Made by a program: the position numbers and the translations under genes | Notes under the pieces: model-generated | What the model was told of the DNA's origin: nothing | Databases searched by the model: none | Seen by the model: the letters and a program-made list of their open reading frames with translations, nothing else | NCBI GenBank assembly: GCA_030345135.1 | Contig: CP128386.1 | Span: 6,091,327-6,155,326, forward strand | DNA from: Chitinophagaceae bacterium DXS | GTDB lineage: Bacteria; Bacteroidota; Bacteroidia; Chitinophagales; Chitinophagaceae | Direction of reading: 5' to 3' | Length of the DNA stretch: 64,000 nucleotides | Part shown: in pieces, positions 1 to 64,000 of the stretch | Position numbering within the stretch: the first letter of the stretch is position 1 | Layout: each line of letters opens with the position of its first letter

Positions 1-1
1 T

Positions 2-1009
2 GCAGACGGTGACAGTGGAATAAGTTTTGGCTGGATCAATTATGATCTGATAGGGAAGCGCACAAAAAAAGCACAGTTCAATCCGGTTGGAGGAGAAGAA
101 CGCTTTTGGCTTGGACCGGAAGGCGGCCAATACTCTTTATATTTTGCAAAAGGGGACTCATTTAACATCAGCCATTGGCAGGTTCCTCCCATTATTGACA
201 CCATTCCTTACCAGGTGTTGGATAAAGACAGCACTTCTGTAACATTTACCAAAGAAGCCAAACTAAAAAACTATTCCGGCACAGACTTTCATTTTGTTAT
301 TCAGCGAAGAATAAGCATCATAGACAAAAGCAAGCTTGCAGACATGTTTTCATTTTCTATTCCGGATGATGTGAAAAGCGTTGCTTATCAAACAACAAAC
401 GGAATTAAAAATATTGGAACTGAAGCGTGGACAAAAGATAAAGGTCTTATGTCCATTTGGCTGCTGGGCATGATGACTCCAACACCAGCAACTGTGGTAA
501 TGATACCTTTTTCCGGCGGAAAAAATGCAAAACAAAATATCACAGATGATTATTTTGGAAAGATCCCCGCTGACAGGCTGGTAGTTAAAGACAGCGTGTT
601 GTATTTTCAGTGTGATGGTAAGCAGAGGGGTAAGTTGGGACTATCACCTGCAATCGCAAAAACATTTGCTGCGAGCTATGATTTTGAAAATAACGTACTC
701 ACGTTTATCAATTTTCCGGTTGATAAGCTTGGTAATTATGTAAATGGCAAATGGGAAATACAGAAAGAGCCTTACAAAGGAGATGTGGTAAATGCCTATA
801 ATGACGGGCCGCTTGCAGATGGTTCACAACTTGGGCCCTTTTATGAAATAGAATCTTCATCAGCTGCGAAAGAACTCGGTGCCGGTGATATTCAAACTTA
901 TCAGCAGGTAACCTGTCATTTGCAAGGCAGTTACGAATCGTTGAAAAAAATTGTACATGATCTTCTCCATATAGATCTTGATGATGTAAAAACAACCATG
1001 AAAAAATAA
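2..1009 (+). CDS. DUF6786 family protein, 5' end outside window
   Basis: The reading frame is open from the first bases of the window, so the gene starts upstream; the GTG at 215 is internal. The visible 335 residues begin with a GISFGWINYDL stretch, then GGEERFWLGPEGGQ, then a beta-rich body. This matches my memory of the DUF6786 family, secreted or periplasmic proteins of about 400 residues in Bacteroidota whose fold is probably a carbohydrate-mutarotase-like beta sandwich (inference). No catalytic residues can be named. The stop at 1007-1009 is 26 bp before the FAH-family gene, so the two may be co-transcribed. Function is unknown. Confidence 0.7.
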   Translation, partial: ADGDSGISFGWINYDLIGKRTKKAQFNPVGGEERFWLGPEGGQYSLYFAKGDSFNISHWQVPPIIDTIPYQVLDKDSTSVTFTKEAKLKNYSGTDFHFVIQRRISIIDKSKLADMFSFSIPDDVKSVAYQTTNGIKNIGTEAWTKDKGLMSIWLLGMMTPTPATVVMIPFSGGKNAKQNITDDYFGKIPADRLVVKDSVLYFQCDGKQRGKLGLSPAIAKTFAASYDFENNVLTFINFPVDKLGNYVNGKWEIQKEPYKGDVVNAYNDGPLADGSQLGPFYEIESSSAAKELGAGDIQTYQQVTCHLQGSYESLKKIVHDLLHIDLDDVKTTMKK

Positions 1010-1035
1010 CTAAATAATCTCGTTAAAAAAGCACT

Positions 1036-1887
1036 ATGAAATTGTATAATACCCGCAAAGGAATTGTTGTTACGCATAAGTCGGTTCATTATCTGCTTAT
1101 TGAAAATAATTGGGATGATCTTGTGAATCGTACCAATCTTCATCGTCATGTTGTTCAGCTGAAAGAAGCTGCAACTGTATTGAGTGACTCGGAGTTTGAA
1201 GATCTTTTAAATGATACATTGTTGGCTCCAATAGGATCGCAGGAAGTTTGGGCAGCAGGCGTAACATATATGCGAAGCAAAGTAGCACGGATGGAGGAAT
1301 CACAGGATGCCGGCGGAGCGGATTTTTACGACAAAGTATATGATGCAGAAAGGCCTGAGTTGTTTTTCAAATCCATGCCGCACCGCGTTTGCGCACACAA
1401 TACAGAAATCTATATCCGTAAAGATTCATCCTGGAATGTGCCAGAGCCGGAGCTGACATTGTTTATCAATGCTAGTGGTGATATTGCTGGTTATACAATC
1501 GGCAATGATGTGAGTAGCAGAAGCATTGAAGGTGAAAACCCACTCTATCTTCCCCAGGCCAAGGTGTATGAAAAGAGTGCCGCTATGGGCCCGTGTTTAT
1601 ATATTCCGGAGGAGCCAATCGACAAAGATGCTGTGATCTCAATGTCTATTACAAGAGATGGCAAAGAGATGTATAATGATTCAGCTTCTATCAATAGGAT
1701 GAAACGCTCCCATACAGAGCTGGCTTCTTATTTACTAATGGGATTTGATTTTCCTCAAGGCGTTTATCTAATGACAGGTACTTGTATTGTTCCCGGCCAT
1801 GATTTTACGTTGCAGCCCGGTGATGTGGTGTCTATTAGTATTGAAGGAATTGGAACGTTGGAGAATAGGGTGGCGCTGAAGCCGTAG
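1036..1887 (+). CDS. Fumarylacetoacetate hydrolase (FAH) family protein
   Basis: A 283-residue protein with the FAH C-terminal fold. The metal site is visible as PEPEL (E137, E139) and NDVS (D158), followed by [14 protein letters not shown], a pattern I associate with the 2-keto-3-deoxy sugar acid dehydratase branch (KdaD/XylX-like) rather than true fumarylacetoacetase. A likely role is dehydration or hydrolysis of a 2-keto-3-deoxy sugar acid in the cytoplasm, using Mg2+ or Mn2+. The length fits the family. The ATG at 1036 is preceded by an A-rich leader without a Shine-Dalgarno site, which is usual here. It lies 26 bp after the DUF6786 gene. The exact substrate cannot be read from the sequence. 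Confidence 0.85.
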
Positions 1888-1888
1888 G

Positions 1889-2305
1889 CTTGTGAATAGT
1901 GAATGGTCAACCAATGTCGTTTCCTTAAGAATAATTGGCATTTATCAAGTACGATTTACGAAGTACGAAGTACCTGATTTTAGGCTTGCTTTGTTTTTTG
2001 TGTGCTCTTAAGGAAACGACATTGAATGGTCAATAGTGAAAGGTGTGGTAGTATAATTGAAATGGGGCAGGTTGTGATTCATTGCGGTCTGCTTAGATGA
2101 CCAACCGTGACCTGCACAATCAAATGCGGCCAAATGTTGCAGATTGTAACAGGGATTTTGCGTGTGTTTTGAAATTAAACTGAATGCGAAATGTAATGCA
2201 AGACGCACATTTCACTATTGACTATTGACTTCACATTACACCGCCTTTTTTATATCAGCCTCTTACACCTTTCACAATTGACTATTCACCATTCACTATC
2301 TGTAA
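1889..2305. repeat. Inverted heptad tracts (GTGAATA type) between FAH gene and nadB
   Basis: The 478-bp gap holds no gene. Just after the stop (1889-1910) and again at 2025-2045 the plus strand carries GTGAATAGTGAATGGTC-type words. At 2205-2305 the complement dominates (TTTCACTATTGACTATTGAC, then CAATTGACTATTCACCATTC). The two sets therefore point away from the two flanking genes. A small fold-back element (1912-2024) interrupts the left tract. Confidence 0.7.
1912..2024. mobile_element. Short fold-back (MITE-like) element, copy 1
   Basis: 113 bp bounded by a perfect 19-bp inverted repeat, CAATGTCGTTTCCTTAAGA at 1912-1930 and its complement at 2006-2024. AATGGTCAA occurs just outside both ends (1902-1910 and 2025-2033), which looks like a 9-bp target duplication, although the surrounding heptad repeats could mimic one. 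The interior carries AAGTACG-type repeat words and no coding capacity. The outer ten bases are identical to those of the larger element at 50249-50493. Confidence 0.6.
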
Positions 2306-2321
2306 AATTGAAAAAACAAAC

Positions 2322-2329
2322 TATGTTTG
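2322..2329 (+). promoter_or_regulatory. Bacteroidota -7 promoter element before nadB
   Basis: TATGTTTG matches the Bacteroidota -7 consensus TAnnTTTG, 36 bp before the nadB start codon. No good -33 TTTG is seen at the usual distance. Confidence 0.35.
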
Positions 2330-2365
2330 TAACGTCTTTTTTACACGATAGAAGCTAAAACATAC

Positions 2366-3961
2366 ATGGAGACAGATTTTTTGGTTATTGGTTCAGGTAT
2401 AGCTGGACTAACCTATGCACTGAAAGTTGCCAGGCAATTTCCCGAAAAAAAAATAATGATCATCACCAAGGCGCGTGAGGATGAAACGAATACAAAGTAC
2501 GCCCAGGGAGGTGTAGCCGGCGTTTGGGATGAGTCAAAAGACAGTTTCGAAAAACATATTGAAGATACTTTAATTGCGGGTGATGGGTTGTGCAATGTAA
2601 AAACGGTTGAAATTGTTGTTACAGAGGGTCCCACGCGCATTAAAGAATTAATTGAATACGGCGCCAGGTTTGATAAAACGGAAAGCGGTGATTATTCCCT
2701 CGGGCGTGAAGGTGGTCATAGTGAGCATCGCATCCTGCATCACAAAGATGTTACAGGAAAAGAGATGGAACGTGCACTGCTGGAAGAACTGCAGCAGTAT
2801 TCCAATATAGAAGTGATCAACCACTGTTTTGTGGTAGATCTGATTACTCAGCACCACCTGGGATACCTTGTAACAAAGTCCACTTCAAATATTACCTGTT
2901 TCGGTGTGTATGTTTTGAACCTTCGCACACAACGAATTGAAAAGATACTTTCCAGGATAACCTTGTTGGCTACCGGCGGTTGTGGTCAGGCCTATCGTAC
3001 CACCACCAATCCTAAAATAGCGACAGGAGATGGCGTAGCAATGATGTACCGCGCAAAAGGACGGATTGAGAACATGGAATTTATCCAGTTCCATCCAACG
3101 GCATTGTTTGAGCCAGGCGTTTCTCCATCGTTTCTTATTACAGAGGCAGTGAGAGGAGACGGAGGCATTTTACGCAATAAGGATGAAGAAGCTTTCATGG
3201 AAAGATACGACGAGCGTAAAGATCTGGCCCCACGTGATATTGTGGCACGTGCAATAGATAGTGAAATGAAGCGGACAGGTACTGAGCATGTGTACCTCGA
3301 TTGCAGGCATATGGACAAAGACAAATTCATCCATCATTTTCCCAATATTTACGAAAAATGCATGAGCATAGGCATTGATGTAATGAAGCAAATGATTCCT
3401 GTAGCTCCTGCTGCTCACTATAGCTGTGGCGGTATAAAGGCTGATGAATTTGGCAGAACTTCCATTATAAATTTATATGCCTGTGGTGAATGTGCAAGCA
3501 CCGGTTTGCATGGCGCAAACAGGCTTGCCAGCAACAGTTTACTAGAGGCAATGGTTTTTGGTCACAGATGCTATCTTGATAGCGTTGAAAAAATATCTTC
3601 AATTGAAATTCGTCGCGATATTCCGGATTGGAACGTAAAAGGCAATACCGATCCGAAAGAAATGATCCTGATAACACAGAGCCTGAAAGAGTTACAGCAG
3701 ATCATGAGTGACTATGTGGGCATTGTTCGTACAGATGTGCGTTTGGAAAGGGCATCAAAAAGATTGGATCTTCTTCACGAGGAAACCGAACAACTATACA
3801 AAAGCACAAAAGTTTCCCCTCAACTTTGTGAATTGAGAAACCTCATCACAGTCGGCTATCTCATTGTAAAAGGCGCGCAATTCCGCAAAGAAAGCAGGGG
3901 ACTGCATTTCAATACTGATCATCCGGAAAAGAGTGATCTGTTGCAGAATATTGTGCTGTAG
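2366..3961 (+). CDS. nadB: L-aspartate oxidase
   Basis: A 531-residue flavoprotein that oxidises L-aspartate to iminoaspartate, the first step of de novo NAD synthesis. The FAD dinucleotide motif GSGIAG is at residues 9-14. KYAQGGVAG follows near residue 45, IQFHPTAL in the middle, and PVAPAAHYSCGGI and STGLHGANRLASNS in the last third. These are NadB hallmarks that separate it from succinate dehydrogenase, to which it is related. The C-terminal helical part is present, so the gene is full length. nadA and nadC are not adjacent. The start is the only ATG close to the -7 element at 2322. The stop codon runs straight into the GGTATCA array. Confidence 0.95.
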   Translation: METDFLVIGSGIAGLTYALKVARQFPEKKIMIITKAREDETNTKYAQGGVAGVWDESKDSFEKHIEDTLIAGDGLCNVKTVEIVVTEGPTRIKELIEYGARFDKTESGDYSLGREGGHSEHRILHHKDVTGKEMERALLEELQQYSNIEVINHCFVVDLITQHHLGYLVTKSTSNITCFGVYVLNLRTQRIEKILSRITLLATGGCGQAYRTTTNPKIATGDGVAMMYRAKGRIENMEFIQFHPTALFEPGVSPSFLITEAVRGDGGILRNKDEEAFMERYDERKDLAPRDIVARAIDSEMKRTGTEHVYLDCRHMDKDKFIHHFPNIYEKCMSIGIDVMKQMIPVAPAAHYSCGGIKADEFGRTSIINLYACGECASTGLHGANRLASNSLLEAMVFGHRCYLDSVEKISSIEIRRDIPDWNVKGNTDPKEMILITQSLKELQQIMSDYVGIVRTDVRLERASKRLDLLHEETEQLYKSTKVSPQLCELRNLITVGYLIVKGAQFRKESRGLHFNTDHPEKSDLLQNIVL

Positions 3962-4075
3962 AGGAGGAGTGAGGTTTGAGGTGTGAGGTATCAGGTATCA
4001 GGTATCAGGTATCAGGTATCAGGTATCAGGTATCAGGTATCAGGTATCAGGTATCAGGTATCAGGTATCAGGTAT
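3962..4075 (+). repeat. GGTATCA heptad array at nadB 3' end
   Basis: Directly after the nadB stop come GTGAGG/GTGTGAG words, then twelve perfect copies of GGTATCA (3987-4070) plus a partial copy to 4075. The array is uninterrupted, so copy number is probably unstable. Complementary words occur at 4183-4232 next to the convergent gene. Confidence 0.9.
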
Positions 4076-4182
4076 AAATTGCCTGGGAAGATAACAAAAA
4101 ATTATTCTGTATTGTGTTGCTAAAATTACAGCATGTGTTTGAACCTAAATAATTCGTAAAGCATGGTTCATACTTGAAGTGC

Positions 4183-4232
4183 CTATGCCTCACGCCTTAC
4201 ACCTTAAGCCTCACACCTGACACCTGACACTT
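4183..4232 (-). repeat. GTGTGAG/GTGTCAG heptad tract at 3' end of COG0523 gene
   Basis: Read on the minus strand, this tract begins at the stop codon of the COG0523 gene and carries GTGTCAGGTGTCAG, GTGTGAG and GTGTAAG words. It is the inverted partner of 3962-4075. The 100 bp between them hold no gene or clear terminator. Confidence 0.7.
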
Positions 4233-5300
4233 CTACTTCATCCTATACACCGGCTTCGGATATCCCGGTTTAAAGCTCGCGGTGTTTTCCATCCTTATGC
4301 TGCATTTGCAGAGAACTTCAGTGTTGCGGACAGCCTTCCACAATAAATGTTTTAGTATAGCGGGTTCTGTTTGTACTCTTGCGTTAACAAGCAATGAAGC
4401 GTCCTTGTTTGCGGCGGACTCATCAAAAAGATGCTCAGTTTCTGTATGAACTGAAGTGAGACTGTATTTGTTTTTTCCATTTAGGAGTAGCTTAAGGTGA
4501 CCAATGGTCAGATGGTTTTCCTCAATTAATCTTCGTAAGGTTTTTATAAACACATTTACGCAATGAATAGCATTAAATGCCGGAGCTGAAAACTCAAGAT
4601 CTGTGTCCAGCCACGCCAGTTTAGATTCACCTTCGCCATATATATCATAATCTATATCGGTTGATACCGGCGCATCATACAAGCCCTTTGTGTTAATAAC
4701 GTTTAACCATTCCTGAACACTGGCTTCGGAAAAAGAATTTTGATATAATATCGTCTTGTTTGGATAATGATCTTTTACATACTGGCTTACTGATTGAAGC
4801 ATTTTTGCATCAGCAAGGTCAACTTTGTTTATAACAATAACCAAAGCTTCTTCCAGTTGCTTATTGTAAATGTATTTTACAGAAGCATCAAACAAGGGCA
4901 GCTTTTGTATAAACAGCAAATGGAACAAACGCACATCTACAAACGTAGACAGCGTAACATCAACGTTCTCTTTATTACTGCGCAATGGCTTAAGTACAGT
5001 TGCTACTATATCGGTGCACGAGCCAACAGCTTCTGCGAAAATAGTTTCCGGCTGTTCGCTGGTTTCAAATGATGTGATGCTGCTATTAAGATCGTGGTAA
5101 TTGCAGCAAAAGCAGCCGTTGATTATTTTTCTGTTAGGAATTGAAAGGCTATTGAAGAAATTGCTATCGACTAGTTGTATGCCCTGGTCGTTAGAGATAA
5201 CACCAACACTGATATCTTTTTCTTGTAATTGTTTACAAGCTTGTTGTATGGCGGTAGTTTTTCCACTTCCCAAAAAGCCACTAAGTAAATGTATTTTCAT
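4233..5300 (-). CDS. COG0523 family GTPase (CobW/YjiA-like metallochaperone)
   Basis: A 355-residue cytoplasmic G3E GTPase. Walker A GFLGSGKTT is at residues 8-16, the metal-binding CxCC motif (GCFCC) at 63-66, EAVG near 90, and the guanine-specificity motif NKVD at 158-161. COG0523 proteins deliver Zn, Co, Ni or Fe to client enzymes using GTP. The C-terminal part is unlike the best known CobW C-domains as far as I can judge, so the metal cannot be predicted. It is a single gene, convergent with nadB and 144 bp downstream of the FKBP-like gene on the same strand. No Zur or B12 control site was recognised upstream. Confidence 0.88.
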   Translation of the reverse strand: MKIHLLSGFLGSGKTTAIQQACKQLQEKDISVGVISNDQGIQLVDSNFFNSLSIPNRKIINGCFCCNYHDLNSSITSFETSEQPETIFAEAVGSCTDIVATVLKPLRSNKENVDVTLSTFVDVRLFHLLFIQKLPLFDASVKYIYNKQLEEALVIVINKVDLADAKMLQSVSQYVKDHYPNKTILYQNSFSEASVQEWLNVINTKGLYDAPVSTDIDYDIYGEGESKLAWLDTDLEFSAPAFNAIHCVNVFIKTLRRLIEENHLTIGHLKLLLNGKNKYSLTSVHTETEHLFDESAANKDASLLVNARVQTEPAILKHLLWKAVRNTEVLCKCSIRMENTASFKPGYPKPVYRMK

Positions 5301-5444
5301 TTGTTTGCACAGAGGTTAGGTTTACATAGGTACTGCTCAAATTTCGTCCTTTTTGTTAGTTTCCGGTGCTGGCAATTTATTATAAAATTTTTATTTTTTC
5401 GTAACTGATATGTACGGATATCTGTACTATGCAACATCATCTGT

Positions 5445-5801
5445 TCAGCCGATTGTGTTTGGGGCGTTATAACATGAACAATGTTCATCGCAATCATCAC
5501 CGTTTGAAGGAAAAGGATAACCGAGGATAACTTCTTCGGTAAGCGCAGGTCTTATATGCTCAATGAACACTTCAAAAGTATAATCATCGTCTGCAGCGCT
5601 ATGCGCTTTCTCAAGGTAAACCGTTTTTTTATCTCCTATATGTAATCCGCTGAGCTGTGATTGCAATATGATTGAAATACTGTCTGTTCCATGCAAAAAC
5701 TGCACCGGAGTACCATCCATGGTGTTTTCAAGAATTTCTTTATTGGAGTTCTTCATGATGTACCGCATTGTAACCACCATGTTTTCGGCTACGCAAATCA
5801 T
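5445..5801 (-). CDS. Small FKBP/SlyD-like peptidyl-prolyl isomerase
   Basis: A 118-residue protein with an FKBP core: VTMRYIMKNSNKEILENT, then PVQFLHGTDSI, then GLHIGDKKTVYLEKA. This is the SlyD-type half-barrel with its flap region. The last 15 residues are cysteine/histidine rich (DDCDEHCSC), recalling the metal-binding tail of SlyD, although much shorter. It probably catalyses proline isomerisation or acts as a chaperone in the cytoplasm. The start ATG at 5801 overlaps the stop of the GH116 gene in an ATGA, so translation is probably coupled. A start at the internal Met of residue 8 is possible. Confidence 0.7.
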   Translation of the reverse strand: MICVAENMVVTMRYIMKNSNKEILENTMDGTPVQFLHGTDSISIILQSQLSGLHIGDKKTVYLEKAHSAADDDYTFEVFIEHIRPALTEEVILGYPFPSNGDDCDEHCSCYNAPNTIG

Positions 5802-7354
5802 TCGGTAACAATTTTATCGTTGATGATGGTTTTGTCAATATTAATATTTCCGTGACTCACCTTGACAAGAGGTTTTCCGTTTTTTAACGATACTGTTCCA
5901 AAACCTGTGGCTGTTGATATAAAGCATGTGAAGTCTTTGTTTAGCCTGTTATTGATATGTAGTGTTTTGTCTACTGCGTCATATCTTATTCCTGTAAGTC
6001 CTTGCAACAATCCATAACTGGACATAGCCCTTGCATACCAATGTCCGCATTCATATTCATTAAAAGGATTGCGGATGCGTCCATCGTATCTGTCCCTGCA
6101 ATACCGTACTATTTCAAGGCCTTCGTTTGGGTTGCCGGAAAGCATAAGATGTGATGCTACCTGGTATTCGATACCCGTCCACACTTCATCACTATATACA
6201 AACGGTAAAGAAAGTTTCCCTCCTTTCGGCCATGAGCAAAGCAATAAGCCGCCATCATGGCCCAATGCAAAAGCGGGCCGTTGCGGATTGGCATGTTCGC
6301 TTAAATCTTTTTTAAGATTATACTTGTGTACAGACAGCAAATGACTCTTGATTTTTTTTGCATCTACAATATCATTGATCCCGCACATAGCTCCGATCCA
6401 TGTGCCCAGCACGCCATCACTCAGGCATCCGGTTCCGTATTGATATTTCGGACCTTCTTTTTGCAGGATTGCCACAGCTTCTTCGGAATAATCTCCTCCA
6501 AATGATTGAGCTTTTGCAGGGTTGGGAGCATTCAGTTCTTTATATTCAATATGCTGGAAAAAATATTCACCGTTATATAAATTCGTCTCCAGGTATGTTT
6601 TGCCTTTGGCATAAAGATCCTCATAACGGGTTACGTCTTTCTGCAGAAATTTACCCATTGCAATAAGAGATTGTAGTGCACCAAGATAAAAGCTGGTACA
6701 CATACCATCTGGTCCCCAGAATTCTATATCATACGTGTTATGATGCGGTTCTTCTACAATTCCCTTGCTGCGTGGGTCCCATGTTTTAATGCAATAATCC
6801 ATGCTCATCTTCACCATTGGATAGATCTTGGCCAACCATTCATTGTTGCCGCTTATGCGCCAGTCGCGATGTACTTTCATAATACCTCCAAGTTGCCCGT
6901 CTGCAGCAGCATGGAAATCATGTTTCAACGGACTGATCGGCATGTTGGCTCTAAATCCCTGATGTCCCAATTTGTTCTGGTTCTCACAAAATTCAGTATT
7001 GCGAAGCGATCGCTCCAGTGTTGGAAATAAATGCGGAACAGCCTGGGCATAGTTCCAGACATGCGTGCAGGAGCCATGACAACAACCGCCATCATCGCCA
7101 CAACCTTCCCAGCTCCACAAACGTCCGTCGTATTGACGAAGTACCGTTGGTGACTTAAGAATGGTAAGATTTGCAGCGACTGCTTCAAGCACTTCGGGTG
7201 GTAGTGTTGATGAATAAAAAGCTTCTGTAAACAGTGAGGTCTTTCTGAAAAGATCAGCATAGTTAGTTTTCCAATAATCGGCTACTTCAGTCACATTATT
7301 AAACCTGCTGCTATACCATGGCTTATAGTTTTTTGCGTCGTTTTTTTTTGCCAT
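5798..7354 (-). CDS. GH116 glycoside hydrolase, catalytic half (frameshifted)
   Basis: 518 residues covering the (alpha/alpha)6 catalytic domain of GH116 (beta-glucosidase/GBA2-like, glucosylceramidase type). Seen: KPWYSSRF at the domain start, YDGRLWSWEGCGDD near 75-88, the nucleophile region HNTYDIEFWG (E211 likely) and the acid/base region GCLSDGVLGTW (D313 likely). The frame opens at an ATG inside the 3' end of the N-terminal half. The two halves overlap by 32 bp in different frames at a run of nine A. Family members are normally one chain of about 850-900 residues, so this is one gene with a +1 frameshift, a real slippage site, or an assembly error. The ATG at 7354 could allow separate translation, but the product would lack the export signal. 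Confidence 0.85.
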   Translation of the reverse strand: MAKKNDAKNYKPWYSSRFNNVTEVADYWKTNYADLFRKTSLFTEAFYSSTLPPEVLEAVAANLTILKSPTVLRQYDGRLWSWEGCGDDGGCCHGSCTHVWNYAQAVPHLFPTLERSLRNTEFCENQNKLGHQGFRANMPISPLKHDFHAAADGQLGGIMKVHRDWRISGNNEWLAKIYPMVKMSMDYCIKTWDPRSKGIVEEPHHNTYDIEFWGPDGMCTSFYLGALQSLIAMGKFLQKDVTRYEDLYAKGKTYLETNLYNGEYFFQHIEYKELNAPNPAKAQSFGGDYSEEAVAILQKEGPKYQYGTGCLSDGVLGTWIGAMCGINDIVDAKKIKSHLLSVHKYNLKKDLSEHANPQRPAFALGHDGGLLLCSWPKGGKLSLPFVYSDEVWTGIEYQVASHLMLSGNPNEGLEIVRYCRDRYDGRIRNPFNEYECGHWYARAMSSYGLLQGLTGIRYDAVDKTLHINNRLNKDFTCFISTATGFGTVSLKNGKPLVKVSHGNINIDKTIINDKIVTE

Positions 7355-8432
7355 TTTTCACACCCAGATCTTCCGGGGAAGCGCAACATCCGCTGTTGGG
7401 ATCGCAGTCTTTTTTCTCATCCGGCACAATATCTCCAACATGCAAATCTGATTCGGGAACATACCATGTCATGTATAAACGGATCGTTTTACGCTCACCT
7501 GGTTTTAAGTTTAGAGGAACATACAACGACGCGCCCGGTGCGTCTTTTTCAACCGGCGCAGTCGATTTTGCAGATCCGTTTTTTACGGCATTCCATGCCA
7601 TTGTAAGTGGATCCCACCAGCCGCCGCGAAACCAGCAGTGATCAACAATTGTGTTGCCGTCGTCAGTAAAAATCGCAAAGCTTGCCTGTAAGTGAGGCTT
7701 CTCGGCAGTAGCAGTTTGTTGCAGAACAAATCCATTCTGAATGGACGAGATCATGTTTTGGCCTTCATTGTCTGCAGCGAGAAAATTCTTTGTGTTATAA
7801 GAAAAGACGGCCTCTATACTGGTTGCCGATTTGTTGGTAAATGTATATTCCAGCGCGCCTGCGGGTAATGAAGAGTTGTCTTCATCTGTTGGAATAAAAG
7901 GGCTCCATCCTTTTATTTCAACGGATAACGGAATATCAGTATCTGATAACCGGGTGGTGCCAAACGGAAAACGGGCAATGAATTCGCAATTCGTGAAGCG
8001 AGGCAGTCCGAAAGTAGTGCCTGTAGCGCCGTTGCCTGTACCACGTTGTCCGAAAAACTTCCACTGCGGAACAGGCCCTTCAATCACCTTGCTGGCATTG
8101 TTGAGGTTCTTTACATGAATCGCGGCAAACATGGAAGGTTCATTATAGATATCCGGTTTATTGCGAACGCTCATGTGTGAGATGGCTCCGGTTCCTTCCA
8201 TGCAAAACATACCCGCCCCCAAACCACCAATAGGAAAAGCTACTCTGTTCAGATGATCGCCTTTATAAACACCATTGTAAGAACGCTTGTCCGTCGCTTG
8301 CTGATCTTTATTCCGGTCGTCTTTTTCTGTAAGTGTTTCTTCTGAAAATAATGTGGTAGGAGCAATTGTGGCGCCAATGCCGCCCAATGCGATTTTCTTA
8401 AGGAAAGAACGCCTTTTGTTTTTTTCTTCCAT
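7323..8432 (-). CDS. GH116 glycoside hydrolase, N-terminal half with Tat-type signal (frameshifted)
   Basis: 369 residues: a twin-arginine leader (KRRSFLKK at 6-13, then a hydrophobic stretch), then the GH116 beta-sandwich domain beginning with YNGVYKGDHLNRVAFPIGG near residue 50. The end, CDPNSGCCASPEDLGV, is normally followed directly by the catalytic domain. Here the frame runs into GKKKRRKKL and stops. Removing one A from the nine-A run at 7341-7349 (T on the plus strand) joins LGVKNGKKNDAKNYKPWY in frame. The signal implies export of a folded protein to the periplasm. The gene diverges from the acyltransferase at 8874. Confidence 0.85.
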   Translation of the reverse strand: MEEKNKRRSFLKKIALGGIGATIAPTTLFSEETLTEKDDRNKDQQATDKRSYNGVYKGDHLNRVAFPIGGLGAGMFCMEGTGAISHMSVRNKPDIYNEPSMFAAIHVKNLNNASKVIEGPVPQWKFFGQRGTGNGATGTTFGLPRFTNCEFIARFPFGTTRLSDTDIPLSVEIKGWSPFIPTDEDNSSLPAGALEYTFTNKSATSIEAVFSYNTKNFLAADNEGQNMISSIQNGFVLQQTATAEKPHLQASFAIFTDDGNTIVDHCWFRGGWWDPLTMAWNAVKNGSAKSTAPVEKDAPGASLYVPLNLKPGERKTIRLYMTWYVPESDLHVGDIVPDEKKDCDPNSGCCASPEDLGVKNGKKKRRKKL

Positions 8433-8848
8433 GGCAATTGTTTGTTAAGGCTGCAGGTCAGCAGCAGGATGCTATGGTACAAGTTAAGGATTTATTTTCA
8501 CCGGCAGTATGGTTTCTCGCAGCGAGCGCAAAGAAGCGGCGGCGCAGTGGTTCTACGTTATAAGTTTTACGTTGTACGTTTAAGCCCTGTGAAGCAAAGT
8601 AGGTGATATTGGTTTCTCGCAACGGGCGCAAAGAAGCGGCGGCGCGACGAAATGGAAACACGAAGGCTCCAAGGACTCTAAGAAGCACAAAGGTTTTTTA
8701 GTTCTAAGCTTTGAGCTTTAGGCTTTAAGCTTAGCCCGCAATTTTCACGGCAAAAAACGCAGTGTGCCGTTGGTGCCGTATTGTCCCCGTGGTAAAAACA
8801 ACGCAGTGTATCGTTAGTGCCGCAGTGCCTCCGTGGTTTTAAAACCGC
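8433..8848. repeat. Divergent intergenic region made of several short-word families
   Basis: No gene. A 35-bp direct repeat starting GGTTTCTCGC occurs at 8511-8545 and 8611-8645 with two mismatches (CGCAAAG type). Between them is an ACGTTATAAGTTTTACG tract, and at 8645-8695 CACGAAGG/CACAAAGG words. From about 8698 the polarity flips: GCTTTGAGCTTTAGGCTTTAAGC, then GTGCCTCCGTGG. The words thus point outward from both divergent genes. Confidence 0.65.
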
Positions 8849-8856
8849 TATATTTG
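8849..8856 (+). promoter_or_regulatory. Bacteroidota -7 promoter element before acyltransferase
   Basis: TATATTTG followed by C matches TAnnTTTG and lies 17 bp before the chosen ATG at 8874. This implies a very short leader and argues against any start upstream of it. Confidence 0.5.
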
Positions 8857-8873
8857 CGGATTATTTGCCGCGT

Positions 8874-9755
8874 ATGTATTATGTTGTTTACGGGTTATTG
8901 TATCTGTTTTCTCTTTTGCCTTTCTGGTTCATGTATCTGTTAAGCGACGGTATTTATTTACTGCTTTATTACGTAATAAAATATCGAAGGGATGTGGTGA
9001 TGGGCAATCTTGCGGTTGCCTTCCCTGACAAGAGTGAAGAGGAGCGAGTTAAAATTGCAAAAGAGTTTTATAAATCTTTTGTCGACCAATTTATTGAAAC
9101 CGTTAAAATGCTTTCCATGTCCCGGAAAGAATTGGATAAGCGTTTTACATCCGATTATCATGTAGTTAATGATCTGTATTCAACGGGAAAGAACATTCAA
9201 TTTCACCTGGGGCATTGCTTCAACTGGGAATATGCAACGCTGGCTTTTTCTGCAAATATCACATACCCGCTGGTTACTGTTTACATGCCGATTCAGAATA
9301 AAATATTCAACAAGATCTTCTATGACATGAGATCGAGGTTTGGCGGAAAGCTTGTTGCTGCAACAGATTTCAGGAATGAATTCCGCCAATACTCGCGTGG
9401 CAGATTTGGTTTAGCGCTTGTTGCAGATCAAAGTCCCGGAGGTGCTGAGCATGCATACTGGACAAACTTTTTTGGACGTATGACAGCCTTTGTTCCGGGT
9501 CCGGAAAAAGGCGCAAAATTGAACAACACTGCCATTATAATGGCCGGGATAAAAAAGAAAAAAAGAGGCTATTACCATTGCGAGCTGAAGCTGTTGACAA
9601 TGGAACCAAGGTCATTGCCCAACGGCGAAATCACAAGAGAAATGATCAGGTTTATTGAAGATGGAATTCGCGAACAACCTTCCAATTATTTGTGGAGCCA
9701 TAAGCGATGGAAAATTCCTTTTGACCAGGAGAAGTTTGGGCACCTGGTTGTTTAG
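8874..9755 (+). CDS. LpxL/HtrB-family lipid A-type acyltransferase
   Basis: 293 residues from ATG 8874; a longer frame from 8817 would start upstream of the likely promoter. The N-terminus is a membrane-anchoring hydrophobic segment (residues about 1-35). The catalytic HxxxxE dyad is in HCFNWEYA. LVADQSPGG and NFFGRMTAFVPGPEKGA match the LpxL/LpxM family (lysophospholipid acyltransferase fold). It probably transfers a fatty acyl chain to lipid A or a related inner-membrane lipid such as an ornithine or amino lipid. No other lipid A genes are nearby. The stop codon is followed at once by GTAAGAT repeats. Confidence 0.85.
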   Translation: MYYVVYGLLYLFSLLPFWFMYLLSDGIYLLLYYVIKYRRDVVMGNLAVAFPDKSEEERVKIAKEFYKSFVDQFIETVKMLSMSRKELDKRFTSDYHVVNDLYSTGKNIQFHLGHCFNWEYATLAFSANITYPLVTVYMPIQNKIFNKIFYDMRSRFGGKLVAATDFRNEFRQYSRGRFGLALVADQSPGGAEHAYWTNFFGRMTAFVPGPEKGAKLNNTAIIMAGIKKKKRGYYHCELKLLTMEPRSLPNGEITREMIRFIEDGIREQPSNYLWSHKRWKIPFDQEKFGHLVV

Positions 9756-9756
9756 A

Positions 9757-9875
9757 AGACAGTAAGATAGTAAGATAGTAAGACCGTAAGATGGTAAGAC
9801 CGTAAGATGGTAAGACCGTAAGATGGTAAGACCGTAAGACATGTAAGACCTGTAAGATTGTAAGACGTGTAAGAA
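9757..9875 (+). repeat. GTAAGAY octad tract at acyltransferase 3' end
   Basis: About thirteen copies of GTAAGAC/GTAAGAT with an 8-9 bp period, starting within 3 bp of the stop codon. The word polarity is outward from the acyltransferase gene. Confidence 0.85.
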
Positions 9876-9913
9876 TTTTGAAGAAGGATAGGATGTGAAG
9901 AATAAGAAAAAAG

Positions 9914-9958
9914 AAAAGCTGAATAGATGTTTGAGAAACTGGTCCATTCAGCTTTTTT
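9914..9958. terminator. Bidirectional intrinsic terminator
   Basis: AAAAGCTGAAT (9914-9924) pairs with ATTCAGCTTTT (9946-9956), followed by more T. The A-rich left side makes it work in both directions. It sits midway between two convergent genes and between their two repeat tracts. Confidence 0.75.
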
Positions 9959-10013
9959 ATTTGTAAGAAAGATATTTTTTTAGCTATTGTAAATTAGCGA
10001 TCTAAAAGCCAAA

Positions 10014-10108
10014 CGGCTCATACCTCATATCCTATACCTCATACCTGAAACCTGATACCTGACACCTTGCTCCACAGCTAAAAGCTGATAGCTGACAGCT
10101 CACAGCTA
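10014..10108 (-). repeat. AGCTATC and GGTATCA tracts at 3' end of MBL-rhodanese gene
   Basis: On the minus strand the stop codon TAG is itself the start of TAGCTGTGAGCTGTCAGC. AGCTATC words follow, then GGTGTCAGGTATCAGG and GGTATGAGG words. Confidence 0.75.
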
Positions 10109-11518
10109 ATTCAGCGCAGACGCACTTTTTTCAATCTGCAATGATGGAATTTCTTTGAGTGCATTGAACCCGCCTAACACATTTCTTAAGTTGTGAATGC
10201 CCTGGCGCTTAATTAATGAAGCCGCAATTACGCTTCTGTAGCCGCTTTGGCAATGAATATACAGGTTGTCATCATCATTGATGTTTGCCATACTTCCGGG
10301 ATCAGTAAGATTGCTTAATGGAATGTTTACAGCTTCTTTTATGTGGCTTTCATCATATTCAATTTCCCTTCTCACATCTACCAGTACAAGGCGCTCATCA
10401 AACGGAATATCCATCGCAACTTCATCGGCTTCAACCTCAATAATCATGTCGATGGGCTCGCCAGCTTTTTGCCATGCTTCAAATCCACCGTCGAGATATC
10501 CCTCCAGTTTGTCAAATCCAACTCTTGCAAGACGTATGGCTGTTTCTTTTTCTTTACCCGGATCAGTTACCAACACAATGGATTTATCAAAAGGCAACAA
10601 ACTTCCAGCCCACTCTGCAAAGCGGCCTTCAAGACCAATGAAGATTGAACCTGGGATAAATGCTGCTGTGAACAGGGCTGACTGACGCGTGTCCACCAGA
10701 ACGGTATGATCATTTGCCAGCTTTTCTTTCAACTGATCAACTGATAGTGGTGTTAATGCTGCTTCAAGAATTGTATCAAGTTCCTGGTAGCCTTCTTTAT
10801 TTATTTTAGCGTTGATCGGGAAATATTGTGGAGGTGTGTCCAGACCTTCAGTTACAGCCTTGATAAAATCTTCTTTTGACTGTGCCTTCAATGCATAGTT
10901 GGTTTGTTTTTCCTCACCAATGGTGCTTTGTGTATTAGGCCCCAGATTTTTGCCGCAACTGCTTCCTGGCCCGTGAGCAGGATAAACAATTACGTCGTCA
11001 TTCAAAGGAACAATTTTGCTTTGAAGGCTATCGTAAAGCATCCCGGCAAGATCGACAGTAGTAAGTGATTCGCCTTTCTGTGCAAGATCAGGGCGGCCAA
11101 CATCACCAACAAATAACGTGTCGCCAGTGAAAACAGCGTGCTGCTTACCGTTTTCATCTAAAAGAAGGAAACAGGTACTTTCCAGTGTATGTCCTGGTGT
11201 ATGCAGAATTTTAATGGAAAGTTTACCCAAAGCAAATACTTCTCCATCCTTGGCAAGATGAAATGGAAAGTTAGCACGGGTGTCGGGGCCATAAATAATG
11301 GTAGCCCCGGTTGCCTTGCTTAAATCAATATGACCGCTAACAAAGTCTGCATGAAAATGGGTTTCAAAAATGTACTTTATCTCAGCGCCGCGTTGTTTAG
11401 CCAGTTGAATGTACTCCTCTACATCTCTCATTGGATCTATAATCGCCGCTACTCCTTCGCTTTCAATGTAATAGGCCGCTTCACTAAGACAGTTGGTGTA
11501 CAATTGTTGAATATGCAT
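10106..11518 (-). CDS. Metallo-beta-lactamase-fold persulfide dioxygenase fused to two rhodanese domains
   Basis: 470 residues. The MBL domain (1 to about 240) has H54, H56 and D58 in THFHADFVSGH, H110, D133 (TGDTLFVGDVGRPDL) and H182, as in ETHE1-type persulfide dioxygenases, which use a mononuclear Fe(II). The first rhodanese domain (about 260-355) has TDPGKEK where the catalytic loop should be and lacks the cysteine. The second (about 365-470) has the active loop HCQSGYRS with C423. The architecture resembles CstB/BlhI-type sulfide-detoxification enzymes: the MBL part oxidises persulfide to sulfite and the rhodanese part moves the sulfane sulfur. The ArsR gene lies 183 bp upstream on the same strand. 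No sulfide:quinone reductase gene is in the window. Confidence 0.9.
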   Translation of the reverse strand: MHIQQLYTNCLSEAAYYIESEGVAAIIDPMRDVEEYIQLAKQRGAEIKYIFETHFHADFVSGHIDLSKATGATIIYGPDTRANFPFHLAKDGEVFALGKLSIKILHTPGHTLESTCFLLLDENGKQHAVFTGDTLFVGDVGRPDLAQKGESLTTVDLAGMLYDSLQSKIVPLNDDVIVYPAHGPGSSCGKNLGPNTQSTIGEEKQTNYALKAQSKEDFIKAVTEGLDTPPQYFPINAKINKEGYQELDTILEAALTPLSVDQLKEKLANDHTVLVDTRQSALFTAAFIPGSIFIGLEGRFAEWAGSLLPFDKSIVLVTDPGKEKETAIRLARVGFDKLEGYLDGGFEAWQKAGEPIDMIIEVEADEVAMDIPFDERLVLVDVRREIEYDESHIKEAVNIPLSNLTDPGSMANINDDDNLYIHCQSGYRSVIAASLIKRQGIHNLRNVLGGFNALKEIPSLQIEKSASALN

Positions 11519-11701
11519 GTAAAAAATTTTGGCAAAGATACTTTAAGTACGTTTTGCCACTTGCAACAAAGTCATAAAGAAAGGACGTGGGTACGATTTA
11601 TTTAAACTTCTGTTGCTAGTAAAAACATCGCATTTAGCGATTGATTATATGCTGAAAAAAGCTGTTTATGCAGATCAAACGATACGGAAATTGTACGGTG
11701 T

Positions 11702-12043
11702 TTAGCTTACCAGGTCTTCTACAAACTGGCTCACTTCCTTAACTCTTTCATAGTTAATGTGGTAATAAATGAATTTGCCGTCTCTTTGCGTTGTAACAAT
11801 GCCAGCCCTTCTTAAAATTGCAAGATGCTGAGAGGCTACGGATTGTTCCAGGCGAAGCTTAACGTAAATTTCTGTAACCGTCATTTTCTTATGTTCATCC
11901 AGTAATTTAACCATCTGCTGACGTAGCTTGTGGTTGAGTGCCCTTAGAATCAGAGCAGCTTTTTTCAAGTGCAAATAATCTACCTTAATGCTTTCTTTGC
12001 TTGCCGGGTCATTAATGACAACTGTTTGTGCCGGAGTGTTCAT
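11702..12043 (-). CDS. ArsR-family winged-helix regulator
   Basis: 113 residues with a winged HTH: KLRQQMVKLLDEHKKMTVTE, then VASQHLAILRRAGIV (recognition helix) and RDGKFIYYHI (wing). It has no cysteine at all, so it cannot use the thiol switch of BigR/SqrR or the cysteine metal sites of ArsR/SmtB. Metal binding through other residues, or no ligand, remain possible. It lies upstream of the persulfide dioxygenase on the same strand, which suggests regulation of that gene, but no operator was identified. A TTATTTTT-rich stretch precedes the start. Confidence 0.85.
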   Translation of the reverse strand: MNTPAQTVVINDPASKESIKVDYLHLKKAALILRALNHKLRQQMVKLLDEHKKMTVTEIYVKLRLEQSVASQHLAILRRAGIVTTQRDGKFIYYHINYERVKEVSQFVEDLVS

Positions 12044-12153
12044 CAGGTTAAAAATTAATTTTTATAAAATACTAATATGATCGGGTAAAGATATTATTAT
12101 TTTTTCTCAACAATGAATGATCTCAGGCAGAAATGGATTTTTTTAAATTATAT

Positions 12154-12843
12154 TTAATGTTTTTTCTGCAAAACGAAAAAGTCCTTAATGTACTCGGGAA
12201 CACTGTAGGCAAGGTCCTGGAATTTTTTGCCCTCAAAAGCTTCATGGGACAGCACCGCCATATCGCCTGCTGTATATATAACGTTGGCAAACAAAGCATT
12301 ACTGCTTTTTACAACAGGTTTAAACTTTTCGCTACCATTGCCAAAAAATAAAACTGCCTGATTATCAACATATTCAATAAATGATAATTCATTTAAAATC
12401 ATCGCCTGGGGAGGTTCTTTCAACTCAAGCTGGTCATTATACAAACATGTAAAAACTTCCATTCGTCTTGCATCTACCATTGGGCAAAACAACTGTGGCT
12501 TAGGGTGCGTATTTAAGGTTGCATGATTTTTAGCTGCATAAGCCATTATGTATAAAGTGTTTACAAAGACCAATGGTTTGTTCAATGCATAACAAAGTCC
12601 CTTGGCACTGGCTAAGCCAACTCTTAATCCGGTATAACTTCCCGGACCTGAAACAACAGCGATGGCATCGATATCTGCTAATGATTTTTTTGCATGATGC
12701 ATCAGTCGTTGTATTGCCGGTTGCAGGAACGCTGCGTGGTTTTTCTGTTCAGGATTTGTTTCGGTTGCAATCACCTTATCGTCCAATGCGAGACAAACGA
12801 AAGCTTCATCCGAACACGTGTCTATATTTAAAATCAGCGCCAT
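12154..12843 (-). CDS. tsaB: tRNA t6A biosynthesis protein TsaB
   Basis: 229 residues with the ASKHA fold. ILNIDTCSDEAFVCL is at the N-terminus, NHAAFLQPAIQRLM in the 30s-40s, and the hallmark VSGPGSYTGLRVGLASAKGLCYAL follows. TsaB is the scaffold partner of TsaD and TsaE in making N6-threonylcarbamoyladenosine at position 37 of ANN-decoding tRNAs. It lacks the metal-binding histidines of TsaD, as expected. The length is normal. It is divergent from the RidA gene, with about 120 bp between start codons. Confidence 0.93.
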   Translation of the reverse strand: MALILNIDTCSDEAFVCLALDDKVIATETNPEQKNHAAFLQPAIQRLMHHAKKSLADIDAIAVVSGPGSYTGLRVGLASAKGLCYALNKPLVFVNTLYIMAYAAKNHATLNTHPKPQLFCPMVDARRMEVFTCLYNDQLELKEPPQAMILNELSFIEYVDNQAVLFFGNGSEKFKPVVKSSNALFANVIYTAGDMAVLSHEAFEGKKFQDLAYSVPEYIKDFFVLQKKH

Positions 12844-12963
12844 AGAATTTTTATTTGTTTTAGGACAATGCCAAAAAACGGACTGAATGTTGAGTTAATG
12901 CCTGCAAAAATAGGATTGGTATATTACATTAAAATTCATTCATTTGTATGCAATAAAAAAAAT

Positions 12964-13350
12964 ATGAGTAAGCAAATTATCAATACCACAAAAGCTCCGG
13001 CGCCGATAGGGCCGTATAATCAGTCAGTAAAAGCAGGCGACTTATTGTTTATCAGTGGACAGGTAGCCATAAATCCTGATAGCAACGAATTGGTTATGGG
13101 TGATATTAAGACAGAAACCCACCAGGTAATGCAAAACCTCGAAGCCATCCTGCATGAGGCAAAACTGACGTTTGAACACGTGGTTAAAACCAACATTTTT
13201 TTAAGCGACATGTCGAATTTTGCAACAGTCAATGAAGTTTATGGTTCTTATTTTAACGGAGATTTTCCGGCGAGAGAAACAGTTGCTGTTAAGGGACTAC
13301 CGAAAAATGTAAACGTAGAAATCAGCATGATTGCAACGGTAACTTTATAG
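12964..13350 (+). CDS. ridA: RidA family enamine/imine deaminase
   Basis: 128 residues from ATG 12964; an in-frame upstream start at 12868 would add an unrelated 32-residue leader. RidA hydrolyses reactive 2-aminoacrylate and related enamines released by PLP enzymes. Seen: the N-terminal APAPIGPYNQSV, SGQVAINP, and the C-terminal PARETVAVKGLPKNVNVEI, which holds the conserved substrate-binding arginine and the late glutamate. It probably forms a cytoplasmic trimer. A strong terminator follows at 13440, so it is a single-gene unit. Confidence 0.92.
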   Translation: MSKQIINTTKAPAPIGPYNQSVKAGDLLFISGQVAINPDSNELVMGDIKTETHQVMQNLEAILHEAKLTFEHVVKTNIFLSDMSNFATVNEVYGSYFNGDFPARETVAVKGLPKNVNVEISMIATVTL

Positions 13351-13439
13351 GGAAAAAATGTAATGCAACAGGATTAGAAGTGGAAGAAAAATTGCAGTAA
13401 ATGGTTTGACGATATTTAATAATTGTTTAACCTAAAAAC

Positions 13440-13488
13440 GGGTAAAATGCAACAGAACATCGACTAATGTTGCGTTTTACCCTTTTTT
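13440..13488 (+). terminator. Intrinsic terminator after ridA
   Basis: GGGTAAAATGCAACA (13440-13454) pairs with TGTTGCGTTTTACCC (13468-13482) with one mismatch, followed by six T. Confidence 0.85.
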
Positions 13489-13589
13489 CTACTCGAAAAT
13501 TACCCTTCGCTACCACTATATTAACCGCTCAAAGAAAAGAACTGTTAAAAAAAAATTTTGTAAATCAAAATACCTGTGTAATATTGCCC

Positions 13590-13612
13590 TGCACAATGCA
13601 GGAAATTGTGCA
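13590..13612. promoter_or_regulatory. Palindrome in the SusC leader
   Basis: TGCACAAT and ATTGTGCA are separated by 7 bp, 36 bp before the SusC start. It could be a protein-binding site or a leader hairpin. Just upstream, TTTG near 13557 and TAATATTG near 13579 could form an imperfect promoter. Confidence 0.35.
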
Positions 13613-13647
13613 TCTTTTTTAATCTAACAAACCAAAATTGCCTGCTT

Positions 13648-16600
13648 ATGAAAATAAGACATGTCATGCGTGCATGCATCCTTAGCATGCTGTTTTCTAT
13701 CGTCTGCTTTGCAGCATTTTCCCAAAAAAAAATCACAGGAACTGTAACAAGTTCAAAAACGAAACAGCCGGTAGCAAGTGCGTCCGTAACTGTTAAAGGT
13801 GCAAATGTGGGAACTGCAACAGACAACGGAGGAAATTTTACTATTACTGTACCTGCGGGTAAAACAGTATTAACAATCTCATCTGTAGGCTTTGCAGACC
13901 AGGATGTAACGATCGGCGATAGTCCGTTGAGCGTCTTGTTGCAAGAAAGTACATCAAGCCTTAATGAGATAGTCGTTACCGGCTATACCGGTCAAAAGAA
14001 GAAAGATCTTACAGGTGCTGTTGCCGTTGTAGATGTCGCCGGCGTTAAGGCGCAGCCAGCAGCTAGCCCTATAGAGGGTTTGCAGGGTAAGGCCACGGGG
14101 GTACAAATCACAAGTGACGGTGCTGCGGGTAGTACACCACAGATCAGGATCAGGGGCTTCAGTACCATTAATGACAATGATCCTCTATACATCATCGATG
14201 GAATGCCTTACAGGGGCAAACTTGGCTGGCTGAATGCTAATGACATCGAGTCTATGCAGGTGTTGAAAGACGCGTCTGCCGCGTCTATTTATGGATCGCG
14301 CGCAAATAACGGCGTTGTTATCATCACCACCAAAAAAGGTAAGGCTGGTACGCCGAAACTGAGCCTGGACGTATATTATGGTACACAAAATCCAAACAAA
14401 TCAAGGTATCCGAAAATGTTGAACCCTACTGAGTATGCGAATTATTTCTACCAGGAGTTCATCAATGCAGGACAAACACCTGGTACATCGGGAACTACAG
14501 GTACCAACTACGGTACATCACCCACTACACCCACCTTGCCGGAGTATTTACTGGCAGGAACAGCTACCGGGCAAAACATTACTGCTGCGGACTCGGATCC
14601 GTCCAAATATAACTACAGCACAGACGCTTCTACTTTTTACCAGATCACCAAAGCAAATCAACAGGGTACCGACTGGATGCGTGCCATTACAACGAATGCA
14701 CCGATACAGAATTACGAGCTTGGTTTGACTGGTGGTGGTGACAATTCGCAGTACGCTCTTAGCGGTAGCTATTTTGATCAGCAGGGTACGTTGAAATACA
14801 CATCCTATAAACGCGCTACGATCAGAGCCAACTCTAATTTCTTCCTGTTCAATAAACGCCTGACTATTGGCGAGAACATGCAGTACTCCTATAACAGAGG
14901 TGTGGGATATGCCACAAACACAAACACAGCAGGCAGTTATCAAAGTGAAGGTGCTGCGGTGTTTGAGGTATACCGTATGCAAAGCATCATACCGGTTTAT
15001 GATATTATGGGAAATTTTGCCGGAACAAAGGGTAGCATTCTGGGTAACGGCGAGAACCCATTGTCACTGTTATACCGTGCGAGAAACAATGTAAATACCG
15101 ACAACCAATTTTTTGGAAGCGCATTCGCAGATCTTAAGATCATCGACGGACTGAATTTAAGATCAACTTATGGTGTGCGCTATGACAATTATACTGGAAT
15201 AAGCATAACTGTGCCAAACCCTGAGATGTCAGAGGGAAGTGTCGACAGAAACAGCATGTCTGAATGGCAGGGAAATTCTTCAGACTGGACCTGGACAAAT
15301 ACGTTGACGTTTAGAAGGACATTTAACGACCATTCTCTTTCTGTGTTGGCAGGTACTGAAGCGGTTAATTCAAACTACAGGCAGGTTACAGGTAATGGAA
15401 ATAACTTCTTTCTTTACGGAGATATGAATTACTATTATCTGAGTGCGGCTGCTACCACAAGTTCCACCAGTGCAGCAACCAAAAGTACATTGTTCTCATT
15501 GTTCGGCCGGGTTGACTACTCATTTAAGGATAAATACCTGTTATCAGGAACAGTTCGCCGTGATGGTTCTTCCAACTTTGGTCCGCAGAACAGGTATGGT
15601 GTTTTCCCTGCAGCCAGCGCAGCCTGGAGAGTTTCAAAAGAGAATTTTATGCAGGGTGTAAACTGGCTTAACGATCTTAAGGTGCGTGCCGGTTGGGGTA
15701 TTACAGGTAACCAAAATATTCCTGCGTTCCAGTACCTGAAGACATTCCAGTCAAGCCTGACAGCTTCGTCCTATCCAACAGGAGGTAGCTCCACAAGCGC
15801 AGGTATCTGGGTAAATTCTTACGATAATCCTGCTATTAAATGGGAACAGGTGGAAGGATTGAATATAGGTGTGGACTTTTCTATTCTTAAAAACAAGATC
15901 GAGGGTTCGTTTGACTGGTATAACAAAGACACAAAGGACATGTTGTACCCTGTGCCACTTCCATCTGCAGCTGTTGGTGGCGGAGCTTCGCCTTATGTTA
16001 ACATAGGCAAGATGAATAATAAAGGTGTGGAATTGATGCTGACTTATCACTATGACGGTGATCCAAGACCAAATTCGTTCCGTTTTGACGTAACCGGTGC
16101 CATTTCGCATAACGTTAATAAGATCGTTGAGTTAACGCCTACGATTGATTATGTACCTTACAACAGTGTCAGGGACATCACTACTTCAGTCCTGAAAACA
16201 GGCGCGCCTTTCGGTGCTTTTTACGGATATAAAATGACTGGCATTTATCAAAGTGCAGATGACATAGCTAAGAGACCGTCTTATGATAAGGCTAGGGTAG
16301 GTGGTCCGATTTATGAAGATGTTTCCGGACCTGATGGTAAACCAGATGGAAAAATTGATGCAAATGACAGAACTGTTATTGGCACTCCTCATCCTAAGTA
16401 TATTTATTCGCTGTCTTACAATGCGTCTTATAAGCATTTCGACATCCTGCTTTTCTTTAATGGTTCTCAAGGCAATCAAATATTTGAACAAACACGCTAT
16501 TATACTGATCTGAATGGTTTTGATGGTGCTGTTACAAAAAGGATGCTGAATGCGTGGAGCCCTACCAATACTGGTAGCATGATCCCTTCACCTTACAGGG

Positions 16601-16890
16601 GCAGAAGCACAACCGAATTGCAATCATCCAGCTACTATATCCAGAATGGAAGCTTTTTGAAACTGAAAAATTTACAGATTGGCTATGATCTCTCTTCTGC
16701 TATCAAGAACAAGGGAATAAGTAAGTTGCGTTTATATGTGGCCGCGACCAACCTGTTTACTATTACAAAATATACAGGGTTGGATCCGGAAGTTAGTTCT
16801 GTGTCAAGCACATACAGTGCTCCTGGTGTAGATTATGGTATAGTGCCTATGTCCCGCCAGTTCCTATTCGGCATAAACGCAACATTTTAA
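13648..16890 (+). CDS. SusC/RagA-type TonB-linked outer-membrane transporter
   Basis: 1080 residues from ATG 13648, chosen because it starts a clean signal peptide (MKIRHVMRACILS... ending near AFSQ). Domain order: a carboxypeptidase-regulatory-like beta-sandwich (about 25-105; GTVTSSKTKQPVASASVTVKG), a TonB-box/plug domain (EIVVTGYTGQKKKDLTGAV; RIRGFSTIND; PLYIIDGMPYRG; VLKDASAASIYGSRANNGV), then a 22-strand barrel. SusC imports glycans or other large substrates together with the SusD lipoprotein encoded 28 bp downstream. No SARP, sigma/anti-sigma or hybrid two-component regulator is adjacent. The substrate is not evident because no polysaccharide-degrading enzyme is in the operon. Confidence 0.95.
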   Translation: MKIRHVMRACILSMLFSIVCFAAFSQKKITGTVTSSKTKQPVASASVTVKGANVGTATDNGGNFTITVPAGKTVLTISSVGFADQDVTIGDSPLSVLLQESTSSLNEIVVTGYTGQKKKDLTGAVAVVDVAGVKAQPAASPIEGLQGKATGVQITSDGAAGSTPQIRIRGFSTINDNDPLYIIDGMPYRGKLGWLNANDIESMQVLKDASAASIYGSRANNGVVIITTKKGKAGTPKLSLDVYYGTQNPNKSRYPKMLNPTEYANYFYQEFINAGQTPGTSGTTGTNYGTSPTTPTLPEYLLAGTATGQNITAADSDPSKYNYSTDASTFYQITKANQQGTDWMRAITTNAPIQNYELGLTGGGDNSQYALSGSYFDQQGTLKYTSYKRATIRANSNFFLFNKRLTIGENMQYSYNRGVGYATNTNTAGSYQSEGAAVFEVYRMQSIIPVYDIMGNFAGTKGSILGNGENPLSLLYRARNNVNTDNQFFGSAFADLKIIDGLNLRSTYGVRYDNYTGISITVPNPEMSEGSVDRNSMSEWQGNSSDWTWTNTLTFRRTFNDHSLSVLAGTEAVNSNYRQVTGNGNNFFLYGDMNYYYLSAAATTSSTSAATKSTLFSLFGRVDYSFKDKYLLSGTVRRDGSSNFGPQNRYGVFPAASAAWRVSKENFMQGVNWLNDLKVRAGWGITGNQNIPAFQYLKTFQSSLTASSYPTGGSSTSAGIWVNSYDNPAIKWEQVEGLNIGVDFSILKNKIEGSFDWYNKDTKDMLYPVPLPSAAVGGGASPYVNIGKMNNKGVELMLTYHYDGDPRPNSFRFDVTGAISHNVNKIVELTPTIDYVPYNSVRDITTSVLKTGAPFGAFYGYKMTGIYQSADDIAKRPSYDKARVGGPIYEDVSGPDGKPDGKIDANDRTVIGTPHPKYIYSLSYNASYKHFDILLFFNGSQGNQIFEQTRYYTDLNGFDGAVTKRMLNAWSPTNTGSMIPSPYRGRSTTELQSSSYYIQNGSFLKLKNLQIGYDLSSAIKNKGISKLRLYVAATNLFTITKYTGLDPEVSSVSSTYSAPGVDYGIVPMSRQFLFGINATF

Positions 16891-16918
16891 TGGCTGTATA
16901 ATTCAAATAATAATTAGT

Positions 16919-18637
16919 ATGAAAAGAATATATAATTTATCAATAATAGCTCTTTTGCTGTTGACTGCTTCTTGCGGTAAGAAATTCCTGGAGCAAACGC
17001 CGCAAGGTCAACTTACTGAGTCGCAACTGACAACGCCCCAGGGTGTAGAAGATGCGTTGATTGGCGCGTATGGTTTAATGAATGGAAACATTAGCGGAAC
17101 CTGGGGCAACTATGCGCCGGCTCCAAGCATGTGGCTTTTTGGTGAAGTGGCTGCGGACGATGCTCACAAGGGGAGTAGCAGTACCGACCAGAGTTACATG
17201 AATGAGATCGAACACCATACGCTTACTACTACCAACGACAATCTTAGTATTACGTGGCATAACTATTACGAAGGCATCATCCGTTGCAATAACACAATAT
17301 CTCTCCTGACAACGGTGCAGAACGGTGATGGCAAAAAACTTGATGACAGCAGGGCTAAAGAAGTGGAAGCGGAAGCAAAAATGCTTAGAGCTCACTACTA
17401 CTTCTTGTTGCAGAGGTTATTTGTTAATATACCTTACATAGACGAAACTACCACGACTACCGCCGCACAGTCAGTAAAAAATGATCAGGATGTGTTACCA
17501 AAAATTGAAGCAGATCTTCAGTTTGCAGTAGCAAACCTGCCAGATGCTCATCCAAAGGGAGAAGTGGGAAGAACAAACAAATTAGCAGCACAGGCTTATT
17601 TGGGCAAGTTCTATTTGTATCAAAAGAAATATGCAGAAGCGCTTACACTGTTTAAAACTGTCATCGCAGCAAAACCTGCTCTGGCCACAATACCTTTCCA
17701 AAACAATTTCAACATTGGGACAGAAAACGGCTCAGAATCCATTTTTACCGTGCAGAATGTTATCAATTCTGATGGTAGCGGTGACAATGCCAACGTTGGA
17801 GATATGTTATCAGGTTTTTACGGTACGGCACCTGTGAACTGCTGCGGATTCAGCCAGCCGTCTATTGACCTGGTGAATTCCTACAAAGTGGATGCGAATG
17901 GATTGCCTTACCTGGATAATTCTTACAGGACAAATCCGTACACATCGGACATGCTGCTTTCCGGTGCTGCAAAAGACAATTACAAGGTTAACCAAACGCT
18001 CGCATTTGACCCCCGTTTGGATTACACCGTGGGCCGCAGAGGCGTACCATACAGGGATTGGGGTGTAATGGCCGGCGATGCATGGATCCGCGACCCGGCG
18101 TATGCTGGTCCTTTCGTGGGATTCAAATCTATGATCAACCAAGCTGATTTTACAGGTAATACAGTATCAGGCGGTATGTACATAACCGGCCTTAATATCA
18201 ATATTATCCGCCTGGCCGACGTTTACCTGATGGCGGCTGAATGTGCTATTGAGACTGGCGATCTGACTTCTGCCTTAACATGGGTTAATGCGGTTAGGGC
18301 AAGAGCAGCAAAACTGCCGGTTGTTACTGTTGATGGAACGCCTGCTGCAGATTATAAAGTAGGCCAGTATCCGTCCTTCCCTAACGCAGATTATGCACGT
18401 AACGCGGTGCGTTTTGAACGCAGGCTTGAACTAGCTATGGAGGGCCATCGCTTCTTCGATCTTGTAAGATGGGGTATCGCAAAAAAGACGATCGAAAGCT
18501 ATTCTTCATTCGAAGGCCAATTCCTTGAAAATAACAAGGGTATTACCTTCGATGAAAGCAAGAACACGTATTATCCTATTCCGCAAACGGAAATAGATAA
18601 GAGCAACGGCGCTTTGAAACAGAATAATGGTTACTAA
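16919..18637 (+). CDS. SusD/RagB-type surface lipoprotein
   Basis: 572 residues with a lipoprotein signal (LLLLTASC, lipid-bearing C19) and GKKFLEQTPQG, the usual SusD N-terminus. TPR-like helices form the core. The C-terminal RRLELAMEGHRFFDLVRWG is diagnostic, and it ends with NTYYPIPQTEIDKSNG. SusD caps the SusC barrel and binds substrate at the cell surface. It is co-transcribed with the SusC gene and followed by a terminator at 18659. The protein appears complete. Confidence 0.95.
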   Translation: MKRIYNLSIIALLLLTASCGKKFLEQTPQGQLTESQLTTPQGVEDALIGAYGLMNGNISGTWGNYAPAPSMWLFGEVAADDAHKGSSSTDQSYMNEIEHHTLTTTNDNLSITWHNYYEGIIRCNNTISLLTTVQNGDGKKLDDSRAKEVEAEAKMLRAHYYFLLQRLFVNIPYIDETTTTTAAQSVKNDQDVLPKIEADLQFAVANLPDAHPKGEVGRTNKLAAQAYLGKFYLYQKKYAEALTLFKTVIAAKPALATIPFQNNFNIGTENGSESIFTVQNVINSDGSGDNANVGDMLSGFYGTAPVNCCGFSQPSIDLVNSYKVDANGLPYLDNSYRTNPYTSDMLLSGAAKDNYKVNQTLAFDPRLDYTVGRRGVPYRDWGVMAGDAWIRDPAYAGPFVGFKSMINQADFTGNTVSGGMYITGLNINIIRLADVYLMAAECAIETGDLTSALTWVNAVRARAAKLPVVTVDGTPAADYKVGQYPSFPNADYARNAVRFERRLELAMEGHRFFDLVRWGIAKKTIESYSSFEGQFLENNKGITFDESKNTYYPIPQTEIDKSNGALKQNNGY

Positions 18638-18658
18638 ATAAAATAAACTGATCTTAGG

Positions 18659-18688
18659 GAGGCTGCTTGTAACAGGCAGCCTCTTTTT
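18659..18688 (+). terminator. Intrinsic terminator after SusD gene
   Basis: GAGGCTGC (18659-18666) pairs with GCAGCCTC (18676-18683), followed by five T. It would partly insulate the cytochrome gene from the SusCD transcript. Confidence 0.8.
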
Positions 18689-18731
18689 GTTACTACTTTT
18701 TAGGGAAACGCGAACATAAAGAATGCCTCAC

Positions 18732-19892
18732 ATGAAGAAAGGTTTGGTCATATGCTGCCTGGCAGTTATACTTGTAATTTTTATAACCTGTACTGATCAG
18801 GCCGGCACCGGAGACGCCCGGGGCGACATGTATGCTGGTGCTGCCACATGCGTATCCTGCCATAAAAATATTGCAGATCTGTACAGCCACGATCATCATT
18901 TCAATAGCTCCGGAACTGCTGATCCCAATGACCTGCGGCGTATCATAACCGATTCTAACAATACCGTTCAGTTCATCAATGGCCAGCGGATCGTGTTAAG
19001 CGAACAAGGTGCAACATTCTATCAAACATCATATAAGGGCAGCCAACTCATACATGCGGAGAAAATGGACGTAGTTTTCGGCTCTGCAATCAAGGCTCAA
19101 ACATTTGGGTACTGGAAAGACAGTCAGCTTTATCAATTACCCTTAACCTACCTTACAAAGGAAAAGCTATGGACCAATAGCCCGGGCTTTCCGGTCGATC
19201 ATCCGTATTTTACCAGGCCAATAGTAAGCAGATGCCTGGAATGTCATGCATCCTTTGCCCGGGTAAGTGAAAAAAGAGAAGGTAATTTGTTGCGTACTAA
19301 ACAGGTCTATGATCCATCCTTGATAATATATGGCATTGATTGTGAAAGGTGCCACGGTCCTGCAGCTGAACATGTGAAATTCCATAGTGAAAACCCTGCG
19401 GTAAAACAAGCGAAATACATCACGTCTATTAAGGCACTTAGCAGGCAACAGCAGTTGGATTTATGCGGCACCTGTCATTCCGGGGACCCTGTCAACATCA
19501 GATCCATTTTCAATTTTAAGCCGGGCGATACTTTGTCAAAATATTATGTTTTTTATAGCGGCGCATCGGGCGAGCCTGATGTGCATGGCATGCAATCACA
19601 ATTGCTTCAGCTTAGCAAATGCTTTAAGCAAAGCCAGATGACCTGCTCTAACTGTCACGCGACTCACCAGGCCGAAAGCACGCAGTTGTTCATCGATCAA
19701 TGTACAGCATGTCATCAACAGGTAAAACACACTGTTGATATAAAGACCGCCGGCAACAATTGCATTACCTGTCACATGCCATTGCGCCCTTCAAAAAGCC
19801 TGGACTTCAATAATGAGACGGAAGCCCATAACATTAGATATATGCTAAGAACGCATCGTATTGCTGTTTATCCGGCTGAGCAATGGAAGTAG
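18732..19892 (+). CDS. Exported seven-haem cytochrome c
   Basis: 386 residues from ATG 18732 (ATG 18723 is equally possible). A hydrophobic leader ends at C20, a possible but atypical lipobox (FITC). Seven CxxCH haem sites are seen in order: CVSCH, CLECH, CERCH, CGTCH, CSNCH, CTACH, CITCH. The arrangement recalls cytochrome c554/NrfB-type multihaem electron carriers. Spare histidines (YSHDHHF, HGPAAEH, HATHQ) could be distal ligands. It acts outside the cytoplasm, moving electrons to or from an unknown partner. It lies 95 bp after the SusD stop in the same direction, with a terminator between. No haem-assembly or terminal-reductase gene is nearby. Confidence 0.85.
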   Translation: MKKGLVICCLAVILVIFITCTDQAGTGDARGDMYAGAATCVSCHKNIADLYSHDHHFNSSGTADPNDLRRIITDSNNTVQFINGQRIVLSEQGATFYQTSYKGSQLIHAEKMDVVFGSAIKAQTFGYWKDSQLYQLPLTYLTKEKLWTNSPGFPVDHPYFTRPIVSRCLECHASFARVSEKREGNLLRTKQVYDPSLIIYGIDCERCHGPAAEHVKFHSENPAVKQAKYITSIKALSRQQQLDLCGTCHSGDPVNIRSIFNFKPGDTLSKYYVFYSGASGEPDVHGMQSQLLQLSKCFKQSQMTCSNCHATHQAESTQLFIDQCTACHQQVKHTVDIKTAGNNCITCHMPLRPSKSLDFNNETEAHNIRYMLRTHRIAVYPAEQWK

Positions 19893-20100
19893 GTTTGGCC
19901 AAAAGGACGGAAAACAGAAGCTCAAAGCAGAATGCCTAAAGCTGATATCGGAGTGAAGGTTTAACTGGTAAGAATAAAACAAAACAGAATTTGCTCTTGA
20001 CCGTGATGGTTGAAGCGCATAAAAAGTAAATCTATCCGTACAATAACATATTGTGAGAACTATACACTTATGGCAAGCTCCTGGAGTTATTTAGTTTTTT

Positions 20101-20159
20101 GGTTTAGATTTAAAAAGGAAGGAGGTCTCTTTTTAGAGATCTTCTTTTTTATTTAAACC
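20101..20159. terminator. Large bidirectional terminator overlapping a stop codon
   Basis: GGTTTA (20101) pairs with TAAACC (20154-20159), and GGAAGGAGGTCTC pairs with GAGATCTTCTTTT with two G-T pairs, flanked by A and T runs. It serves the cytochrome gene (+) and the oxidoreductase gene (-), whose stop codon lies inside the stem. The preceding 200 bp (19893-20100) show nothing else. Confidence 0.7.
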
Positions 20160-21553
20160 ATCGCAAGCTCCTTCTTCATCAATGTGACCGGCTCAATTGT
20201 ATTATTTAACCTGCTTCTTTCTGCAGCAAACGCCATAAGATGGCTTTCTACTGATACGTCAAGTCCTGAAGAAAGCATCGATGGATCCTGGTGCCCCACT
20301 GCCTGTACCCAATCCTTCATTAACCTGTGATCGCCACCGCCATGGCTGTCCGTTTTTAGAGACCACATTGTTTTTTTGCCGGTTTGAAAATTAGTCATGG
20401 CGAAAGTTTCCATATCGCCCACAAGATCCCCCATGGAGCCCATTATCCTGGTTCTTCTTCCTTCATAAGAAGTAAATGCTTCCATAGAAAACGCGGCGGT
20501 AATATTTTGCTTGAAGCGCATGTTAATGGTGAGGTGATCGGGCTGATCATTATCCATTCTGTACACACAACGTCCGTAGTCGGTTGTTTTTAATTGTTGA
20601 AGGATTGCGTCTTCCCATTCATCTTTATCTTCTGGCAGATCAAATACATACAGGCGTTTTTTATCACGATGATAGATCTGTAATGCGGAGTAAGGGCATT
20701 CATGTTCAATCTTGCAGCCATCCGTACAACGATGCGTGCTTCCTTCAGGAGCATTTTTTGAATTGAACCAGCTTAAGTTGCCAAAACATTGAATCTGCTC
20801 AGTCTGCTGATCGATCAACCACCTTATAATATCTGTATCATGACATGATTTTGCGAGAATAATTGGTGCTGTTTTCTTGCTGTTGTGCCAATTACCGCGC
20901 ACATAGGAATGGCTCATGTGAATATGTTCAATCGGCTCCATATGTTGAACACTAATCACCTTGCCTATGGCGTTAGCGTTCAATAATTCTTTTATCTGCC
21001 TGAAATACGGTGCATATCTGAGTACGTGGCAAACGCCAACAATATTATTTGTTTCATGCGCTTTGGCAAGAATTGCACGACATTCTTCCTCTGTTGGCGC
21101 AATGGGCTTTTCAAGTAGAATATCATAGCCAAGTTCAAGCGCCCTTAGGCAAGGTTCTGTATGAAGATTATCCGGTGTGGATATGATAACAGCGTCCGCA
21201 AACTTGTCTACCTCAAAAACTTTTTCCCAGGAGGTGAAGCGTTTGCTTTCTTCAATATTGTGCATAGATGAAAAACGCTCATTCCTCAGTGCATTAGGTT
21301 CTGCAACGCCGACAATCTGCAATTCATCAGGATGCAGTATTGAGTAACCTCCATACACATTGCCGCGGTTACCTGCACCAAGTATAATTGCTGTGACAGG
21401 TTTTTCGAGTGGACGATGCAATGGATTTTCATAAACATCGTGCTTGATGCCAAACATTGCAGCAACTTCTTTCCAGTCAAATAAAAAAGAACCTGTGGCT
21501 AATCTTAAAAAACGGAGTGCATTTCTTTTAGAAATAAGATAACGTAACGACAT
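20153..21553 (-). CDS. Gfo/Idh/MocA family oxidoreductase
   Basis: 466 residues. An N-terminal extension of about 50 residues precedes the Rossmann motif VTAIILGAGNRGNVYGGY; ADAVIISTPDNLHTEPCLRALELGYDILLEKPIAPT follows, with the EKP motif of the family. This GxGNRG subgroup in Bacteroidota is usually of unknown sugar specificity. The rest is the alpha/beta substrate domain. It probably oxidises or reduces a sugar or cyclitol with NAD(P). An internal Met (MFGIKHDV, residue 33) is an alternative start; the longer form begins MSLRYLISKR and has no clear signal peptide. It lies downstream of the aldose epimerase on the same strand, with a hairpin between, so independent expression is likely. Confidence 0.88.
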   Translation of the reverse strand: MSLRYLISKRNALRFLRLATGSFLFDWKEVAAMFGIKHDVYENPLHRPLEKPVTAIILGAGNRGNVYGGYSILHPDELQIVGVAEPNALRNERFSSMHNIEESKRFTSWEKVFEVDKFADAVIISTPDNLHTEPCLRALELGYDILLEKPIAPTEEECRAILAKAHETNNIVGVCHVLRYAPYFRQIKELLNANAIGKVISVQHMEPIEHIHMSHSYVRGNWHNSKKTAPIILAKSCHDTDIIRWLIDQQTEQIQCFGNLSWFNSKNAPEGSTHRCTDGCKIEHECPYSALQIYHRDKKRLYVFDLPEDKDEWEDAILQQLKTTDYGRCVYRMDNDQPDHLTINMRFKQNITAAFSMEAFTSYEGRRTRIMGSMGDLVGDMETFAMTNFQTGKKTMWSLKTDSHGGGDHRLMKDWVQAVGHQDPSMLSSGLDVSVESHLMAFAAERSRLNNTIEPVTLMKKELAMV

Positions 21554-21689
21554 GCAATTATTTTTTGTTAAACAATATGCAGCTATGCAATGTGGCTAAA
21601 GAGAGGGTACAATGACTCTGCCAAAAATCATTAATAAAGTGTAAAGGTATTACTTTGGTCCTATGAGTGCTCCCATTTATAAAATAATA

Positions 21690-21727
21690 AAGCCTTTCAT
21701 TCATGTTTCAAAATGAATGAAAGGCTT
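21690..21727 (-). terminator. Hairpin terminator after aldose epimerase gene
   Basis: A perfect 15-bp stem, AAGCCTTTCATTCAT (21690-21704) with its complement at 21713-21727. On the minus strand it is followed by TTATTATTTT. Confidence 0.7.
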
Positions 21728-21801
21728 CTAACTTATTCGAAAATAATTAATTAAAGATGCAAAGTCAGTGATCTGCATTTTTTGTTAATACGTCACGGGA
21801 C

Positions 21802-22740
21802 CTATAATACTTCCAATTTATAAGTCGTTTTAAATGCATGTGTAGTATCCGGCGCTGCTTTAATAAGTCCAATGCCATTATTGAAAGCATCTGGTACACT
21901 GCTCAGATTTTCAATCGCGATGCTGTTTCTATGTGGTGGCGTATATACCTGGAGGTATGGATAGGATTTGTCGGCCGTTATTGAAAAACGTATGCCTTTT
22001 TTAGAATCTGTAAGCACGCAAGATGCATGAGCATGATCTTTCAATAAGAAGCAATTATCAAGGAAAGTATCACCAAATGCCATTGGTTGTTCAAAACGAC
22101 TATCTGGGATAGTTTTTCCGGAGGGCAGCAATCTTTCGTCAAACTCCATCATCGTATCCGAGTTGAATTGAACCGTAAGATCATTAACCGTCTCGCCGAG
22201 TTTAAAATAGGGATGCCATCCGTCGCTCAGTGGCATGTCTGTAGTACCGGTATTTGTAACCGCTGTAAACAAGGTCAGCGCGTTGCCTGCTCGCAATGTA
22301 TAAGTTACATCTACAGAGTAAGCGAACGGAAAGCCTTCAGTCTTACTCGTATAGGTGTACTGTAGCGTTACAAAGGCTTTTTCATCATCAACTCCATAGC
22401 TCTTTACTTTGTAAGGCGCATCATATATTAAGCCATGTATGGCCTCGTCACCCATATAAAATTTGTCTACCTTATAGTTATTGCCTTCAAAAGAATATTT
22501 TCCTTTTTCCAGTCTGCACACAAACGGGTTAAGTTTTGCGCTTTTAAAGCCATTGGTGATGTTGGCTGCTGCATCTTCAGGAGAAGAAAATGCGTCAACT
22601 ACATTTACCTGCTCATTGTGTACCGGGATGCTGAAAGAATTCAGTAGTGCGCCAAACAAATATATTTCTGCGGTGCAACCGGTACTGCTATCATATAGTA
22701 CAATCGTGTTATTTGACTTGATGTCTGTAGAAAAAGCCAT
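21802..22740 (-). CDS. Aldose 1-epimerase family protein (galactose mutarotase-like)
   Basis: 312 residues with the mutarotase beta-sandwich. Seen: GALLNSFSIP at the N-terminus, NPFVCRLEKGKYSF (substrate-binding NPF..R..), the catalytic-type histidine in AIHGLIYDAPYKV, the second histidine in LSDGWHPYFKLG, and the C-terminal AIENLSSVPDAFNN holding the expected general-base glutamate. It interconverts alpha and beta anomers of an aldohexose or phosphorylated sugar, probably in the cytoplasm as no signal peptide is present. It is transcribed towards the Gfo/Idh/MocA gene and divergently from icmF. Confidence 0.88.
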   Translation of the reverse strand: MAFSTDIKSNNTIVLYDSSTGCTAEIYLFGALLNSFSIPVHNEQVNVVDAFSSPEDAAANITNGFKSAKLNPFVCRLEKGKYSFEGNNYKVDKFYMGDEAIHGLIYDAPYKVKSYGVDDEKAFVTLQYTYTSKTEGFPFAYSVDVTYTLRAGNALTLFTAVTNTGTTDMPLSDGWHPYFKLGETVNDLTVQFNSDTMMEFDERLLPSGKTIPDSRFEQPMAFGDTFLDNCFLLKDHAHASCVLTDSKKGIRFSITADKSYPYLQVYTPPHRNSIAIENLSSVPDAFNNGIGLIKAAPDTTHAFKTTYKLEVL

Positions 22741-22806
22741 TGTTTAAATTTTATAAGGGAAAATACATATTATATTTTGTTTACAAAAAGACAAACGTTT
22801 GACCTG

Positions 22807-22980
22807 TTGAAGATTATAAGACAGTAAGACCGTAAGACATGTAAGATCGTAAGAGGTAAGATAAAAAGACAATAAGATGTAAAATAGAGGTAAGATTAAC
22901 TTTTTTCCGTGCTGGGAACCTTACCCCCGCTCTTTATACCTGATACCTTAAACCTGATACCTGATACCTTCTTCATGCTA
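22807..22980. repeat. Head-to-head short-word tracts between divergent genes
   Basis: GTAAGAC words (22817-22900) point away from the epimerase gene; TGATACC words (22937-22972), complement of GGTATCA, point away from icmF. No gene and no recognisable cobalamin riboswitch were seen in this leader region. Confidence 0.75.
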
Positions 22981-22998
22981 ACAATCGTTAATACTTGC

Positions 22999-23006
22999 TA
23001 TTTTTG
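22999..23006 (+). promoter_or_regulatory. Bacteroidota -7 promoter element before icmF
   Basis: TATTTTTG matches TAnnTTTG, 19 bp before the start codon, giving a short leader. No -33 TTTG is seen. Confidence 0.4.
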
Positions 23007-23025
23007 TAGGCGGAGATTTTAAGCT

Positions 23026-26000
23026 ATGATGAACACAGCTACCAAAAGATTAAGAATAGTTACTGCGGCTTCACTCTTTGATGGTCATGATGCAGCCATT
23101 AATATAATGCGCAGGATTATGCAGGCAAAGGGAGCGGAGATCATTCACCTGGGGCATAATCGTAGTGTACATGAAATTGTGGAGGCAGCGATTGAAGAGG
23201 ATGCCGACGCCATTGCCATTACCAGTTACCAGGGAGGACATGTGGAATTTTTTAAATACATGAAAGATCTCCTGAATGAGAACGGCAGCGGCCATATTCA
23301 AATATTTGGGGGTGGCGGTGGAACTATCCTGCCTGAAGAAATTAACGAGTTGCATGCTTATGGTATAACCCGGATTTATAGTCCTGACGATGGGAGGCAC
23401 ATGGGGCTCGAGGGCATGATAGAAGACCTGCTGGCTAAAAGCGCTGTTCGTGAAGATGGTAAGCCGGCAAACGGAGCAAATAAGTTAGTCAAAGGCAAAA
23501 ATGGTTATGCGTTAGGAGAGTCAAAAAATATTCTTGCTGTTGCCAAAGCAATTACACAGGCTGAAGAAGGCGTAGAATATACATCGCTATTGAGCGAGCT
23601 GAACAATACTGCTGTTTCTGCAGGTAGCAGACCGGCCGGAGAAAAAGTTTCTCACAAAAAAGTTGTGCTGGGTATAACCGGAACGGGTGGAGCAGGAAAA
23701 TCTTCAGTTACAGACGAGATCGTGCGTCGCTTTCTCCAGGCATTTCCATCCAAAAATATCGCAGTTGTTTCTGTGGATCCTTCAAGGAAGAAAACCGGCG
23801 GAGCCTTGTTGGGCGATCGTATTAGAATGAATAGCATCAGTTCACCGCGCGCCTATATGCGTTCTCTTGCAACAAGAGAATCAGATGTGGCGTTGAGTGC
23901 ATACGTAAAGGATGCATTAAATATTGTGAACGAAGCGGGATATGATCTGATAATTTTAGAAAGTGCCGGTGTTGGTCAAAGCGATGCGTCTATTCTCGAT
24001 TACTGCGATGTTAGTTTATATGTGATGACGCCGGAATATGGCGCCGCGTCCCAACTTGAAAAGATCAATATGTTGGACTATGCCGACATAATTGCCATCA
24101 ATAAGTTTGATAAAGCCGGCGCACTGGATGCATTGCAGGATGTGCGCAAACAATATAAACGCAATCATAACAAGTTTACAGCTAAAGACAACGAACTGCC
24201 CATAGTAGGTACAATCGCCAATCGTTTTAATGACGGCGGTGTTAACACCCTGTTTGATTTGTTGATCAAAACTATAAAAGAGAAATCCGCAGTTGATTAT
24301 GGTGAGTACAAATTTGCTGCAAACGGTTCTTTGAATACGGTGGTAATTCCGTCAAGCCGGGTCCGTTATCTTGCTGAAATAGCTGAGCGCAACAGAACTT
24401 ATGATGCATGGGTAAAGGAACAGTCTAACCTTGCATCGCAATGGTATCAGCTGGCCGGTGCATCCGAAATTGTGCAGCAATCATTTACAACACCGCGATA
24501 TGAAAACCTGGGTTTGAGTGAAATGGATGAAGAAGTTGCACATAAATTCCTGGCAGCTTCCCTTGAAAATATTAAGCAGAGACTGTCGCCGGAGTGTCTA
24601 AAGCTCATAGAGCAATGGCCATCGGTAAAACATAAATATGAAGCTGATTTTTTTGAATACCGTGTCCGGGATAGAGTTATAAGACAAGAGCTGGCGGCAA
24701 CAAGCTTGTCAGGTACCAGGATTCCAAAACTGGTTCTTCCTTCATTTAAAGACTGGGGCGACATTTTGCGCTGGCAGCTGCAGGAAAATGTTCCCGGTGA
24801 ATTTCCCTATACTGCCGGTGTATTTGAACTGAAACGTACAGGTGAAGATCCTACAAGAATGTTTGCCGGTGAAGGTTGCCCTGAAAGAACCAATAAGCGA
24901 TTCCATTATGTGTCGCTGGGACAGCCTGCAAAACGCCTGTCTACAGCTTTTGACAGTGTTACACTGTATGGTGAGAATCCTGATCACAGACCAGATATTT
25001 ATGGTAAGGTAGGTAACTCCGGTGTAAGTATTGCAACCATTGATGACGCTAAAAAATTATATAGCGGCTTCGATCTTTGCGACGCGAAGACTTCCGTGAG
25101 CATGACTATCAACGGTCCTGCTCCTATTATACTTGCCTTTTTTATGAATGCGGCTATTGATCAGCTTTGCGAAAAATGGATCGAAGCAAACGGACTTTGG
25201 CATATCGTGCATGAAGCGCTTGAAAAAAAATATGCAACAGATCCAATGCCTGTATACCACAACATTGGCGCCTCAACCGGATTGCAAAACCTTGAAGGCG
25301 TATTGCCGGAGGGAAATAACGGACTAGGCTTGAGGTTGCTCGGCCTCTCCGGAGATGAAGTGGTGCCGGCTGATATTTATAAGAAGTTGAAAGCAGAAGC
25401 TTTATCTAACGTACGTGGCACTGTGCAGGCTGATATTTTAAAAGAGGACCAGGCTCAAAATACCTGTATTTTTTCTACGGAGTTTGCATTGAAGTTAATG
25501 GGCGATGTTCAGGAGTATTTCATTAACAATAAAGTGCGTAATTTCTATAGTGTAAGCATAAGTGGTTATCATATAGCCGAAGCAGGCGCCAATCCTATCA
25601 CACAGCTTGCTTTTACGCTGGCCAACGGCTTTACTTATGTTGAATATTACCTTAGCCGTGGCATGCACATTGATGATTTTGCGCCTAACCTTTCTTTCTT
25701 TTTCAGCAACGGCATGGATCCCGAATATAGTGTGATAGGCAGGGTTGCGCGGCGTATATGGGCAAAGGCAATGAAGTATAAATACAATGGTAACGACAGG
25801 TCTCAGAAATTGAAATACCATATTCAAACTAGTGGCCGTAGTCTTCATGCACAAGAGATTGACTTTAATGATATACGCACAACTTTACAGGCATTATATG
25901 CGATATACGATAACTGCAACAGCCTGCATACCAATGCATACGATGAAGCTATTACAACTCCGACAGAAGAAAGTGTAAGAAGGGCGATGGCTATTCAGCT

Positions 26001-26514
26001 CATTATTAACAGGGAGCTGGGTAGTGTAAAAACGGAAAACTATTTGCAGGGCAGCTTTGCGGTTGAAGAATTGACTGATCTTGTTGAAGAAGCTGTACTA
26101 CAAGAGTTTGAGCGTATTTCAGAAAGAGGTGGTGTGCTTGGCGCAATGGAACGCATGTACCAGCGCAACAAGATCCAGGAGGAAAGCCTTTATTATGAAA
26201 CACTTAAGCATACAGGCGAATTACCTATAATAGGAGTAAATACTTTTTTGAACAAAACAGGCAGTGCAACCGTTATACCATTAGAAGTTATTCGCAGTAC
26301 CAGGGAAGAAAAAAGTCAGCAGATTGAAAACCTGGTAAAGTTCCATAAACGCAATGAAAAGGTCGCGGCAGCAGAGCTGATGAAGCTCAAGGAAGCTGCA
26401 GTGAACAATGGCAATTTGTTTGAACAACTCATGGAGACCGCAAAGTTCTGTTCGCTCGGACAGATCACACATGCGTTGTACGAAGTTGGTGGTCAATATA
26501 GACGAAATATGTAA
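23026..26514 (+). CDS. icmF: IcmF: fused coenzyme-B12 acyl-CoA mutase with GTPase chaperone
   Basis: 1162 residues. B12-binding domain (1-140) with the DGHDAA motif (H21 as lower axial ligand) and the GGGGGT loop near 95-100; MeaB-like G-protein domain (about 210-480) with P-loop [12 protein letters not shown] (216-227) and NKFD; linker; then the TIM-barrel mutase domain (about 560-1162). [24 protein letters not shown] marks the isobutyryl-CoA mutase (IcmF) branch rather than methylmalonyl-CoA mutase. It interconverts isobutyryl- and butyryl-CoA (or isovaleryl/pivalyl-CoA) with adenosylcobalamin, while the G domain controls cofactor loading and release. The length is normal. The next gene is a B12-binding regulator of the CarH type. 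Confidence 0.95.
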
Positions 26515-26616
26515 ATAGTAGACGCCTGGCTTTCTACGATTGCCTGACAGACGAAGCATAACGTATTGCGGATAATAACTGTAAGGGATTGAGATTGAAT
26601 TAGTCTAAAATGAGCC

Positions 26617-26635
26617 GATTAAATTAAGTTTAATC
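26617..26635. promoter_or_regulatory. Palindrome upstream of CarH-like regulator gene
   Basis: GATTAAA and TTTAATC separated by 5 bp, about 90 bp before the regulator start and without a T run. It could be an autoregulatory operator, but the AT content makes chance likely. The rest of the 212-bp gap shows nothing definite. Confidence 0.25.
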
Positions 26636-26726
26636 TTAAGGCGCTCTGTATATATACCTCATCAATTCAATAACTTCCCTTACGACGATTGTTGGTCATC
26701 CTTTTTGCTAACCTCATCTGCAACGT

Positions 26727-27617
26727 ATGAATGTTTTTACTATTAAAGACTTAGAAAATCTCTCTGGCATTAAAGCCCATACAATAAGAATCTGGGAGCA
26801 ACGCTATTCTTTTCTAAAACCGCAGCGTACTAACAGTAATATACGATACTATAGTAGTGAAGAGCTCAAAATGCTATTGAATATTGCTTTGCTCAACAAG
26901 TATGGCTATAAAATATCGCACATCAATAAATTAAGCACAGATGAAATAAAGGGCAAAGTGTTGTCTATCGCCCAAATGCAGGCGGGCAACGAACAGATCG
27001 TTAACGAGCTTATTCATCATATGGTGGAAATGGATGCGAATAAGTTTGAAGCGGTGCTTAATAATACCATTGAAACCAAAGGAATAGAGAACACAATATC
27101 AGGCCTTATCTTTCCTTACCTGGAAAGAACCGGTGTGTTATGGGCGACAAATAATATCAATCCTGCACAAGAGCATCTCGCTACAAATATCATCCGCCAA
27201 AAATTGCTTGTGGGTATAGACTGTGTTGAATGCGAAGCTCCTGTGAATAAAACTGTTGCCTTGTTTTTACCCCAGGGAGAATATCATGAAATCGGCCTGC
27301 TATTCATGCACTACATGCTGAAACGGCGGGGCCTTGATGTCTTGTATTTAGGAGTCGACACTTCTCTTGATGATCTTGGCTTTGTAACTGCATTAAGAAA
27401 ACCTGATTTCTTATATACACATCTTACCTCTGTTGCAACAAGCTTTAACTTTGAAAAGTTTATTAATGCGGCAGTATTGCAGGCAGCAGGCAAACCTGTT
27501 ATCATTTCAGGTCAGATAATAAAAAACTACAACAAAAAATTACCTCCTACAATTTTTCTGAAAAACAGCCTTCAGGATGTAATTTTCTTTATGGCAAACC
27601 CGGAAGTATACGGTTAA
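26727..27617 (+). CDS. CarH/LitR-like MerR regulator with B12-binding domain
   Basis: 296 residues. The N-terminal MerR winged helix reads FTIKDLENLSGIKAHTIRIWEQRY...SNIRYYSSEEL. The C-terminal cobalamin domain carries the CarH signature W139-x9-E149-H150 and the lower-ligand motif E185-Y-H187-E-I-G190, which in CarH proteins bind adenosylcobalamin as a light-cleavable cofactor. By family knowledge it is a repressor tetramer in the dark that falls apart in light. All the key residues are present, so light or B12 sensing is plausible. It follows icmF by 212 bp and precedes pyrD by 93 bp. No carotenoid, photolyase or other typical target gene is in the window. Confidence 0.88.
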   Translation: MNVFTIKDLENLSGIKAHTIRIWEQRYSFLKPQRTNSNIRYYSSEELKMLLNIALLNKYGYKISHINKLSTDEIKGKVLSIAQMQAGNEQIVNELIHHMVEMDANKFEAVLNNTIETKGIENTISGLIFPYLERTGVLWATNNINPAQEHLATNIIRQKLLVGIDCVECEAPVNKTVALFLPQGEYHEIGLLFMHYMLKRRGLDVLYLGVDTSLDDLGFVTALRKPDFLYTHLTSVATSFNFEKFINAAVLQAAGKPVIISGQIIKNYNKKLPPTIFLKNSLQDVIFFMANPEVYG

Positions 27618-27710
27618 TGGAAGCAATCGAAGATTTCTATGGTTGAGTATAATGACGAACCCAAGTAAGGGAATCAGCACAGAAATGTCATTTTACAATA
27701 TCTTCGCAGC

Positions 27711-28766
27711 ATGCTTTACCCGTTATTACGTAGTCTTTTATTCAATTTTCCTCCTGAGGATGTTCACTATTTTGCAATGAATGCGTTACGCAGTGGCAAC
27801 AACGCTGGTCTCATCAAAAATATAATCCGGTCTTCTTTTCAGTGCCGGCATCCATTGCTGGAAAGAAATGTTTTTGGTTTGCATTTTAAAAATCCGGTCG
27901 GGCTGGGCGCGGGTTTCGACAAAAACGCCCTGTACTTAAATGAATTGGAATCCCTGGGTTTTGGTTTTGTTGAAATAGGTACAGTTACTCCTTTACCTCA
28001 GCCTGGCAACGATAAGCCAAGGCTCTTTCGCTTGCCTCAGGATAAGGCGCTTATTAACCGCATGGGTTTTAATAACAATGGTGTTAAAGCTATAAAAGCA
28101 CGGTTGGGAGTTTGGAACAACCAGAAAGCAAAAACAGGTTCGTCACTTGTTGTTGGTGGTAATATTGGTAAAAACAAGGTTACACCTAATGAAGATGCGT
28201 GGAAGGATTATGAGATCTGTTTTTCAGAACTGTTCGATTTCGTAGATTACTTTGTAGTAAATGTAAGTAGCCCTAACACCCCCGGCTTACGTGAATTACA
28301 GGAAAAAGAATCGCTGAAAAAAATATTATCACATCTTCAAACCATCAATCACGGTAAAGCAAAGGCCAAACCGTTGTTGTTGAAAATTGCTCCGGATCTT
28401 ACAAACGAACAGCTGGATGATATTGCCAGTCTTGCGTTTGAAGTTGAACTGGATGGACTTGTTGCTACCAACACAACCATCAGCCGGAGTGGCCTTGCTA
28501 CTCCTAAAGAGAAAGTGGAAGCAATTGGCGCAGGGGGATTAAGCGGCAAACCCGTAAAAGAACGTTCTACAGAAGTGTTGAAATATCTCGTTCAACAAAC
28601 TGAAGGCAAAGTGCCGGTTATTGCAAGTGGCGGAATATTTACCGGGGAGGACGCGAAAGAAAAACTAGAGGAAGGCGCTGGATTAATACAGGTGTGGACC
28701 GGTTTTATCTATGAAGGTCCGGCAATTGTAAAAAATATTTGTAAAAGTCTTATAACCGATAAGTAA
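27711..28766 (+). CDS. pyrD: Dihydroorotate dehydrogenase (quinone), class 2
   Basis: 351 residues. The N-terminal membrane-associating helices (MLYPLLRSLLFNFPPEDVH) are typical of class 2. Then GLGAGFDKNA, GFGFVEIGTVTPLPQPGN, RLFRLPQDKALINRMGFNN and the active-site serine loop NVSSPNTPGLRELQ follow. ASGGIFTGEDA lies near the C-terminus. It oxidises dihydroorotate to orotate with FMN, passing electrons to menaquinone at the inner membrane. A carB half lies 4 kb downstream, but the other pyrimidine genes are absent from the window. The TerC gene follows 32 bp later. Confidence 0.95.
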   Translation: MLYPLLRSLLFNFPPEDVHYFAMNALRSGNNAGLIKNIIRSSFQCRHPLLERNVFGLHFKNPVGLGAGFDKNALYLNELESLGFGFVEIGTVTPLPQPGNDKPRLFRLPQDKALINRMGFNNNGVKAIKARLGVWNNQKAKTGSSLVVGGNIGKNKVTPNEDAWKDYEICFSELFDFVDYFVVNVSSPNTPGLRELQEKESLKKILSHLQTINHGKAKAKPLLLKIAPDLTNEQLDDIASLAFEVELDGLVATNTTISRSGLATPKEKVEAIGAGGLSGKPVKERSTEVLKYLVQQTEGKVPVIASGGIFTGEDAKEKLEEGAGLIQVWTGFIYEGPAIVKNICKSLITDK

Positions 28767-28798
28767 AAATATACTCATTAACCAAGCTGCAATCCAAC

Positions 28799-29572
28799 AT
28801 GGAATACCTTTTTACAACCGATAGTATTATCAGTTTCGTCATCCTTGTTATCCTTGAAGTAGTTTTAGGAATAGACAATGTTATTTTCGTTAGCATCATC
28901 ATGAGTCGTCTGCCAAGGGCACAACAGTCCAAAGCACGCTTGTTCTGGGTGATCAGCGGTATAATTGTAAGAAGTATTTTATTACTCGGCCTTACGTGGC
29001 TGATGGGACAAAAGGGTAAGCCTTTGTTTACTATTTATGGAAAAGGATTTGATATAGCAAGTCTTGTTATGCTGGCTGGAGGCTTGTTCCTCATTTATAA
29101 AACGGTGATGGAGATTCACCATAAACTGGAAGGCGAAGAGTCCGCAGGAACAAAAGAATCTAAGCCACTGAGCTTTGGGAGCGGCCTTGTCCAGATAGCG
29201 CTTATCGATATGGTTTTTAGTTTCGACAGCATCATAACGGCGGGCGGTACTGCGAAGCATGTAGAGATAATGATCGCTGCTGTTATCATCGCCATGATCA
29301 TTATGTTTCTATTTAGTCCAAAAATTTCCGACTTCATTCATAAGCATCCAACATTTAAAATGCTTGCCCTGTCTTTTTTGGTAATGATAGGATTGAGCTT
29401 GCTGGTTGAAGGCTGGAATCATGAGCAGGCAGAGGCGCTTCACCTGAAAAATTATATCTACTTTGCCATGGCATTCTCATTTATTGTTGAACTGCTTAAC
29501 ATGCGCGTACGCAGAAATGCCGCAATAAAACCAGTGGAATTACGAGAGCCCAAAGCTCCGGAAAAGCAGTAG
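28799..29572 (+). CDS. TerC-family integral membrane protein
   Basis: 257 residues with seven or so predicted membrane segments. The first contains LEVVLGIDNVIF, the acidic TerC motif (E, D), repeated later in ALIDMVFSFDSIITAGG. TerC/Alx/YkoY proteins are linked to Mn2+ export and metalation of exported enzymes. It is probably co-transcribed with pyrD (32-bp gap), without an obvious functional link. The C-terminal tail is charged and cytoplasmic. The stop codon abuts an ACCACGGAGAC repeat tract. Confidence 0.9.
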   Translation: MEYLFTTDSIISFVILVILEVVLGIDNVIFVSIIMSRLPRAQQSKARLFWVISGIIVRSILLLGLTWLMGQKGKPLFTIYGKGFDIASLVMLAGGLFLIYKTVMEIHHKLEGEESAGTKESKPLSFGSGLVQIALIDMVFSFDSIITAGGTAKHVEIMIAAVIIAMIIMFLFSPKISDFIHKHPTFKMLALSFLVMIGLSLLVEGWNHEQAEALHLKNYIYFAMAFSFIVELLNMRVRRNAAIKPVELREPKAPEKQ

Positions 29573-29757
29573 ACCACGGAGACATAACGAGACAACGGAA
29601 CATGGCGTTTATAACAATGGCGTATAAGAACTTCGAGGAAAGATCTTATACGCCATTATCTTTTATGTTATGCTTCAGCTATCAATCGAAATGCTCGCAA
29701 ATTTATCATCGGTTGTGAAGAACGCTATGTCTCGTATTGTCTCCGTGCCTCCGTGGT
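29573..29757. repeat. Inverted CACGGAG tracts around a central hairpin
   Basis: ACCACGGAGACATAACGAGAC follows the TerC stop, and its complement (CTATGTCTCGTATTGTCTCC, then GTGCCTCCGTGG) ends at the convergent DUF5686 stop. Between them is a perfect 14-bp stem, AATGGCGTATAAGA (29616-29629) with TCTTATACGCCATT (29644-29657), a likely terminator followed by a T-rich stretch. Confidence 0.75.
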
Positions 29758-32244
29758 TTAGAACGTTACGCGGAAGCTGCCGAAGATCCCGAAGCCCCTT
29801 GCCGGATCTACATCAACGCCATTAGCGGCCCAGCGCCATAAAAAGTCTATGCGGAAAAATTTAAAGATGTTATCAACACCCGTTCCCAGCTCCATATACC
29901 ATCTTCCGTTTAAAGATTTAAAGGGATAGTCACCAACAAAGTTCAATTGTTTATTGGCATCGCTCAGATCGCCGATCAGTCCTTTAACATTCCAGAACTG
30001 GCGGAATTTTAGTTTACGTGTAAGCGGAATAAACCTGAACAGGCCATTACCAATGTTGTGCTCAACATTAAACCCGGCGTAGTGGTCGGTTATATATTCA
30101 AACCTGTTCATCAGGTTAAATGCATATCGGTTAAAGTAGAACATTTCATTTCCCGGCGCAATCTGCAGCAACTGATAGGGTAACGTTCCATACACTTTTC
30201 CAGCAAATACGTTATAATACAGGCTGCCGTAAGGAGAGATCTTCATGTAGTCTGAAACCATCATGTCAACCTTTGTATATTCATAGCTGCTGTTCAACAC
30301 ACCGGGCCAGCCTTTTGCAAGTCTAAGCTCCACAATGGGGAAGTCGCTTCCGAGGCTATAACGATAGAAGTTGTCTTCAAACGTACGCTCTTTAAAGGCG
30401 TAGCGAAATCTTATGCCGGTTTCAAAAGTCTTTAGAGGTTCCCCTACATTATTTATATAGTATTGCTTGCCCGGAAGATTTTCTAATGGAGTATAACGTC
30501 TTGTACTAACCGTTAATCCAAATCCAAAACCCTTATTGGTTTCCTGGTAATATTCTGTTTTAAATTCTTCATTTCTTTGAAATTTAAAAGGAATATTTGG
30601 TCGGCGGAAAATGTAAGCAAATATATTATCGGTGCCGAGCTGATCATAATAGGTCACGCCGTTGTCCAGGTCATTTCTATAGGATGCGGAAACGTAAGAC
30701 CAGGGCTGCGTATTAAACCTGTATAACGCTTCTCCCTTTCCTTTAAACTTGCCATCATTAAACCCATATGCCAGATAGCCTCTCAGGTTAAGATGTTTGT
30801 TGAAGCCGCTATTGGTAGCAACATCAAAGCGCATACGCGTGCCTTCCCACGCATTGCCGCTTATCCAGTACCACCAGGGGCCGATACGAATATTACCAAT
30901 GTCCTTGGTGCCGGTGGTTAAGAAATTGATGGTATTCCTGTATTTTATATAGGTAGGATTTTTTGTTAACGTATCCAATACCAAATAAACAGTCTGTTCA
31001 TTTTTATTCAATGGCTCATGCCGCTTTTCAACCCAGAAGGTGTCGTTGTCGATCGAGGAATTTGGAGCCACAATAATATCTTCAGGAGCCTTGCTCTTTG
31101 CAAGTTCATTTAATACCGATTGATTATCGACGACGACATTCCTGTAAGTTGCCGTTTTCCTTCCTTTAAAATTAAATGGCCGGCTACCTATAATTGAAAT
31201 GTCCGCCACAAATTTGTCCTTGGATAAAAACCATGTAGAATCATTGATCAGCCTGAATTCCTGTATCAGGCTCATATTTGTAATGAAGTTCACATTAGCA
31301 TCAAGCGCCGGACGCAAAGTGATCTTTTGTATTGCAAATGTTGTATCGTGTACCCATGCATCTCCATCAAAAGTGCTTTCACCTTTATGTTTAGGAGAGA
31401 ACTTGAAATGGATCAGTCTTCTGTTCGCAAGATATTGGGTGTCCAGTAGTTTGAAATTGTAATAATTATCACCATGATCATTGAACGGGCTGATGAATTC
31501 ACGGTTGAATACCGGGATAAAATTATTCAGCACGTTCACATTCTGATAAGTTCCGCCCAGTTGCTTAATGATACTCTGATTGTCGATACCGTTTGTTCTT
31601 GTAGCCTTGATGTATTCGCGTACCCTGTTCGGTGATCTCTGGTAATAATAATCACTTAGTGTTTCTGTAAGGTAAACGGGCAAATAAGGCTTGTCCTCTG
31701 AAGTTGTATCTACATAGTCAAGCACAAAGTTTAGCTTCTTTAGAAAAATAGTTTTCCCAAGCTTTTCTTTGTTTACATTATCCAGGTCCAGTTCAAGCTT
31801 ATTGTAAATTTCGTAGCTGTAGTTGTCCCACCGTGTTCTGTTGTTGCGGTCCTTATTCTTGATTATTTTTCTCCAGAACCACAGGGCGCGGTTGTATTTT
31901 GCTTTAACCACGGCTTCCTGCTGCGGCGGTTTAACCACAAGCTGAACGGTGAGGGATGAAGAGTCTTTGAGATTGGCAACAGAAATGGCATATTGTATAT
32001 AGCCAACGCTGCTTACAATAACAGAGTCATTAGGTTCAAGATGTGTATAAGGTAAACTGAATTTTCCGAGAGAGTCTGTCAGTACGCCGTTTCCTCTTAT
32101 TTTAAAAAATACAGAAGCAAAAGGGATAGGTTCATCACTTTGTTTGTCAACCACCTGTCCACGTACCATCTTTTCCTGCGCCACGGCGTTCATGGGTACA
32201 TTTAGCAACATTATTCCAACCAGTAGTATCACAATTATTCGCAT
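29758..32244 (-). CDS. DUF5686 and carboxypeptidase-regulatory-like domain protein
   Basis: 828 residues from the internal Met that starts a clean signal peptide (MRIIVILLVGIMLLNVP...AQ); a longer frame to 32274 is less likely. A CarboxypepD-reg-like domain (about 25-110; VRGQVVDKQSDEPIPFASVFFKIRG) is followed by a helical/beta region and a large DUF5686 C-terminal part rich in aromatic beta strands, ending RVTF. An outer-membrane barrel ending in aromatic residues is likely. The function is unknown; members are common and often single genes in Bacteroidota. It diverges from the carB-like gene. Confidence 0.88.
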   Translation of the reverse strand: MRIIVILLVGIMLLNVPMNAVAQEKMVRGQVVDKQSDEPIPFASVFFKIRGNGVLTDSLGKFSLPYTHLEPNDSVIVSSVGYIQYAISVANLKDSSSLTVQLVVKPPQQEAVVKAKYNRALWFWRKIIKNKDRNNRTRWDNYSYEIYNKLELDLDNVNKEKLGKTIFLKKLNFVLDYVDTTSEDKPYLPVYLTETLSDYYYQRSPNRVREYIKATRTNGIDNQSIIKQLGGTYQNVNVLNNFIPVFNREFISPFNDHGDNYYNFKLLDTQYLANRRLIHFKFSPKHKGESTFDGDAWVHDTTFAIQKITLRPALDANVNFITNMSLIQEFRLINDSTWFLSKDKFVADISIIGSRPFNFKGRKTATYRNVVVDNQSVLNELAKSKAPEDIIVAPNSSIDNDTFWVEKRHEPLNKNEQTVYLVLDTLTKNPTYIKYRNTINFLTTGTKDIGNIRIGPWWYWISGNAWEGTRMRFDVATNSGFNKHLNLRGYLAYGFNDGKFKGKGEALYRFNTQPWSYVSASYRNDLDNGVTYYDQLGTDNIFAYIFRRPNIPFKFQRNEEFKTEYYQETNKGFGFGLTVSTRRYTPLENLPGKQYYINNVGEPLKTFETGIRFRYAFKERTFEDNFYRYSLGSDFPIVELRLAKGWPGVLNSSYEYTKVDMMVSDYMKISPYGSLYYNVFAGKVYGTLPYQLLQIAPGNEMFYFNRYAFNLMNRFEYITDHYAGFNVEHNIGNGLFRFIPLTRKLKFRQFWNVKGLIGDLSDANKQLNFVGDYPFKSLNGRWYMELGTGVDNIFKFFRIDFLWRWAANGVDVDPARGFGIFGSFRVTF

Positions 32245-32482
32245 AACATTTTGTTCTTGATGCTTAAGTATCAATGAGATTTACAGTTGGATGCGCCAAA
32301 AATACTAATTAAACCTTAACCTATTTGATTTTACGGTTTTTCGATAACCATTTATACAGCGATTTGTTAATCCATATATGACTTTATGGCTGCTTAAATG
32401 GTATTTTTTAGGCATAAACGCCTGAATTATAGCTTATTTAAGATTTTCCTAATTTTTTGATTTCCCAACTTTTCAACTATTC

Positions 32483-32514
32483 TTTGGCTTAAAACCGCTC
32501 AGCCATTAACTTTG
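32483..32514 (+). promoter_or_regulatory. Complete Bacteroidota promoter for the carB-like gene
   Basis: TTTG at 32483-32486 and TAACTTTG at 32507-32514, spaced 20 bp, match the TTTG-N19-21-TAnnTTTG consensus. Transcription would start near 32520, ten bases before ATG 32530. This rules out the in-frame TTG at 32512 as start. Confidence 0.7.
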
Positions 32515-32529
32515 CGCAATCTTAAAAAA

Positions 32530-33723
32530 ATGAGTTATACACTTTCTTCCAACGAATCTATTCCATCGCAGAAAAAAAAGATCATTGTTTTGGGTAGCGG
32601 ACCCAACAGAATTGGTCAGGGTATTGAATTCGATTACTGCTGTGTACATGGATTATTAGCAATTAAAGAGTGTGGTTACGAAGCCATTATGGTTAATTGT
32701 AATCCTGAAACGGTAAGTACCGATTTTGATATGGCCGATAAATTATATTTCGAGCCTGTATATTGGGAACACCTTTGGGAAATTATTGAATTGGAAAAAC
32801 CAGAAGGTGTAATCGTTCAGCTTGGTGGTCAAACAGCTTTAAAGCTCGCTAAGCGCCTTACTGAAAGAGGAATCAAAATCATCGGTACATCGTTCGATAA
32901 CATGGATATTGCCGAAGACCGTGGCCGTTTCAGTGATTTGCTGAGGGACCTGAACATTCCTTATCCGCAATACGGTACAGCCTACACCGCTGAAGAGGCG
33001 ATCGACGTCGCTAACCAGGTTGGTTATCCGGTTTTGGTTAGACCTAGCTATGTGTTGGGTGGACAGAGAATGCGTATCGTAATTAATGATGACGAAGTTG
33101 AAAAAGCAGTTGTAAGCCTGCTGAAACATATTCCTAATAATAAGATCCTTATTGACCACTTCCTTGACCGTTGTCAGGAAGCTGAGATAGATGGTATTTT
33201 TGATGGTGAGGATTTCCATGTAATGGGCGTAATGGAACACATTGAGCCTGCAGGTATTCACAGTGGAGACAGCAACGCGGTATTGCCTGCGTTCAACTTG
33301 ACGCCGATGGAAGTAACTACCATGGAGTACTACGCTGAAAAAATTGCCCGTGCACTTGATATCCGCGGTTTGATCAATATTCAGTTTGCAATAAAAGACG
33401 GAAAAGTGTATGTGATTGAAGCCAACCCGCGTGCGTCACGTACAACTCCTTTCATCGCTAAAGCTTACCAGATCCCTTACCTGAACATTGCAACTAAAGT
33501 AATGTTGGGTGCAGCAAAGCTGAAAGACTTTACCATCGAGAAAAAACTGGAAGGGTTTGCTATAAAAGAACCTGTGTTCAGTTTTGAAAAATTCCCCGGT
33601 GTAAACAAAGAGCTCGGCCCGGAAATGAAGAGCACCGGTGAAGCGATCCGTTTTATCAAAGATCTCCGCGATCCATACTTTAGAACTTTGTATAAAGAGA
33701 GAAGTATGCATTTAAGCAAATAG
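32530..33723 (+). CDS. carB: Stand-alone carboxy-terminal synthetase half of carbamoyl-phosphate synthase large subunit
   Basis: 397 residues covering only the second ATP-grasp half of CarB: VLGSGPNRIGQGIEFDYCCVH, NCNPETVSTDFD, VQLGGQTALKLA, VLVRPSYVLGGQRM, and EANPRASRTTPFIAKA at the metal/ATP site. It starts with its own promoter and ATG and stops after the ATP-grasp domain, so both the first synthetase half and the C-terminal allosteric (MGS) domain are missing. This half phosphorylates carbamate to carbamoyl phosphate and needs the amino half plus CarA. The clean ends suggest a naturally split carB with its partner elsewhere. A decayed remnant is less likely, as all motifs are intact. pyrD lies 4 kb upstream. 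Confidence 0.88.
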   Translation: MSYTLSSNESIPSQKKKIIVLGSGPNRIGQGIEFDYCCVHGLLAIKECGYEAIMVNCNPETVSTDFDMADKLYFEPVYWEHLWEIIELEKPEGVIVQLGGQTALKLAKRLTERGIKIIGTSFDNMDIAEDRGRFSDLLRDLNIPYPQYGTAYTAEEAIDVANQVGYPVLVRPSYVLGGQRMRIVINDDEVEKAVVSLLKHIPNNKILIDHFLDRCQEAEIDGIFDGEDFHVMGVMEHIEPAGIHSGDSNAVLPAFNLTPMEVTTMEYYAEKIARALDIRGLINIQFAIKDGKVYVIEANPRASRTTPFIAKAYQIPYLNIATKVMLGAAKLKDFTIEKKLEGFAIKEPVFSFEKFPGVNKELGPEMKSTGEAIRFIKDLRDPYFRTLYKERSMHLSK

Positions 33724-33899
33724 AAGTTATACGTAATAAGTTATACGTTATAAGTATTCGGGCGACTGACATAATATAATGTAAAACGCAACTAACAAAG
33801 CCGTTACAGATATGCTGCTAACGGCTTTGTTGCTTCTGTATATTATTTAGCACGTTTATAACGTAAAACTTACAACGTAAAACGTACAACGTTCTAATA
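33724..33899. repeat. AAGTTATACGT tracts flanking a hairpin terminator
   Basis: AAGTTATACGTAATAAGTT words follow the stop; complementary TAACGTAAAACTTACAACG words (33857-33895) precede the next gene. In the centre is a 13-bp perfect stem, AACAAAGCCGTTA (33794-33806) with its complement at 33819-33831, a likely terminator without a strong T run. Confidence 0.7.
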
Positions 33900-33920
33900 T
33901 TGTACCCTCAAAAAATATCT

Positions 33921-35246
33921 ATGCCTAAAAAGTTGCCGGTTTTGTTTTATTGCCTGTTTGTTGTTGGCGCTGCGTTCGCGCAGGAATCACCGGGACTTAT
34001 TCAATTGCAAAAGCATATTGCTCAGCATTCGGGGAAAATGGTTGATTCAACCGTAACCAGATTTTCTAATCGCTATAAAAAAAGGATCAATTACCTGATG
34101 CCTTTATATATAGGCTTGCAAAATGGAAAAAGAATAAGACATTTTAATACGGATAAGTCTTATTACGATAACCTGAGCGATTATAGCTCTTTCATTGGCG
34201 ATTATCCATCCGCTCTTTATTATACAACCAAAAGCTATGAGACATTGGATATGGAGGCTGCAGCCACGATCAAGCCTTTTATTGATTCTCTGAAGCAATT
34301 GGATATCCAACATGTTCCGGCAAAGAAGTATATCCTGGACCGGGCAGCTCATGTTCAGGTAACAATGATCAATGAAGCGCATTCAAAACCATTGCACAGG
34401 GCTTTTACCATTTCACTGTTGCAGGATATGTACAAACTGGGCTATCGCTACCTTGCTATGGAAGCGCTTAACAATACGCCATCGGCAACTGCAGATACCA
34501 TCTTAAATGTTAATACGGGATTTTTTACCAATGAACCGGTTTGCGCAGAAATGGTAAGAGTTGCGAAGGAGATAGGTTATACCGTCTATGCCTATGAGGA
34601 TACTTTGGCATATAAACATTCCGGCTCCGTACGTGATTCTATACAGGCCGCAAATATTTACCAGCTGATTCAACAAAATCCCTCTGCTAAAATATTGGTG
34701 CACGCCGGTTACGGACATATCAGCGAAGAGCAGATAGTTGATTATGTTCCGATGGCCATGTACTTTAAGAAGATCTCCGGCATAAACCCGCTCACCGTTA
34801 ACCAGACAGATATGACTGAGGGGAGCGACTTTGCATATGGCCGTTCATTTTATGAAGCATACATGAAGGCCTTTCCTGTTACCGTTCCATCTGTTGCTGT
34901 ATACAAGAATAAGCCTGTTGATCTGCTTGCTTCATCAGAATATGATATCTCCATCATCCATCCGCCAACAAACTATAAAAACAAACGGCCGGATTGGTAT
35001 TCATTGGATGGTATGCGAAAAGAGCTGGCAGTTAAGCCGACAGAAAAAAGCCTCTTTCTTGTTCAGGCCTATTATTATAAAGAATACAATAAGCTGGAAA
35101 AAGATTACCTGATTCCTGCGGATCAAACCTATACTTCAGCAGAAAATGGTTACTACTATCTGTATCTGCAACCCGGTAAATACAAAATCGTGATGCGTGA
35201 TATAGAGTACAAGGTGCTGTCGGAAGGGGATATGGAGATGAAGTAG
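33921..35246 (+). CDS. Secreted EreA/ChaN-like hypothetical protein
   Basis: 441 residues from ATG 33921, which begins a clear signal peptide (MPKKLPVLFYC... ending AFAQ). The segment INEAHSKPLHRAFTISLLQDMYKLGYRYLAMEAL resembles the first motif of erythromycin-esterase/ChaN-type folds (E..H, R, then A.E). ILVHAGYGHISEEQ near residue 260 may be the second histidine motif. No close family can be named with confidence. It may be a periplasmic hydrolase or haem-related protein (inference). It is a single gene, bracketed by repeat tracts on both sides. Confidence 0.6.
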   Translation: MPKKLPVLFYCLFVVGAAFAQESPGLIQLQKHIAQHSGKMVDSTVTRFSNRYKKRINYLMPLYIGLQNGKRIRHFNTDKSYYDNLSDYSSFIGDYPSALYYTTKSYETLDMEAAATIKPFIDSLKQLDIQHVPAKKYILDRAAHVQVTMINEAHSKPLHRAFTISLLQDMYKLGYRYLAMEALNNTPSATADTILNVNTGFFTNEPVCAEMVRVAKEIGYTVYAYEDTLAYKHSGSVRDSIQAANIYQLIQQNPSAKILVHAGYGHISEEQIVDYVPMAMYFKKISGINPLTVNQTDMTEGSDFAYGRSFYEAYMKAFPVTVPSVAVYKNKPVDLLASSEYDISIIHPPTNYKNKRPDWYSLDGMRKELAVKPTEKSLFLVQAYYYKEYNKLEKDYLIPADQTYTSAENGYYYLYLQPGKYKIVMRDIEYKVLSEGDMEMK

Positions 35247-35248
35247 GG

Positions 35249-35782
35249 AGCAGGTATCAGGTATCAGGTTTCAGGTATCAGGTATCAGGTGTAAGTGAGG
35301 AGTGAGGTGTGAGGAGTGAGGAGTGAGGTGTGAGGTGTGAGGTGTGAGGTGTAAGGTGTAAGGGATAAGGTGTAAGGGATAAGGTGTGAAGGGTAAGAAG
35401 ATATAAAGCTCCGGCGGAGATTCCTGTTTGTAGAAAATCGAAATTTAAAATATCATCGGACTTCTGCGGAGTCTCCTGTAACGCTTGACAGGCAGCTCCT
35501 AACGGACCTTAAACGACCTATTTTATTTCTACAAACAGAATGCTCATATGAAGCAGCGCTAGCAAAGCATTATTTACTAAGTGACATTAACCTCCGGCCA
35601 ATGGCGCCGGGCAAGTAGCCAAAATTCAAAATTATTTTAAAAAAATTCAACCGAAAAAACAGCCTCTTTCCCTAACTGTCTCTTTCAAATACTAATAATA
35701 CCTCGAAGCTGGTGCTTGATACCTCACACCTTACGCCTCACACCTTACCCCTCACACCTGATACCTGATACCTCACACCTCA
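35249..35782. repeat. Bracketed intergenic region: GGTATCA/GTGTGAG tracts around an internal inverted repeat
   Basis: Plus-strand GGTATCA, GTGTGAG and GTGTAAG words run from 3 bp after the stop to about 35400. Their complements run from 35708 to the stop of the convergent TMEM220-like gene, whose stop TGA lies inside a repeat word. Between them CTGTTTGTAGAAA (35424-35436) and TTTCTACAAACAG (35526-35538) form an inverted pair around a GC-richer core. No gene is present. Confidence 0.75.
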
Positions 35783-36169
35783 CACCTGTCTCCGCCTCAT
35801 TTTCCTCCTGCTACCATAAATCCAGTTGATGGCAAGAACTACGATAAGGATCAACAGACCAAAAAATTCCCTGGTTTCTTCAATCCATGGTTTGGTTGCT
35901 TTCATGGTTTGGGCAATGCCCTCGGCGTTGTGTTCGGTTGCCCAGTCAAGTACACCCGTTTTATCAAAAAAGAGGTAAATAGCATAAGCCAGGTAAACAA
36001 ATATTCCCACGATATAGGCTCTCGGATAAAACCTGTTGCGGGCGGCTAAAAAGCACAATACGGCACTGTATATGTAAATAGGCACCCATATATACGGGTC
36101 GGGGTCGTTGTACTGTAATGCTGCAAAAATGATGAATACAACAAAAAAGAAGTAATTAAAAATTTTCAT
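35780..36169 (-). CDS. TMEM220-like small membrane protein
   Basis: 129 residues with four hydrophobic segments (about 3-18, 25-43, 50-67, 100-116). LQYNDPDPYIWVPIYIY after the first helix is the hallmark of the transmembrane 220 family. The C-terminus is basic (GSRRKMRRRQV), and its last two codons and stop are made of repeat words, so the original tail may have been altered. The function is unknown. The next gene upstream on the same strand is the PAP2 phosphatase, 121 bp away. Confidence 0.8.
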   Translation of the reverse strand: MKIFNYFFFVVFIIFAALQYNDPDPYIWVPIYIYSAVLCFLAARNRFYPRAYIVGIFVYLAYAIYLFFDKTGVLDWATEHNAEGIAQTMKATKPWIEETREFFGLLILIVVLAINWIYGSRRKMRRRQV

Positions 36170-36290
36170 ATGCTGGTTTCGTTAGGGGATATAAAATACC
36201 CGATAAACTTACACTATTCAGTGCGTCAAAAAACAAAAAAAACTTTCTAATGCAATTATTAATCGGCCAACGGTATAGATGTATGGATCT

Positions 36291-36926
36291 TTAATTATTG
36301 AATTCGCCTATGTTGGGTTTCTCACTGCTTACAACTGTTACGTTCTTTAATGGGGGAAATCCGATGCGCCTGTTAAATATTCCTGCAATACCACTGCCCA
36401 GCATCATGCCTATTAATGCGCCACCAAGTACATCAAGCGGATAGTGAACGCCTACATATACCTGGCCGTAGCTGATTGTTGCTGCCCATATAAAAAATAA
36501 CTGTCCCCAGCTTTTCAGATACGGCTTCAGGGTAAAATAATAGAAAGCCGCCTGCCCGAAGTGATTCGCCGCATGGGAAGATGTAAAACTGCCGCTGGTA
36601 GGACAATATGGAACCAGCAATTTAACGTAGGGTCCGAGCAATGTATCGTTACAGGGACGTGTCCTGTTAATAAAATCCTTCAAAAATCCACTGCTTAGCT
36701 GATCGGTTAAAACAACTGTTACAATAGCCGCTGCGAGCCAGGGCCAGCTTTTCCAGCCGAAATTGTAAAAAACCAGGAAGATCAGGAAGAAATACAAGGG
36801 AACCCATGTATTCTGATCGCGCCACCAGGGAAAAATGCTATCCAGGAAAGGCGAGGTCCATTCGTTGTTAATCTTCAGAAATAACCAGGTGTCCAGGTTA
36901 TTCAATGTTTGTAAAAAGCCGTTCAT
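36291..36926 (-). CDS. PAP2-family membrane phosphatase
   Basis: 211 residues with about five membrane segments. The three phosphatase motifs are visible: KDFINRTRPC (K..R.RP), GSFTSSHAANHF (P/GSxH) and GVHYPLDVLGG (R/GxHxxxDxxxG; the usual arginine is replaced by G in the third motif as read here). Such enzymes dephosphorylate undecaprenyl pyrophosphate or phosphatidate on the periplasmic face. It is divergent from the sulfatase-type gene, with 81 bp between starts. Confidence 0.88.
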   Translation of the reverse strand: MNGFLQTLNNLDTWLFLKINNEWTSPFLDSIFPWWRDQNTWVPLYFFLIFLVFYNFGWKSWPWLAAAIVTVVLTDQLSSGFLKDFINRTRPCNDTLLGPYVKLLVPYCPTSGSFTSSHAANHFGQAAFYYFTLKPYLKSWGQLFFIWAATISYGQVYVGVHYPLDVLGGALIGMMLGSGIAGIFNRRIGFPPLKNVTVVSSEKPNIGEFNN

Positions 36927-36992
36927 TCAGTAAAAATAAACTTAAAGTGCCAAGTATAGCTTATGCAAAAATGACAGACGTTATATAATCAT

Positions 36993-37000
36993 TATTTTTG
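36993..37000 (+). promoter_or_regulatory. Bacteroidota -7 promoter element before LTA-synthase-like gene
   Basis: TATTTTTG followed by C, 7 bp before the start codon. This implies a nearly leaderless message if used. Confidence 0.35.
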
Positions 37001-37007
37001 CTGCCTC

Positions 37008-39008
37008 ATGAAAAAAATAAAGTTACCCCGGTATATTCTTTGGATAGGCTATAACGCGATCATTTTTTTGTTGTTAATGACGTTGCTCAGACTGGCATTG
37101 ATGCTGGCTTTTAAGGTTCCGGAAGGCTCAAAGAATGTGATTGGCAAATCGCTTATCCTGGGTATAAGGTATGATTTAAGGATGGTATGTATTGCTTCAC
37201 TGATTTTTTTCGTGCTCGGCTGCATTCCGCCGTTGCATCCATTGGATAAGAAATGGGGAAAACGAATCAGTTTCTGGATCTGGGGCGTTATCATTCTCGT
37301 ATTTTCTTTCTTTTATGTTGTTGACTTTGCCAACTATGCATATCTCTCTCAGCGTTTAACAGCAGGCTTATTAAATTATTTGTATGATGCCAGGATCTCC
37401 ATGAGTATGGTCTGGCAGACCTACCATGTGGGATGGATCTTAGCCGCGCTTATTGTCGTGGTGATAGGGTTGCTGGGGCTGGTAAAATTATCTTACAATA
37501 AAGTATTAAGTGAGCCAAGGCCTACTTCAAAACCTGCAAGAATTATATGGTCCATTATATTTTTTCTGCTGTTGGGTTGGGGCGTTTTTGGCAGGGCCGG
37601 ACAGTTTCCGTTAAGATGGAGCGATGCCTATTCCCTCGGAGATGATTATGCGGCCAATCTCGCGTTAAATCCGTTTCAGTCTTTTTTCAGTTCATTGAAT
37701 TTCCGTCACTCAGGTTTTGAAAAGGATAAAGTTGAAGCAGCGTATCCTTTTATGGCCAAATACCTTGGCATTGATCCTGGCAGTGCACCGCTTACTTATA
37801 AAAGAACCGTTTCACCAGATTCGACAGCTCAGCAAGGCATTAGCAATGTAGTGCTGGTGATCTGTGAATCTTTCAGCGGTTACAAGAGTTCCATGTATGG
37901 CAATCCTTTAAACACGACGCCGTATTTCAACCAGTTGTGTAAAGAAGGGGTTTTCTTTGATCATTGTTTTACGCCTACGTATGGAACAGCACGTGGTGTT
38001 TGGGCAACGCTGACCGGCATGCCCGATGTTGAGCTGAATACGACAGCCAGCCGCAATCCCGGTGCAGTAGATCAGCATATCCTGATGAATGATTTTAAAA
38101 ATCACGAGAAGTTTTATTTTATCGGCGGAAGTGCAAGCTGGGCAAACATCCGGGGCTTTTTGACCAATAATATCCAAGGGCTTCATTTGTACGAGCAGGA
38201 TGATTATGATGCGCCTAAAATTGATGTATGGGGTGTAAGCGACAAAAACATGATGCTGGGCGCTAACAAGGTGCTGGCAAAACAGGACAAGCCGTTTTTT
38301 GCGGTATTGCAAACTGCCGATAATCACAGACCATATACGATTCCAAAAGAAGATCAACAAGAGTTTAAAATCATAAAAGTGCCTGCCGACAGTTTAAAGA
38401 AATATGGTTTTGCTACGCTTGACGAGTTTAATGCCTTCCGCTATACAGACTACTGTTTCGAGAAGTTTATGGAAGCCGCTAAGAAGGAGAAGTATTTTAA
38501 TAATACATTGTTTGTATTTATTGGCGATCATGGAATTCGCGGAGACGCCTCGTCCATGATGCCCGCTGTGTTTACTGAGCAGGGATTGACGAATGAGCAT
38601 GTGCCCTTACTGTTCTACTCCCCGGCGTTTGTTAAGCCTAAAAGAATAAGTTATCTGGCCTCCCAGGTGGATGTGTTACCCACTATTGCCGGGTTATGTA
38701 ATATTCCTTATGTAAATACGGCTTTGGGTGTTGATCTATTGAATGATAAGCGCATTTTGGCCGATAACGGCAAAAGTAACTGTACGTTCATTTTTGAACC
38801 GGATTCAAGAAGGATAGGCATTATTCACGACGATCTTTATTATAGCTATGGCCTACAAAAAGGCGGCCCTGATCAGATCAGCAGTATTAAAAACAACGAT
38901 AAGGTTGAGTTGACCGATTCATTGAGAAACAAATACCGCGCTCTGTCCGATGCATTTTACCATACAGCACGTTATATGCTGTTCAATAATAAAAAACCTT
39001 TACAATAA
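37008..39008 (+). CDS. LTA-synthase-family sulfatase-fold membrane protein
   Basis: 666 residues. Five membrane segments occupy roughly residues 10-200, then an extracytoplasmic alkaline-phosphatase/sulfatase domain begins at NVVLVICESFSGYKSS. The metal-binding glutamate (CESF), the nucleophile threonine region (FTPTYGTARGVWATLTG) and FIGDHGIRGD are present, as in LtaS and phosphoglycerol/phosphoethanolamine transferases. It probably transfers a phospholipid head group to a glycan or lipid in the periplasm; the acceptor is unknown. In Gram-negative Bacteroidota this family is widespread, so lipoteichoic acid itself is not implied. Confidence 0.88.
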   Translation: MKKIKLPRYILWIGYNAIIFLLLMTLLRLALMLAFKVPEGSKNVIGKSLILGIRYDLRMVCIASLIFFVLGCIPPLHPLDKKWGKRISFWIWGVIILVFSFFYVVDFANYAYLSQRLTAGLLNYLYDARISMSMVWQTYHVGWILAALIVVVIGLLGLVKLSYNKVLSEPRPTSKPARIIWSIIFFLLLGWGVFGRAGQFPLRWSDAYSLGDDYAANLALNPFQSFFSSLNFRHSGFEKDKVEAAYPFMAKYLGIDPGSAPLTYKRTVSPDSTAQQGISNVVLVICESFSGYKSSMYGNPLNTTPYFNQLCKEGVFFDHCFTPTYGTARGVWATLTGMPDVELNTTASRNPGAVDQHILMNDFKNHEKFYFIGGSASWANIRGFLTNNIQGLHLYEQDDYDAPKIDVWGVSDKNMMLGANKVLAKQDKPFFAVLQTADNHRPYTIPKEDQQEFKIIKVPADSLKKYGFATLDEFNAFRYTDYCFEKFMEAAKKEKYFNNTLFVFIGDHGIRGDASSMMPAVFTEQGLTNEHVPLLFYSPAFVKPKRISYLASQVDVLPTIAGLCNIPYVNTALGVDLLNDKRILADNGKSNCTFIFEPDSRRIGIIHDDLYYSYGLQKGGPDQISSIKNNDKVELTDSLRNKYRALSDAFYHTARYMLFNNKKPLQ

Positions 39009-39114
39009 TATTTGCATTTTAAGACTTACATATTAAAGAAAAAGCATAATTTGTGAGCTGCGTGAAAGGAATAGTGCAATCAGGTTTCCCTTGCCATTCT
39101 TAAAAACGAACTAG

Positions 39115-39507
39115 ATGAAAACCTTTTTCTTTTTAGCAGGCTTATGCTGCTTGTCAAGTGCTTTTGCCCAGACAAATGAAAAGCAAAACGACTTTTTTAG
39201 TAAGCCGGAAGCTTTTAAGAACAGCAAACCCTCAGCAGATTTCAATAAAAAAATGTTACTAAAGAGAATTAAGCCGGTTCCGGATCAGGTGCGCCGCGCG
39301 GATCCGGAAAACGGTAACATGCCGAATGGTATCCCCGTGGAGAACAGAGAAATGTATAAACCAAAAGATCAATATTCCATTGGCAATGGCCTGATGGCTT
39401 TTGAATCTCCTTTAGATAAAATGAAAGTAATAAGCCCGGACAGCACTTTTCATTCTAACATGCCAATGCCCAAAATGTATCTAAGCTTTAAGTCAGAAAC
39501 TAAATAA
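39115..39507 (+). CDS. Small secreted hypothetical protein
   Basis: 130 residues with a clear signal peptide (MKTFFFLAGLCCLSSAFAQ). The mature part is hydrophilic and proline/methionine rich (NGNMPNGIPVENREMYKP; HSNMPMPKMYLS) with no cysteine after the signal. I recognise no domain. It is 106 bp after the sulfatase gene on the same strand and may share its transcript. Confidence 0.65.
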   Translation: MKTFFFLAGLCCLSSAFAQTNEKQNDFFSKPEAFKNSKPSADFNKKMLLKRIKPVPDQVRRADPENGNMPNGIPVENREMYKPKDQYSIGNGLMAFESPLDKMKVISPDSTFHSNMPMPKMYLSFKSETK

Positions 39508-39516
39508 TTAATAGTG

Positions 39517-39593
39517 TGGAGAACGGGTTTCAGGTAGCAAAACCTTCAACCTGATACCTGAAACCTCATACCTGATAGCTAAAGCCTTTTACC
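39517..39593. repeat. Short convergent GGTATCA-type tracts
   Basis: GGTTTCAGGTAGC follows the plus-strand gene; CCTGATACCTGAAACC, CATACC and TGATAGCT run into the minus-strand methyltransferase stop. They are inverted relative to each other. Confidence 0.6.
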
Positions 39594-40355
39594 TTACCTG
39601 ATCTTCTTCGCAAATATTACCATGCGCTGTGAGTTCCTGATATCATAGGGCGCAAGGTTGTAGTCGCCAAACATATCGGCAACCTGCATACCCTGGTAGG
39701 AGAGCATATCGGTGAAGTCACCGGGAGAAAATTTTGCAACCCGTTCGGTATATAGATGTTTTAATACTTTTCCTTTTTCTTCAACCTGTATCTGCTTGTA
39801 AAAATGCGTTGCACTGTGCCATCGGGCGATATGAAATACCACATCATTCACCGTTTTTTTCTCGTTTTTTACAAGATTGTCTTCGGCGTAATGTGTGTTC
39901 AGGTAGTCTATAACAAGTGTGCCGTTTGGTTTCAGACTTTGAGCAATAGTTCTTATTACATTGTCGTGCTCGCGTTCAGTACGGAAATAACCAAAAGAAT
40001 TGAAGAGGTTCAGCGCAATATCAAAATAGTTAATGTGAAAAGGCAGTCGCATATCATGTTGGAAAAAATGCAGGTTAGGAGTTTCCATTTTCCTGGCCTC
40101 ATCAATCAGGCGGAAAGAAATATCTATGCCGGTAACATCTAACCCCATTAACGACATTGCCCTGGTGTTGATACCGTTACCGCAACCTGCATCCAGTATT
40201 TTTTTCCCGTTGTCAGCCTCAAGTTTTGTAAGAACCCGTTGAATGAACTCCCAGGCCTCCTGCGAATTTCTGTACTGGTAGAGTAAATCGTAATAGGGAG
40301 ACGCGAACCAGTCAATATACCACTCAGTGCCCGGCATAATATTATTTTTATCCAT
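39594..40355 (-). CDS. Class I SAM-dependent methyltransferase
   Basis: 253 residues from the Met at 40355. A longer frame to 40505 adds a low-complexity leader that would overlap the glmM promoter, so it is rejected. Motif I KKILDAGCGNGINTRAMSLMG, DVTGIDIS with the acidic ribose-binding residue, FFQHDMRLPF, then FDIALNLFNSFGYF, an N-rich motif IV seen in a Bacteroidota methyltransferase group. The substrate is unknown. It diverges from glmM. Confidence 0.88.
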   Translation of the reverse strand: MDKNNIMPGTEWYIDWFASPYYDLLYQYRNSQEAWEFIQRVLTKLEADNGKKILDAGCGNGINTRAMSLMGLDVTGIDISFRLIDEARKMETPNLHFFQHDMRLPFHINYFDIALNLFNSFGYFRTEREHDNVIRTIAQSLKPNGTLVIDYLNTHYAEDNLVKNEKKTVNDVVFHIARWHSATHFYKQIQVEEKGKVLKHLYTERVAKFSPGDFTDMLSYQGMQVADMFGDYNLAPYDIRNSQRMVIFAKKIR

Positions 40356-40487
40356 TACAAATTTATTACGTGAATTGTTCATATACAAGTAAGTGAACAC
40401 TATGAATATTTTTTGATTATCGCAGTTGCAACTTTTGAAGCAAACGGTTGACTGATGATTCATTTTAAAAGTGTTGAATTTTTCTCC

Positions 40488-40495
40488 TATGTTTG
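40488..40495 (+). promoter_or_regulatory. Bacteroidota -7 promoter element before glmM
   Basis: TATGTTTG lies 21 bp before ATG 40517. No -33 TTTG is found at the expected distance. Confidence 0.4.
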
Positions 40496-40516
40496 TCAAC
40501 AGCAAAAAATATATGT

Positions 40517-41899
40517 ATGGCGCTTATTAAAAGTATTTCGGGGATTCGTGGTACAATAGGAGGAAAACCGGGTGAAACCTTAAGTCCGTTAGACGTTGTA
40601 AAGTTTACGGCTGCTTACGGTACCTGGTTGCTGCAAACAGGACCGGAGAACAGGAAAATTGTTGTTGGAAGAGATGGCAGAATAAGCGGTGAATTGGTAC
40701 AGCGCCTGGTTGTAAGTACACTGAATGCCCTGGGGCTGGATGTGATAGATGTTGGTTTAAGCACTACGCCGACCGTTGAAATGGCGGTCGTTTTTGAAAA
40801 AGCTGCAGGCGGTATTATACTCACTGCAAGCCACAATCCGAAAGAATGGAACGCGCTAAAATTATTGAATAGTAAAGGTGAATTTATAAGCGCTGAAGAT
40901 GGTGCAAAAGTGCTGGATATTGCTGCAAATGATAGCTACGAATTTGTATCCGTTGATAAGCTGGGTTCTTACAGAACTGATGATACGACGCTCGATAAGC
41001 ACATTGATGCAATTATAAATTATCCGTTGGTTGATGTGACTGCAATTAAGAAACGCAAGTTCAAAATTGTGATAGATGCTATCAACAGTACCGGCGCTAT
41101 TGCGGTGCCTGCTTTGTTAAGGGCGCTTGGCGTAAAAGATATCGTTGTTTTGAATGAAGAGGTGAACGGAAAATTTGCACATAATCCTGAACCATTGCCA
41201 CAGCATCTTACAGGATTGTGCAACGAAGTAAATAAGCAACAGGCTGATTTGGGTATTGCAGTTGATCCCGATGTTGATCGCTTATGCTTTGTTTGTGAAG
41301 ATGGAACTTTATTTGGTGAAGAATATACATTGGTGGCCGTTGCCGATTATGTTTTGCAACATAAAAAAGGCAATACGGTAAGCAATATGTCATCCACCAG
41401 GGCTTTAAAAGACATAACGCTTAAAAACGGGGGAGAATATTTTCCAAGTGCTGTTGGCGAAGTGAATGTTGTAAATAAAATGAAACAGGTGAATGCCGTA
41501 ATTGGTGGTGAAGGTAACGGCGGTATTATTGTTCCGGACCTGCATTATGGTCGTGATGCATTGATTGGTATTGCGCTGTTCTTAACTCAATTGGCTCAGA
41601 CCAAAAAAAGCGTAAAACAATTGCGTGGCACGTATCCCGACTACTTTATCAGCAAGAACAAAATTGAGCTCAATAAAGGCATCGATATCACACGCATTTT
41701 CGATCATATTCAAAAGAAATATAAAAACAATCCGATCAATACAGACGATGGATTAAAGATCGAATTCGAGAACGACTGGGTACACCTGCGTACGAGCAAC
41801 ACTGAGCCGATCATCCGCATTTACGCAGAAAGCAGCTTTGAAACAACTGCCGACAATATTGCAAAGCGCATAATGCACGACATCAAAGAAAGCATTTAG
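40517..41899 (+). CDS. glmM: Phosphoglucosamine mutase (phosphohexomutase family)
   Basis: 460 residues from ATG 40517. The four family motifs are present: the phosphoserine loop LTASHNPKEWN (S105), the metal loop DPDVDR (250-255), the sugar loop GGEGNGG near 334, and the phosphate-binding RTSNTEPIIRIY near the C-terminus. GlmM converts glucosamine-6-P to glucosamine-1-P for peptidoglycan and LPS. The short form with SISGIRGTIGG at the N-terminus is what Bacteroidota carry as GlmM, although phosphomannomutase activity cannot be excluded. The stop is followed 4 bp later by AAGTACGAAG repeats. Confidence 0.88.
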   Translation: MALIKSISGIRGTIGGKPGETLSPLDVVKFTAAYGTWLLQTGPENRKIVVGRDGRISGELVQRLVVSTLNALGLDVIDVGLSTTPTVEMAVVFEKAAGGIILTASHNPKEWNALKLLNSKGEFISAEDGAKVLDIAANDSYEFVSVDKLGSYRTDDTTLDKHIDAIINYPLVDVTAIKKRKFKIVIDAINSTGAIAVPALLRALGVKDIVVLNEEVNGKFAHNPEPLPQHLTGLCNEVNKQQADLGIAVDPDVDRLCFVCEDGTLFGEEYTLVAVADYVLQHKKGNTVSNMSSTRALKDITLKNGGEYFPSAVGEVNVVNKMKQVNAVIGGEGNGGIIVPDLHYGRDALIGIALFLTQLAQTKKSVKQLRGTYPDYFISKNKIELNKGIDITRIFDHIQKKYKNNPINTDDGLKIEFENDWVHLRTSNTEPIIRIYAESSFETTADNIAKRIMHDIKESI

Positions 41900-41902
41900 A
41901 AA

Positions 41903-42540
41903 AGTACGAAGTGTTAAGTACGAAGTACGAATGATTTAAACCATATAGGGCATATAAGGGAACATATAAGGAAAACTTACATGCTCTTATATGCCGTCTG
42001 TACAACCGGTGAATAGTCAATAGTCAATGGTGAAGGGCACAAACTGGCTGAGTAGGCATAAACTACCCTAGTCAGCATTAACCCAGGGGGGTAAGGTCTT
42101 ACACGCCCTTATATGACTTCTATACAACTAGTGAATAGTGAATGGTCAATGGTGAAGGTCCGAACTGGTTAAGTAAATATATTGTCGTTTAAGTGTTACT
42201 ATTATCCTGGGCAAAAGCTCTTATTTGCTCTTATATTTCTTAAATGGTTTAAAAAACTTCGCTTGGGTCAGCTTTAGGCTTTGGGCTTTAAGCTTTATCA
42301 GTTGTTTACAAAGAAACGTTGGCACCCGACACCTTATTTATATGGTTTAAAAAACTTCGCTTGGGTCAGCTTTCAGCTTTAGGCTTTAGGCTTTAAGCTT
42401 TATCAGTTGTTAACAAAGAAACGTTGGCGCGGCCGACACTTTACTTATATGGTTTTAAACATTTTTTCAATATTTTACGGATTCACCAATAAATACTGCT
42501 TATAAATTAAGTACTTCGTAACTCGTACTTCGTACTTATT
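41903..42540. repeat. Repeat-filled intergenic region with two tandem duplications
   Basis: There is no gene in 724 bp. AAGTACGAAG words at 41903-41930 are mirrored by CGTACTTCGTACTT at 42518-42538. A segment of about 65 bp containing GTGAATAGT words (41986-42050) recurs at 42108-42172. A unit starting ATGGTTTAAAAAACTTCGC is tandemly duplicated (42244-42341 and 42342-42448); the second copy is longer mainly because it has an extra TTTAGGC heptad. A third partial copy starts at 42449. Confidence 0.75.
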
Positions 42541-42596
42541 TTGTTTCGATTTAGTAAAACTTACCTTCATCACGTTCTCACTTCATCGGGATTTTT

Positions 42597-42604
42597 TACC
42601 TTTG
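42597..42604 (+). promoter_or_regulatory. Bacteroidota -7 promoter element before cysteine desulfurase
   Basis: TACCTTTG followed by C, 19 bp before the start codon. Confidence 0.45.
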
Positions 42605-42623
42605 CACAACTTTTTTTTTCAGT

Positions 42624-43751
42624 ATGAGAAGAATATACCTGGATAATGCCGCTACTACGCCTTTGGATGAGTGTGTACTTGATGCCATGATGCCTTATCT
42701 TACATCACAGTTCGGAAATCCTTCATCAATATACAGTTACGGTCGCGAAAGCCGCCTGGCTATTGAAAATGCGCGTAAAAGTGTAGCAAAGATCCTGAAC
42801 GCCCATCCGGCTGAAATATTCTTTACCAGTGGTGGAACAGAGAGCAGTAATACTGCTATTAACGCTTCGGTAAGGGATTTAGGCTGCAAGCACATTATTT
42901 CTTCTCCTGTAGAGCATCATGCTACTTTACATACTGTAGAACATCTCCATAAAACCGGCGAAGCCGCTTTAAGTTATGTAAAGCTGCTGCCCGATGGTCA
43001 CGTTGATCTGGCTGATCTGGAAAAGCTTCTGAGTGAAAGTACCGATAAGTGCCTGGTTACCTTAATGCATGCCAACAACGAAATAGGCAATATGCTGAAT
43101 ATTCATGCTGTTGGCGAGTTATGTAAAAAGTATGACGCCATCTTCCATAGTGATACTGTGCAAACGGTTGGCCATTTTCCCTTCGATCTCAGAAATACCT
43201 ACGTTCATTTTATAACTGGTGCCGGACATAAGTTTCACGGTCCAAAAGGTGTGGGTATCCTCTATGTTAATGAGAATATTAAGATCACTCCTTTTGTGCA
43301 TGGCGGATCGCAGGAACGCAATATGCGCGCGGGTACAGAAAACCTGTACGGAATTGTCGGTTTTGCCAAAGCCCTGGAACAGGCGACTGCCAATTATGAA
43401 AAGGACAGCGCATATATAAAAAGTCTCAAGTTGTACATGATGGAACAGCTGCAGCAACATCTTGGCGACGTGTCTTTTAATGGCGATGTGTTAGGATGTA
43501 GCCTGTATACTGTATTAAATGCAAGTTTCCCCAAAACTGATAAAAGCGAAATGCTGCTTTTCAGCCTGGATATAAACAACATCTGTGCTTCAGGCGGAAG
43601 TGCCTGTACAAGCGGCGCCGATGCCGGCAGTCACGTCATCCGGTCAATCGCCAACGATCCCGATCGCGTAGCTGTACGATTTTCCTTCAGCAAATACAAT
43701 ACAAAGGAAGAGATTGACGAAGTGGTAGAAAAGCTGAAAACGCTGATATAG
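42624..43751 (+). CDS. Cysteine desulfurase (NifS/IscS family)
   Basis: 375 residues of a PLP fold-type I enzyme. Seen: YLDNAATTPLD at the N-terminus, FTSGGTESSNTA (70s), VEHHATLHT, HANNEIGN, HSDTVQTVGHFP, the PLP lysine K203 in GAGHKFHGPKG, and the catalytic cysteine C328 in ASGGSACTSG. The long loop around C328 places it in class I (NifS/IscS) rather than SufS. It removes sulfur from cysteine as a persulfide for Fe-S clusters or tRNA thiolation. No iscU or mnmA is adjacent, so the sulfur acceptor is unknown. Its TAG stop is the first base triplet of a TAGCTATCAGCT repeat. Confidence 0.92.
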   Translation: MRRIYLDNAATTPLDECVLDAMMPYLTSQFGNPSSIYSYGRESRLAIENARKSVAKILNAHPAEIFFTSGGTESSNTAINASVRDLGCKHIISSPVEHHATLHTVEHLHKTGEAALSYVKLLPDGHVDLADLEKLLSESTDKCLVTLMHANNEIGNMLNIHAVGELCKKYDAIFHSDTVQTVGHFPFDLRNTYVHFITGAGHKFHGPKGVGILYVNENIKITPFVHGGSQERNMRAGTENLYGIVGFAKALEQATANYEKDSAYIKSLKLYMMEQLQQHLGDVSFNGDVLGCSLYTVLNASFPKTDKSEMLLFSLDINNICASGGSACTSGADAGSHVIRSIANDPDRVAVRFSFSKYNTKEEIDEVVEKLKTLI

Positions 43752-43790
43752 CTATCAGCTGTCAGCTATTAGCTATCAGCTTGTGTTGCC
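43749..43790 (+). repeat. AGCTATC heptads at cysteine desulfurase 3' end
   Basis: TAGCTATCAGCTGTCAGC and AGCTATTAGCTATCAGC start at the stop codon itself. The next 150 bp (43791-43942) show nothing recognisable apart from a degenerate CATCGTAT lead-in to the array. Confidence 0.7.
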
Positions 43791-43942
43791 TGACTGAGGC
43801 CTTTATCGTCTTGGATAATATTTTTCTGCGCCACATGATTTATGGCTGAAACTATAGTTTTGATCTGTCACAGAAGCCTGGTGCAGGTTATGTGCCAGTC
43901 CACATCGTATTAACATCGTATAGAAGAGTTTGCAAAAATCAG

Positions 43943-44971
43943 CCTGCCCGCACCAACGTACTTCGTAAATCGTACTTCATACTTACATCTAACATTGCAC
44001 GCCAAACCTGCGGCTTCCAACATCGTACACCGTACATCTAACATCGTACATCATCGTGCCCCTTAAAAATGAGCCTGCCCGCACCAGCGTACTTCGTAGC
44101 TTGCACTTCGTACTTAAACCCAACATTGTACCTCAAACCCGCGGCTTCCAACATCGTACACCGTACATCTAACATCGTACATCATCGTGGCCCTTAAAAA
44201 TGAGCCTGCCCGCACCAACGTACTTCGTAAATCGTACTTCGTACTTACATCTAACATTGCACACCAAACCCGCGGCTTCCAACATCGTACATAGTACATC
44301 TAACATCGTACATCATCGTGCCCCTTAAAAAATCGCCTGCCCGCACCAACGTACTTCGTAGCTTGCACTTCGTACTTAAACCCAACATTGTACCTCAAAC
44401 CCGCGGCTTCCAACATCGTACACCTTACATCTAACATCGTACATCATCGTGGCCCTTAAAAAATCGCCTGCCCGCACCAACGTACTTCGTAAATCGTACT
44501 TCGTACTTACATCTAACATTGCACACCAAACCCGCAGCTTCCAACATCGTACATAGTACATCTAACACCGTACATCATCGTGCCCCTTAAAAAATCGCCT
44601 GCCCGCACCAACGTACTTCGTAAATCGTACTTCGTACTTACATCTAACATTGCACACCAAACCCGCGGCTTCCAACATCGTACACCGTACATCTAACATC
44701 GTACATCATCGTGCCTCTTAAAAATGAGCCTGCCCGCACCAACGTACTTCGTAAATCGTACTTCATACTTACATCTAACATTGCACGCCAAACCCGCGGC
44801 TTCCAACATCGTACACCGTACATCTAACATCGTACATCATCGTGGCCCTTAAAAATGAGCCTGCCGCACCAACGTACTTCGTAAATCGTACTTCGTACTT
44901 ACATCTAACATTGCACACCAAACCCGCGGCTTCCAACATCGTACATCGTACATCTAACACCGTACATCATC
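43943..44971. repeat. Tandem array of eight 131-bp units
   Basis: Units begin with CCTGCCCGCACCAACG at 43943, 44074, 44205, 44336, 44467, 44598, 44729 and 44860, so the period is exactly 131 bp throughout; the last unit is truncated. Each unit contains CGTACTTCGTAAATCGTACT words, a unique core with CCGCGGCTTCCAACATCG, CGTACATC words, and a CCCTTAAAAA joint. Units 2 and 4 share a distinct variant (AGCTTGCACTTCG) and units 3 and 5 share CATAGTACAT, so a two-unit block was duplicated. 131 is not divisible by three, so it does not encode a repeat protein. Confidence 0.95.
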
Positions 44972-44981
44972 CATTCCTCCC

Positions 44982-44989
44982 TATCTTTG
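44982..44989 (+). promoter_or_regulatory. Bacteroidota -7 promoter element before carboxylase gene
   Basis: TATCTTTG lies 22 bp before ATG 45011, 10 bp after the end of the 131-bp array. The array occupies the place of the -33 region. Confidence 0.45.
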
Positions 44990-45010
44990 TTATACTAACA
45001 ATTGTATGGT

Positions 45011-46645
45011 ATGGAAAAAACACTCGCGGGTACTACAAGCTGGCTGAGGAAGCTAACCGAACAATTACAACAAAGATTAGAGTCGATAAAAAAGGGTGGC
45101 GGCGAAAAAGCAATTCAAAAACAACGGGAAAAAAATAAGCTGACTGCGAGAGAACGGGTTGCTTATTTGTGTGATGCGGATAAGCCTTTCATAGAAATAG
45201 GAGCGTTTGCAGGATATGAGATGTATGAAGAGTACGGCGGCTGTCCGGCCGGTGGAACAGTAGCTGGAATAGGTTATGTGAGTGGAAGGCAGTGTGTAAT
45301 AATGGCCAATGACCAAACCGTTAAAGCGGGAGCCTGGTTTCCCATAACAGGCAAAAAGAACCTGCGCATGCAGGAAATAGCAATAGAGAACAATCTGCCT
45401 CTTATTTATCTTGTAGACAGCGCCGGCGTTTTTTTACCACTACAGGATGAGATTTTTCCGGATAAAGAACATTTCGGACGCATTTTTCGCAACAATGCAC
45501 AAATAAGTGCGATGGGCATAACGCAGATCGCGGCGGTGATGGGATCTTGTGTGGCTGGTGGCGCCTATCTGCCCGTAATGAGTGATGAAATTTTAATCGT
45601 CCGGAATAATGGTAGCATTTTTCTCGCAGGCCCGTATCTTGTAAAAGCGGCGATCGGTGAAGAAACAGATATGGAAAGCCTGGGTGGCGCATCCATGCAT
45701 GCACAGATAAGTGGTACTGCGGATTATATTTTTGATACAGAACACGAATGCCTGGATCATATTAAAAAACTGGTCGCACAAATAGCAGATTCGCCAAAGG
45801 CAAATTTTAACCGAATCCAATCATTTGCGCCGGCAAAAGATCCGGAAGAGCTATACGGATTGCTTTCGGACGGAAACGCCAGGCCATATAACGTGGTTGA
45901 TATAATTGATAGAATTGTCGATGCCGACATTGATGAGCCTTCCAAGTCATCATTCAGACAATTTAAGGAAGAATATGGCAAGACCATTGTCTGCGGATAT
46001 GGTCGCATAGACGGATGGTCCGTTGGTTTTGTAGCCAATCAGCGCCTTATTGTGAAAAATGGAGAAGGTGAAATGCAGGTTGGTGGTGTTATTTACAATG
46101 ACAGCGCAGATAAGGCTGCACGGTTTATTTTGAATTGTAATCAGAAGAAAATTCCGATCATTTTTTTGCAGGATGTCACAGGCTTTATGGTTGGGCGCCG
46201 CAGCGAGCATGCCGGCATTATTAAAGATGGAGCAAAAATGGTGAATGCCGTTGCGAATTCCGTTGTTCCTAAATTCACTATTGTTACCGGTAACAGCTTT
46301 GGTGCGGGCTATTATGCCATGTGTGGTAAAGCATATGATCCAAGGCTGATTGTTGCATGGCCTTCGGGGAAAATCGCAGTGATGGGCGGGGAACAGGCTG
46401 CAAGAACTTTGCTGCAGACACAAACATCCGGTAAAAACTTAACGAAAGAAGAAGAGAACGCACTTCTTCAAAAAATAAAAGACCGCTACGAAAAACAAAC
46501 AACCCCTTATTATGCAGCAGCACGAATGTGGGTTGATGCCATCATAGATCCTGTTGAAACGAGACAGTTGATTAGTGAAGGGATATCAGCCGCCAATAAC
46601 AATGCAAATATGCCGGAGTTTAAGACGGGTGTGATACAAGTGTAG
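45011..46645 (+). CDS. Acyl-CoA carboxylase beta subunit (carboxyltransferase)
   Basis: 544 residues from ATG 45011 (an in-frame TTG at 45002 is less likely). Crotonase-fold N and C halves: KLTARERVAYLCD, GTVAGIGYVSGRQCVIMANDQTVKAG, YLVDSAGVFLPLQ, MGSCVAGGAYLP in the first half; FLQDVTGFMVG, GAKMVNAVANSVVPKFTIVTGNSFGAGYYAM and KIAVMGGEQAA in the second. This pattern is closest to the methylcrotonyl-CoA carboxylase beta branch; propionyl- or geranyl-CoA specificity is possible. It moves CO2 from carboxybiotin on an alpha subunit not found here. With icmF it suggests branched-chain amino or fatty acid breakdown in this organism (inference). The 131-bp array lies immediately upstream. Confidence 0.92.
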   Translation: MEKTLAGTTSWLRKLTEQLQQRLESIKKGGGEKAIQKQREKNKLTARERVAYLCDADKPFIEIGAFAGYEMYEEYGGCPAGGTVAGIGYVSGRQCVIMANDQTVKAGAWFPITGKKNLRMQEIAIENNLPLIYLVDSAGVFLPLQDEIFPDKEHFGRIFRNNAQISAMGITQIAAVMGSCVAGGAYLPVMSDEILIVRNNGSIFLAGPYLVKAAIGEETDMESLGGASMHAQISGTADYIFDTEHECLDHIKKLVAQIADSPKANFNRIQSFAPAKDPEELYGLLSDGNARPYNVVDIIDRIVDADIDEPSKSSFRQFKEEYGKTIVCGYGRIDGWSVGFVANQRLIVKNGEGEMQVGGVIYNDSADKAARFILNCNQKKIPIIFLQDVTGFMVGRRSEHAGIIKDGAKMVNAVANSVVPKFTIVTGNSFGAGYYAMCGKAYDPRLIVAWPSGKIAVMGGEQAARTLLQTQTSGKNLTKEEENALLQKIKDRYEKQTTPYYAAARMWVDAIIDPVETRQLISEGISAANNNANMPEFKTGVIQV

Positions 46646-46647
46646 GG

Positions 46648-47000
46648 AGAGCTTAAAGCCTAAAGCCTAAAGCCGAAAGCTTAAAGCTAGTTGTACGTAG
46701 TAAGTTTTACGTGATACGTTTATCAGAGCGATGGTTGGTAATCGTTAAGCGTGAGGAATCTTTGTGATCTTACGGGCATAAGCGCTTCCTTTAAACTTTG
46801 TGCTGCATAGTGTACTTCGTGCTTTAGTGCTAAGATCTTCATGTTCTTATCCGCGTAAGGGCTTCTTTAAAACTTTGTGCCTCTTTGTGCTTTGGCGTCT
46901 TCGTGGCAAAAAAATCTCTAATTGCCTCCTTCTTTTTTTATCACACAAGAGTTCGCTACATTGCAAATCATTATCAATTATCACCTTTCAATTGTCCATT
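46648..47000. repeat. TAAAGCC and TTTGTGCC short-word tracts
   Basis: AGAGCTTAAAGCCTAAAGCC follows the carboxylase stop, then TAGTAAGTTTTACGTG. From about 46760 the polarity flips to CTTTGTGCC, GTGCTTTGGCGTCTTCGTGG and TTTCAATTGTCC before the hydrolase gene. Two imperfect copies of a segment with CTTTAAACTTTGTGC-type sequence lie around 46765 and 46850. No gene is evident. Confidence 0.65.
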
Positions 47001-47008
47001 AATCTCTC

Positions 47009-47548
47009 ATGCAATTCAAATCAAACATTTTTATTCTTCCCGGCTTAGGTAATTCCGGTGAAGGGCATTGGCAAACGATCTGGCAAAATCGTTTTGGATT
47101 CAAACGGATTGAGCAGTCAAGTTGGGATGCTCCTGTATGCGATGATTGGATAGCGCGTATAGATGAAGAAGTAATGAAGCAACCGACATTGTCAGACATT
47201 ATACTTGTCGGCCACAGTCTTGCCTGTACAACAATCGCACAATGGGCAGCCATATACAATCGCGTTATTAAAGGCGCTCTGCTCGTTGCGCCAAGTGATA
47301 CAGAGGCCGAGTCTTACCCTGACGGCACTATAGGCTTTAAGCCAATGTGTTTGAAGCCAATTCAATTTCCTTCAATCGTTGTAATGAGCAGCGACGATTT
47401 TTACGTTACACCGCAACGCGCAGCTTTCTTCGCATATAGCTGGGGGAGTAAACTGGAAAACATTGGCAACGCCGGACACATAAATGTATCATCCGGTTTT
47501 GGCGAGTGGGACGAAGGATTGCAATTTTTACAAAAGCTTGATCAATAA
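47009..47548 (+). CDS. RBBP9/YdeN-family alpha/beta hydrolase
   Basis: 179 residues. IFILPGLGNSGEGHWQTIWQ is the family's N-terminal oxyanion region. The nucleophile elbow is VGHSLACTT (serine near 72), the acid is probably in SSDDFYVTP, and the histidine in NAGHINVSSGFGEWDEG. The protein is small for an alpha/beta hydrolase, as usual for RBBP9/YdeN, a serine hydrolase of unclear physiological substrate. It is cytoplasmic and a single gene, with short-word repeat tracts before it and, about 45 bp beyond its end, after it. Confidence 0.9.
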   Translation: MQFKSNIFILPGLGNSGEGHWQTIWQNRFGFKRIEQSSWDAPVCDDWIARIDEEVMKQPTLSDIILVGHSLACTTIAQWAAIYNRVIKGALLVAPSDTEAESYPDGTIGFKPMCLKPIQFPSIVVMSSDDFYVTPQRAAFFAYSWGSKLENIGNAGHINVSSGFGEWDEGLQFLQKLDQ

Positions 47549-47589
47549 ATATTCAACCCCAATGGATATCCACCTACATTATTTTCCTT

Positions 47590-47665
47590 TAAGCAATCTT
47601 CACCTCCGGCGTCCGGCTTTAAGCTTTCCGCTTTAAGCTTTAAGCTCTCCCTTTAAGCTTATCTT
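47590..47665 (-). repeat. GCTTTAAGC tract upstream of a secreted protein gene
   Basis: GGCTTTAAGCTTTCCGCTTT and GCTTTAAGCTCTCCC words, complement of the tract at 46648, point away from the gene at 47754. Confidence 0.7.
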
Positions 47666-47753
47666 AATAAAACGCGCTCTTTCTTTCTGCAATAGCGTTT
47701 TGTATTTTACTGCGTACATTATTTCGTCAACTATCATATCTAAACTTCTACCA

Positions 47754-48185
47754 ATGAAAAACACAGTATTGTGTCTGTTATTAGTTATGCTGACAACTGG
47801 TTTTATACATGCTCAAAAACAAGCACAACCATTGACAATTGAAAACTACTACAAAGTAAAATGGGGCTACGCCGGCGAGTTTATTGATCTGTGGAAGAAA
47901 AATCATTATCCTCTTTTAAAGAAAGCAAAAGAGCATGGAGATATTCTTGATGTTAAAGCTGAAGTGCCGATTATGCACAGCGGCGAAGACACCCGTTGGG
48001 ATTTTAAAGTAAGCATAACGTTCAAAGATGCCATTACTGCACTCGCTCCTGATCTTACAACACCTTACAGAGCGCAACTTTACCCCGACACCGCAAAACT
48101 GCAAAAAGATGAACAGCACCGGTTTGAGTTGCTTTTATCGCATTGGGATATTATGGTGGACAAGGCGGATTTGGAGAAGCAGTGA
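47754..48185 (+). CDS. Small secreted hypothetical protein
   Basis: 143 residues from ATG 47754, chosen because it opens a signal peptide (MKNTVLCLLLVMLTTGFIHAQ). The mature part contains ENYYKVKWGYAGEFIDLWKK, a pattern reminiscent of small dimeric alpha/beta-barrel-like proteins (inference), and RWDFKVSITFKD. I recognise no family. It has no cysteines after the signal. It is a single gene whose stop TGA is followed at once by AAGCTATCAGC repeats. Confidence 0.7.
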   Translation: MKNTVLCLLLVMLTTGFIHAQKQAQPLTIENYYKVKWGYAGEFIDLWKKNHYPLLKKAKEHGDILDVKAEVPIMHSGEDTRWDFKVSITFKDAITALAPDLTTPYRAQLYPDTAKLQKDEQHRFELLLSHWDIMVDKADLEKQ

Positions 48186-48420
48186 AAGCTATCAGCATTC
48201 AGCTATCAGCTTTCAGCTTTCAGGCGAGATGTCTGAGGGGAAGTCAAAAGTCAAAAGTAAAAAAGGGTAACAACTGAAGTCTTCGTTGGACGAGGTGCTT
48301 TTTTGGGGCTGCTAAAAATAGTCAGCTATAACTAATTGTGAAGAAGCTGCACCCAGGTACTTCGTACTTCGTAAATCGTACTTGCAGCGCGTACATCGTA
48401 CCTCGTAAATCTAACATCGT
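48186..48420. repeat. Inverted short-word tracts: AGCTATC then CGTACTT
   Basis: AAGCTATCAGCATTCAGC and AGTCAAAAGTCAAAAG words follow the stop. TACTTCGTACTTCGTAAATC and CGTACATCGTACC words (48357-48422) precede the PhzF gene; the latter are close relatives of the words in the 131-bp array. No gene is present. Confidence 0.7.
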
Positions 48421-48481
48421 ACACAATCTGGTTTTCTGTTTCTTTTTCAGGATATTTGCCGCCTGATCAAAAATTAGAATC

Positions 48482-49267
48482 ATGCAATTACCTATATACG
48501 TTGTTGACGCTTTTACGGATAAGTTGTTTGGTGGAAATCAGGCTGCAGTCGTTCCTTTGCAGGATTGGCTGCCCGATGAATTAATGCAGCAACTTGCTGC
48601 TGAAAACAACTTGTCTGAGACAGCATTTTTCGTGCAGAAAGGTCCTGATGAGTATCATATCCGTTGGTTCACTCCTGAGTTTGAAATAGATCTGTGTGGT
48701 CATGCTACATTGGCGACTGCTTTTATCATTTTTAATGAACTGAAGCTTTCCGAAGATCATATTGTTTTTAATTGTAAAAGCGGACAACTGGATGTAAAAA
48801 AGAGAGGTGATTTGATCGAATTGAATTTTCCTTCCCGTATGCCCGCCGCATCGGAAGCACCTGAAGTGCTTTTGAAAGGTGTAAATATTCAGCCGCAACA
48901 AGTATTGAAGGCGCGTGATTATTTCCTGGTATATGCTTCTGAAGAAGAGGTTAAACAAATTGTCCCCGATTTTAATTATTGGAATCAATTGGATGTTGTA
49001 GGTATAATTGTGACAGCAAAAGGAAAAGATGTAGATTTTGTGTCACGGTTTTTTGTGCCGAATTCTGTAATTGGTGAAGATCCTGTTACAGGTTCTGCGC
49101 ATAGCTCGCTAATCCCATATTGGAGCAAGGAACTGGATAAGACAGCGTTGACTGCACACCAGGTGTCTCAAAGAGGAGGAGTACTTTATTGTGAAGACAA
49201 AGGTGAAAGAGTGATCATGGCTGGCAATGGCGTTCTTTATAGTAAAGGTGAATTTTATATTCGTTAG
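48482..49267 (+). CDS. PhzF-family isomerase/epimerase-like protein
   Basis: 261 residues of the diaminopimelate-epimerase-like fold. VVDAFTDKLFGGNQAAVV at the N-terminus, the catalytic glutamate E46 in NNLSETAFF, CGHATLATAF, and EDPVTGSAHSSLIPYW in the second half are PhzF hallmarks. Without phenazine genes nearby, a role in phenazine synthesis is not supported; a housekeeping isomerase acting on an unknown 2,3-dihydro-type substrate is more likely. It ends 41 bp before rnhA, so the two are probably co-transcribed. Confidence 0.9.
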   Translation: MQLPIYVVDAFTDKLFGGNQAAVVPLQDWLPDELMQQLAAENNLSETAFFVQKGPDEYHIRWFTPEFEIDLCGHATLATAFIIFNELKLSEDHIVFNCKSGQLDVKKRGDLIELNFPSRMPAASEAPEVLLKGVNIQPQQVLKARDYFLVYASEEEVKQIVPDFNYWNQLDVVGIIVTAKGKDVDFVSRFFVPNSVIGEDPVTGSAHSSLIPYWSKELDKTALTAHQVSQRGGVLYCEDKGERVIMAGNGVLYSKGEFYIR

Positions 49268-49308
49268 GATTCAGGAAAGATCTATTTACAAATTTCGAAG
49301 CAGGGTAC

Positions 49309-49788
49309 ATGCAACAGGGACATCAATTGATTGTTTATACGGACGGTGCATCAAGAGGAAATCCAGGGCCAGGTGGCTATGGTGCAATATTAATGTGGGG
49401 CGAAAAACGCAAGGAGTTATCTGCCGGCTTCCGGCTCACTACAAACAACCGCATGGAGCTTCTGGCCGTTATCGCGGCACTGGAAGCACTCAATAAAAAA
49501 AATATATCACTCACTGTTTTTACCGACAGCCAATACGTAGTAAACAGTGTTGAAAAAGGCTGGCTGAAAAACTGGATCAAAACTGATTTTAAGGGTGGAA
49601 AAAAGAACAGGGATCTTTGGCTGCGTTATAATCAGCTTGCAAAGGATTTCAACATAAAATTTGTCTGGGTGAAGGGACACGCAGATAACGTGTTTAACAA
49701 CCGTTGTGATGTGTTGGCAACAACTGCTGCAGACGGAAAAAATTTGCTTGTGGATGAAGGCTACGAAAATGAGCAGCGTTATTTATAG
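49309..49788 (+). CDS. rnhA: Ribonuclease HI
   Basis: 159 residues. The active-site carboxylates are visible: D12 (YTDGASRGNPGPGG), E50 (NNRMELLAV), D73 (FTDSQYVVNS) and D134 (NNRCDVLATTA). The basic-handle region GWLKNWIKTDFKGGKKNRDLW is complete, and the histidine of WVKGHADNVFNN is present. It cleaves the RNA strand of RNA-DNA hybrids, removing R-loops and Okazaki primers. Full-length, cytoplasmic. Two hairpins follow the stop. Confidence 0.95.
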   Translation: MQQGHQLIVYTDGASRGNPGPGGYGAILMWGEKRKELSAGFRLTTNNRMELLAVIAALEALNKKNISLTVFTDSQYVVNSVEKGWLKNWIKTDFKGGKKNRDLWLRYNQLAKDFNIKFVWVKGHADNVFNNRCDVLATTAADGKNLLVDEGYENEQRYL

Positions 49789-49808
49789 ATGCATTGCACT
49801 TTGCTTTC

Positions 49809-49864
49809 GAACAAACATAAATATGTCCTACACTTGCAAGTGTAGGACATATTTATGTTTGTTC
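49809..49864. terminator. Perfect 56-bp palindrome after rnhA
   Basis: Two exactly complementary 28-bp arms meet with no spacer, beginning GAACAAACATAAATATG and centred on CACTTGCAAGTG. It should form a very stable RNA hairpin between convergent genes. The core TGTCCTACACTT recurs in the next hairpin. Confidence 0.75.
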
Positions 49865-49878
49865 AAGTATCTCGTATA

Positions 49879-49929
49879 ATAACGAAAACGTGTCCTACAC
49901 TTTCAAAGTTCAGCACACGTTTTCGTTAT
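49879..49929 (-). terminator. Hairpin overlapping the DUF4287 stop codon
   Basis: ATAACGAAAACGTGT (49879-49893) pairs perfectly with ACACGTTTTCGTTAT (49915-49929); the loop holds CCTACACTTTCAAAG, related to the core of the neighbouring palindrome. It begins inside the stop codon of the minus-strand gene. Confidence 0.7.
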
Positions 49930-50144
49930 TCCGTTTTCCCTTTAAAAGTTGCATAAATTGCCATTGCATGCCCGTGACCAAGATCAAAATCTTCTTTCAG
50001 CCAGGCTACAATTTGCCCCGCCTTAACAGTATCTACAAGAGCGCCCTTTTTGAAGAAACCCTTCTTTTCCGCAAGCTTCTTAAAGTCTTCAGGACTTTTA
50101 CCTGTTTTTGCTTTAATGTTGTCAATATAAGCTTGAAATGACAT
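49926..50144 (-). CDS. DUF4287 domain protein
   Basis: 72 residues from the Met at 50144; an 8-residue longer start at 50168 is possible. MSFQAYIDNIKAKTGKSPEDFKKLAEKKGF followed by GQIVAWLKEDFDLGHGHAMAIYATFKG matches the DUF4287 family of small cytoplasmic proteins, often the N-terminal part of DUF5655-linked proteins. The function is unknown. It is a single gene, convergent with rnhA. Confidence 0.85.
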   Translation of the reverse strand: MSFQAYIDNIKAKTGKSPEDFKKLAEKKGFFKKGALVDTVKAGQIVAWLKEDFDLGHGHAMAIYATFKGKTE

Positions 50145-50248
50145 GGTTATTGCATTTAATGGTGACAATAATAATCATTTGCCCTCTACATTACAAGTAA
50201 TGGTTGGCCTGAACAAAGTACCGCCTGCAACTTTCACCATTGACCATT

Positions 50249-50493
50249 CAATGTCGTTGAAATAAGAGTTCTTTGAAAAAGTTGTTAATAAGCAGATTGA
50301 TTTCAATAAATTAGCGGCTCAAAAAATACTACTAAGATTATAGGGTAGCCACACTTAAAAATATAAACACACTGATTGACGATGAGCAATTTATCACCCT
50401 ATAATCTTAGTAGTATTTTTTGAGCCGCTAATTTATTGAAATCAACCTGCTTATAAACAACTTTTTCAAAGAACTCTTATTTCAACGACATTG
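50249..50493. mobile_element. 245-bp fold-back (MITE-like) element, copy 2
   Basis: Left arm 50249-50346 and right arm 50396-50493 are inverted 98-bp repeats with 96 of 98 positions matching, around a 49-bp loop. The ends are CAATGTCGTT...AACGACATTG, as in 1912-2024. It has no coding capacity. It splits a heptad tract: ACCATTGACCATT lies on the left and ATTCACT repeats on the right. The near-perfect arms point to recent origin or gene conversion. Confidence 0.8.
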
Positions 50494-50577
50494 ATTCACT
50501 ATTCACTATTCACTATTCACTATTCACTATTCACTATTCACTATTCACTATTCACTATTCACTATTCACTATTCACC
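50494..50577 (+). repeat. ATTCACT heptad array, 11 perfect copies plus ATTCACC
   Basis: Eleven perfect ATTCACT units (50494-50570) and one variant abut the right end of the fold-back element and end 63 bp before the PBP4 start codon. Copy-number change here would shift the distance between upstream sequence and the promoter. Confidence 0.95.
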
Positions 50578-50640
50578 ATTCCCTATCTTTACCAGTCTCA
50601 CAAACTTACCGTGTTTGCATTAATTAAAATACATTAAACG

Positions 50641-52041
50641 ATGAAACGAATCTGGCTGGCCTTAATTCTGTGTAATATATGGGTGATGACCTGTGCTCAG
50701 ACTGTATCAGAAAAAACAAATTCGGCGGTACAAAGTTTGTTGAAAGACGAACAGATGAAGCACGCTTTGATGGCGCTTTACATTGTTGAGACAAAAACAG
50801 GCCGGCCAGTATATGCACTGAATGAAGAAACTGGTGTTGCTCCGGCCAGCACGCAAAAAGTAATTACATCAACTGCTGCATTGTCATTGTTAAGCGAGAA
50901 TTATCAGTATAGTACAGAGGTATTTTATGACGGAAATATCGAACAGGGCATTTTAAACGGCAGTTTGCATATAGTTGGTCACGGCGACCCGACACTTGGC
51001 AGTTGGAGATTTAAGGGAAGGAAGGAAAATGATTTTATTGACACGGTAATAGCAACCCTGAAAGCTAAAGGTGTTAAAAGCGTAAGTGGTGGGATATATT
51101 GCCACAACGGAGATTTTGAAACACAAACCCTGCCCGGTGGATGGATATGGGATGATATTGGTAATTATTACGGGGCAGGCATTGCCGCCCTTAACTGGCA
51201 CGAAAACCAGTATGATCTTTATTTAAAGCCGGGAAAAAATGTTGGAGATTCAGTTGGTATTATAAAAACTCAACCGGCATTGTACAATGTTCATCTTACA
51301 AGCGAAGCAACAACAGGCTCGGCCGGCAGCGGTGATAATGGGTTTATTTATTTGCCTCCTTATGCCAACGAAGGTTTTGTGCGGGGCACCGTTCCGGCGG
51401 GTTCATCGACGTTTACTATTTCCGGCTCAATACCTGATCCTGCGATGTGTTTGGCTTTATTTGTTGCTGAACAATTGAGGAAAAACAATATTGAAGTAAG
51501 CGGCGCCGCCCAGGTAACGAAAAGCCAATCACCTGGTAGCAGCATCGGTCAAAAATTACTATCATATTATTCTCCTTCTTTAGATAGCATTGTCTATCAC
51601 TTCCTGCAAAAAAGCATTAATCTGTACGGGGAAGCTTTGTTGAAAACAATGGCATACATAAAAGATGGAAAGGGCTCTACGGAAAAAGGTATTGAATTAC
51701 TACAGCAATTCTGGAAGGAAAGGGGCATAGATAAAGATGCGCTGAATATTTTGGACGGCAGTGGGCTGTCTCCACAAAACCGCGTATCAGCAAAAGCGTT
51801 GGTTAGTGTGTTGCAATATGCAAAAGATCAGTCCTGGTTTAAAAGTTTTTATGCAGGACTGCCATTGTACAACAATATGAAGATGAAAAGTGGCTCTATA
51901 GGTGGTTCACGGGCTTTTACCGGATACCATACTTCCAAACAGGGCACACAATATACCTTTGCGATTGTGATCAATAACTACAGCGGAAGTTCATCTGCAA
52001 TTGTTCAGAAAATGTATAAGGTGTTAAACCAGATTTTATAA
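50641..52041 (+). CDS. dacB: D-alanyl-D-alanine carboxypeptidase/endopeptidase (PBP4 type)
   Basis: 466 residues with a signal peptide ending near CAQ (residue 20). Active-site motifs of class C penicillin-binding proteins: S70-T-Q-K73 (PASTQKVI), SIN in the KSINLYGEALL segment, and KSG in MKMKSGSIGGSRAF. The large insertion between the first and second motifs is present, as in DacB/PBP4. It trims or cuts peptidoglycan cross-links in the periplasm. The gene is single; its upstream region consists of the ATTCACT array and the fold-back element. Confidence 0.92.
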   Translation: MKRIWLALILCNIWVMTCAQTVSEKTNSAVQSLLKDEQMKHALMALYIVETKTGRPVYALNEETGVAPASTQKVITSTAALSLLSENYQYSTEVFYDGNIEQGILNGSLHIVGHGDPTLGSWRFKGRKENDFIDTVIATLKAKGVKSVSGGIYCHNGDFETQTLPGGWIWDDIGNYYGAGIAALNWHENQYDLYLKPGKNVGDSVGIIKTQPALYNVHLTSEATTGSAGSGDNGFIYLPPYANEGFVRGTVPAGSSTFTISGSIPDPAMCLALFVAEQLRKNNIEVSGAAQVTKSQSPGSSIGQKLLSYYSPSLDSIVYHFLQKSINLYGEALLKTMAYIKDGKGSTEKGIELLQQFWKERGIDKDALNILDGSGLSPQNRVSAKALVSVLQYAKDQSWFKSFYAGLPLYNNMKMKSGSIGGSRAFTGYHTSKQGTQYTFAIVINNYSGSSSAIVQKMYKVLNQIL

Positions 52042-52120
52042 GGTTACATAATCTTGTGGCTTTTAGTTAATAGCTGTCATTTTCAAATAACCATAAACTA
52101 TTACGATCAGATCCATACCC

Positions 52121-52407
52121 GGGAGACCTCTCCGATCGTGCGAATGACAGTTGAATTAATAATGTTCTTTTCATTGCCGTTCCGCTTTAGCGAACGGAAA
52201 ATGGAAATTATGGAATATGGCTTTAGCCATAAATACCAGCATTTGTGGCTAAAGCCATATTTAAGATATCAATTACTATCCGTCAGCTGAAGCAGACGGC
52301 AATGAATTGAATCAATAGAGCTCGGCAGATTAAATCTATGCCATTCCGTTTTTGATTGCTCTACCCAATCCCCGTCGATGTTACTATTCCCGCTGTAGAG
52401 GTCTCCC
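52121..52407. repeat. Nested inverted repeats with four REP-like hairpins
   Basis: GGGAGACCTCT (52121-52131) pairs with AGAGGTCTCCC (52397-52407). Inside, TTCATTGCCGT (52170-52180) pairs with ACGGCAATGAA (52296-52306). Innermost, two 22-bp arms (52215-52236 and 52239-52260, each holding TGGCTxxAGCCA) are inverted with 20 matches. Each arm is itself a small hairpin. The layout recalls paired REP sequences moved by RAYT transposases (inference). It does not appear to be coding. Confidence 0.7.
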
Positions 52408-52472
52408 AAAATTGACGATGCATGCTTGACTAAACCGCATTGATTGCGTAATCAATAAAGAATTACTGAGAT

Positions 52473-53111
52473 TTAATTTGTTGCAATTGTTCCTTCAAAA
52501 ATTATCCCGTTATAAATATCATTCAGCGCTAGTGTTACCGGAATGGTCGAAAGCGCTAGCTCCTGTTCAGGCTCTGTCAGTTCTTCCATTTCCCAGGTTC
52601 CACCGATTCTTCGTCTGCTAACCTTCACATTCATGCTGTTACTGTCAACAAAAGCCATTTCTTGCAATGAAGGAATCTGCATGTAGATAAATTGTTTCCG
52701 GCCCAAATCGTAGTCTGCAGTTCCTTTAGATAATACTTCAATAATGATCTGTGGGTTGAGTAATGTATCAAAAGTTTTATCCAGCATTTGTTCTTTCTGG
52801 CAGAGAATTACAAGATCAGGGTAGAAGTAACTTTTTGCGTTTTTTACAGAAAGGCGAAGATCATTGGTGAGAACTTCGCAGGCTTTGTCTTTGAGTTTTA
52901 CAAAAAGTTCACCTTGTAATTTACTCACCAATCTTACATGTCTTAGCCTTGCTCCAGCCATTGCATACACACCTTCATATGCCCGGTTCATGGGCAACAA
53001 CTCTCCGTTGATATACTCATGCTTCTCCGTAGCGTTGCGTTCAAATTCAAGATATTCTTCGGGTGTCATAGACTGTTTGTAATAGGCGAGGGCCGGTTCT
53101 TTAATTTCCAT
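52473..53111 (-). CDS. Uma2-family (DUF820) putative endonuclease
   Basis: 212 residues. MTPEEYLEFERNATEKHEYINGELLPM is the typical Uma2 N-terminus, and the PD-(D/E)xK-like core is FYPDLVIL...PQIIIEVLSKGTADYDLGRK (D, E and K positions). Members are abundant in cyanobacteria and Bacteroidota; they are nuclease-like by fold, but no natural role is established. It is a single gene, next to the REP-like cluster. Base composition does not look different from its neighbours. Confidence 0.9.
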   Translation of the reverse strand: MEIKEPALAYYKQSMTPEEYLEFERNATEKHEYINGELLPMNRAYEGVYAMAGARLRHVRLVSKLQGELFVKLKDKACEVLTNDLRLSVKNAKSYFYPDLVILCQKEQMLDKTFDTLLNPQIIIEVLSKGTADYDLGRKQFIYMQIPSLQEMAFVDSNSMNVKVSRRRIGGTWEMEELTEPEQELALSTIPVTLALNDIYNGIIFEGTIATN

Positions 53112-53224
53112 TGTTAAGGGGTTTATGGGTTAATTGTTATATCAATGTTGCTTTCTTAAGACGTTGTAAAAACTGAGCTTGTCATATCTGCGTGCTTCGT
53201 AAATCCTACCTAATTATAAATAAG

Positions 53225-53638
53225 CTATTGCTGAAAATACGGCGCTAGCTTTTCATGCAGCTTCGGCGGCATATGCGTTTTTTTCCATGTTTTTGTCTCG
53301 AGGAAATACAATTTTACATTGCCGGATGTGAGCATTTTTCCACTTTCATTATATACTTCCTGGTGGAATTCAATCTTATGATCAACAGGCATTTCGCGGA
53401 TCTGCGTTTTGATCGTAATAAGATCATCATATGTAGCAGGGCGCAAATATTTAATGCTTAACTCAATCACCGGCATCATCACGCCTTCATTTTCCATATC
53501 CTTATACGTATAACCCAGTTGTCGTATGCTTTCAACCCTTCCCACTTCAAAATACTGCGCATAATTACCATAATAAACGACGTTCATCTGGTCTGTCTCC
53601 GCATAACGCACGCGCACCTGGGTAATTGATTCGTACAT
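53225..53638 (-). CDS. Acyl-CoA thioesterase, hotdog fold (YbgC/4HBT type)
   Basis: 137 residues. RVRYAETDQMNVVYYGNYAQYFEVGR contains the 4HBT active-site aspartate (D16) and the following helix; IKYLRPATYDDLITIKTQI is the second strand pair. It hydrolyses short acyl-CoA or acyl-ACP thioesters in the cytoplasm. It lies 32 bp downstream of the DoxX gene on the same strand, so the two are probably one operon. Confidence 0.9.
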   Translation of the reverse strand: MYESITQVRVRYAETDQMNVVYYGNYAQYFEVGRVESIRQLGYTYKDMENEGVMMPVIELSIKYLRPATYDDLITIKTQIREMPVDHKIEFHQEVYNESGKMLTSGNVKLYFLETKTWKKTHMPPKLHEKLAPYFQQ

Positions 53639-53670
53639 ATAGCTATTAATTCGTGTTGTAAAGATATTTT

Positions 53671-54081
53671 CTACCTGTTGATCATGCCGTCCACGCTAAC
53701 TCTGCCCGGTCCGCAAAACAGCAACGTGATCATTGCGGTTAAATAAACCAGCGCCAGCTCAGAATCCATCAACGGCTTGCCTTTATCATGCCCAAATATG
53801 ATCACCAGGAACATAATGATCAGCGGAATAACCATCATACGGGTAAATAATCCGAGTATGATGAACATACTGCAGAATATTTCTGCAAACAAAACAAGAA
53901 TAAGAGAAAACCTCGATCCTATTCCCATAAAATTATAAAACTGGTATTGTAATGTAGCAAAGCTCATTAGCTTCGGAAGTCCATGTTTAAGTAATAAACA
54001 AAGGCCAAAAGTGAGCCTTACCAACAGCATGCTAAAATTGAAGGCTGCGCTGCTATAGTTGATGCTAAAGAATTTTCTCAT
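53671..54081 (-). CDS. DoxX-family membrane protein
   Basis: 136 residues with four hydrophobic segments. SMLLVRLTFGLCLLLKHGLPKL at the start, LFAEIFCSMFIILGLFTRMMVIPL in the middle and a short C-terminus match DoxX. The family is small membrane proteins of poorly defined redox or quinone-related roles. It is the first gene of a two-gene unit with the thioesterase. It starts 344 bp from the divergent TPR gene. Confidence 0.85.
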   Translation of the reverse strand: MRKFFSINYSSAAFNFSMLLVRLTFGLCLLLKHGLPKLMSFATLQYQFYNFMGIGSRFSLILVLFAEIFCSMFIILGLFTRMMVIPLIIMFLVIIFGHDKGKPLMDSELALVYLTAMITLLFCGPGRVSVDGMINR

Positions 54082-54424
54082 CTTACAACATTTGTTTTTC
54101 TGCCGGATATAAATTTTTCAAAACTAAAGTAAACTTTTTACTTAAGCTAAGTGGTTGTAACACAACATTTTTATTCTGTCTCAGCCCTTTTCTGCCATTT
54201 GTGGATACAAACACATATATAGTTTAACTTTCAAACGTAACAAAAAACATTGCAAACATCTTGCACATTACGAATTGTGCAAAAGTAAGTCATCTTTAAA
54301 CTTTATCCACATATAAACATGTAATGGCCTTGCTGCCTGCATCCTTGCTACCTTTAGCGCGTTTTTTGCGTTTTATTAAGAATGCCCTTGAAATATTTCA
54401 TAATCTAATTCGTTCCGTCAGAGT
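54082..54424. other. Divergent intergenic region with a TTGCACA palindrome
   Basis: No gene and no short-word tract. TTGCACA (54261-54267) and TGTGCAA (54276-54282) are separated by 8 bp and resemble the TGCACAAT palindrome before the SusC gene (13590). Otherwise the region is AT-rich with nothing definite. Confidence 0.35.
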
Positions 54425-57400
54425 ATGATCCAAAGTGTAAAAAAAATCTGTATTGGAAGTGCTTTTGTTGTGTGCGGCTTAACAACGCAGGCGCAATTTA
54501 CAAAGGCCAACGACGATCCTGATGCCAACTTCAAGCTTGCTAAAGAGTTTTATCAGAAAGATCAGTTTAGTCTTGCGTACCCGTTATTCAAAATGTTGAA
54601 TGAAAAGGCTGACGCAAACAGCAGCATTCCTGTTACTATCCAGCTCGAATCAAAATATTATTCGCTCGTTTGTGGCTTGCAGCTTAATGACGTTACTGCG
54701 GAAGAAAAAGCAAAAGAATTTATTGCAATAGAGCATAATACGCCGCGGATTGAAATGCTGTGCTATCATCTTGCAGAGTACTATTATCGCAAGAAAAAGT
54801 TTGCCGAAGCGCTGGATTATTATGAAAAAACAACGCCGGAAAACCTCAGCAACCGTGAGATTGCCAGCATGAAATTTCATAAGGGCTATGCCTATTTTAC
54901 CATGCAGCGTTTTAACGATGCGAAGCCATTGTTTAATGCAATAAGACAGATCCCTTCCGATCCTAATTATTATGATGCCAATTATTATTATGGTTTTATC
55001 TGCTTTAACGAGAAAAACTACAAAGAGGCATTGAGTGCGTTTAAGTTGGTTGATGGTCAGCCGTCTTACCAAAATATTGTTCCATATTACGTTGCAGAGA
55101 TCCATTACTTTAATGGAGATAGAGATAAAGCCATTGAGTACGGTGAGAAAGCAATTGCAAAGGGCGGCCAGTTTTACGACCTGCGCTTAAGGCAGTTGGT
55201 TGGTCACGCTTACTTCGAGAAAAAAGAATTTGCAAAAGCGCTTCCTTATCTTGAAAAATATGTAAGCAGTACTGAAAAAGTAAGCCGTGAGGATTTATAT
55301 GAATTGTCTTACTGCTACTATGATGCGCAGCAATGGAAAAAATCCATCGCCGGGTTTAAAGAATTAGGTGGCAAAGAAGATTCACTTTCACAGAACAGCA
55401 TGTATTTGCTGGCTGATGCCTATTTAAAAACAAACCAGAAGGCCAGTGCAAGAAATGCATTTTTGTTTTGCGAATTAAATAGCAGCAATCTTATCCAGAA
55501 AGAAATCTCCAAATTCAATTACGGAAAGCTTTCTTACGAACTGGGTTACCAGGATGTTGCGTTGAATGAATTAAGAGAATTTGTTACTACTTATCCTAAA
55601 GCTGACAATGCTCCTGAAGCCAAAGAATTATTAGTGAGCTTACTGGCAAATACAAACAATTACAAAGACGCGCTGGAATTGTTCGAAAGCCTGAGTGTGC
55701 AAAGCGAAGCAGTTAAGCGCCTGTATCCGCGGATCTTATGCGGAAGGGCAGTTGAACTGATCAATGACCAGCAATTGGCCCAGGCTGATGCGTTGCTGGA
55801 TAAAGTGCTTACGCTTGCTCCCTACAACCAGAACCAGTTGCCTTTTGTGAATTTCTGGAAAGGCGAGATTGCATACAGAACAAACAAGTATGATGCGGCT
55901 ATTAACTACATGGAAACATATCTGAACGCATCTTCAAGTTTGGGCGAAGTTACACCTGTAAACGCCCGGTATGTTTTAGGCTACAGCAATCTTAAACAGG
56001 AAAATTATTATAAAGCGCTGCAATATTTTCAGCAAATAACTACTTCCGTTTCTGCATCTTCGGATAACATTTCCCAGGATGCTTATGTGCGCAGCGCTGA
56101 TTGCTATTTCATGGATAAGAAGTTCCCGAAAGCTTTGCAGATGTATGAAACAGTGCTGAACAACAATTTGCCTGCAGCAGACTACGCGCTGTATCAAAAG
56201 GCGATTATTTCCGGCGCTTCAAATAAGTATGCTGAAAAAATCAGCCTGATGCAATCACTTGCGCAGCGTTATCCTCAATCCTCCCTGATCGCGGATGCGA
56301 ATATGGAGATTGCGAATGCGTATATGGCAAATGAAGATTTCCAAAGTGCAATAAGTCCATTGAACAATTTGCTAAAAAATGGCAACGATGCGTATAAACC
56401 GCAGGCATATCTGAAGCTGGGCGTGGTGTATTACAATCTGAATAATAGCACTGAAGCACTAAATAATTTCAAAAAGCTGGTTTCTGCTTATCCTAATTCT
56501 GATGAAAGTGACGAGGCTGTTGACTATATAAGAGGCATTTTTGTTGACCAGCAAAAGCCATCTGAATATGTTGCATTCATGCGTCAGAATGGAAAGAACG
56601 TAAGCTATAGCGAAGAGGATTCGTTAAACTACGTTACGGCTAATATCGCTTACGAAAACAAAAGCTACGAAACTGCTTTAAGCGGATTGACCGGGTACCT
56701 GAAACAGTATCCTGATGGGCGTTATGTAATTGACGCAAGTTTCCAGGTTGCAGAGATCTATAATGGCAAAAAGAGCTTTGACAATGCAATAAAATATTAT
56801 GATGCAGTTGCTGCCAAAGCGCCAAACAGATATGCTGAAGCGAGTGCTTTGCAGGCTGCCCGCATTAGTTATTTTGAGCTGAAGGATTATGAGCGTGCTG
56901 AAAAATATTTTACACAACTAAAAGGCCTTGCTGTTACTCCTGAAAATAAACAGGAAAGCATGAAGGGATTGTTACGTTGCCAGTATAAATTATCCAAATG
57001 GACAGAAGCTGTTCCTAATGCAGAAGAGTTGTTGAAAGAGAAAGGTACTGCGACAGATGATAGGATGATGGCTAATATGATTCTTGCCAAGAATTACCAG
57101 AACAACAACAATCTTGAAGATGCTTCTATTGCTTACAAGCAGGTGATTCAACTGGGTAAATCAGAATATGCGGCAGAAGCCAGGTATCGTGTTGCTGAAA
57201 TTCTGTTCGCCCAGAATAAATTTCCTGAAGCTGAAAAGGCCGGTTTTGAAGTGATCAATAAGGCGGGTTCGTACGACTACTGGATCACAAAGGCCTATAT
57301 ACTTTTGGGTGATGTGTACTTTAAGCAAAAGGATTACTTCAATGCAGAAGCTACGCTGAAAAGTGTGGCAGAAAACGCAACTGATGCTTCTCTGAAGAAA

Positions 57401-57469
57401 GAAGCAACCAAATTGCTTGATGATGTAATTGCAGAAAAAAATCAGAACAGTAAGGTAGATCCATCCTGA
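54425..57469 (+). CDS. Large exported tetratricopeptide-repeat protein
   Basis: 1014 residues with a signal peptide (cleavage near TTQAQF, about residue 24) and helical repeats along the whole length. TPR units are recognisable from their spacing and Y/A pattern: AEYYYRKKKFAEALDYYEKT, KGYAYFTMQRFNDAKPLF, YFNGDRDKAIEYGEKAI, GHAYFEKKEFAKALPYLEKY and LAKNYQNNNNLEDASIAYKQ. It probably works in the periplasm as a scaffold. It is the first gene of a unit with an outer-membrane barrel protein 76 bp downstream and an HU-domain membrane protein, a conserved-looking set of unknown function. Confidence 0.88.
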   Translation: MIQSVKKICIGSAFVVCGLTTQAQFTKANDDPDANFKLAKEFYQKDQFSLAYPLFKMLNEKADANSSIPVTIQLESKYYSLVCGLQLNDVTAEEKAKEFIAIEHNTPRIEMLCYHLAEYYYRKKKFAEALDYYEKTTPENLSNREIASMKFHKGYAYFTMQRFNDAKPLFNAIRQIPSDPNYYDANYYYGFICFNEKNYKEALSAFKLVDGQPSYQNIVPYYVAEIHYFNGDRDKAIEYGEKAIAKGGQFYDLRLRQLVGHAYFEKKEFAKALPYLEKYVSSTEKVSREDLYELSYCYYDAQQWKKSIAGFKELGGKEDSLSQNSMYLLADAYLKTNQKASARNAFLFCELNSSNLIQKEISKFNYGKLSYELGYQDVALNELREFVTTYPKADNAPEAKELLVSLLANTNNYKDALELFESLSVQSEAVKRLYPRILCGRAVELINDQQLAQADALLDKVLTLAPYNQNQLPFVNFWKGEIAYRTNKYDAAINYMETYLNASSSLGEVTPVNARYVLGYSNLKQENYYKALQYFQQITTSVSASSDNISQDAYVRSADCYFMDKKFPKALQMYETVLNNNLPAADYALYQKAIISGASNKYAEKISLMQSLAQRYPQSSLIADANMEIANAYMANEDFQSAISPLNNLLKNGNDAYKPQAYLKLGVVYYNLNNSTEALNNFKKLVSAYPNSDESDEAVDYIRGIFVDQQKPSEYVAFMRQNGKNVSYSEEDSLNYVTANIAYENKSYETALSGLTGYLKQYPDGRYVIDASFQVAEIYNGKKSFDNAIKYYDAVAAKAPNRYAEASALQAARISYFELKDYERAEKYFTQLKGLAVTPENKQESMKGLLRCQYKLSKWTEAVPNAEELLKEKGTATDDRMMANMILAKNYQNNNNLEDASIAYKQVIQLGKSEYAAEARYRVAEILFAQNKFPEAEKAGFEVINKAGSYDYWITKAYILLGDVYFKQKDYFNAEATLKSVAENATDASLKKEATKLLDDVIAEKNQNSKVDPS

Positions 57470-57545
57470 TCATTGAATTTAAAACATTACAATTATTGGG
57501 ATGAATCAGGTTAAGGTTCATCTGCCAAAAAATAAAAGACAAGGC

Positions 57546-59282
57546 ATGAAAAAGTTTATTATAATCCTACTTCTTATATCAACTTCTGCAACGTTGTTTG
57601 CGCAGAAACCCAGGAAAAAATCTTCGAAAGGCAAGGCTCAGACGCATACCCAGGCAAAGAAGAAAACTTCTTCCCAAACCAGCCAGAAACCGGCTGCCCA
57701 GCCTGACGTAAAGGAGGACAATTCGCCAAAGAATGTGGTAGTAACTTCCTCTTTTAAACCAACATTGAAAACCGTTTCTAAAATAAATTTTACCGCGGCA
57801 TCGCCAACGCCTGATACCTCAAGAAAAGTGGCGCCATACGATATTCCTGCGCAAAACTTATTCTTTGCTTATCAGCCTACTCCGCTGAAGCCGTTGGCTG
57901 CACATATTGATTCGACAATTGTGTGGGAGAATAAGAACTATATAAAAGCTGGCTACGGCAACTACACAACACCTTACCTGGAAGCCGGCGTTTCGTTGGG
58001 TGACGGAACACAATCTGTTGTTAACATACATGCGAAGCACGTTTCATCTAAAGGGAGTCTGCCTTTTCAGGATGCCAGTAAAACATCCGCTGATGTAACG
58101 GGTATTTTTAGTTCGGCAAATAACCAGAACGAATGGACAGGTAAGCTGTTTTTTGATAACAATACACAGTATCAGTATGGATTTCAGCCGGACAGCTTAA
58201 AATTTCAGAAAGATGATCTGCGCCAGCGGTTTACGCTTTTCGGAGCAAAGATCGGGCTGCGTAATAAAACCGAAAATGCGTACGGTGTTAGCTATAATCC
58301 TAATATCTATGCCGATTTCTTCCAGGATAATCATGGTGCAAATGAACAGAATTTTGTGTTGAATGCACCAATCGAAAAATCCATAGGAAAAATTGTTTCT
58401 CTGAAACTTGGATTTACCGCAGACTATACCGGTTATAAAAGAGACACTGCAGCCAAAATAAACAATAACCTGTTTTTATTAACTCCCGCGGTGCATTTTA
58501 AAACACCCGGTGTTAACATCGTTGCCGGTTTTAATCCAACATGGGATAATACCATATTCCACTGGTTGCCAAACTTTACTGCCGACATTAAGATCAAAGG
58601 TGAAAAATTCATTTTGCAGGGGGGATGGATCGGGTACTTTAATAAGACCAACTACCGTACACTTGCGGAAACCAATCCATGGCTGGCTCAGCCTACTTTC
58701 CTGAATAATGTGCGCATCAATGAACAATATGCCGGGTTCAAGGGATCGGCAGGCAGTCATTTTACTTACAACGCAAGAGTATCAGCGCTTAAATTCAATA
58801 ACCAGCCTTTGTTTGTGAACGATTCTATAACCGGTAAAGCGTTTGAGGTGGTTAATGAATCAGAAATGAAGGCTTTACGCGTACATGGAGAAATTGGATA
58901 TACCGTAGAAGAGAAATTTTCTTTATTGGGTGGTTTAACAATGACTCAGTACAGTAACCTGAAAGACAATGAAAAAGCATGGGGCCTTTTGCCGCTTGAA
59001 ATAAACGGTGCGCTGCGCTGGCATATAACAAAAGATCTTCAGTTTAAAAGTGATGTATATTTCTGGGACGGAGCCCGATATCGCAATGCGCAGATGGGCG
59101 CCGGAAAGCTTGATCCTGCATTTGATTTAAACGCTGGTGTGGAATTTGCTGTAATACCCAAATTGAACGTGTGGTTACAGTTCAATAACATTTTTAACAA
59201 CAAATATGAGCGTTGGCATCAATATGAAGTATTAGGCTTCAATGTTCTTGCAGGCGTTGTATATTCGTTCGGGCAAAAATAA
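57546..59282 (+). CDS. Outer-membrane beta-barrel protein, TonB-receptor-like without plug
   Basis: 578 residues from ATG 57546, which starts a signal peptide (MKKFIIILLLISTSATLFAQ). A lysine/serine/glutamine-rich linker follows (about 20-60), then strands rich in aromatic residues. The C-terminal WLQFNNIFNNKYERWHQYEVLGFNVLAG is like the end of TonB-dependent receptors, but no plug domain or TonB box is seen and the length is short. It may be a dedicated porin or a scaffold barrel. It lies between the TPR gene and the HU gene, 5 bp before the latter, so tight co-expression is likely. Confidence 0.8.
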   Translation: MKKFIIILLLISTSATLFAQKPRKKSSKGKAQTHTQAKKKTSSQTSQKPAAQPDVKEDNSPKNVVVTSSFKPTLKTVSKINFTAASPTPDTSRKVAPYDIPAQNLFFAYQPTPLKPLAAHIDSTIVWENKNYIKAGYGNYTTPYLEAGVSLGDGTQSVVNIHAKHVSSKGSLPFQDASKTSADVTGIFSSANNQNEWTGKLFFDNNTQYQYGFQPDSLKFQKDDLRQRFTLFGAKIGLRNKTENAYGVSYNPNIYADFFQDNHGANEQNFVLNAPIEKSIGKIVSLKLGFTADYTGYKRDTAAKINNNLFLLTPAVHFKTPGVNIVAGFNPTWDNTIFHWLPNFTADIKIKGEKFILQGGWIGYFNKTNYRTLAETNPWLAQPTFLNNVRINEQYAGFKGSAGSHFTYNARVSALKFNNQPLFVNDSITGKAFEVVNESEMKALRVHGEIGYTVEEKFSLLGGLTMTQYSNLKDNEKAWGLLPLEINGALRWHITKDLQFKSDVYFWDGARYRNAQMGAGKLDPAFDLNAGVEFAVIPKLNVWLQFNNIFNNKYERWHQYEVLGFNVLAGVVYSFGQK

Positions 59283-59287
59283 TTTCC

Positions 59288-59866
59288 ATGCGCAACGTTT
59301 TGTATAACTATTTGATCTTGAATAACAGATTGGCAATTCCGGGAGTCGGTGTTTTCACGGTGGAACAAGTTCCTGCCAGGCTTGATTTTGTAAATAAAAC
59401 ACTGCTTGCCCCCCTATCAGTTATCAGATTCAGCCTGGAAAATATTAATTCAGCCGACAGGCAGTTTTATCAGTTCCTGGCGCGAACGCTCAGGGTAGAT
59501 GAAACAACTGCCATTCGCCGTTTCAACGATTTTGCTTTCGATCTGAAAAATGACCTTGCTACAATGGGTGAGGCGGAATTACCAGGAATAGGCAAACTGA
59601 TCAAAGCCTTTTCGAACACCTACACTTTTCATGCTGAAAATGTGGATGAAGAATTTTTTCCGGAAATAAGCGTTGAACGCGTGATCCGCGAAAAAGCTTC
59701 TCACACCATCCTGGTTGGAGAAGCCGAAAAAACTTCTGATGAAATGCTGGAAATTCTTTCAGACCGTTCTGCGAATAACCGTTGGTGGATTTATGCAATC
59801 ATTCTTGGCGTGCTGGGTATCGGACTCATTACTTATTACTACCTCACGCACAGCGTGAATGTTTAG
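59288..59866 (+). CDS. CCDC81-type prokaryotic HU-domain membrane protein
   Basis: 192 residues. The first 125 resemble the tandem HU-like domains of the CCDC81-prokaryotic group (LYNYLILNNRLAIPGVGVFTVE; then an LARTLRVDETTAIRRFNDF helix and LPGIGKLIKA). A single membrane helix follows at about 164-187, with a short outside tail. The HU part would face the cytoplasm and could bind DNA or a protein partner. SPOR-domain relatives in Bacteroidota act at the divisome; no SPOR domain is present here. It starts 5 bp after the barrel gene and ends the operon at a terminator. Confidence 0.78.
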   Translation: MRNVLYNYLILNNRLAIPGVGVFTVEQVPARLDFVNKTLLAPLSVIRFSLENINSADRQFYQFLARTLRVDETTAIRRFNDFAFDLKNDLATMGEAELPGIGKLIKAFSNTYTFHAENVDEEFFPEISVERVIREKASHTILVGEAEKTSDEMLEILSDRSANNRWWIYAIILGVLGIGLITYYYLTHSVNV

Positions 59867-59886
59867 TTCAAAATTAAACCTATTAT

Positions 59887-59918
59887 AAAAAGCCGGGAAC
59901 GAAGTTTTCCGGCTTTTT
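59887..59918 (+). terminator. Intrinsic terminator ending the TPR-barrel-HU unit
   Basis: AAAAAGCCGG (59887-59896) pairs with CCGGCTTTTT (59909-59918), with further T. It is symmetric enough to work both ways. Confidence 0.85.
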
Positions 59919-60360
59919 TCTATTATAATTGTCATGCGTGAATGAAGTTATCGTCACTCACTGTTTACATCTGCCTCCGTCTGTAAAACAATAAATACAG
60001 TTACACAGAGCTTCACGGAGAACACATAGTTACACAGAGAATTTCATCCAAACATCTCCCAAAGATGGCAATACTTGCTAACTAAGTGAAACACATTGTC
60101 AACTGTCAATTTTCAATTGTCAATTAGTGCCCCTAACGTAAGGGTGAATTTTTTTTCAAAAAAATAGTCTATTAAATTGGTGGACTATTTATTTTGTCCT
60201 AACATTGCATTGAAATTGATTTAGACATGCCAACTTCTTCTTTTATAATAATGCGATGTTGTTGCGCCTTCCGAATGTGCACTATCTAATGTGCAGGGGG
60301 TTTTTCTAATTCCCACAAACCCGTTTATACTTCTGTTTCATCAATTAACACTAAGAAATT
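59919..60360. other. Non-coding region with CACAGAG and TCAATTG words
   Basis: TTACACAGAGCTTCACGGAG and TTACACAGAG words (59999-60045) point away from the HU gene; GTCAACTGTCAATTTTCAAT words (60090-60125) point away from the next gene. The remaining bases are AT-rich leader without a clear promoter. Confidence 0.5.
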
Positions 60361-61029
60361 ATGTCAACTATTATAGCCGGCAGGCAAAAACTACATCCTG
60401 TTGATTACGTATCTGCAAGAACCCGTCATTTTGGATATTATCCCTTAATTAAAGGAAACACCATCCCTGGGTTTTATTTACATGCTGAAGATGGTATCGC
60501 AAGACACCTGGCTTCAGGTTCACTGGCAAATGAATTGATTATTTCTGTCCAGGATTTCCTGGATTGCCAGCAACCACTGGTGCTTGTTTTTTACAATGCG
60601 CAACTGGGAAAAATTCCTGATATCAAAGCCCTGGAAAGTTTGCAGGCAGATGTACAGGTAATGGGGGGAAAGCTTGTAGTATTGACCAATACACCAGCAC
60701 GTTATTTCAAAAAAGCAATCAGGCATAAAAATTCTCTTACTATTTTCTACGACCGTGATAACGCAATTGCAGAGCAGTTTGGTTTGTATGATGCGTTTAA
60801 TCCGCTATGGCAATGGGTTTCCGGCGTAGAACACGACGATCTTGCTTTGCCTGCATATTATGTGGTTACACCAGACAGGCAAATAGCTTACCATCATATT
60901 GACTACAATCTCACTTCTTTTAAGGAAGGGATTTCGGGTCAGCCTTTTATAAGTGATCTGCTTACAGAAGTATATCGTTCAAGTCAGCAATTCAATTATC
61001 AGCCTGTACAGTACAGGTCTGTATCATAA
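60361..61029 (+). CDS. Thioredoxin-fold peroxiredoxin-like protein without catalytic cysteines
   Basis: 222 residues. The order IPGFYLHAEDG, QPLVLVFYNAQLGKIPD, LQADVQVMGGKLVVLTNTP, LTIFYDRDNAIAEQFGLYD and LPAYYVVTPDRQIAYHHIDYN follows an AhpC/TSA-like protein strand by strand. At the position of the peroxidatic cysteine it reads FYNAQLGKIPD, and the only cysteine in the protein is C69, before that strand. It therefore cannot be a normal peroxiredoxin and may be a binding or regulatory derivative. A single gene; a hairpin follows at 61037. Confidence 0.75.
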   Translation: MSTIIAGRQKLHPVDYVSARTRHFGYYPLIKGNTIPGFYLHAEDGIARHLASGSLANELIISVQDFLDCQQPLVLVFYNAQLGKIPDIKALESLQADVQVMGGKLVVLTNTPARYFKKAIRHKNSLTIFYDRDNAIAEQFGLYDAFNPLWQWVSGVEHDDLALPAYYVVTPDRQIAYHHIDYNLTSFKEGISGQPFISDLLTEVYRSSQQFNYQPVQYRSVS

Positions 61030-61036
61030 AAGTGCG

Positions 61037-61080
61037 GCATTGCCGGTTGGCCATAGGAGCGTTTGATTCGCCGGCAATGC
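61037..61080 (+). terminator. Probable hairpin terminator
   Basis: GCATTGCCGG (61037-61046) pairs with CCGGCAATGC (61071-61080) around a 24-base loop; the T run after it is weak. Confidence 0.5.
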
Positions 61081-61187
61081 TTGTTCATCTGGTATTTGTT
61101 TTCAGCAGAATACAATTTTCATTGTCAGCCAGAAATCGAATGGCTGACATTAGCTTCAACATATTTCCAACAGCACAATAATTTCTA

Positions 61188-62489
61188 ATGCACATGCAAT
61201 TGGATAGTATGCTATTTCCCTATTATATAGTTGCTTCTTCGTTTTTTCGTGTTAATAAGTTTACCCTTAACATTCTTGCATTTGCAGTGCCTTTGTTTAT
61301 TGGCCTTATGCTGATTGAATTTTTAGTCGCCACACATAAAAAGCTGGCTTATTTCAACCTGCACAATACAATTGCCAACGTTAGTGTTGGTATTGCCGAA
61401 AGGCTTTGTGATATATTGGTGACTGCGGGCTTTTTTTTTGTGTATGATTATGTTCAGAAGCATTATGGCCTGTTGAACATAAAACCGGGACTGTTACTTT
61501 GGATCTTGTTGCTTTTGTGTACTGATTTTCTCTGGTATTGGTATCACCGTTTGGCGCACGAAATAAATGTATTGTGGGCCGTGCATGTTGTTCATCATCA
61601 AAGTGAAGATTTTAATTACAGTGTCTCTGCGCGAATCACGGTTTTCCAGGCATTTGTCCGTACCGGGTTCTGGATCATTCTTCCATTGATTGGCTTTCCT
61701 GCCTCAATGATCACCACCATGTTGTTGATTCACGGCATTTATCCATTTTTTATTCATACGAGGTTAATCGGTAAACTTGGTATACTTGAGTATATCCTGG
61801 TAACTCCGTCGCATCACCGCGTGCACCATGCGAGTAATGATAAATACCTTGATAAGAACTACGGCGACGTATTTATCATATGGGACAAATTGTTCGGAAC
61901 ATTTCAGAAGGAGGAAGAAGAGCCCGTTTATGGATTAACCAAACCGTTGAATACTTACAGCTTTTTATGGCAGCATTTTCATTTTTATATTGAGCTATGG
62001 TTGGGAATGAAGGCGCAAAAAGGTTTTGTAAACAAAATGAAAGTGCTGTTTGGCCGCCCCGAACATTTCGACGCTTCACTAAGAGAGGAAGCGGAAGCAA
62101 TCTTCCACATAAAGCAGAATACGGAACAAATCACCAGGCCACTCAATCGTTATGTAATATGGCAAATGATCATATTACTGACGAGTCTTTTTGTTTTCAT
62201 TCTTTTTGAACAATATTTTCCAATCTCTCTTAAAATATTCTTTACCATTTCAGTTGTGCTAACCCTTATCAATTGCGGCGCCATTATGGAACAAAAGCAT
62301 TGGATCTTTCACGTGGAATTACTAAGATTTACTGCATTGCTCCTCATTCCGCTTTTTTACAATCACTATTACATCGATCTCGTTGCTATGGTGTTATTAA
62401 CTGCGGTTGTAGTCATTCTTCCCTTAAAATATTACAGCTCGCTGGAGAGCAGGTATTTGCAGATTGTTTATAAGACCGTAAGACCGTAA
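61188..62489 (+). CDS. Sterol desaturase / fatty acid hydroxylase family membrane protein
   Basis: 433 residues with several membrane helices. The three histidine boxes for the di-iron centre are present: HRLAHE, HVVHHQSE and HHRVHH. The protein has a second, longer C-terminal membrane region (after about residue 310). This larger form is common in Bacteroidota and related to alkylglycerol-monooxygenase-type proteins; it probably hydroxylates or cleaves a lipid. The last codons (YKTVRP and the stop) are made of GTAAGACC repeat words, so the original C-terminus was probably changed by repeat insertion. Confidence 0.88.
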   Translation: MHMQLDSMLFPYYIVASSFFRVNKFTLNILAFAVPLFIGLMLIEFLVATHKKLAYFNLHNTIANVSVGIAERLCDILVTAGFFFVYDYVQKHYGLLNIKPGLLLWILLLLCTDFLWYWYHRLAHEINVLWAVHVVHHQSEDFNYSVSARITVFQAFVRTGFWIILPLIGFPASMITTMLLIHGIYPFFIHTRLIGKLGILEYILVTPSHHRVHHASNDKYLDKNYGDVFIIWDKLFGTFQKEEEEPVYGLTKPLNTYSFLWQHFHFYIELWLGMKAQKGFVNKMKVLFGRPEHFDASLREEAEAIFHIKQNTEQITRPLNRYVIWQMIILLTSLFVFILFEQYFPISLKIFFTISVVLTLINCGAIMEQKHWIFHVELLRFTALLLIPLFYNHYYIDLVAMVLLTAVVVILPLKYYSSLESRYLQIVYKTVRP

Positions 62490-62705
62490 GACCAAAAAAA
62501 GACGTGTAAGATTGTAAGACAGTAAGATCGTAAGATAAGCGGAGTGCAAAAAAAAGAAAACCGCAGATCAATAGGTAGGGTAACCCAATGATCTGCGGTT
62601 TTGTTTTTGTGTAAAGTATCAGAACCGAAATAGTAATCACTGTCTCATTCTCAACAGCCCCTCTTACGTGTCTTACTGTCTTACTGTCTTACGGTCTTGA
62701 TAGCG
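62470..62705. repeat. Inverted GTAAGAC tracts around a central terminator
   Basis: GTAAGACCGTAAGACC words begin inside the sterol-desaturase-family gene and run to 62535. Their complement CTTACTGTCTTACGGTCTTG (62655-62700) precedes the stop of the convergent DUF4197 gene. Midway, AAAACCGCAGATCA (62557-62570) pairs perfectly with TGATCTGCGGTTTT (62589-62602), followed by T-rich sequence: a bidirectional terminator. Confidence 0.85.
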
Positions 62706-62707
62706 TC

Positions 62708-63475
62708 TTAATTGAAGACTTTCTTCAATAAATCTGTCGTCCTCGCTGCAGGATCTTTTCTGATGAGCTTTTCCTGGTCGCCGATTTCGTGGAAGATGCC
62801 GTCCATGGCTTTAGATGTAACGTAGGCGGATAGATCCGGATTTAATTTTTCGCCGCCGAAAAAGTTGACTTTGTTGTAAGCATTTACCACATCGGTCCAG
62901 TATTTAGTTGCGTCAACCTTACTTAAGGAATTTTCTATAACAGGTTTAAATGCCGCAGTAAGCGGATCTGTTGTTTTTGTTTTAAGATAATGTGTCGCGG
63001 AAGTATCACCACCTTTAAGAATACCCCAGGCATCCTGAATGGTCATTTGTTTAACCGCATTCAGGAAAATTGGTGCAGCACTCTTGGTTGCATCTTCTGC
63101 TGCACGGTTCATGGACAGGATTGCGTCGTCCACCAGTTTGCCCATCCCAACGCTCCTCAACGTTTTTTCCACTTTTTGTGCTTCAGGAGGTAGCAGAACC
63201 TTTATCGCTGCATTTTTAAAAAAGCCATCTGCGGCAGAAAGTTTGTTTGTGCCTGTTTCAATTCCTTTATTCAAGGCTTCTTTTAGACCATCGGATACAT
63301 CCAGTGTGCTTAAAGAATCCTTACCGGAACCGGTTACTTTTCCCAAAATGGAACCAAGGGAGTTAGAAGAGCTTTTGTTAGTGTCAGAAGATGTTTTAAA
63401 CAGATCTTTTAATTTTTGCGCCTGAACATTGCTTACAGCCAGGGCTAATAGTAGTACATAGAAAAAATTTCGCAT
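62708..63475 (-). CDS. DUF4197 domain protein, exported
   Basis: 255 residues from the Met at 63475, the start of a signal peptide (MRNFFYVLLLALAVSNVQAQ); an extended frame to 63520 is unlikely. A serine-rich linker leads to the DUF4197 helical domain: LDVSDGLKEALNKGIETGTNKLS, AIKVLLPPEAQKVEKTLRSVG, MNRAAEDATKSAAPIFLNAVKQMTIQDA and HYLKTKTTDPL. Periplasmic, function unknown, conserved in many Gram-negatives. It is convergent with the sterol-desaturase-family gene and divergent from the oxidoreductase at 63642. Confidence 0.9.
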   Translation of the reverse strand: MRNFFYVLLLALAVSNVQAQKLKDLFKTSSDTNKSSSNSLGSILGKVTGSGKDSLSTLDVSDGLKEALNKGIETGTNKLSAADGFFKNAAIKVLLPPEAQKVEKTLRSVGMGKLVDDAILSMNRAAEDATKSAAPIFLNAVKQMTIQDAWGILKGGDTSATHYLKTKTTDPLTAAFKPVIENSLSKVDATKYWTDVVNAYNKVNFFGGEKLNPDLSAYVTSKAMDGIFHEIGDQEKLIRKDPAARTTDLLKKVFN

Positions 63476-63641
63476 AGAAATAAAATAAAAGCCAAATATA
63501 ATCAGACAGTTAGCAAACAACTCGTTAATACTGCTGTTGGCAGCAATGCGAGAAAGTCATTTAAGCTTAACGGGCTGTTTTTGTCGCCGAAATGCTCGAC
63601 CCGTACATTTTTTCATTCGTTAATCATGCTTATCTTTCCGC

Positions 63642-64000
63642 ATGCAAATTTCTATTTGGGAAAAGGAAAGCTTTTTTGCAAACCGCGATATCCTCATTAT
63701 TGGAGCCGGCCTGGTTGGTTTATGGACGGCTTATGAGATCAAAAAGAGAAATCCATCAATCAATATCCTCATTATTGAAAAAGGAATTGTGCCAACAGGG
63801 GCATCCACCCGCAATGCAGGATTTGCCTGCTTTGGCAGTCCGACTGAATTGCTGCATGACTTTGATACCCAGGGCAAGGACGACACTTTGAAAGTTGTTG
63901 AAATGCGGTTCAAAGGCATTGAAAAAATCAAACGTCTTTTTGTTCGCGGCGTTATCGACTATGATAATTGTGGTGGCTTTGAATGCCTGGACAATCAAAA
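63642..64000 (+). CDS. FAD-dependent oxidoreductase (DAO family), 3' end outside window
   Basis: The first 119 residues from ATG 63642. The dinucleotide motif DILIIGAGLVGLWTAYEIKKR is at about residues 16-36, then IIEKGIVPTGASTRNAGFACFG, the pattern of glycine/sarcosine-oxidase-like DAO proteins in which the TRNAG region contacts FAD. The frame is open to the window edge. The substrate, probably an amine or amino acid, cannot be predicted from this part. Confidence 0.85.
   Translation, partial: MQISIWEKESFFANRDILIIGAGLVGLWTAYEIKKRNPSINILIIEKGIVPTGASTRNAGFACFGSPTELLHDFDTQGKDDTLKVVEMRFKGIEKIKRLFVRGVIDYDNCGGFECLDNQ

Follow-up and report, generated by a model that had tools for sequence, protein, structure and literature searches.

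An eight-unit 131-bp array upstream of a carboxylase gene is probably a local amplification of a dispersed intergenic heptad repeat

The window analysed here, a 64,000-nucleotide stretch of the genome of Chitinophagaceae bacterium DXS, contains an eight-unit tandem array with a period of 131 bp between a cysteine desulfurase gene and an acyl-CoA carboxylase gene. It seems likely that this array arose when a dispersed intergenic passenger repeat, built from heptads, was amplified locally in tandem, and that it is not a dedicated regulatory device, since composite arrays of the same dispersed blocks (E1 and E2) stand at other loci. The array adds one more example of an intergenic heptad repeat amplified locally, and it gives reason for caution: such arrays in front of promoters are not to be taken as regulatory modules. 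The part that deserves follow-up is a polarity rule that holds across repeat families. Heptads between genes are known from several phyla, with no agreement on how they arose or what they do, and a strict polarity with a switch point, kept across unrelated unit sequences, places a sharp constraint on their origin. The rule is testable in any annotated genome.

Results

The array occupies positions 43934 to 44971 on the forward strand and consists of eight head-to-tail units, all on one strand, each of 131 bp except for the last, which has 130. The unit starts (43934, 44065, 44196, 44327, 44458, 44589, 44720 and 44851) are always 131 bp apart. TRF returned the same span, 43934-44971, with a period of 131, 7.9 copies, 91% matches, no indels and a score of 1726. 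Together with the alignment of the units, this confirmed what the first-pass annotation had described, namely exact 131-bp spacing, differences by substitution only and a last unit shorter by 1 bp. The end at 44971 was likewise as described; the start was not, and lies 9 bp before the position given there. Any two units differ at 3 to 24 positions, and units 2 and 4 form a separate subtype. The closest pair, units 1 and 7 (three differences), is not adjacent, as would be expected if blocks had been duplicated or converted.

The array is strongly C-rich on the forward strand, with a GC skew of about −0.47. Each 131-bp unit is made up, in this order, of a linker, E1 (CGTACTTCGTAAATCGTACTT...), a private spacer and E2 (CATCGTACACCGTACATCTAACATCGTACAT). 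In unit 3, for example, the E1 block CGTACTTCGTAAATCGTACTTCGTACTT lies at 44219 to 44246 and the E2 block CATCGTACATAGTACATCTAACATCGTACATC at 44283 to 44314, both on the forward strand, and each recurs every 131 bp. Just left of the array, at 43901 to 43922 on the same strand, CACATCGTATTAACATCGTATA can be read as a degenerate E2. As RNA, the 131-bp unit folds no better than shuffled sequence on either strand (z of −0.4 and −0.8), and an Rfam search of the 64-kb window gave no match; a structured or known RNA was therefore rejected. No tRNA remnants were found, and a coding repeat was rejected because 131 cannot be divided by 3 and the array is crossed by no open reading frame.

To survey these blocks beyond the array, we used a sample of 1.264 Mb, comprising the window and sixty 20-kb stretches of the same genome, of which 24 were picked around matches and are biased for that reason; a simple home-made program supplied the gene calls. 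Searching the genome with the array as query gave 65 similar places. Two blocks recur, E1 as CGTACTTCGTACTTCGTAAATCGTACTT or a shifted form of it and E2 as CATCGTACACCGTACATCTAACATCGTACAT, often in the order E1-spacer-E2 on the same strand, and both belong to the GTAC heptad family. With mismatches allowed, E1 was found at 123 and E2 at 102 places in the 1.26 Mb sampled; in the same sample reversed-pattern controls gave no places, and none of the 225 places lies inside a called gene. Genome-wide, the exact E1 pattern occurs 100 times on the forward and 110 times on the reverse strand, 210 places in all, against none for its reversed control. Thus the statement that the heptads of the unit also occur as free tracts elsewhere was borne out, both by the 65 places and by the exact E1 matches. 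Among family genomes the exact pattern is present in 12 of 195, mostly in few copies (34 in one), which indicates that the expansion seen here is lineage-specific. In the unbiased pieces heptads make up 3.6% of intergenic but 0.05% of coding DNA, and TRF rows are dominated by periods of 7, 14 and 21. In a Markov-shuffled control of 0.72 Mb from the same genome, heptads were almost absent and no tandem repeat exceeded a period of 25. Within E2-type heptads a REP-like hairpin, CCCGCCCGAACGTGCCGTCGGTACGGGCAGG, is present at 21 of 21 places in the 1.26 Mb (stretches L150, L123, L137, L157 and others; for example at genome position 1573344), nearly always as CGTA-hairpin-CATCT, and E1 contains a variant of it.

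At least eight further arrays share this architecture and contain other private spacers, at periods of 108, 122, 225, 70, 97, 108, 101 and 194 bp. Arrays built alike but with different spacers and periods show that amplification has taken place separately several times. The first-pass annotation had viewed the present array as an expanded heptad tract that captured a unique core. Its embedded heptads and its locus-private core stand; more exactly, what was amplified is an E1-spacer-E2 composite that recurs with other cores. Long repeats of other kinds were also seen. Positions 42239-42459 of the window hold 2.2 copies of a 105-bp unit with AAAGC-type heptads, and the adjoining sequence recurs at other loci. 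In stretch L134, repeats of 370 and 283 bp (4715-6001 and 15475-16343) both carry the GCGCGTGTGTTCCGCAGGATCAC sequence and are probably another dispersed family.

The upstream neighbour of the array is a cysteine desulfurase gene of the NifS/IscS family (42624 to 43751, forward strand), an open reading frame whose match to NCBIfam TIGR03402 (E 2.6e-117) is under the curated cut-off. Downstream, also on the forward strand, lies a gene for a PccB/MmdA-like acyl-CoA carboxylase carboxyltransferase (45011 to 46645), whose match to TIGR01117 (E 3.2e-106) is likewise under the curated cut-off. The carboxylase gene has matches in 36 of 39 relatives, and its closest named counterparts are from Parafilimonas, Ilyomonas and other Chitinophagaceae. 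A promoter −7 box of the Bacteroidota type, TATCTTTG, is situated at 44982 to 44989 on the forward strand, 29 bp 5' of the ATG. The distance from the array end to this box is 10 bp, in agreement with the earlier reading. Of 50 upstream regions from orthologues, 28 have TAnnTTTG between −20 and −38 relative to the start. Upstream of the box the orthologues are not conserved and are quite different from the array, and in some relatives the space holds other heptads (TCCATTC, TTTCACG, CGTACTT); their upstream DNA shows a modest rise in self-similarity at lag 7 (0.344 versus 0.286, p 0.014). Since DNA upstream of the conserved box is not itself conserved, the array appears to occupy dispensable DNA up to the box. 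The proposal that it replaces the promoter region therefore holds only in part: the −7 box survives intact and is conserved, and with unconserved DNA upstream nothing demonstrable has been replaced.

We considered whether the array could be a cis-regulatory platform in which each unit binds a protein or bends the DNA and the number of units tunes carboxylase expression. Its end so close to an intact, conserved −7 box is in favour of this, and E2 tracts at some other genes also end near a −7-like box, so that some scope is left for a promoter role. However, the array region is unconserved and orthologues have other sequence there, some of it other heptads. Moreover, at many loci E1 and E2 are found next to stop codons and oppositely oriented, and some of these loci are convergent pairs with no promoter to serve. 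A regulatory platform is consequently unlikely, and neither the first-pass suggestion of a regulatory or protein-binding platform nor the idea of an array special to the carboxylase promoter finds support, in view of the differing orthologues and the E1 and E2 tracts directly after stops elsewhere. The sequence gave no evidence for a role of the array in carboxylase control.

Read as CGTACTT, E1 and E2 tracts stand so that a few bases separate their right end from a stop codon, or tens of bases separate it from a start codon, whatever the direction of the gene, and few lie in divergent regions. We counted orientation with fixed words for each family, using tracts no more than 60 bp from an open reading frame boundary and two-sided tests. 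Across unrelated families of 7-, 8- and 10-bp units, 124 tracts point outward from the gene and 3 inward, with starts and stops behaving alike; the reading directions of the words were set once the data had been inspected a first time, so that this count tests consistency within families only. By family, the outward to inward counts are 22:1 for GTAC, 19:0 for CAGCT, 22:2 for AAAGC, 16:0 for TTGAAA, 28:0 for GGTAT, 10:0 for TAAGAC octads, 5:0 for ATGTGC decads and 2:0 for others. Within a single intergenic region, tracts pointing outward from the left gene precede those pointing outward from the right gene in 135 pairs, the reverse order being seen in 7. For tracts of the same family the corresponding figures are 34 and 0, and in the unbiased pieces alone 58 and 6. 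The region of the array conforms to the rule. An AGCTATC heptad tract, found by TRF and in the tract list, starts at the desulfurase stop codon and runs outward (43750 to 43781, forward strand), and the GTAC array faces the carboxylase gene in the outward orientation.

Applied to other Chitinophagaceae with words set in advance, the count came to 17 outward tracts and no inward ones (11:0 in genome G172 and 6:0 in other pieces). In distant Bacteroidota polarity is weaker, at 11:3 overall; one family there stands at about 5:3, and genome G326 is fully consistent. No paper stating a polarity rule across families was found in the searchable literature, outside which most subscription papers lie. 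Elsewhere in the window, GGTAT heptads at 3986-4075, 35251-35389 and 35717-35788 form inverted pairs that flank intergenic regions and point outward from both genes, and the 8-bp TAAGACNG tracts at 9756-9874, 22817-22877 and 62662-62698 show that octads follow the same rule as heptads.

Discussion

The near-equal occurrence of E1 on the two strands (100 against 110) shows no global strand bias, which was rejected as the cause of polarity on these grounds; the skew of the sampled stretches had no clear switch. A further candidate was orientation driven by composition. Repeat-free intergenic DNA is weakly skewed in the same direction as the tracts, +0.07 after stops and −0.21 before starts, but AGCT-type tracts have the opposite GC skew and yet keep a strict outward orientation (CAGCT, 19:0). 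Base composition alone is therefore no explanation. The same observations bear on the idea that selection on transcripts and leaders, G-poor before starts and purine-rich after stops, orients the heptads with no polarity of growth. The weaker same-sign skew of repeat-free DNA is consistent with such selection, whereas the AGCT-type tracts speak against it, as does the position of the array, and of other tracts, on the upstream side of the promoter box and hence outside the leader; we consider this explanation improbable.

The hypothesis that we favour, doubtful as it still is, holds that tracts grow outward from indispensable borders in the 5' to 3' direction, for example by 3'-end extension in the repair of intergenic breaks. 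Repeat addition outward, 5' to 3', on each side of an intergenic break would fit the observed geometry, and repeat addition at broken chromosome ends would be comparable in this respect. Polar growth would account for the single orientation of each family, for the like behaviour of starts and stops and for the single switch point of each intergenic region. It is conceivable, albeit with low probability, that one polar process lays down many unrelated short-unit intergenic repeats outward from gene edges. If so, the 131-bp array would be a secondary amplification of an outward-grown tract.

It is also possible to see E1 and E2 as short REP- or MITE-like elements moved by a transposase, and the array as a run of tandem insertions. 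Consistent with this, the blocks are dispersed with a fixed internal order, GTAC heptads enclose the REP-like hairpin at 21 of 21 places, and the genome has seven matches to Y1 transposases, the superfamily of the RAYTs. However, a scan for the hairpin word, rather than for E1 or E2, found it absent at six of the seven matches and present once near the seventh. Mobilisation by a RAYT was judged unlikely since the Y1 matches are mostly not beside the hairpin, and as far as we looked they have no link to the repeats. Furthermore, the spacers are private to each array yet common to all its units, which points to local duplication and not to repeated insertion, and other heptad families show like polarity with no element body. 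We regard transposition as quite improbable. The centres between inverted tracts were also considered as a single mobile element, a possibility discarded as they are mostly unrelated to one another. Two reverse transcriptase loci were noted, at genome positions 6376891 and 5782529, with open frames of 604 and 314 aa; by themselves they say nothing, and no linkage to repeats was seen as far as we looked. Finally, although tandem repeats are known to cause assembly errors, an artefactual unit number is extremely improbable, given a genome assembled as a single 7.29-Mb contig (100% complete), units that differ at up to 24 positions and like arrays at other loci.

Local amplification of a dispersed composite thus being the preferred account, its steps can be proposed from the sequence alone. 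The first duplication probably arose when two E2 copies, one on each side of a linker-E1-spacer segment, underwent unequal exchange. The array itself ends with an E2, and the degenerate E2 at 43901-43922 would be the left partner of the founding exchange, although, degenerate as it is, its resemblance could be due to chance. Later exchanges of one or two units could have produced the present eight units and their subtype pattern. All this would have taken place in freely changeable DNA between the desulfurase gene and the carboxylase −7 box, at which the array stops.

Several known systems resemble these repeats. Rehm et al. (2015; PMC4692102) described intergenic heptanucleotide repeats, GGGAATC in Xanthomonas and GGGGA(T/C)T in Nostoc, which lie 0-50 bp from open reading frames, on the coding strand where they follow a stop and on the non-coding strand where they precede a start; the Xanthomonas heptads often form inverted pairs, and G-quadruplexes were discussed. 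These heptads, which are related to the cyanobacterial STRR sequences, share with ours the 7-bp unit, a dispersed and mostly intergenic location, several to many copies and the same geometry. Like STRR-type sequences, E1 and E2 are intergenic 7-bp tandem units far above chance with many dispersed copies. In contrast, the GTACGAA and GTACGAT units here have no G run and so cannot form G-quadruplexes, which take runs of at least three G. In addition, several unrelated families obey the rule in one genome here, and two heptad blocks form a composite amplified to satellites of 70-225 bp. TAACTGA direct repeats occur in Beggiatoaceae, Cyanobacteria and some Bacteroidetes, in which mixed heptamer arrays also occur (MacGregor, 2015; PMC4679880). 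They stand forward before starts, with one Bacteroidetes case reversed just after a stop (TCAGTTA outward), and most reach to a few bases from the start codon, for which a translational role was proposed (PMC4679880). The array described here, by contrast, sits on the upstream side of the promoter box. Our CAGCT tracts, TCAGCTA outward, are one letter from TCAGTTA. The observations of both studies fit the polarity rule found here.

REP/BIME sequences with their RAYTs are comparable in being dispersed, intergenic and sometimes tandem, and Y1 transposases are present in this genome; E1 and E2, however, are not palindromic hairpins, the unit folds no better than chance (z of −0.4 and −0.8) and no linked transposase was found. 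With bacterial VNTR minisatellites the array shares a long unit, near-identical head-to-tail copies and local amplification. It differs from them in that its unit is built from a dispersed short-unit repeat and recurs elsewhere with other spacers.
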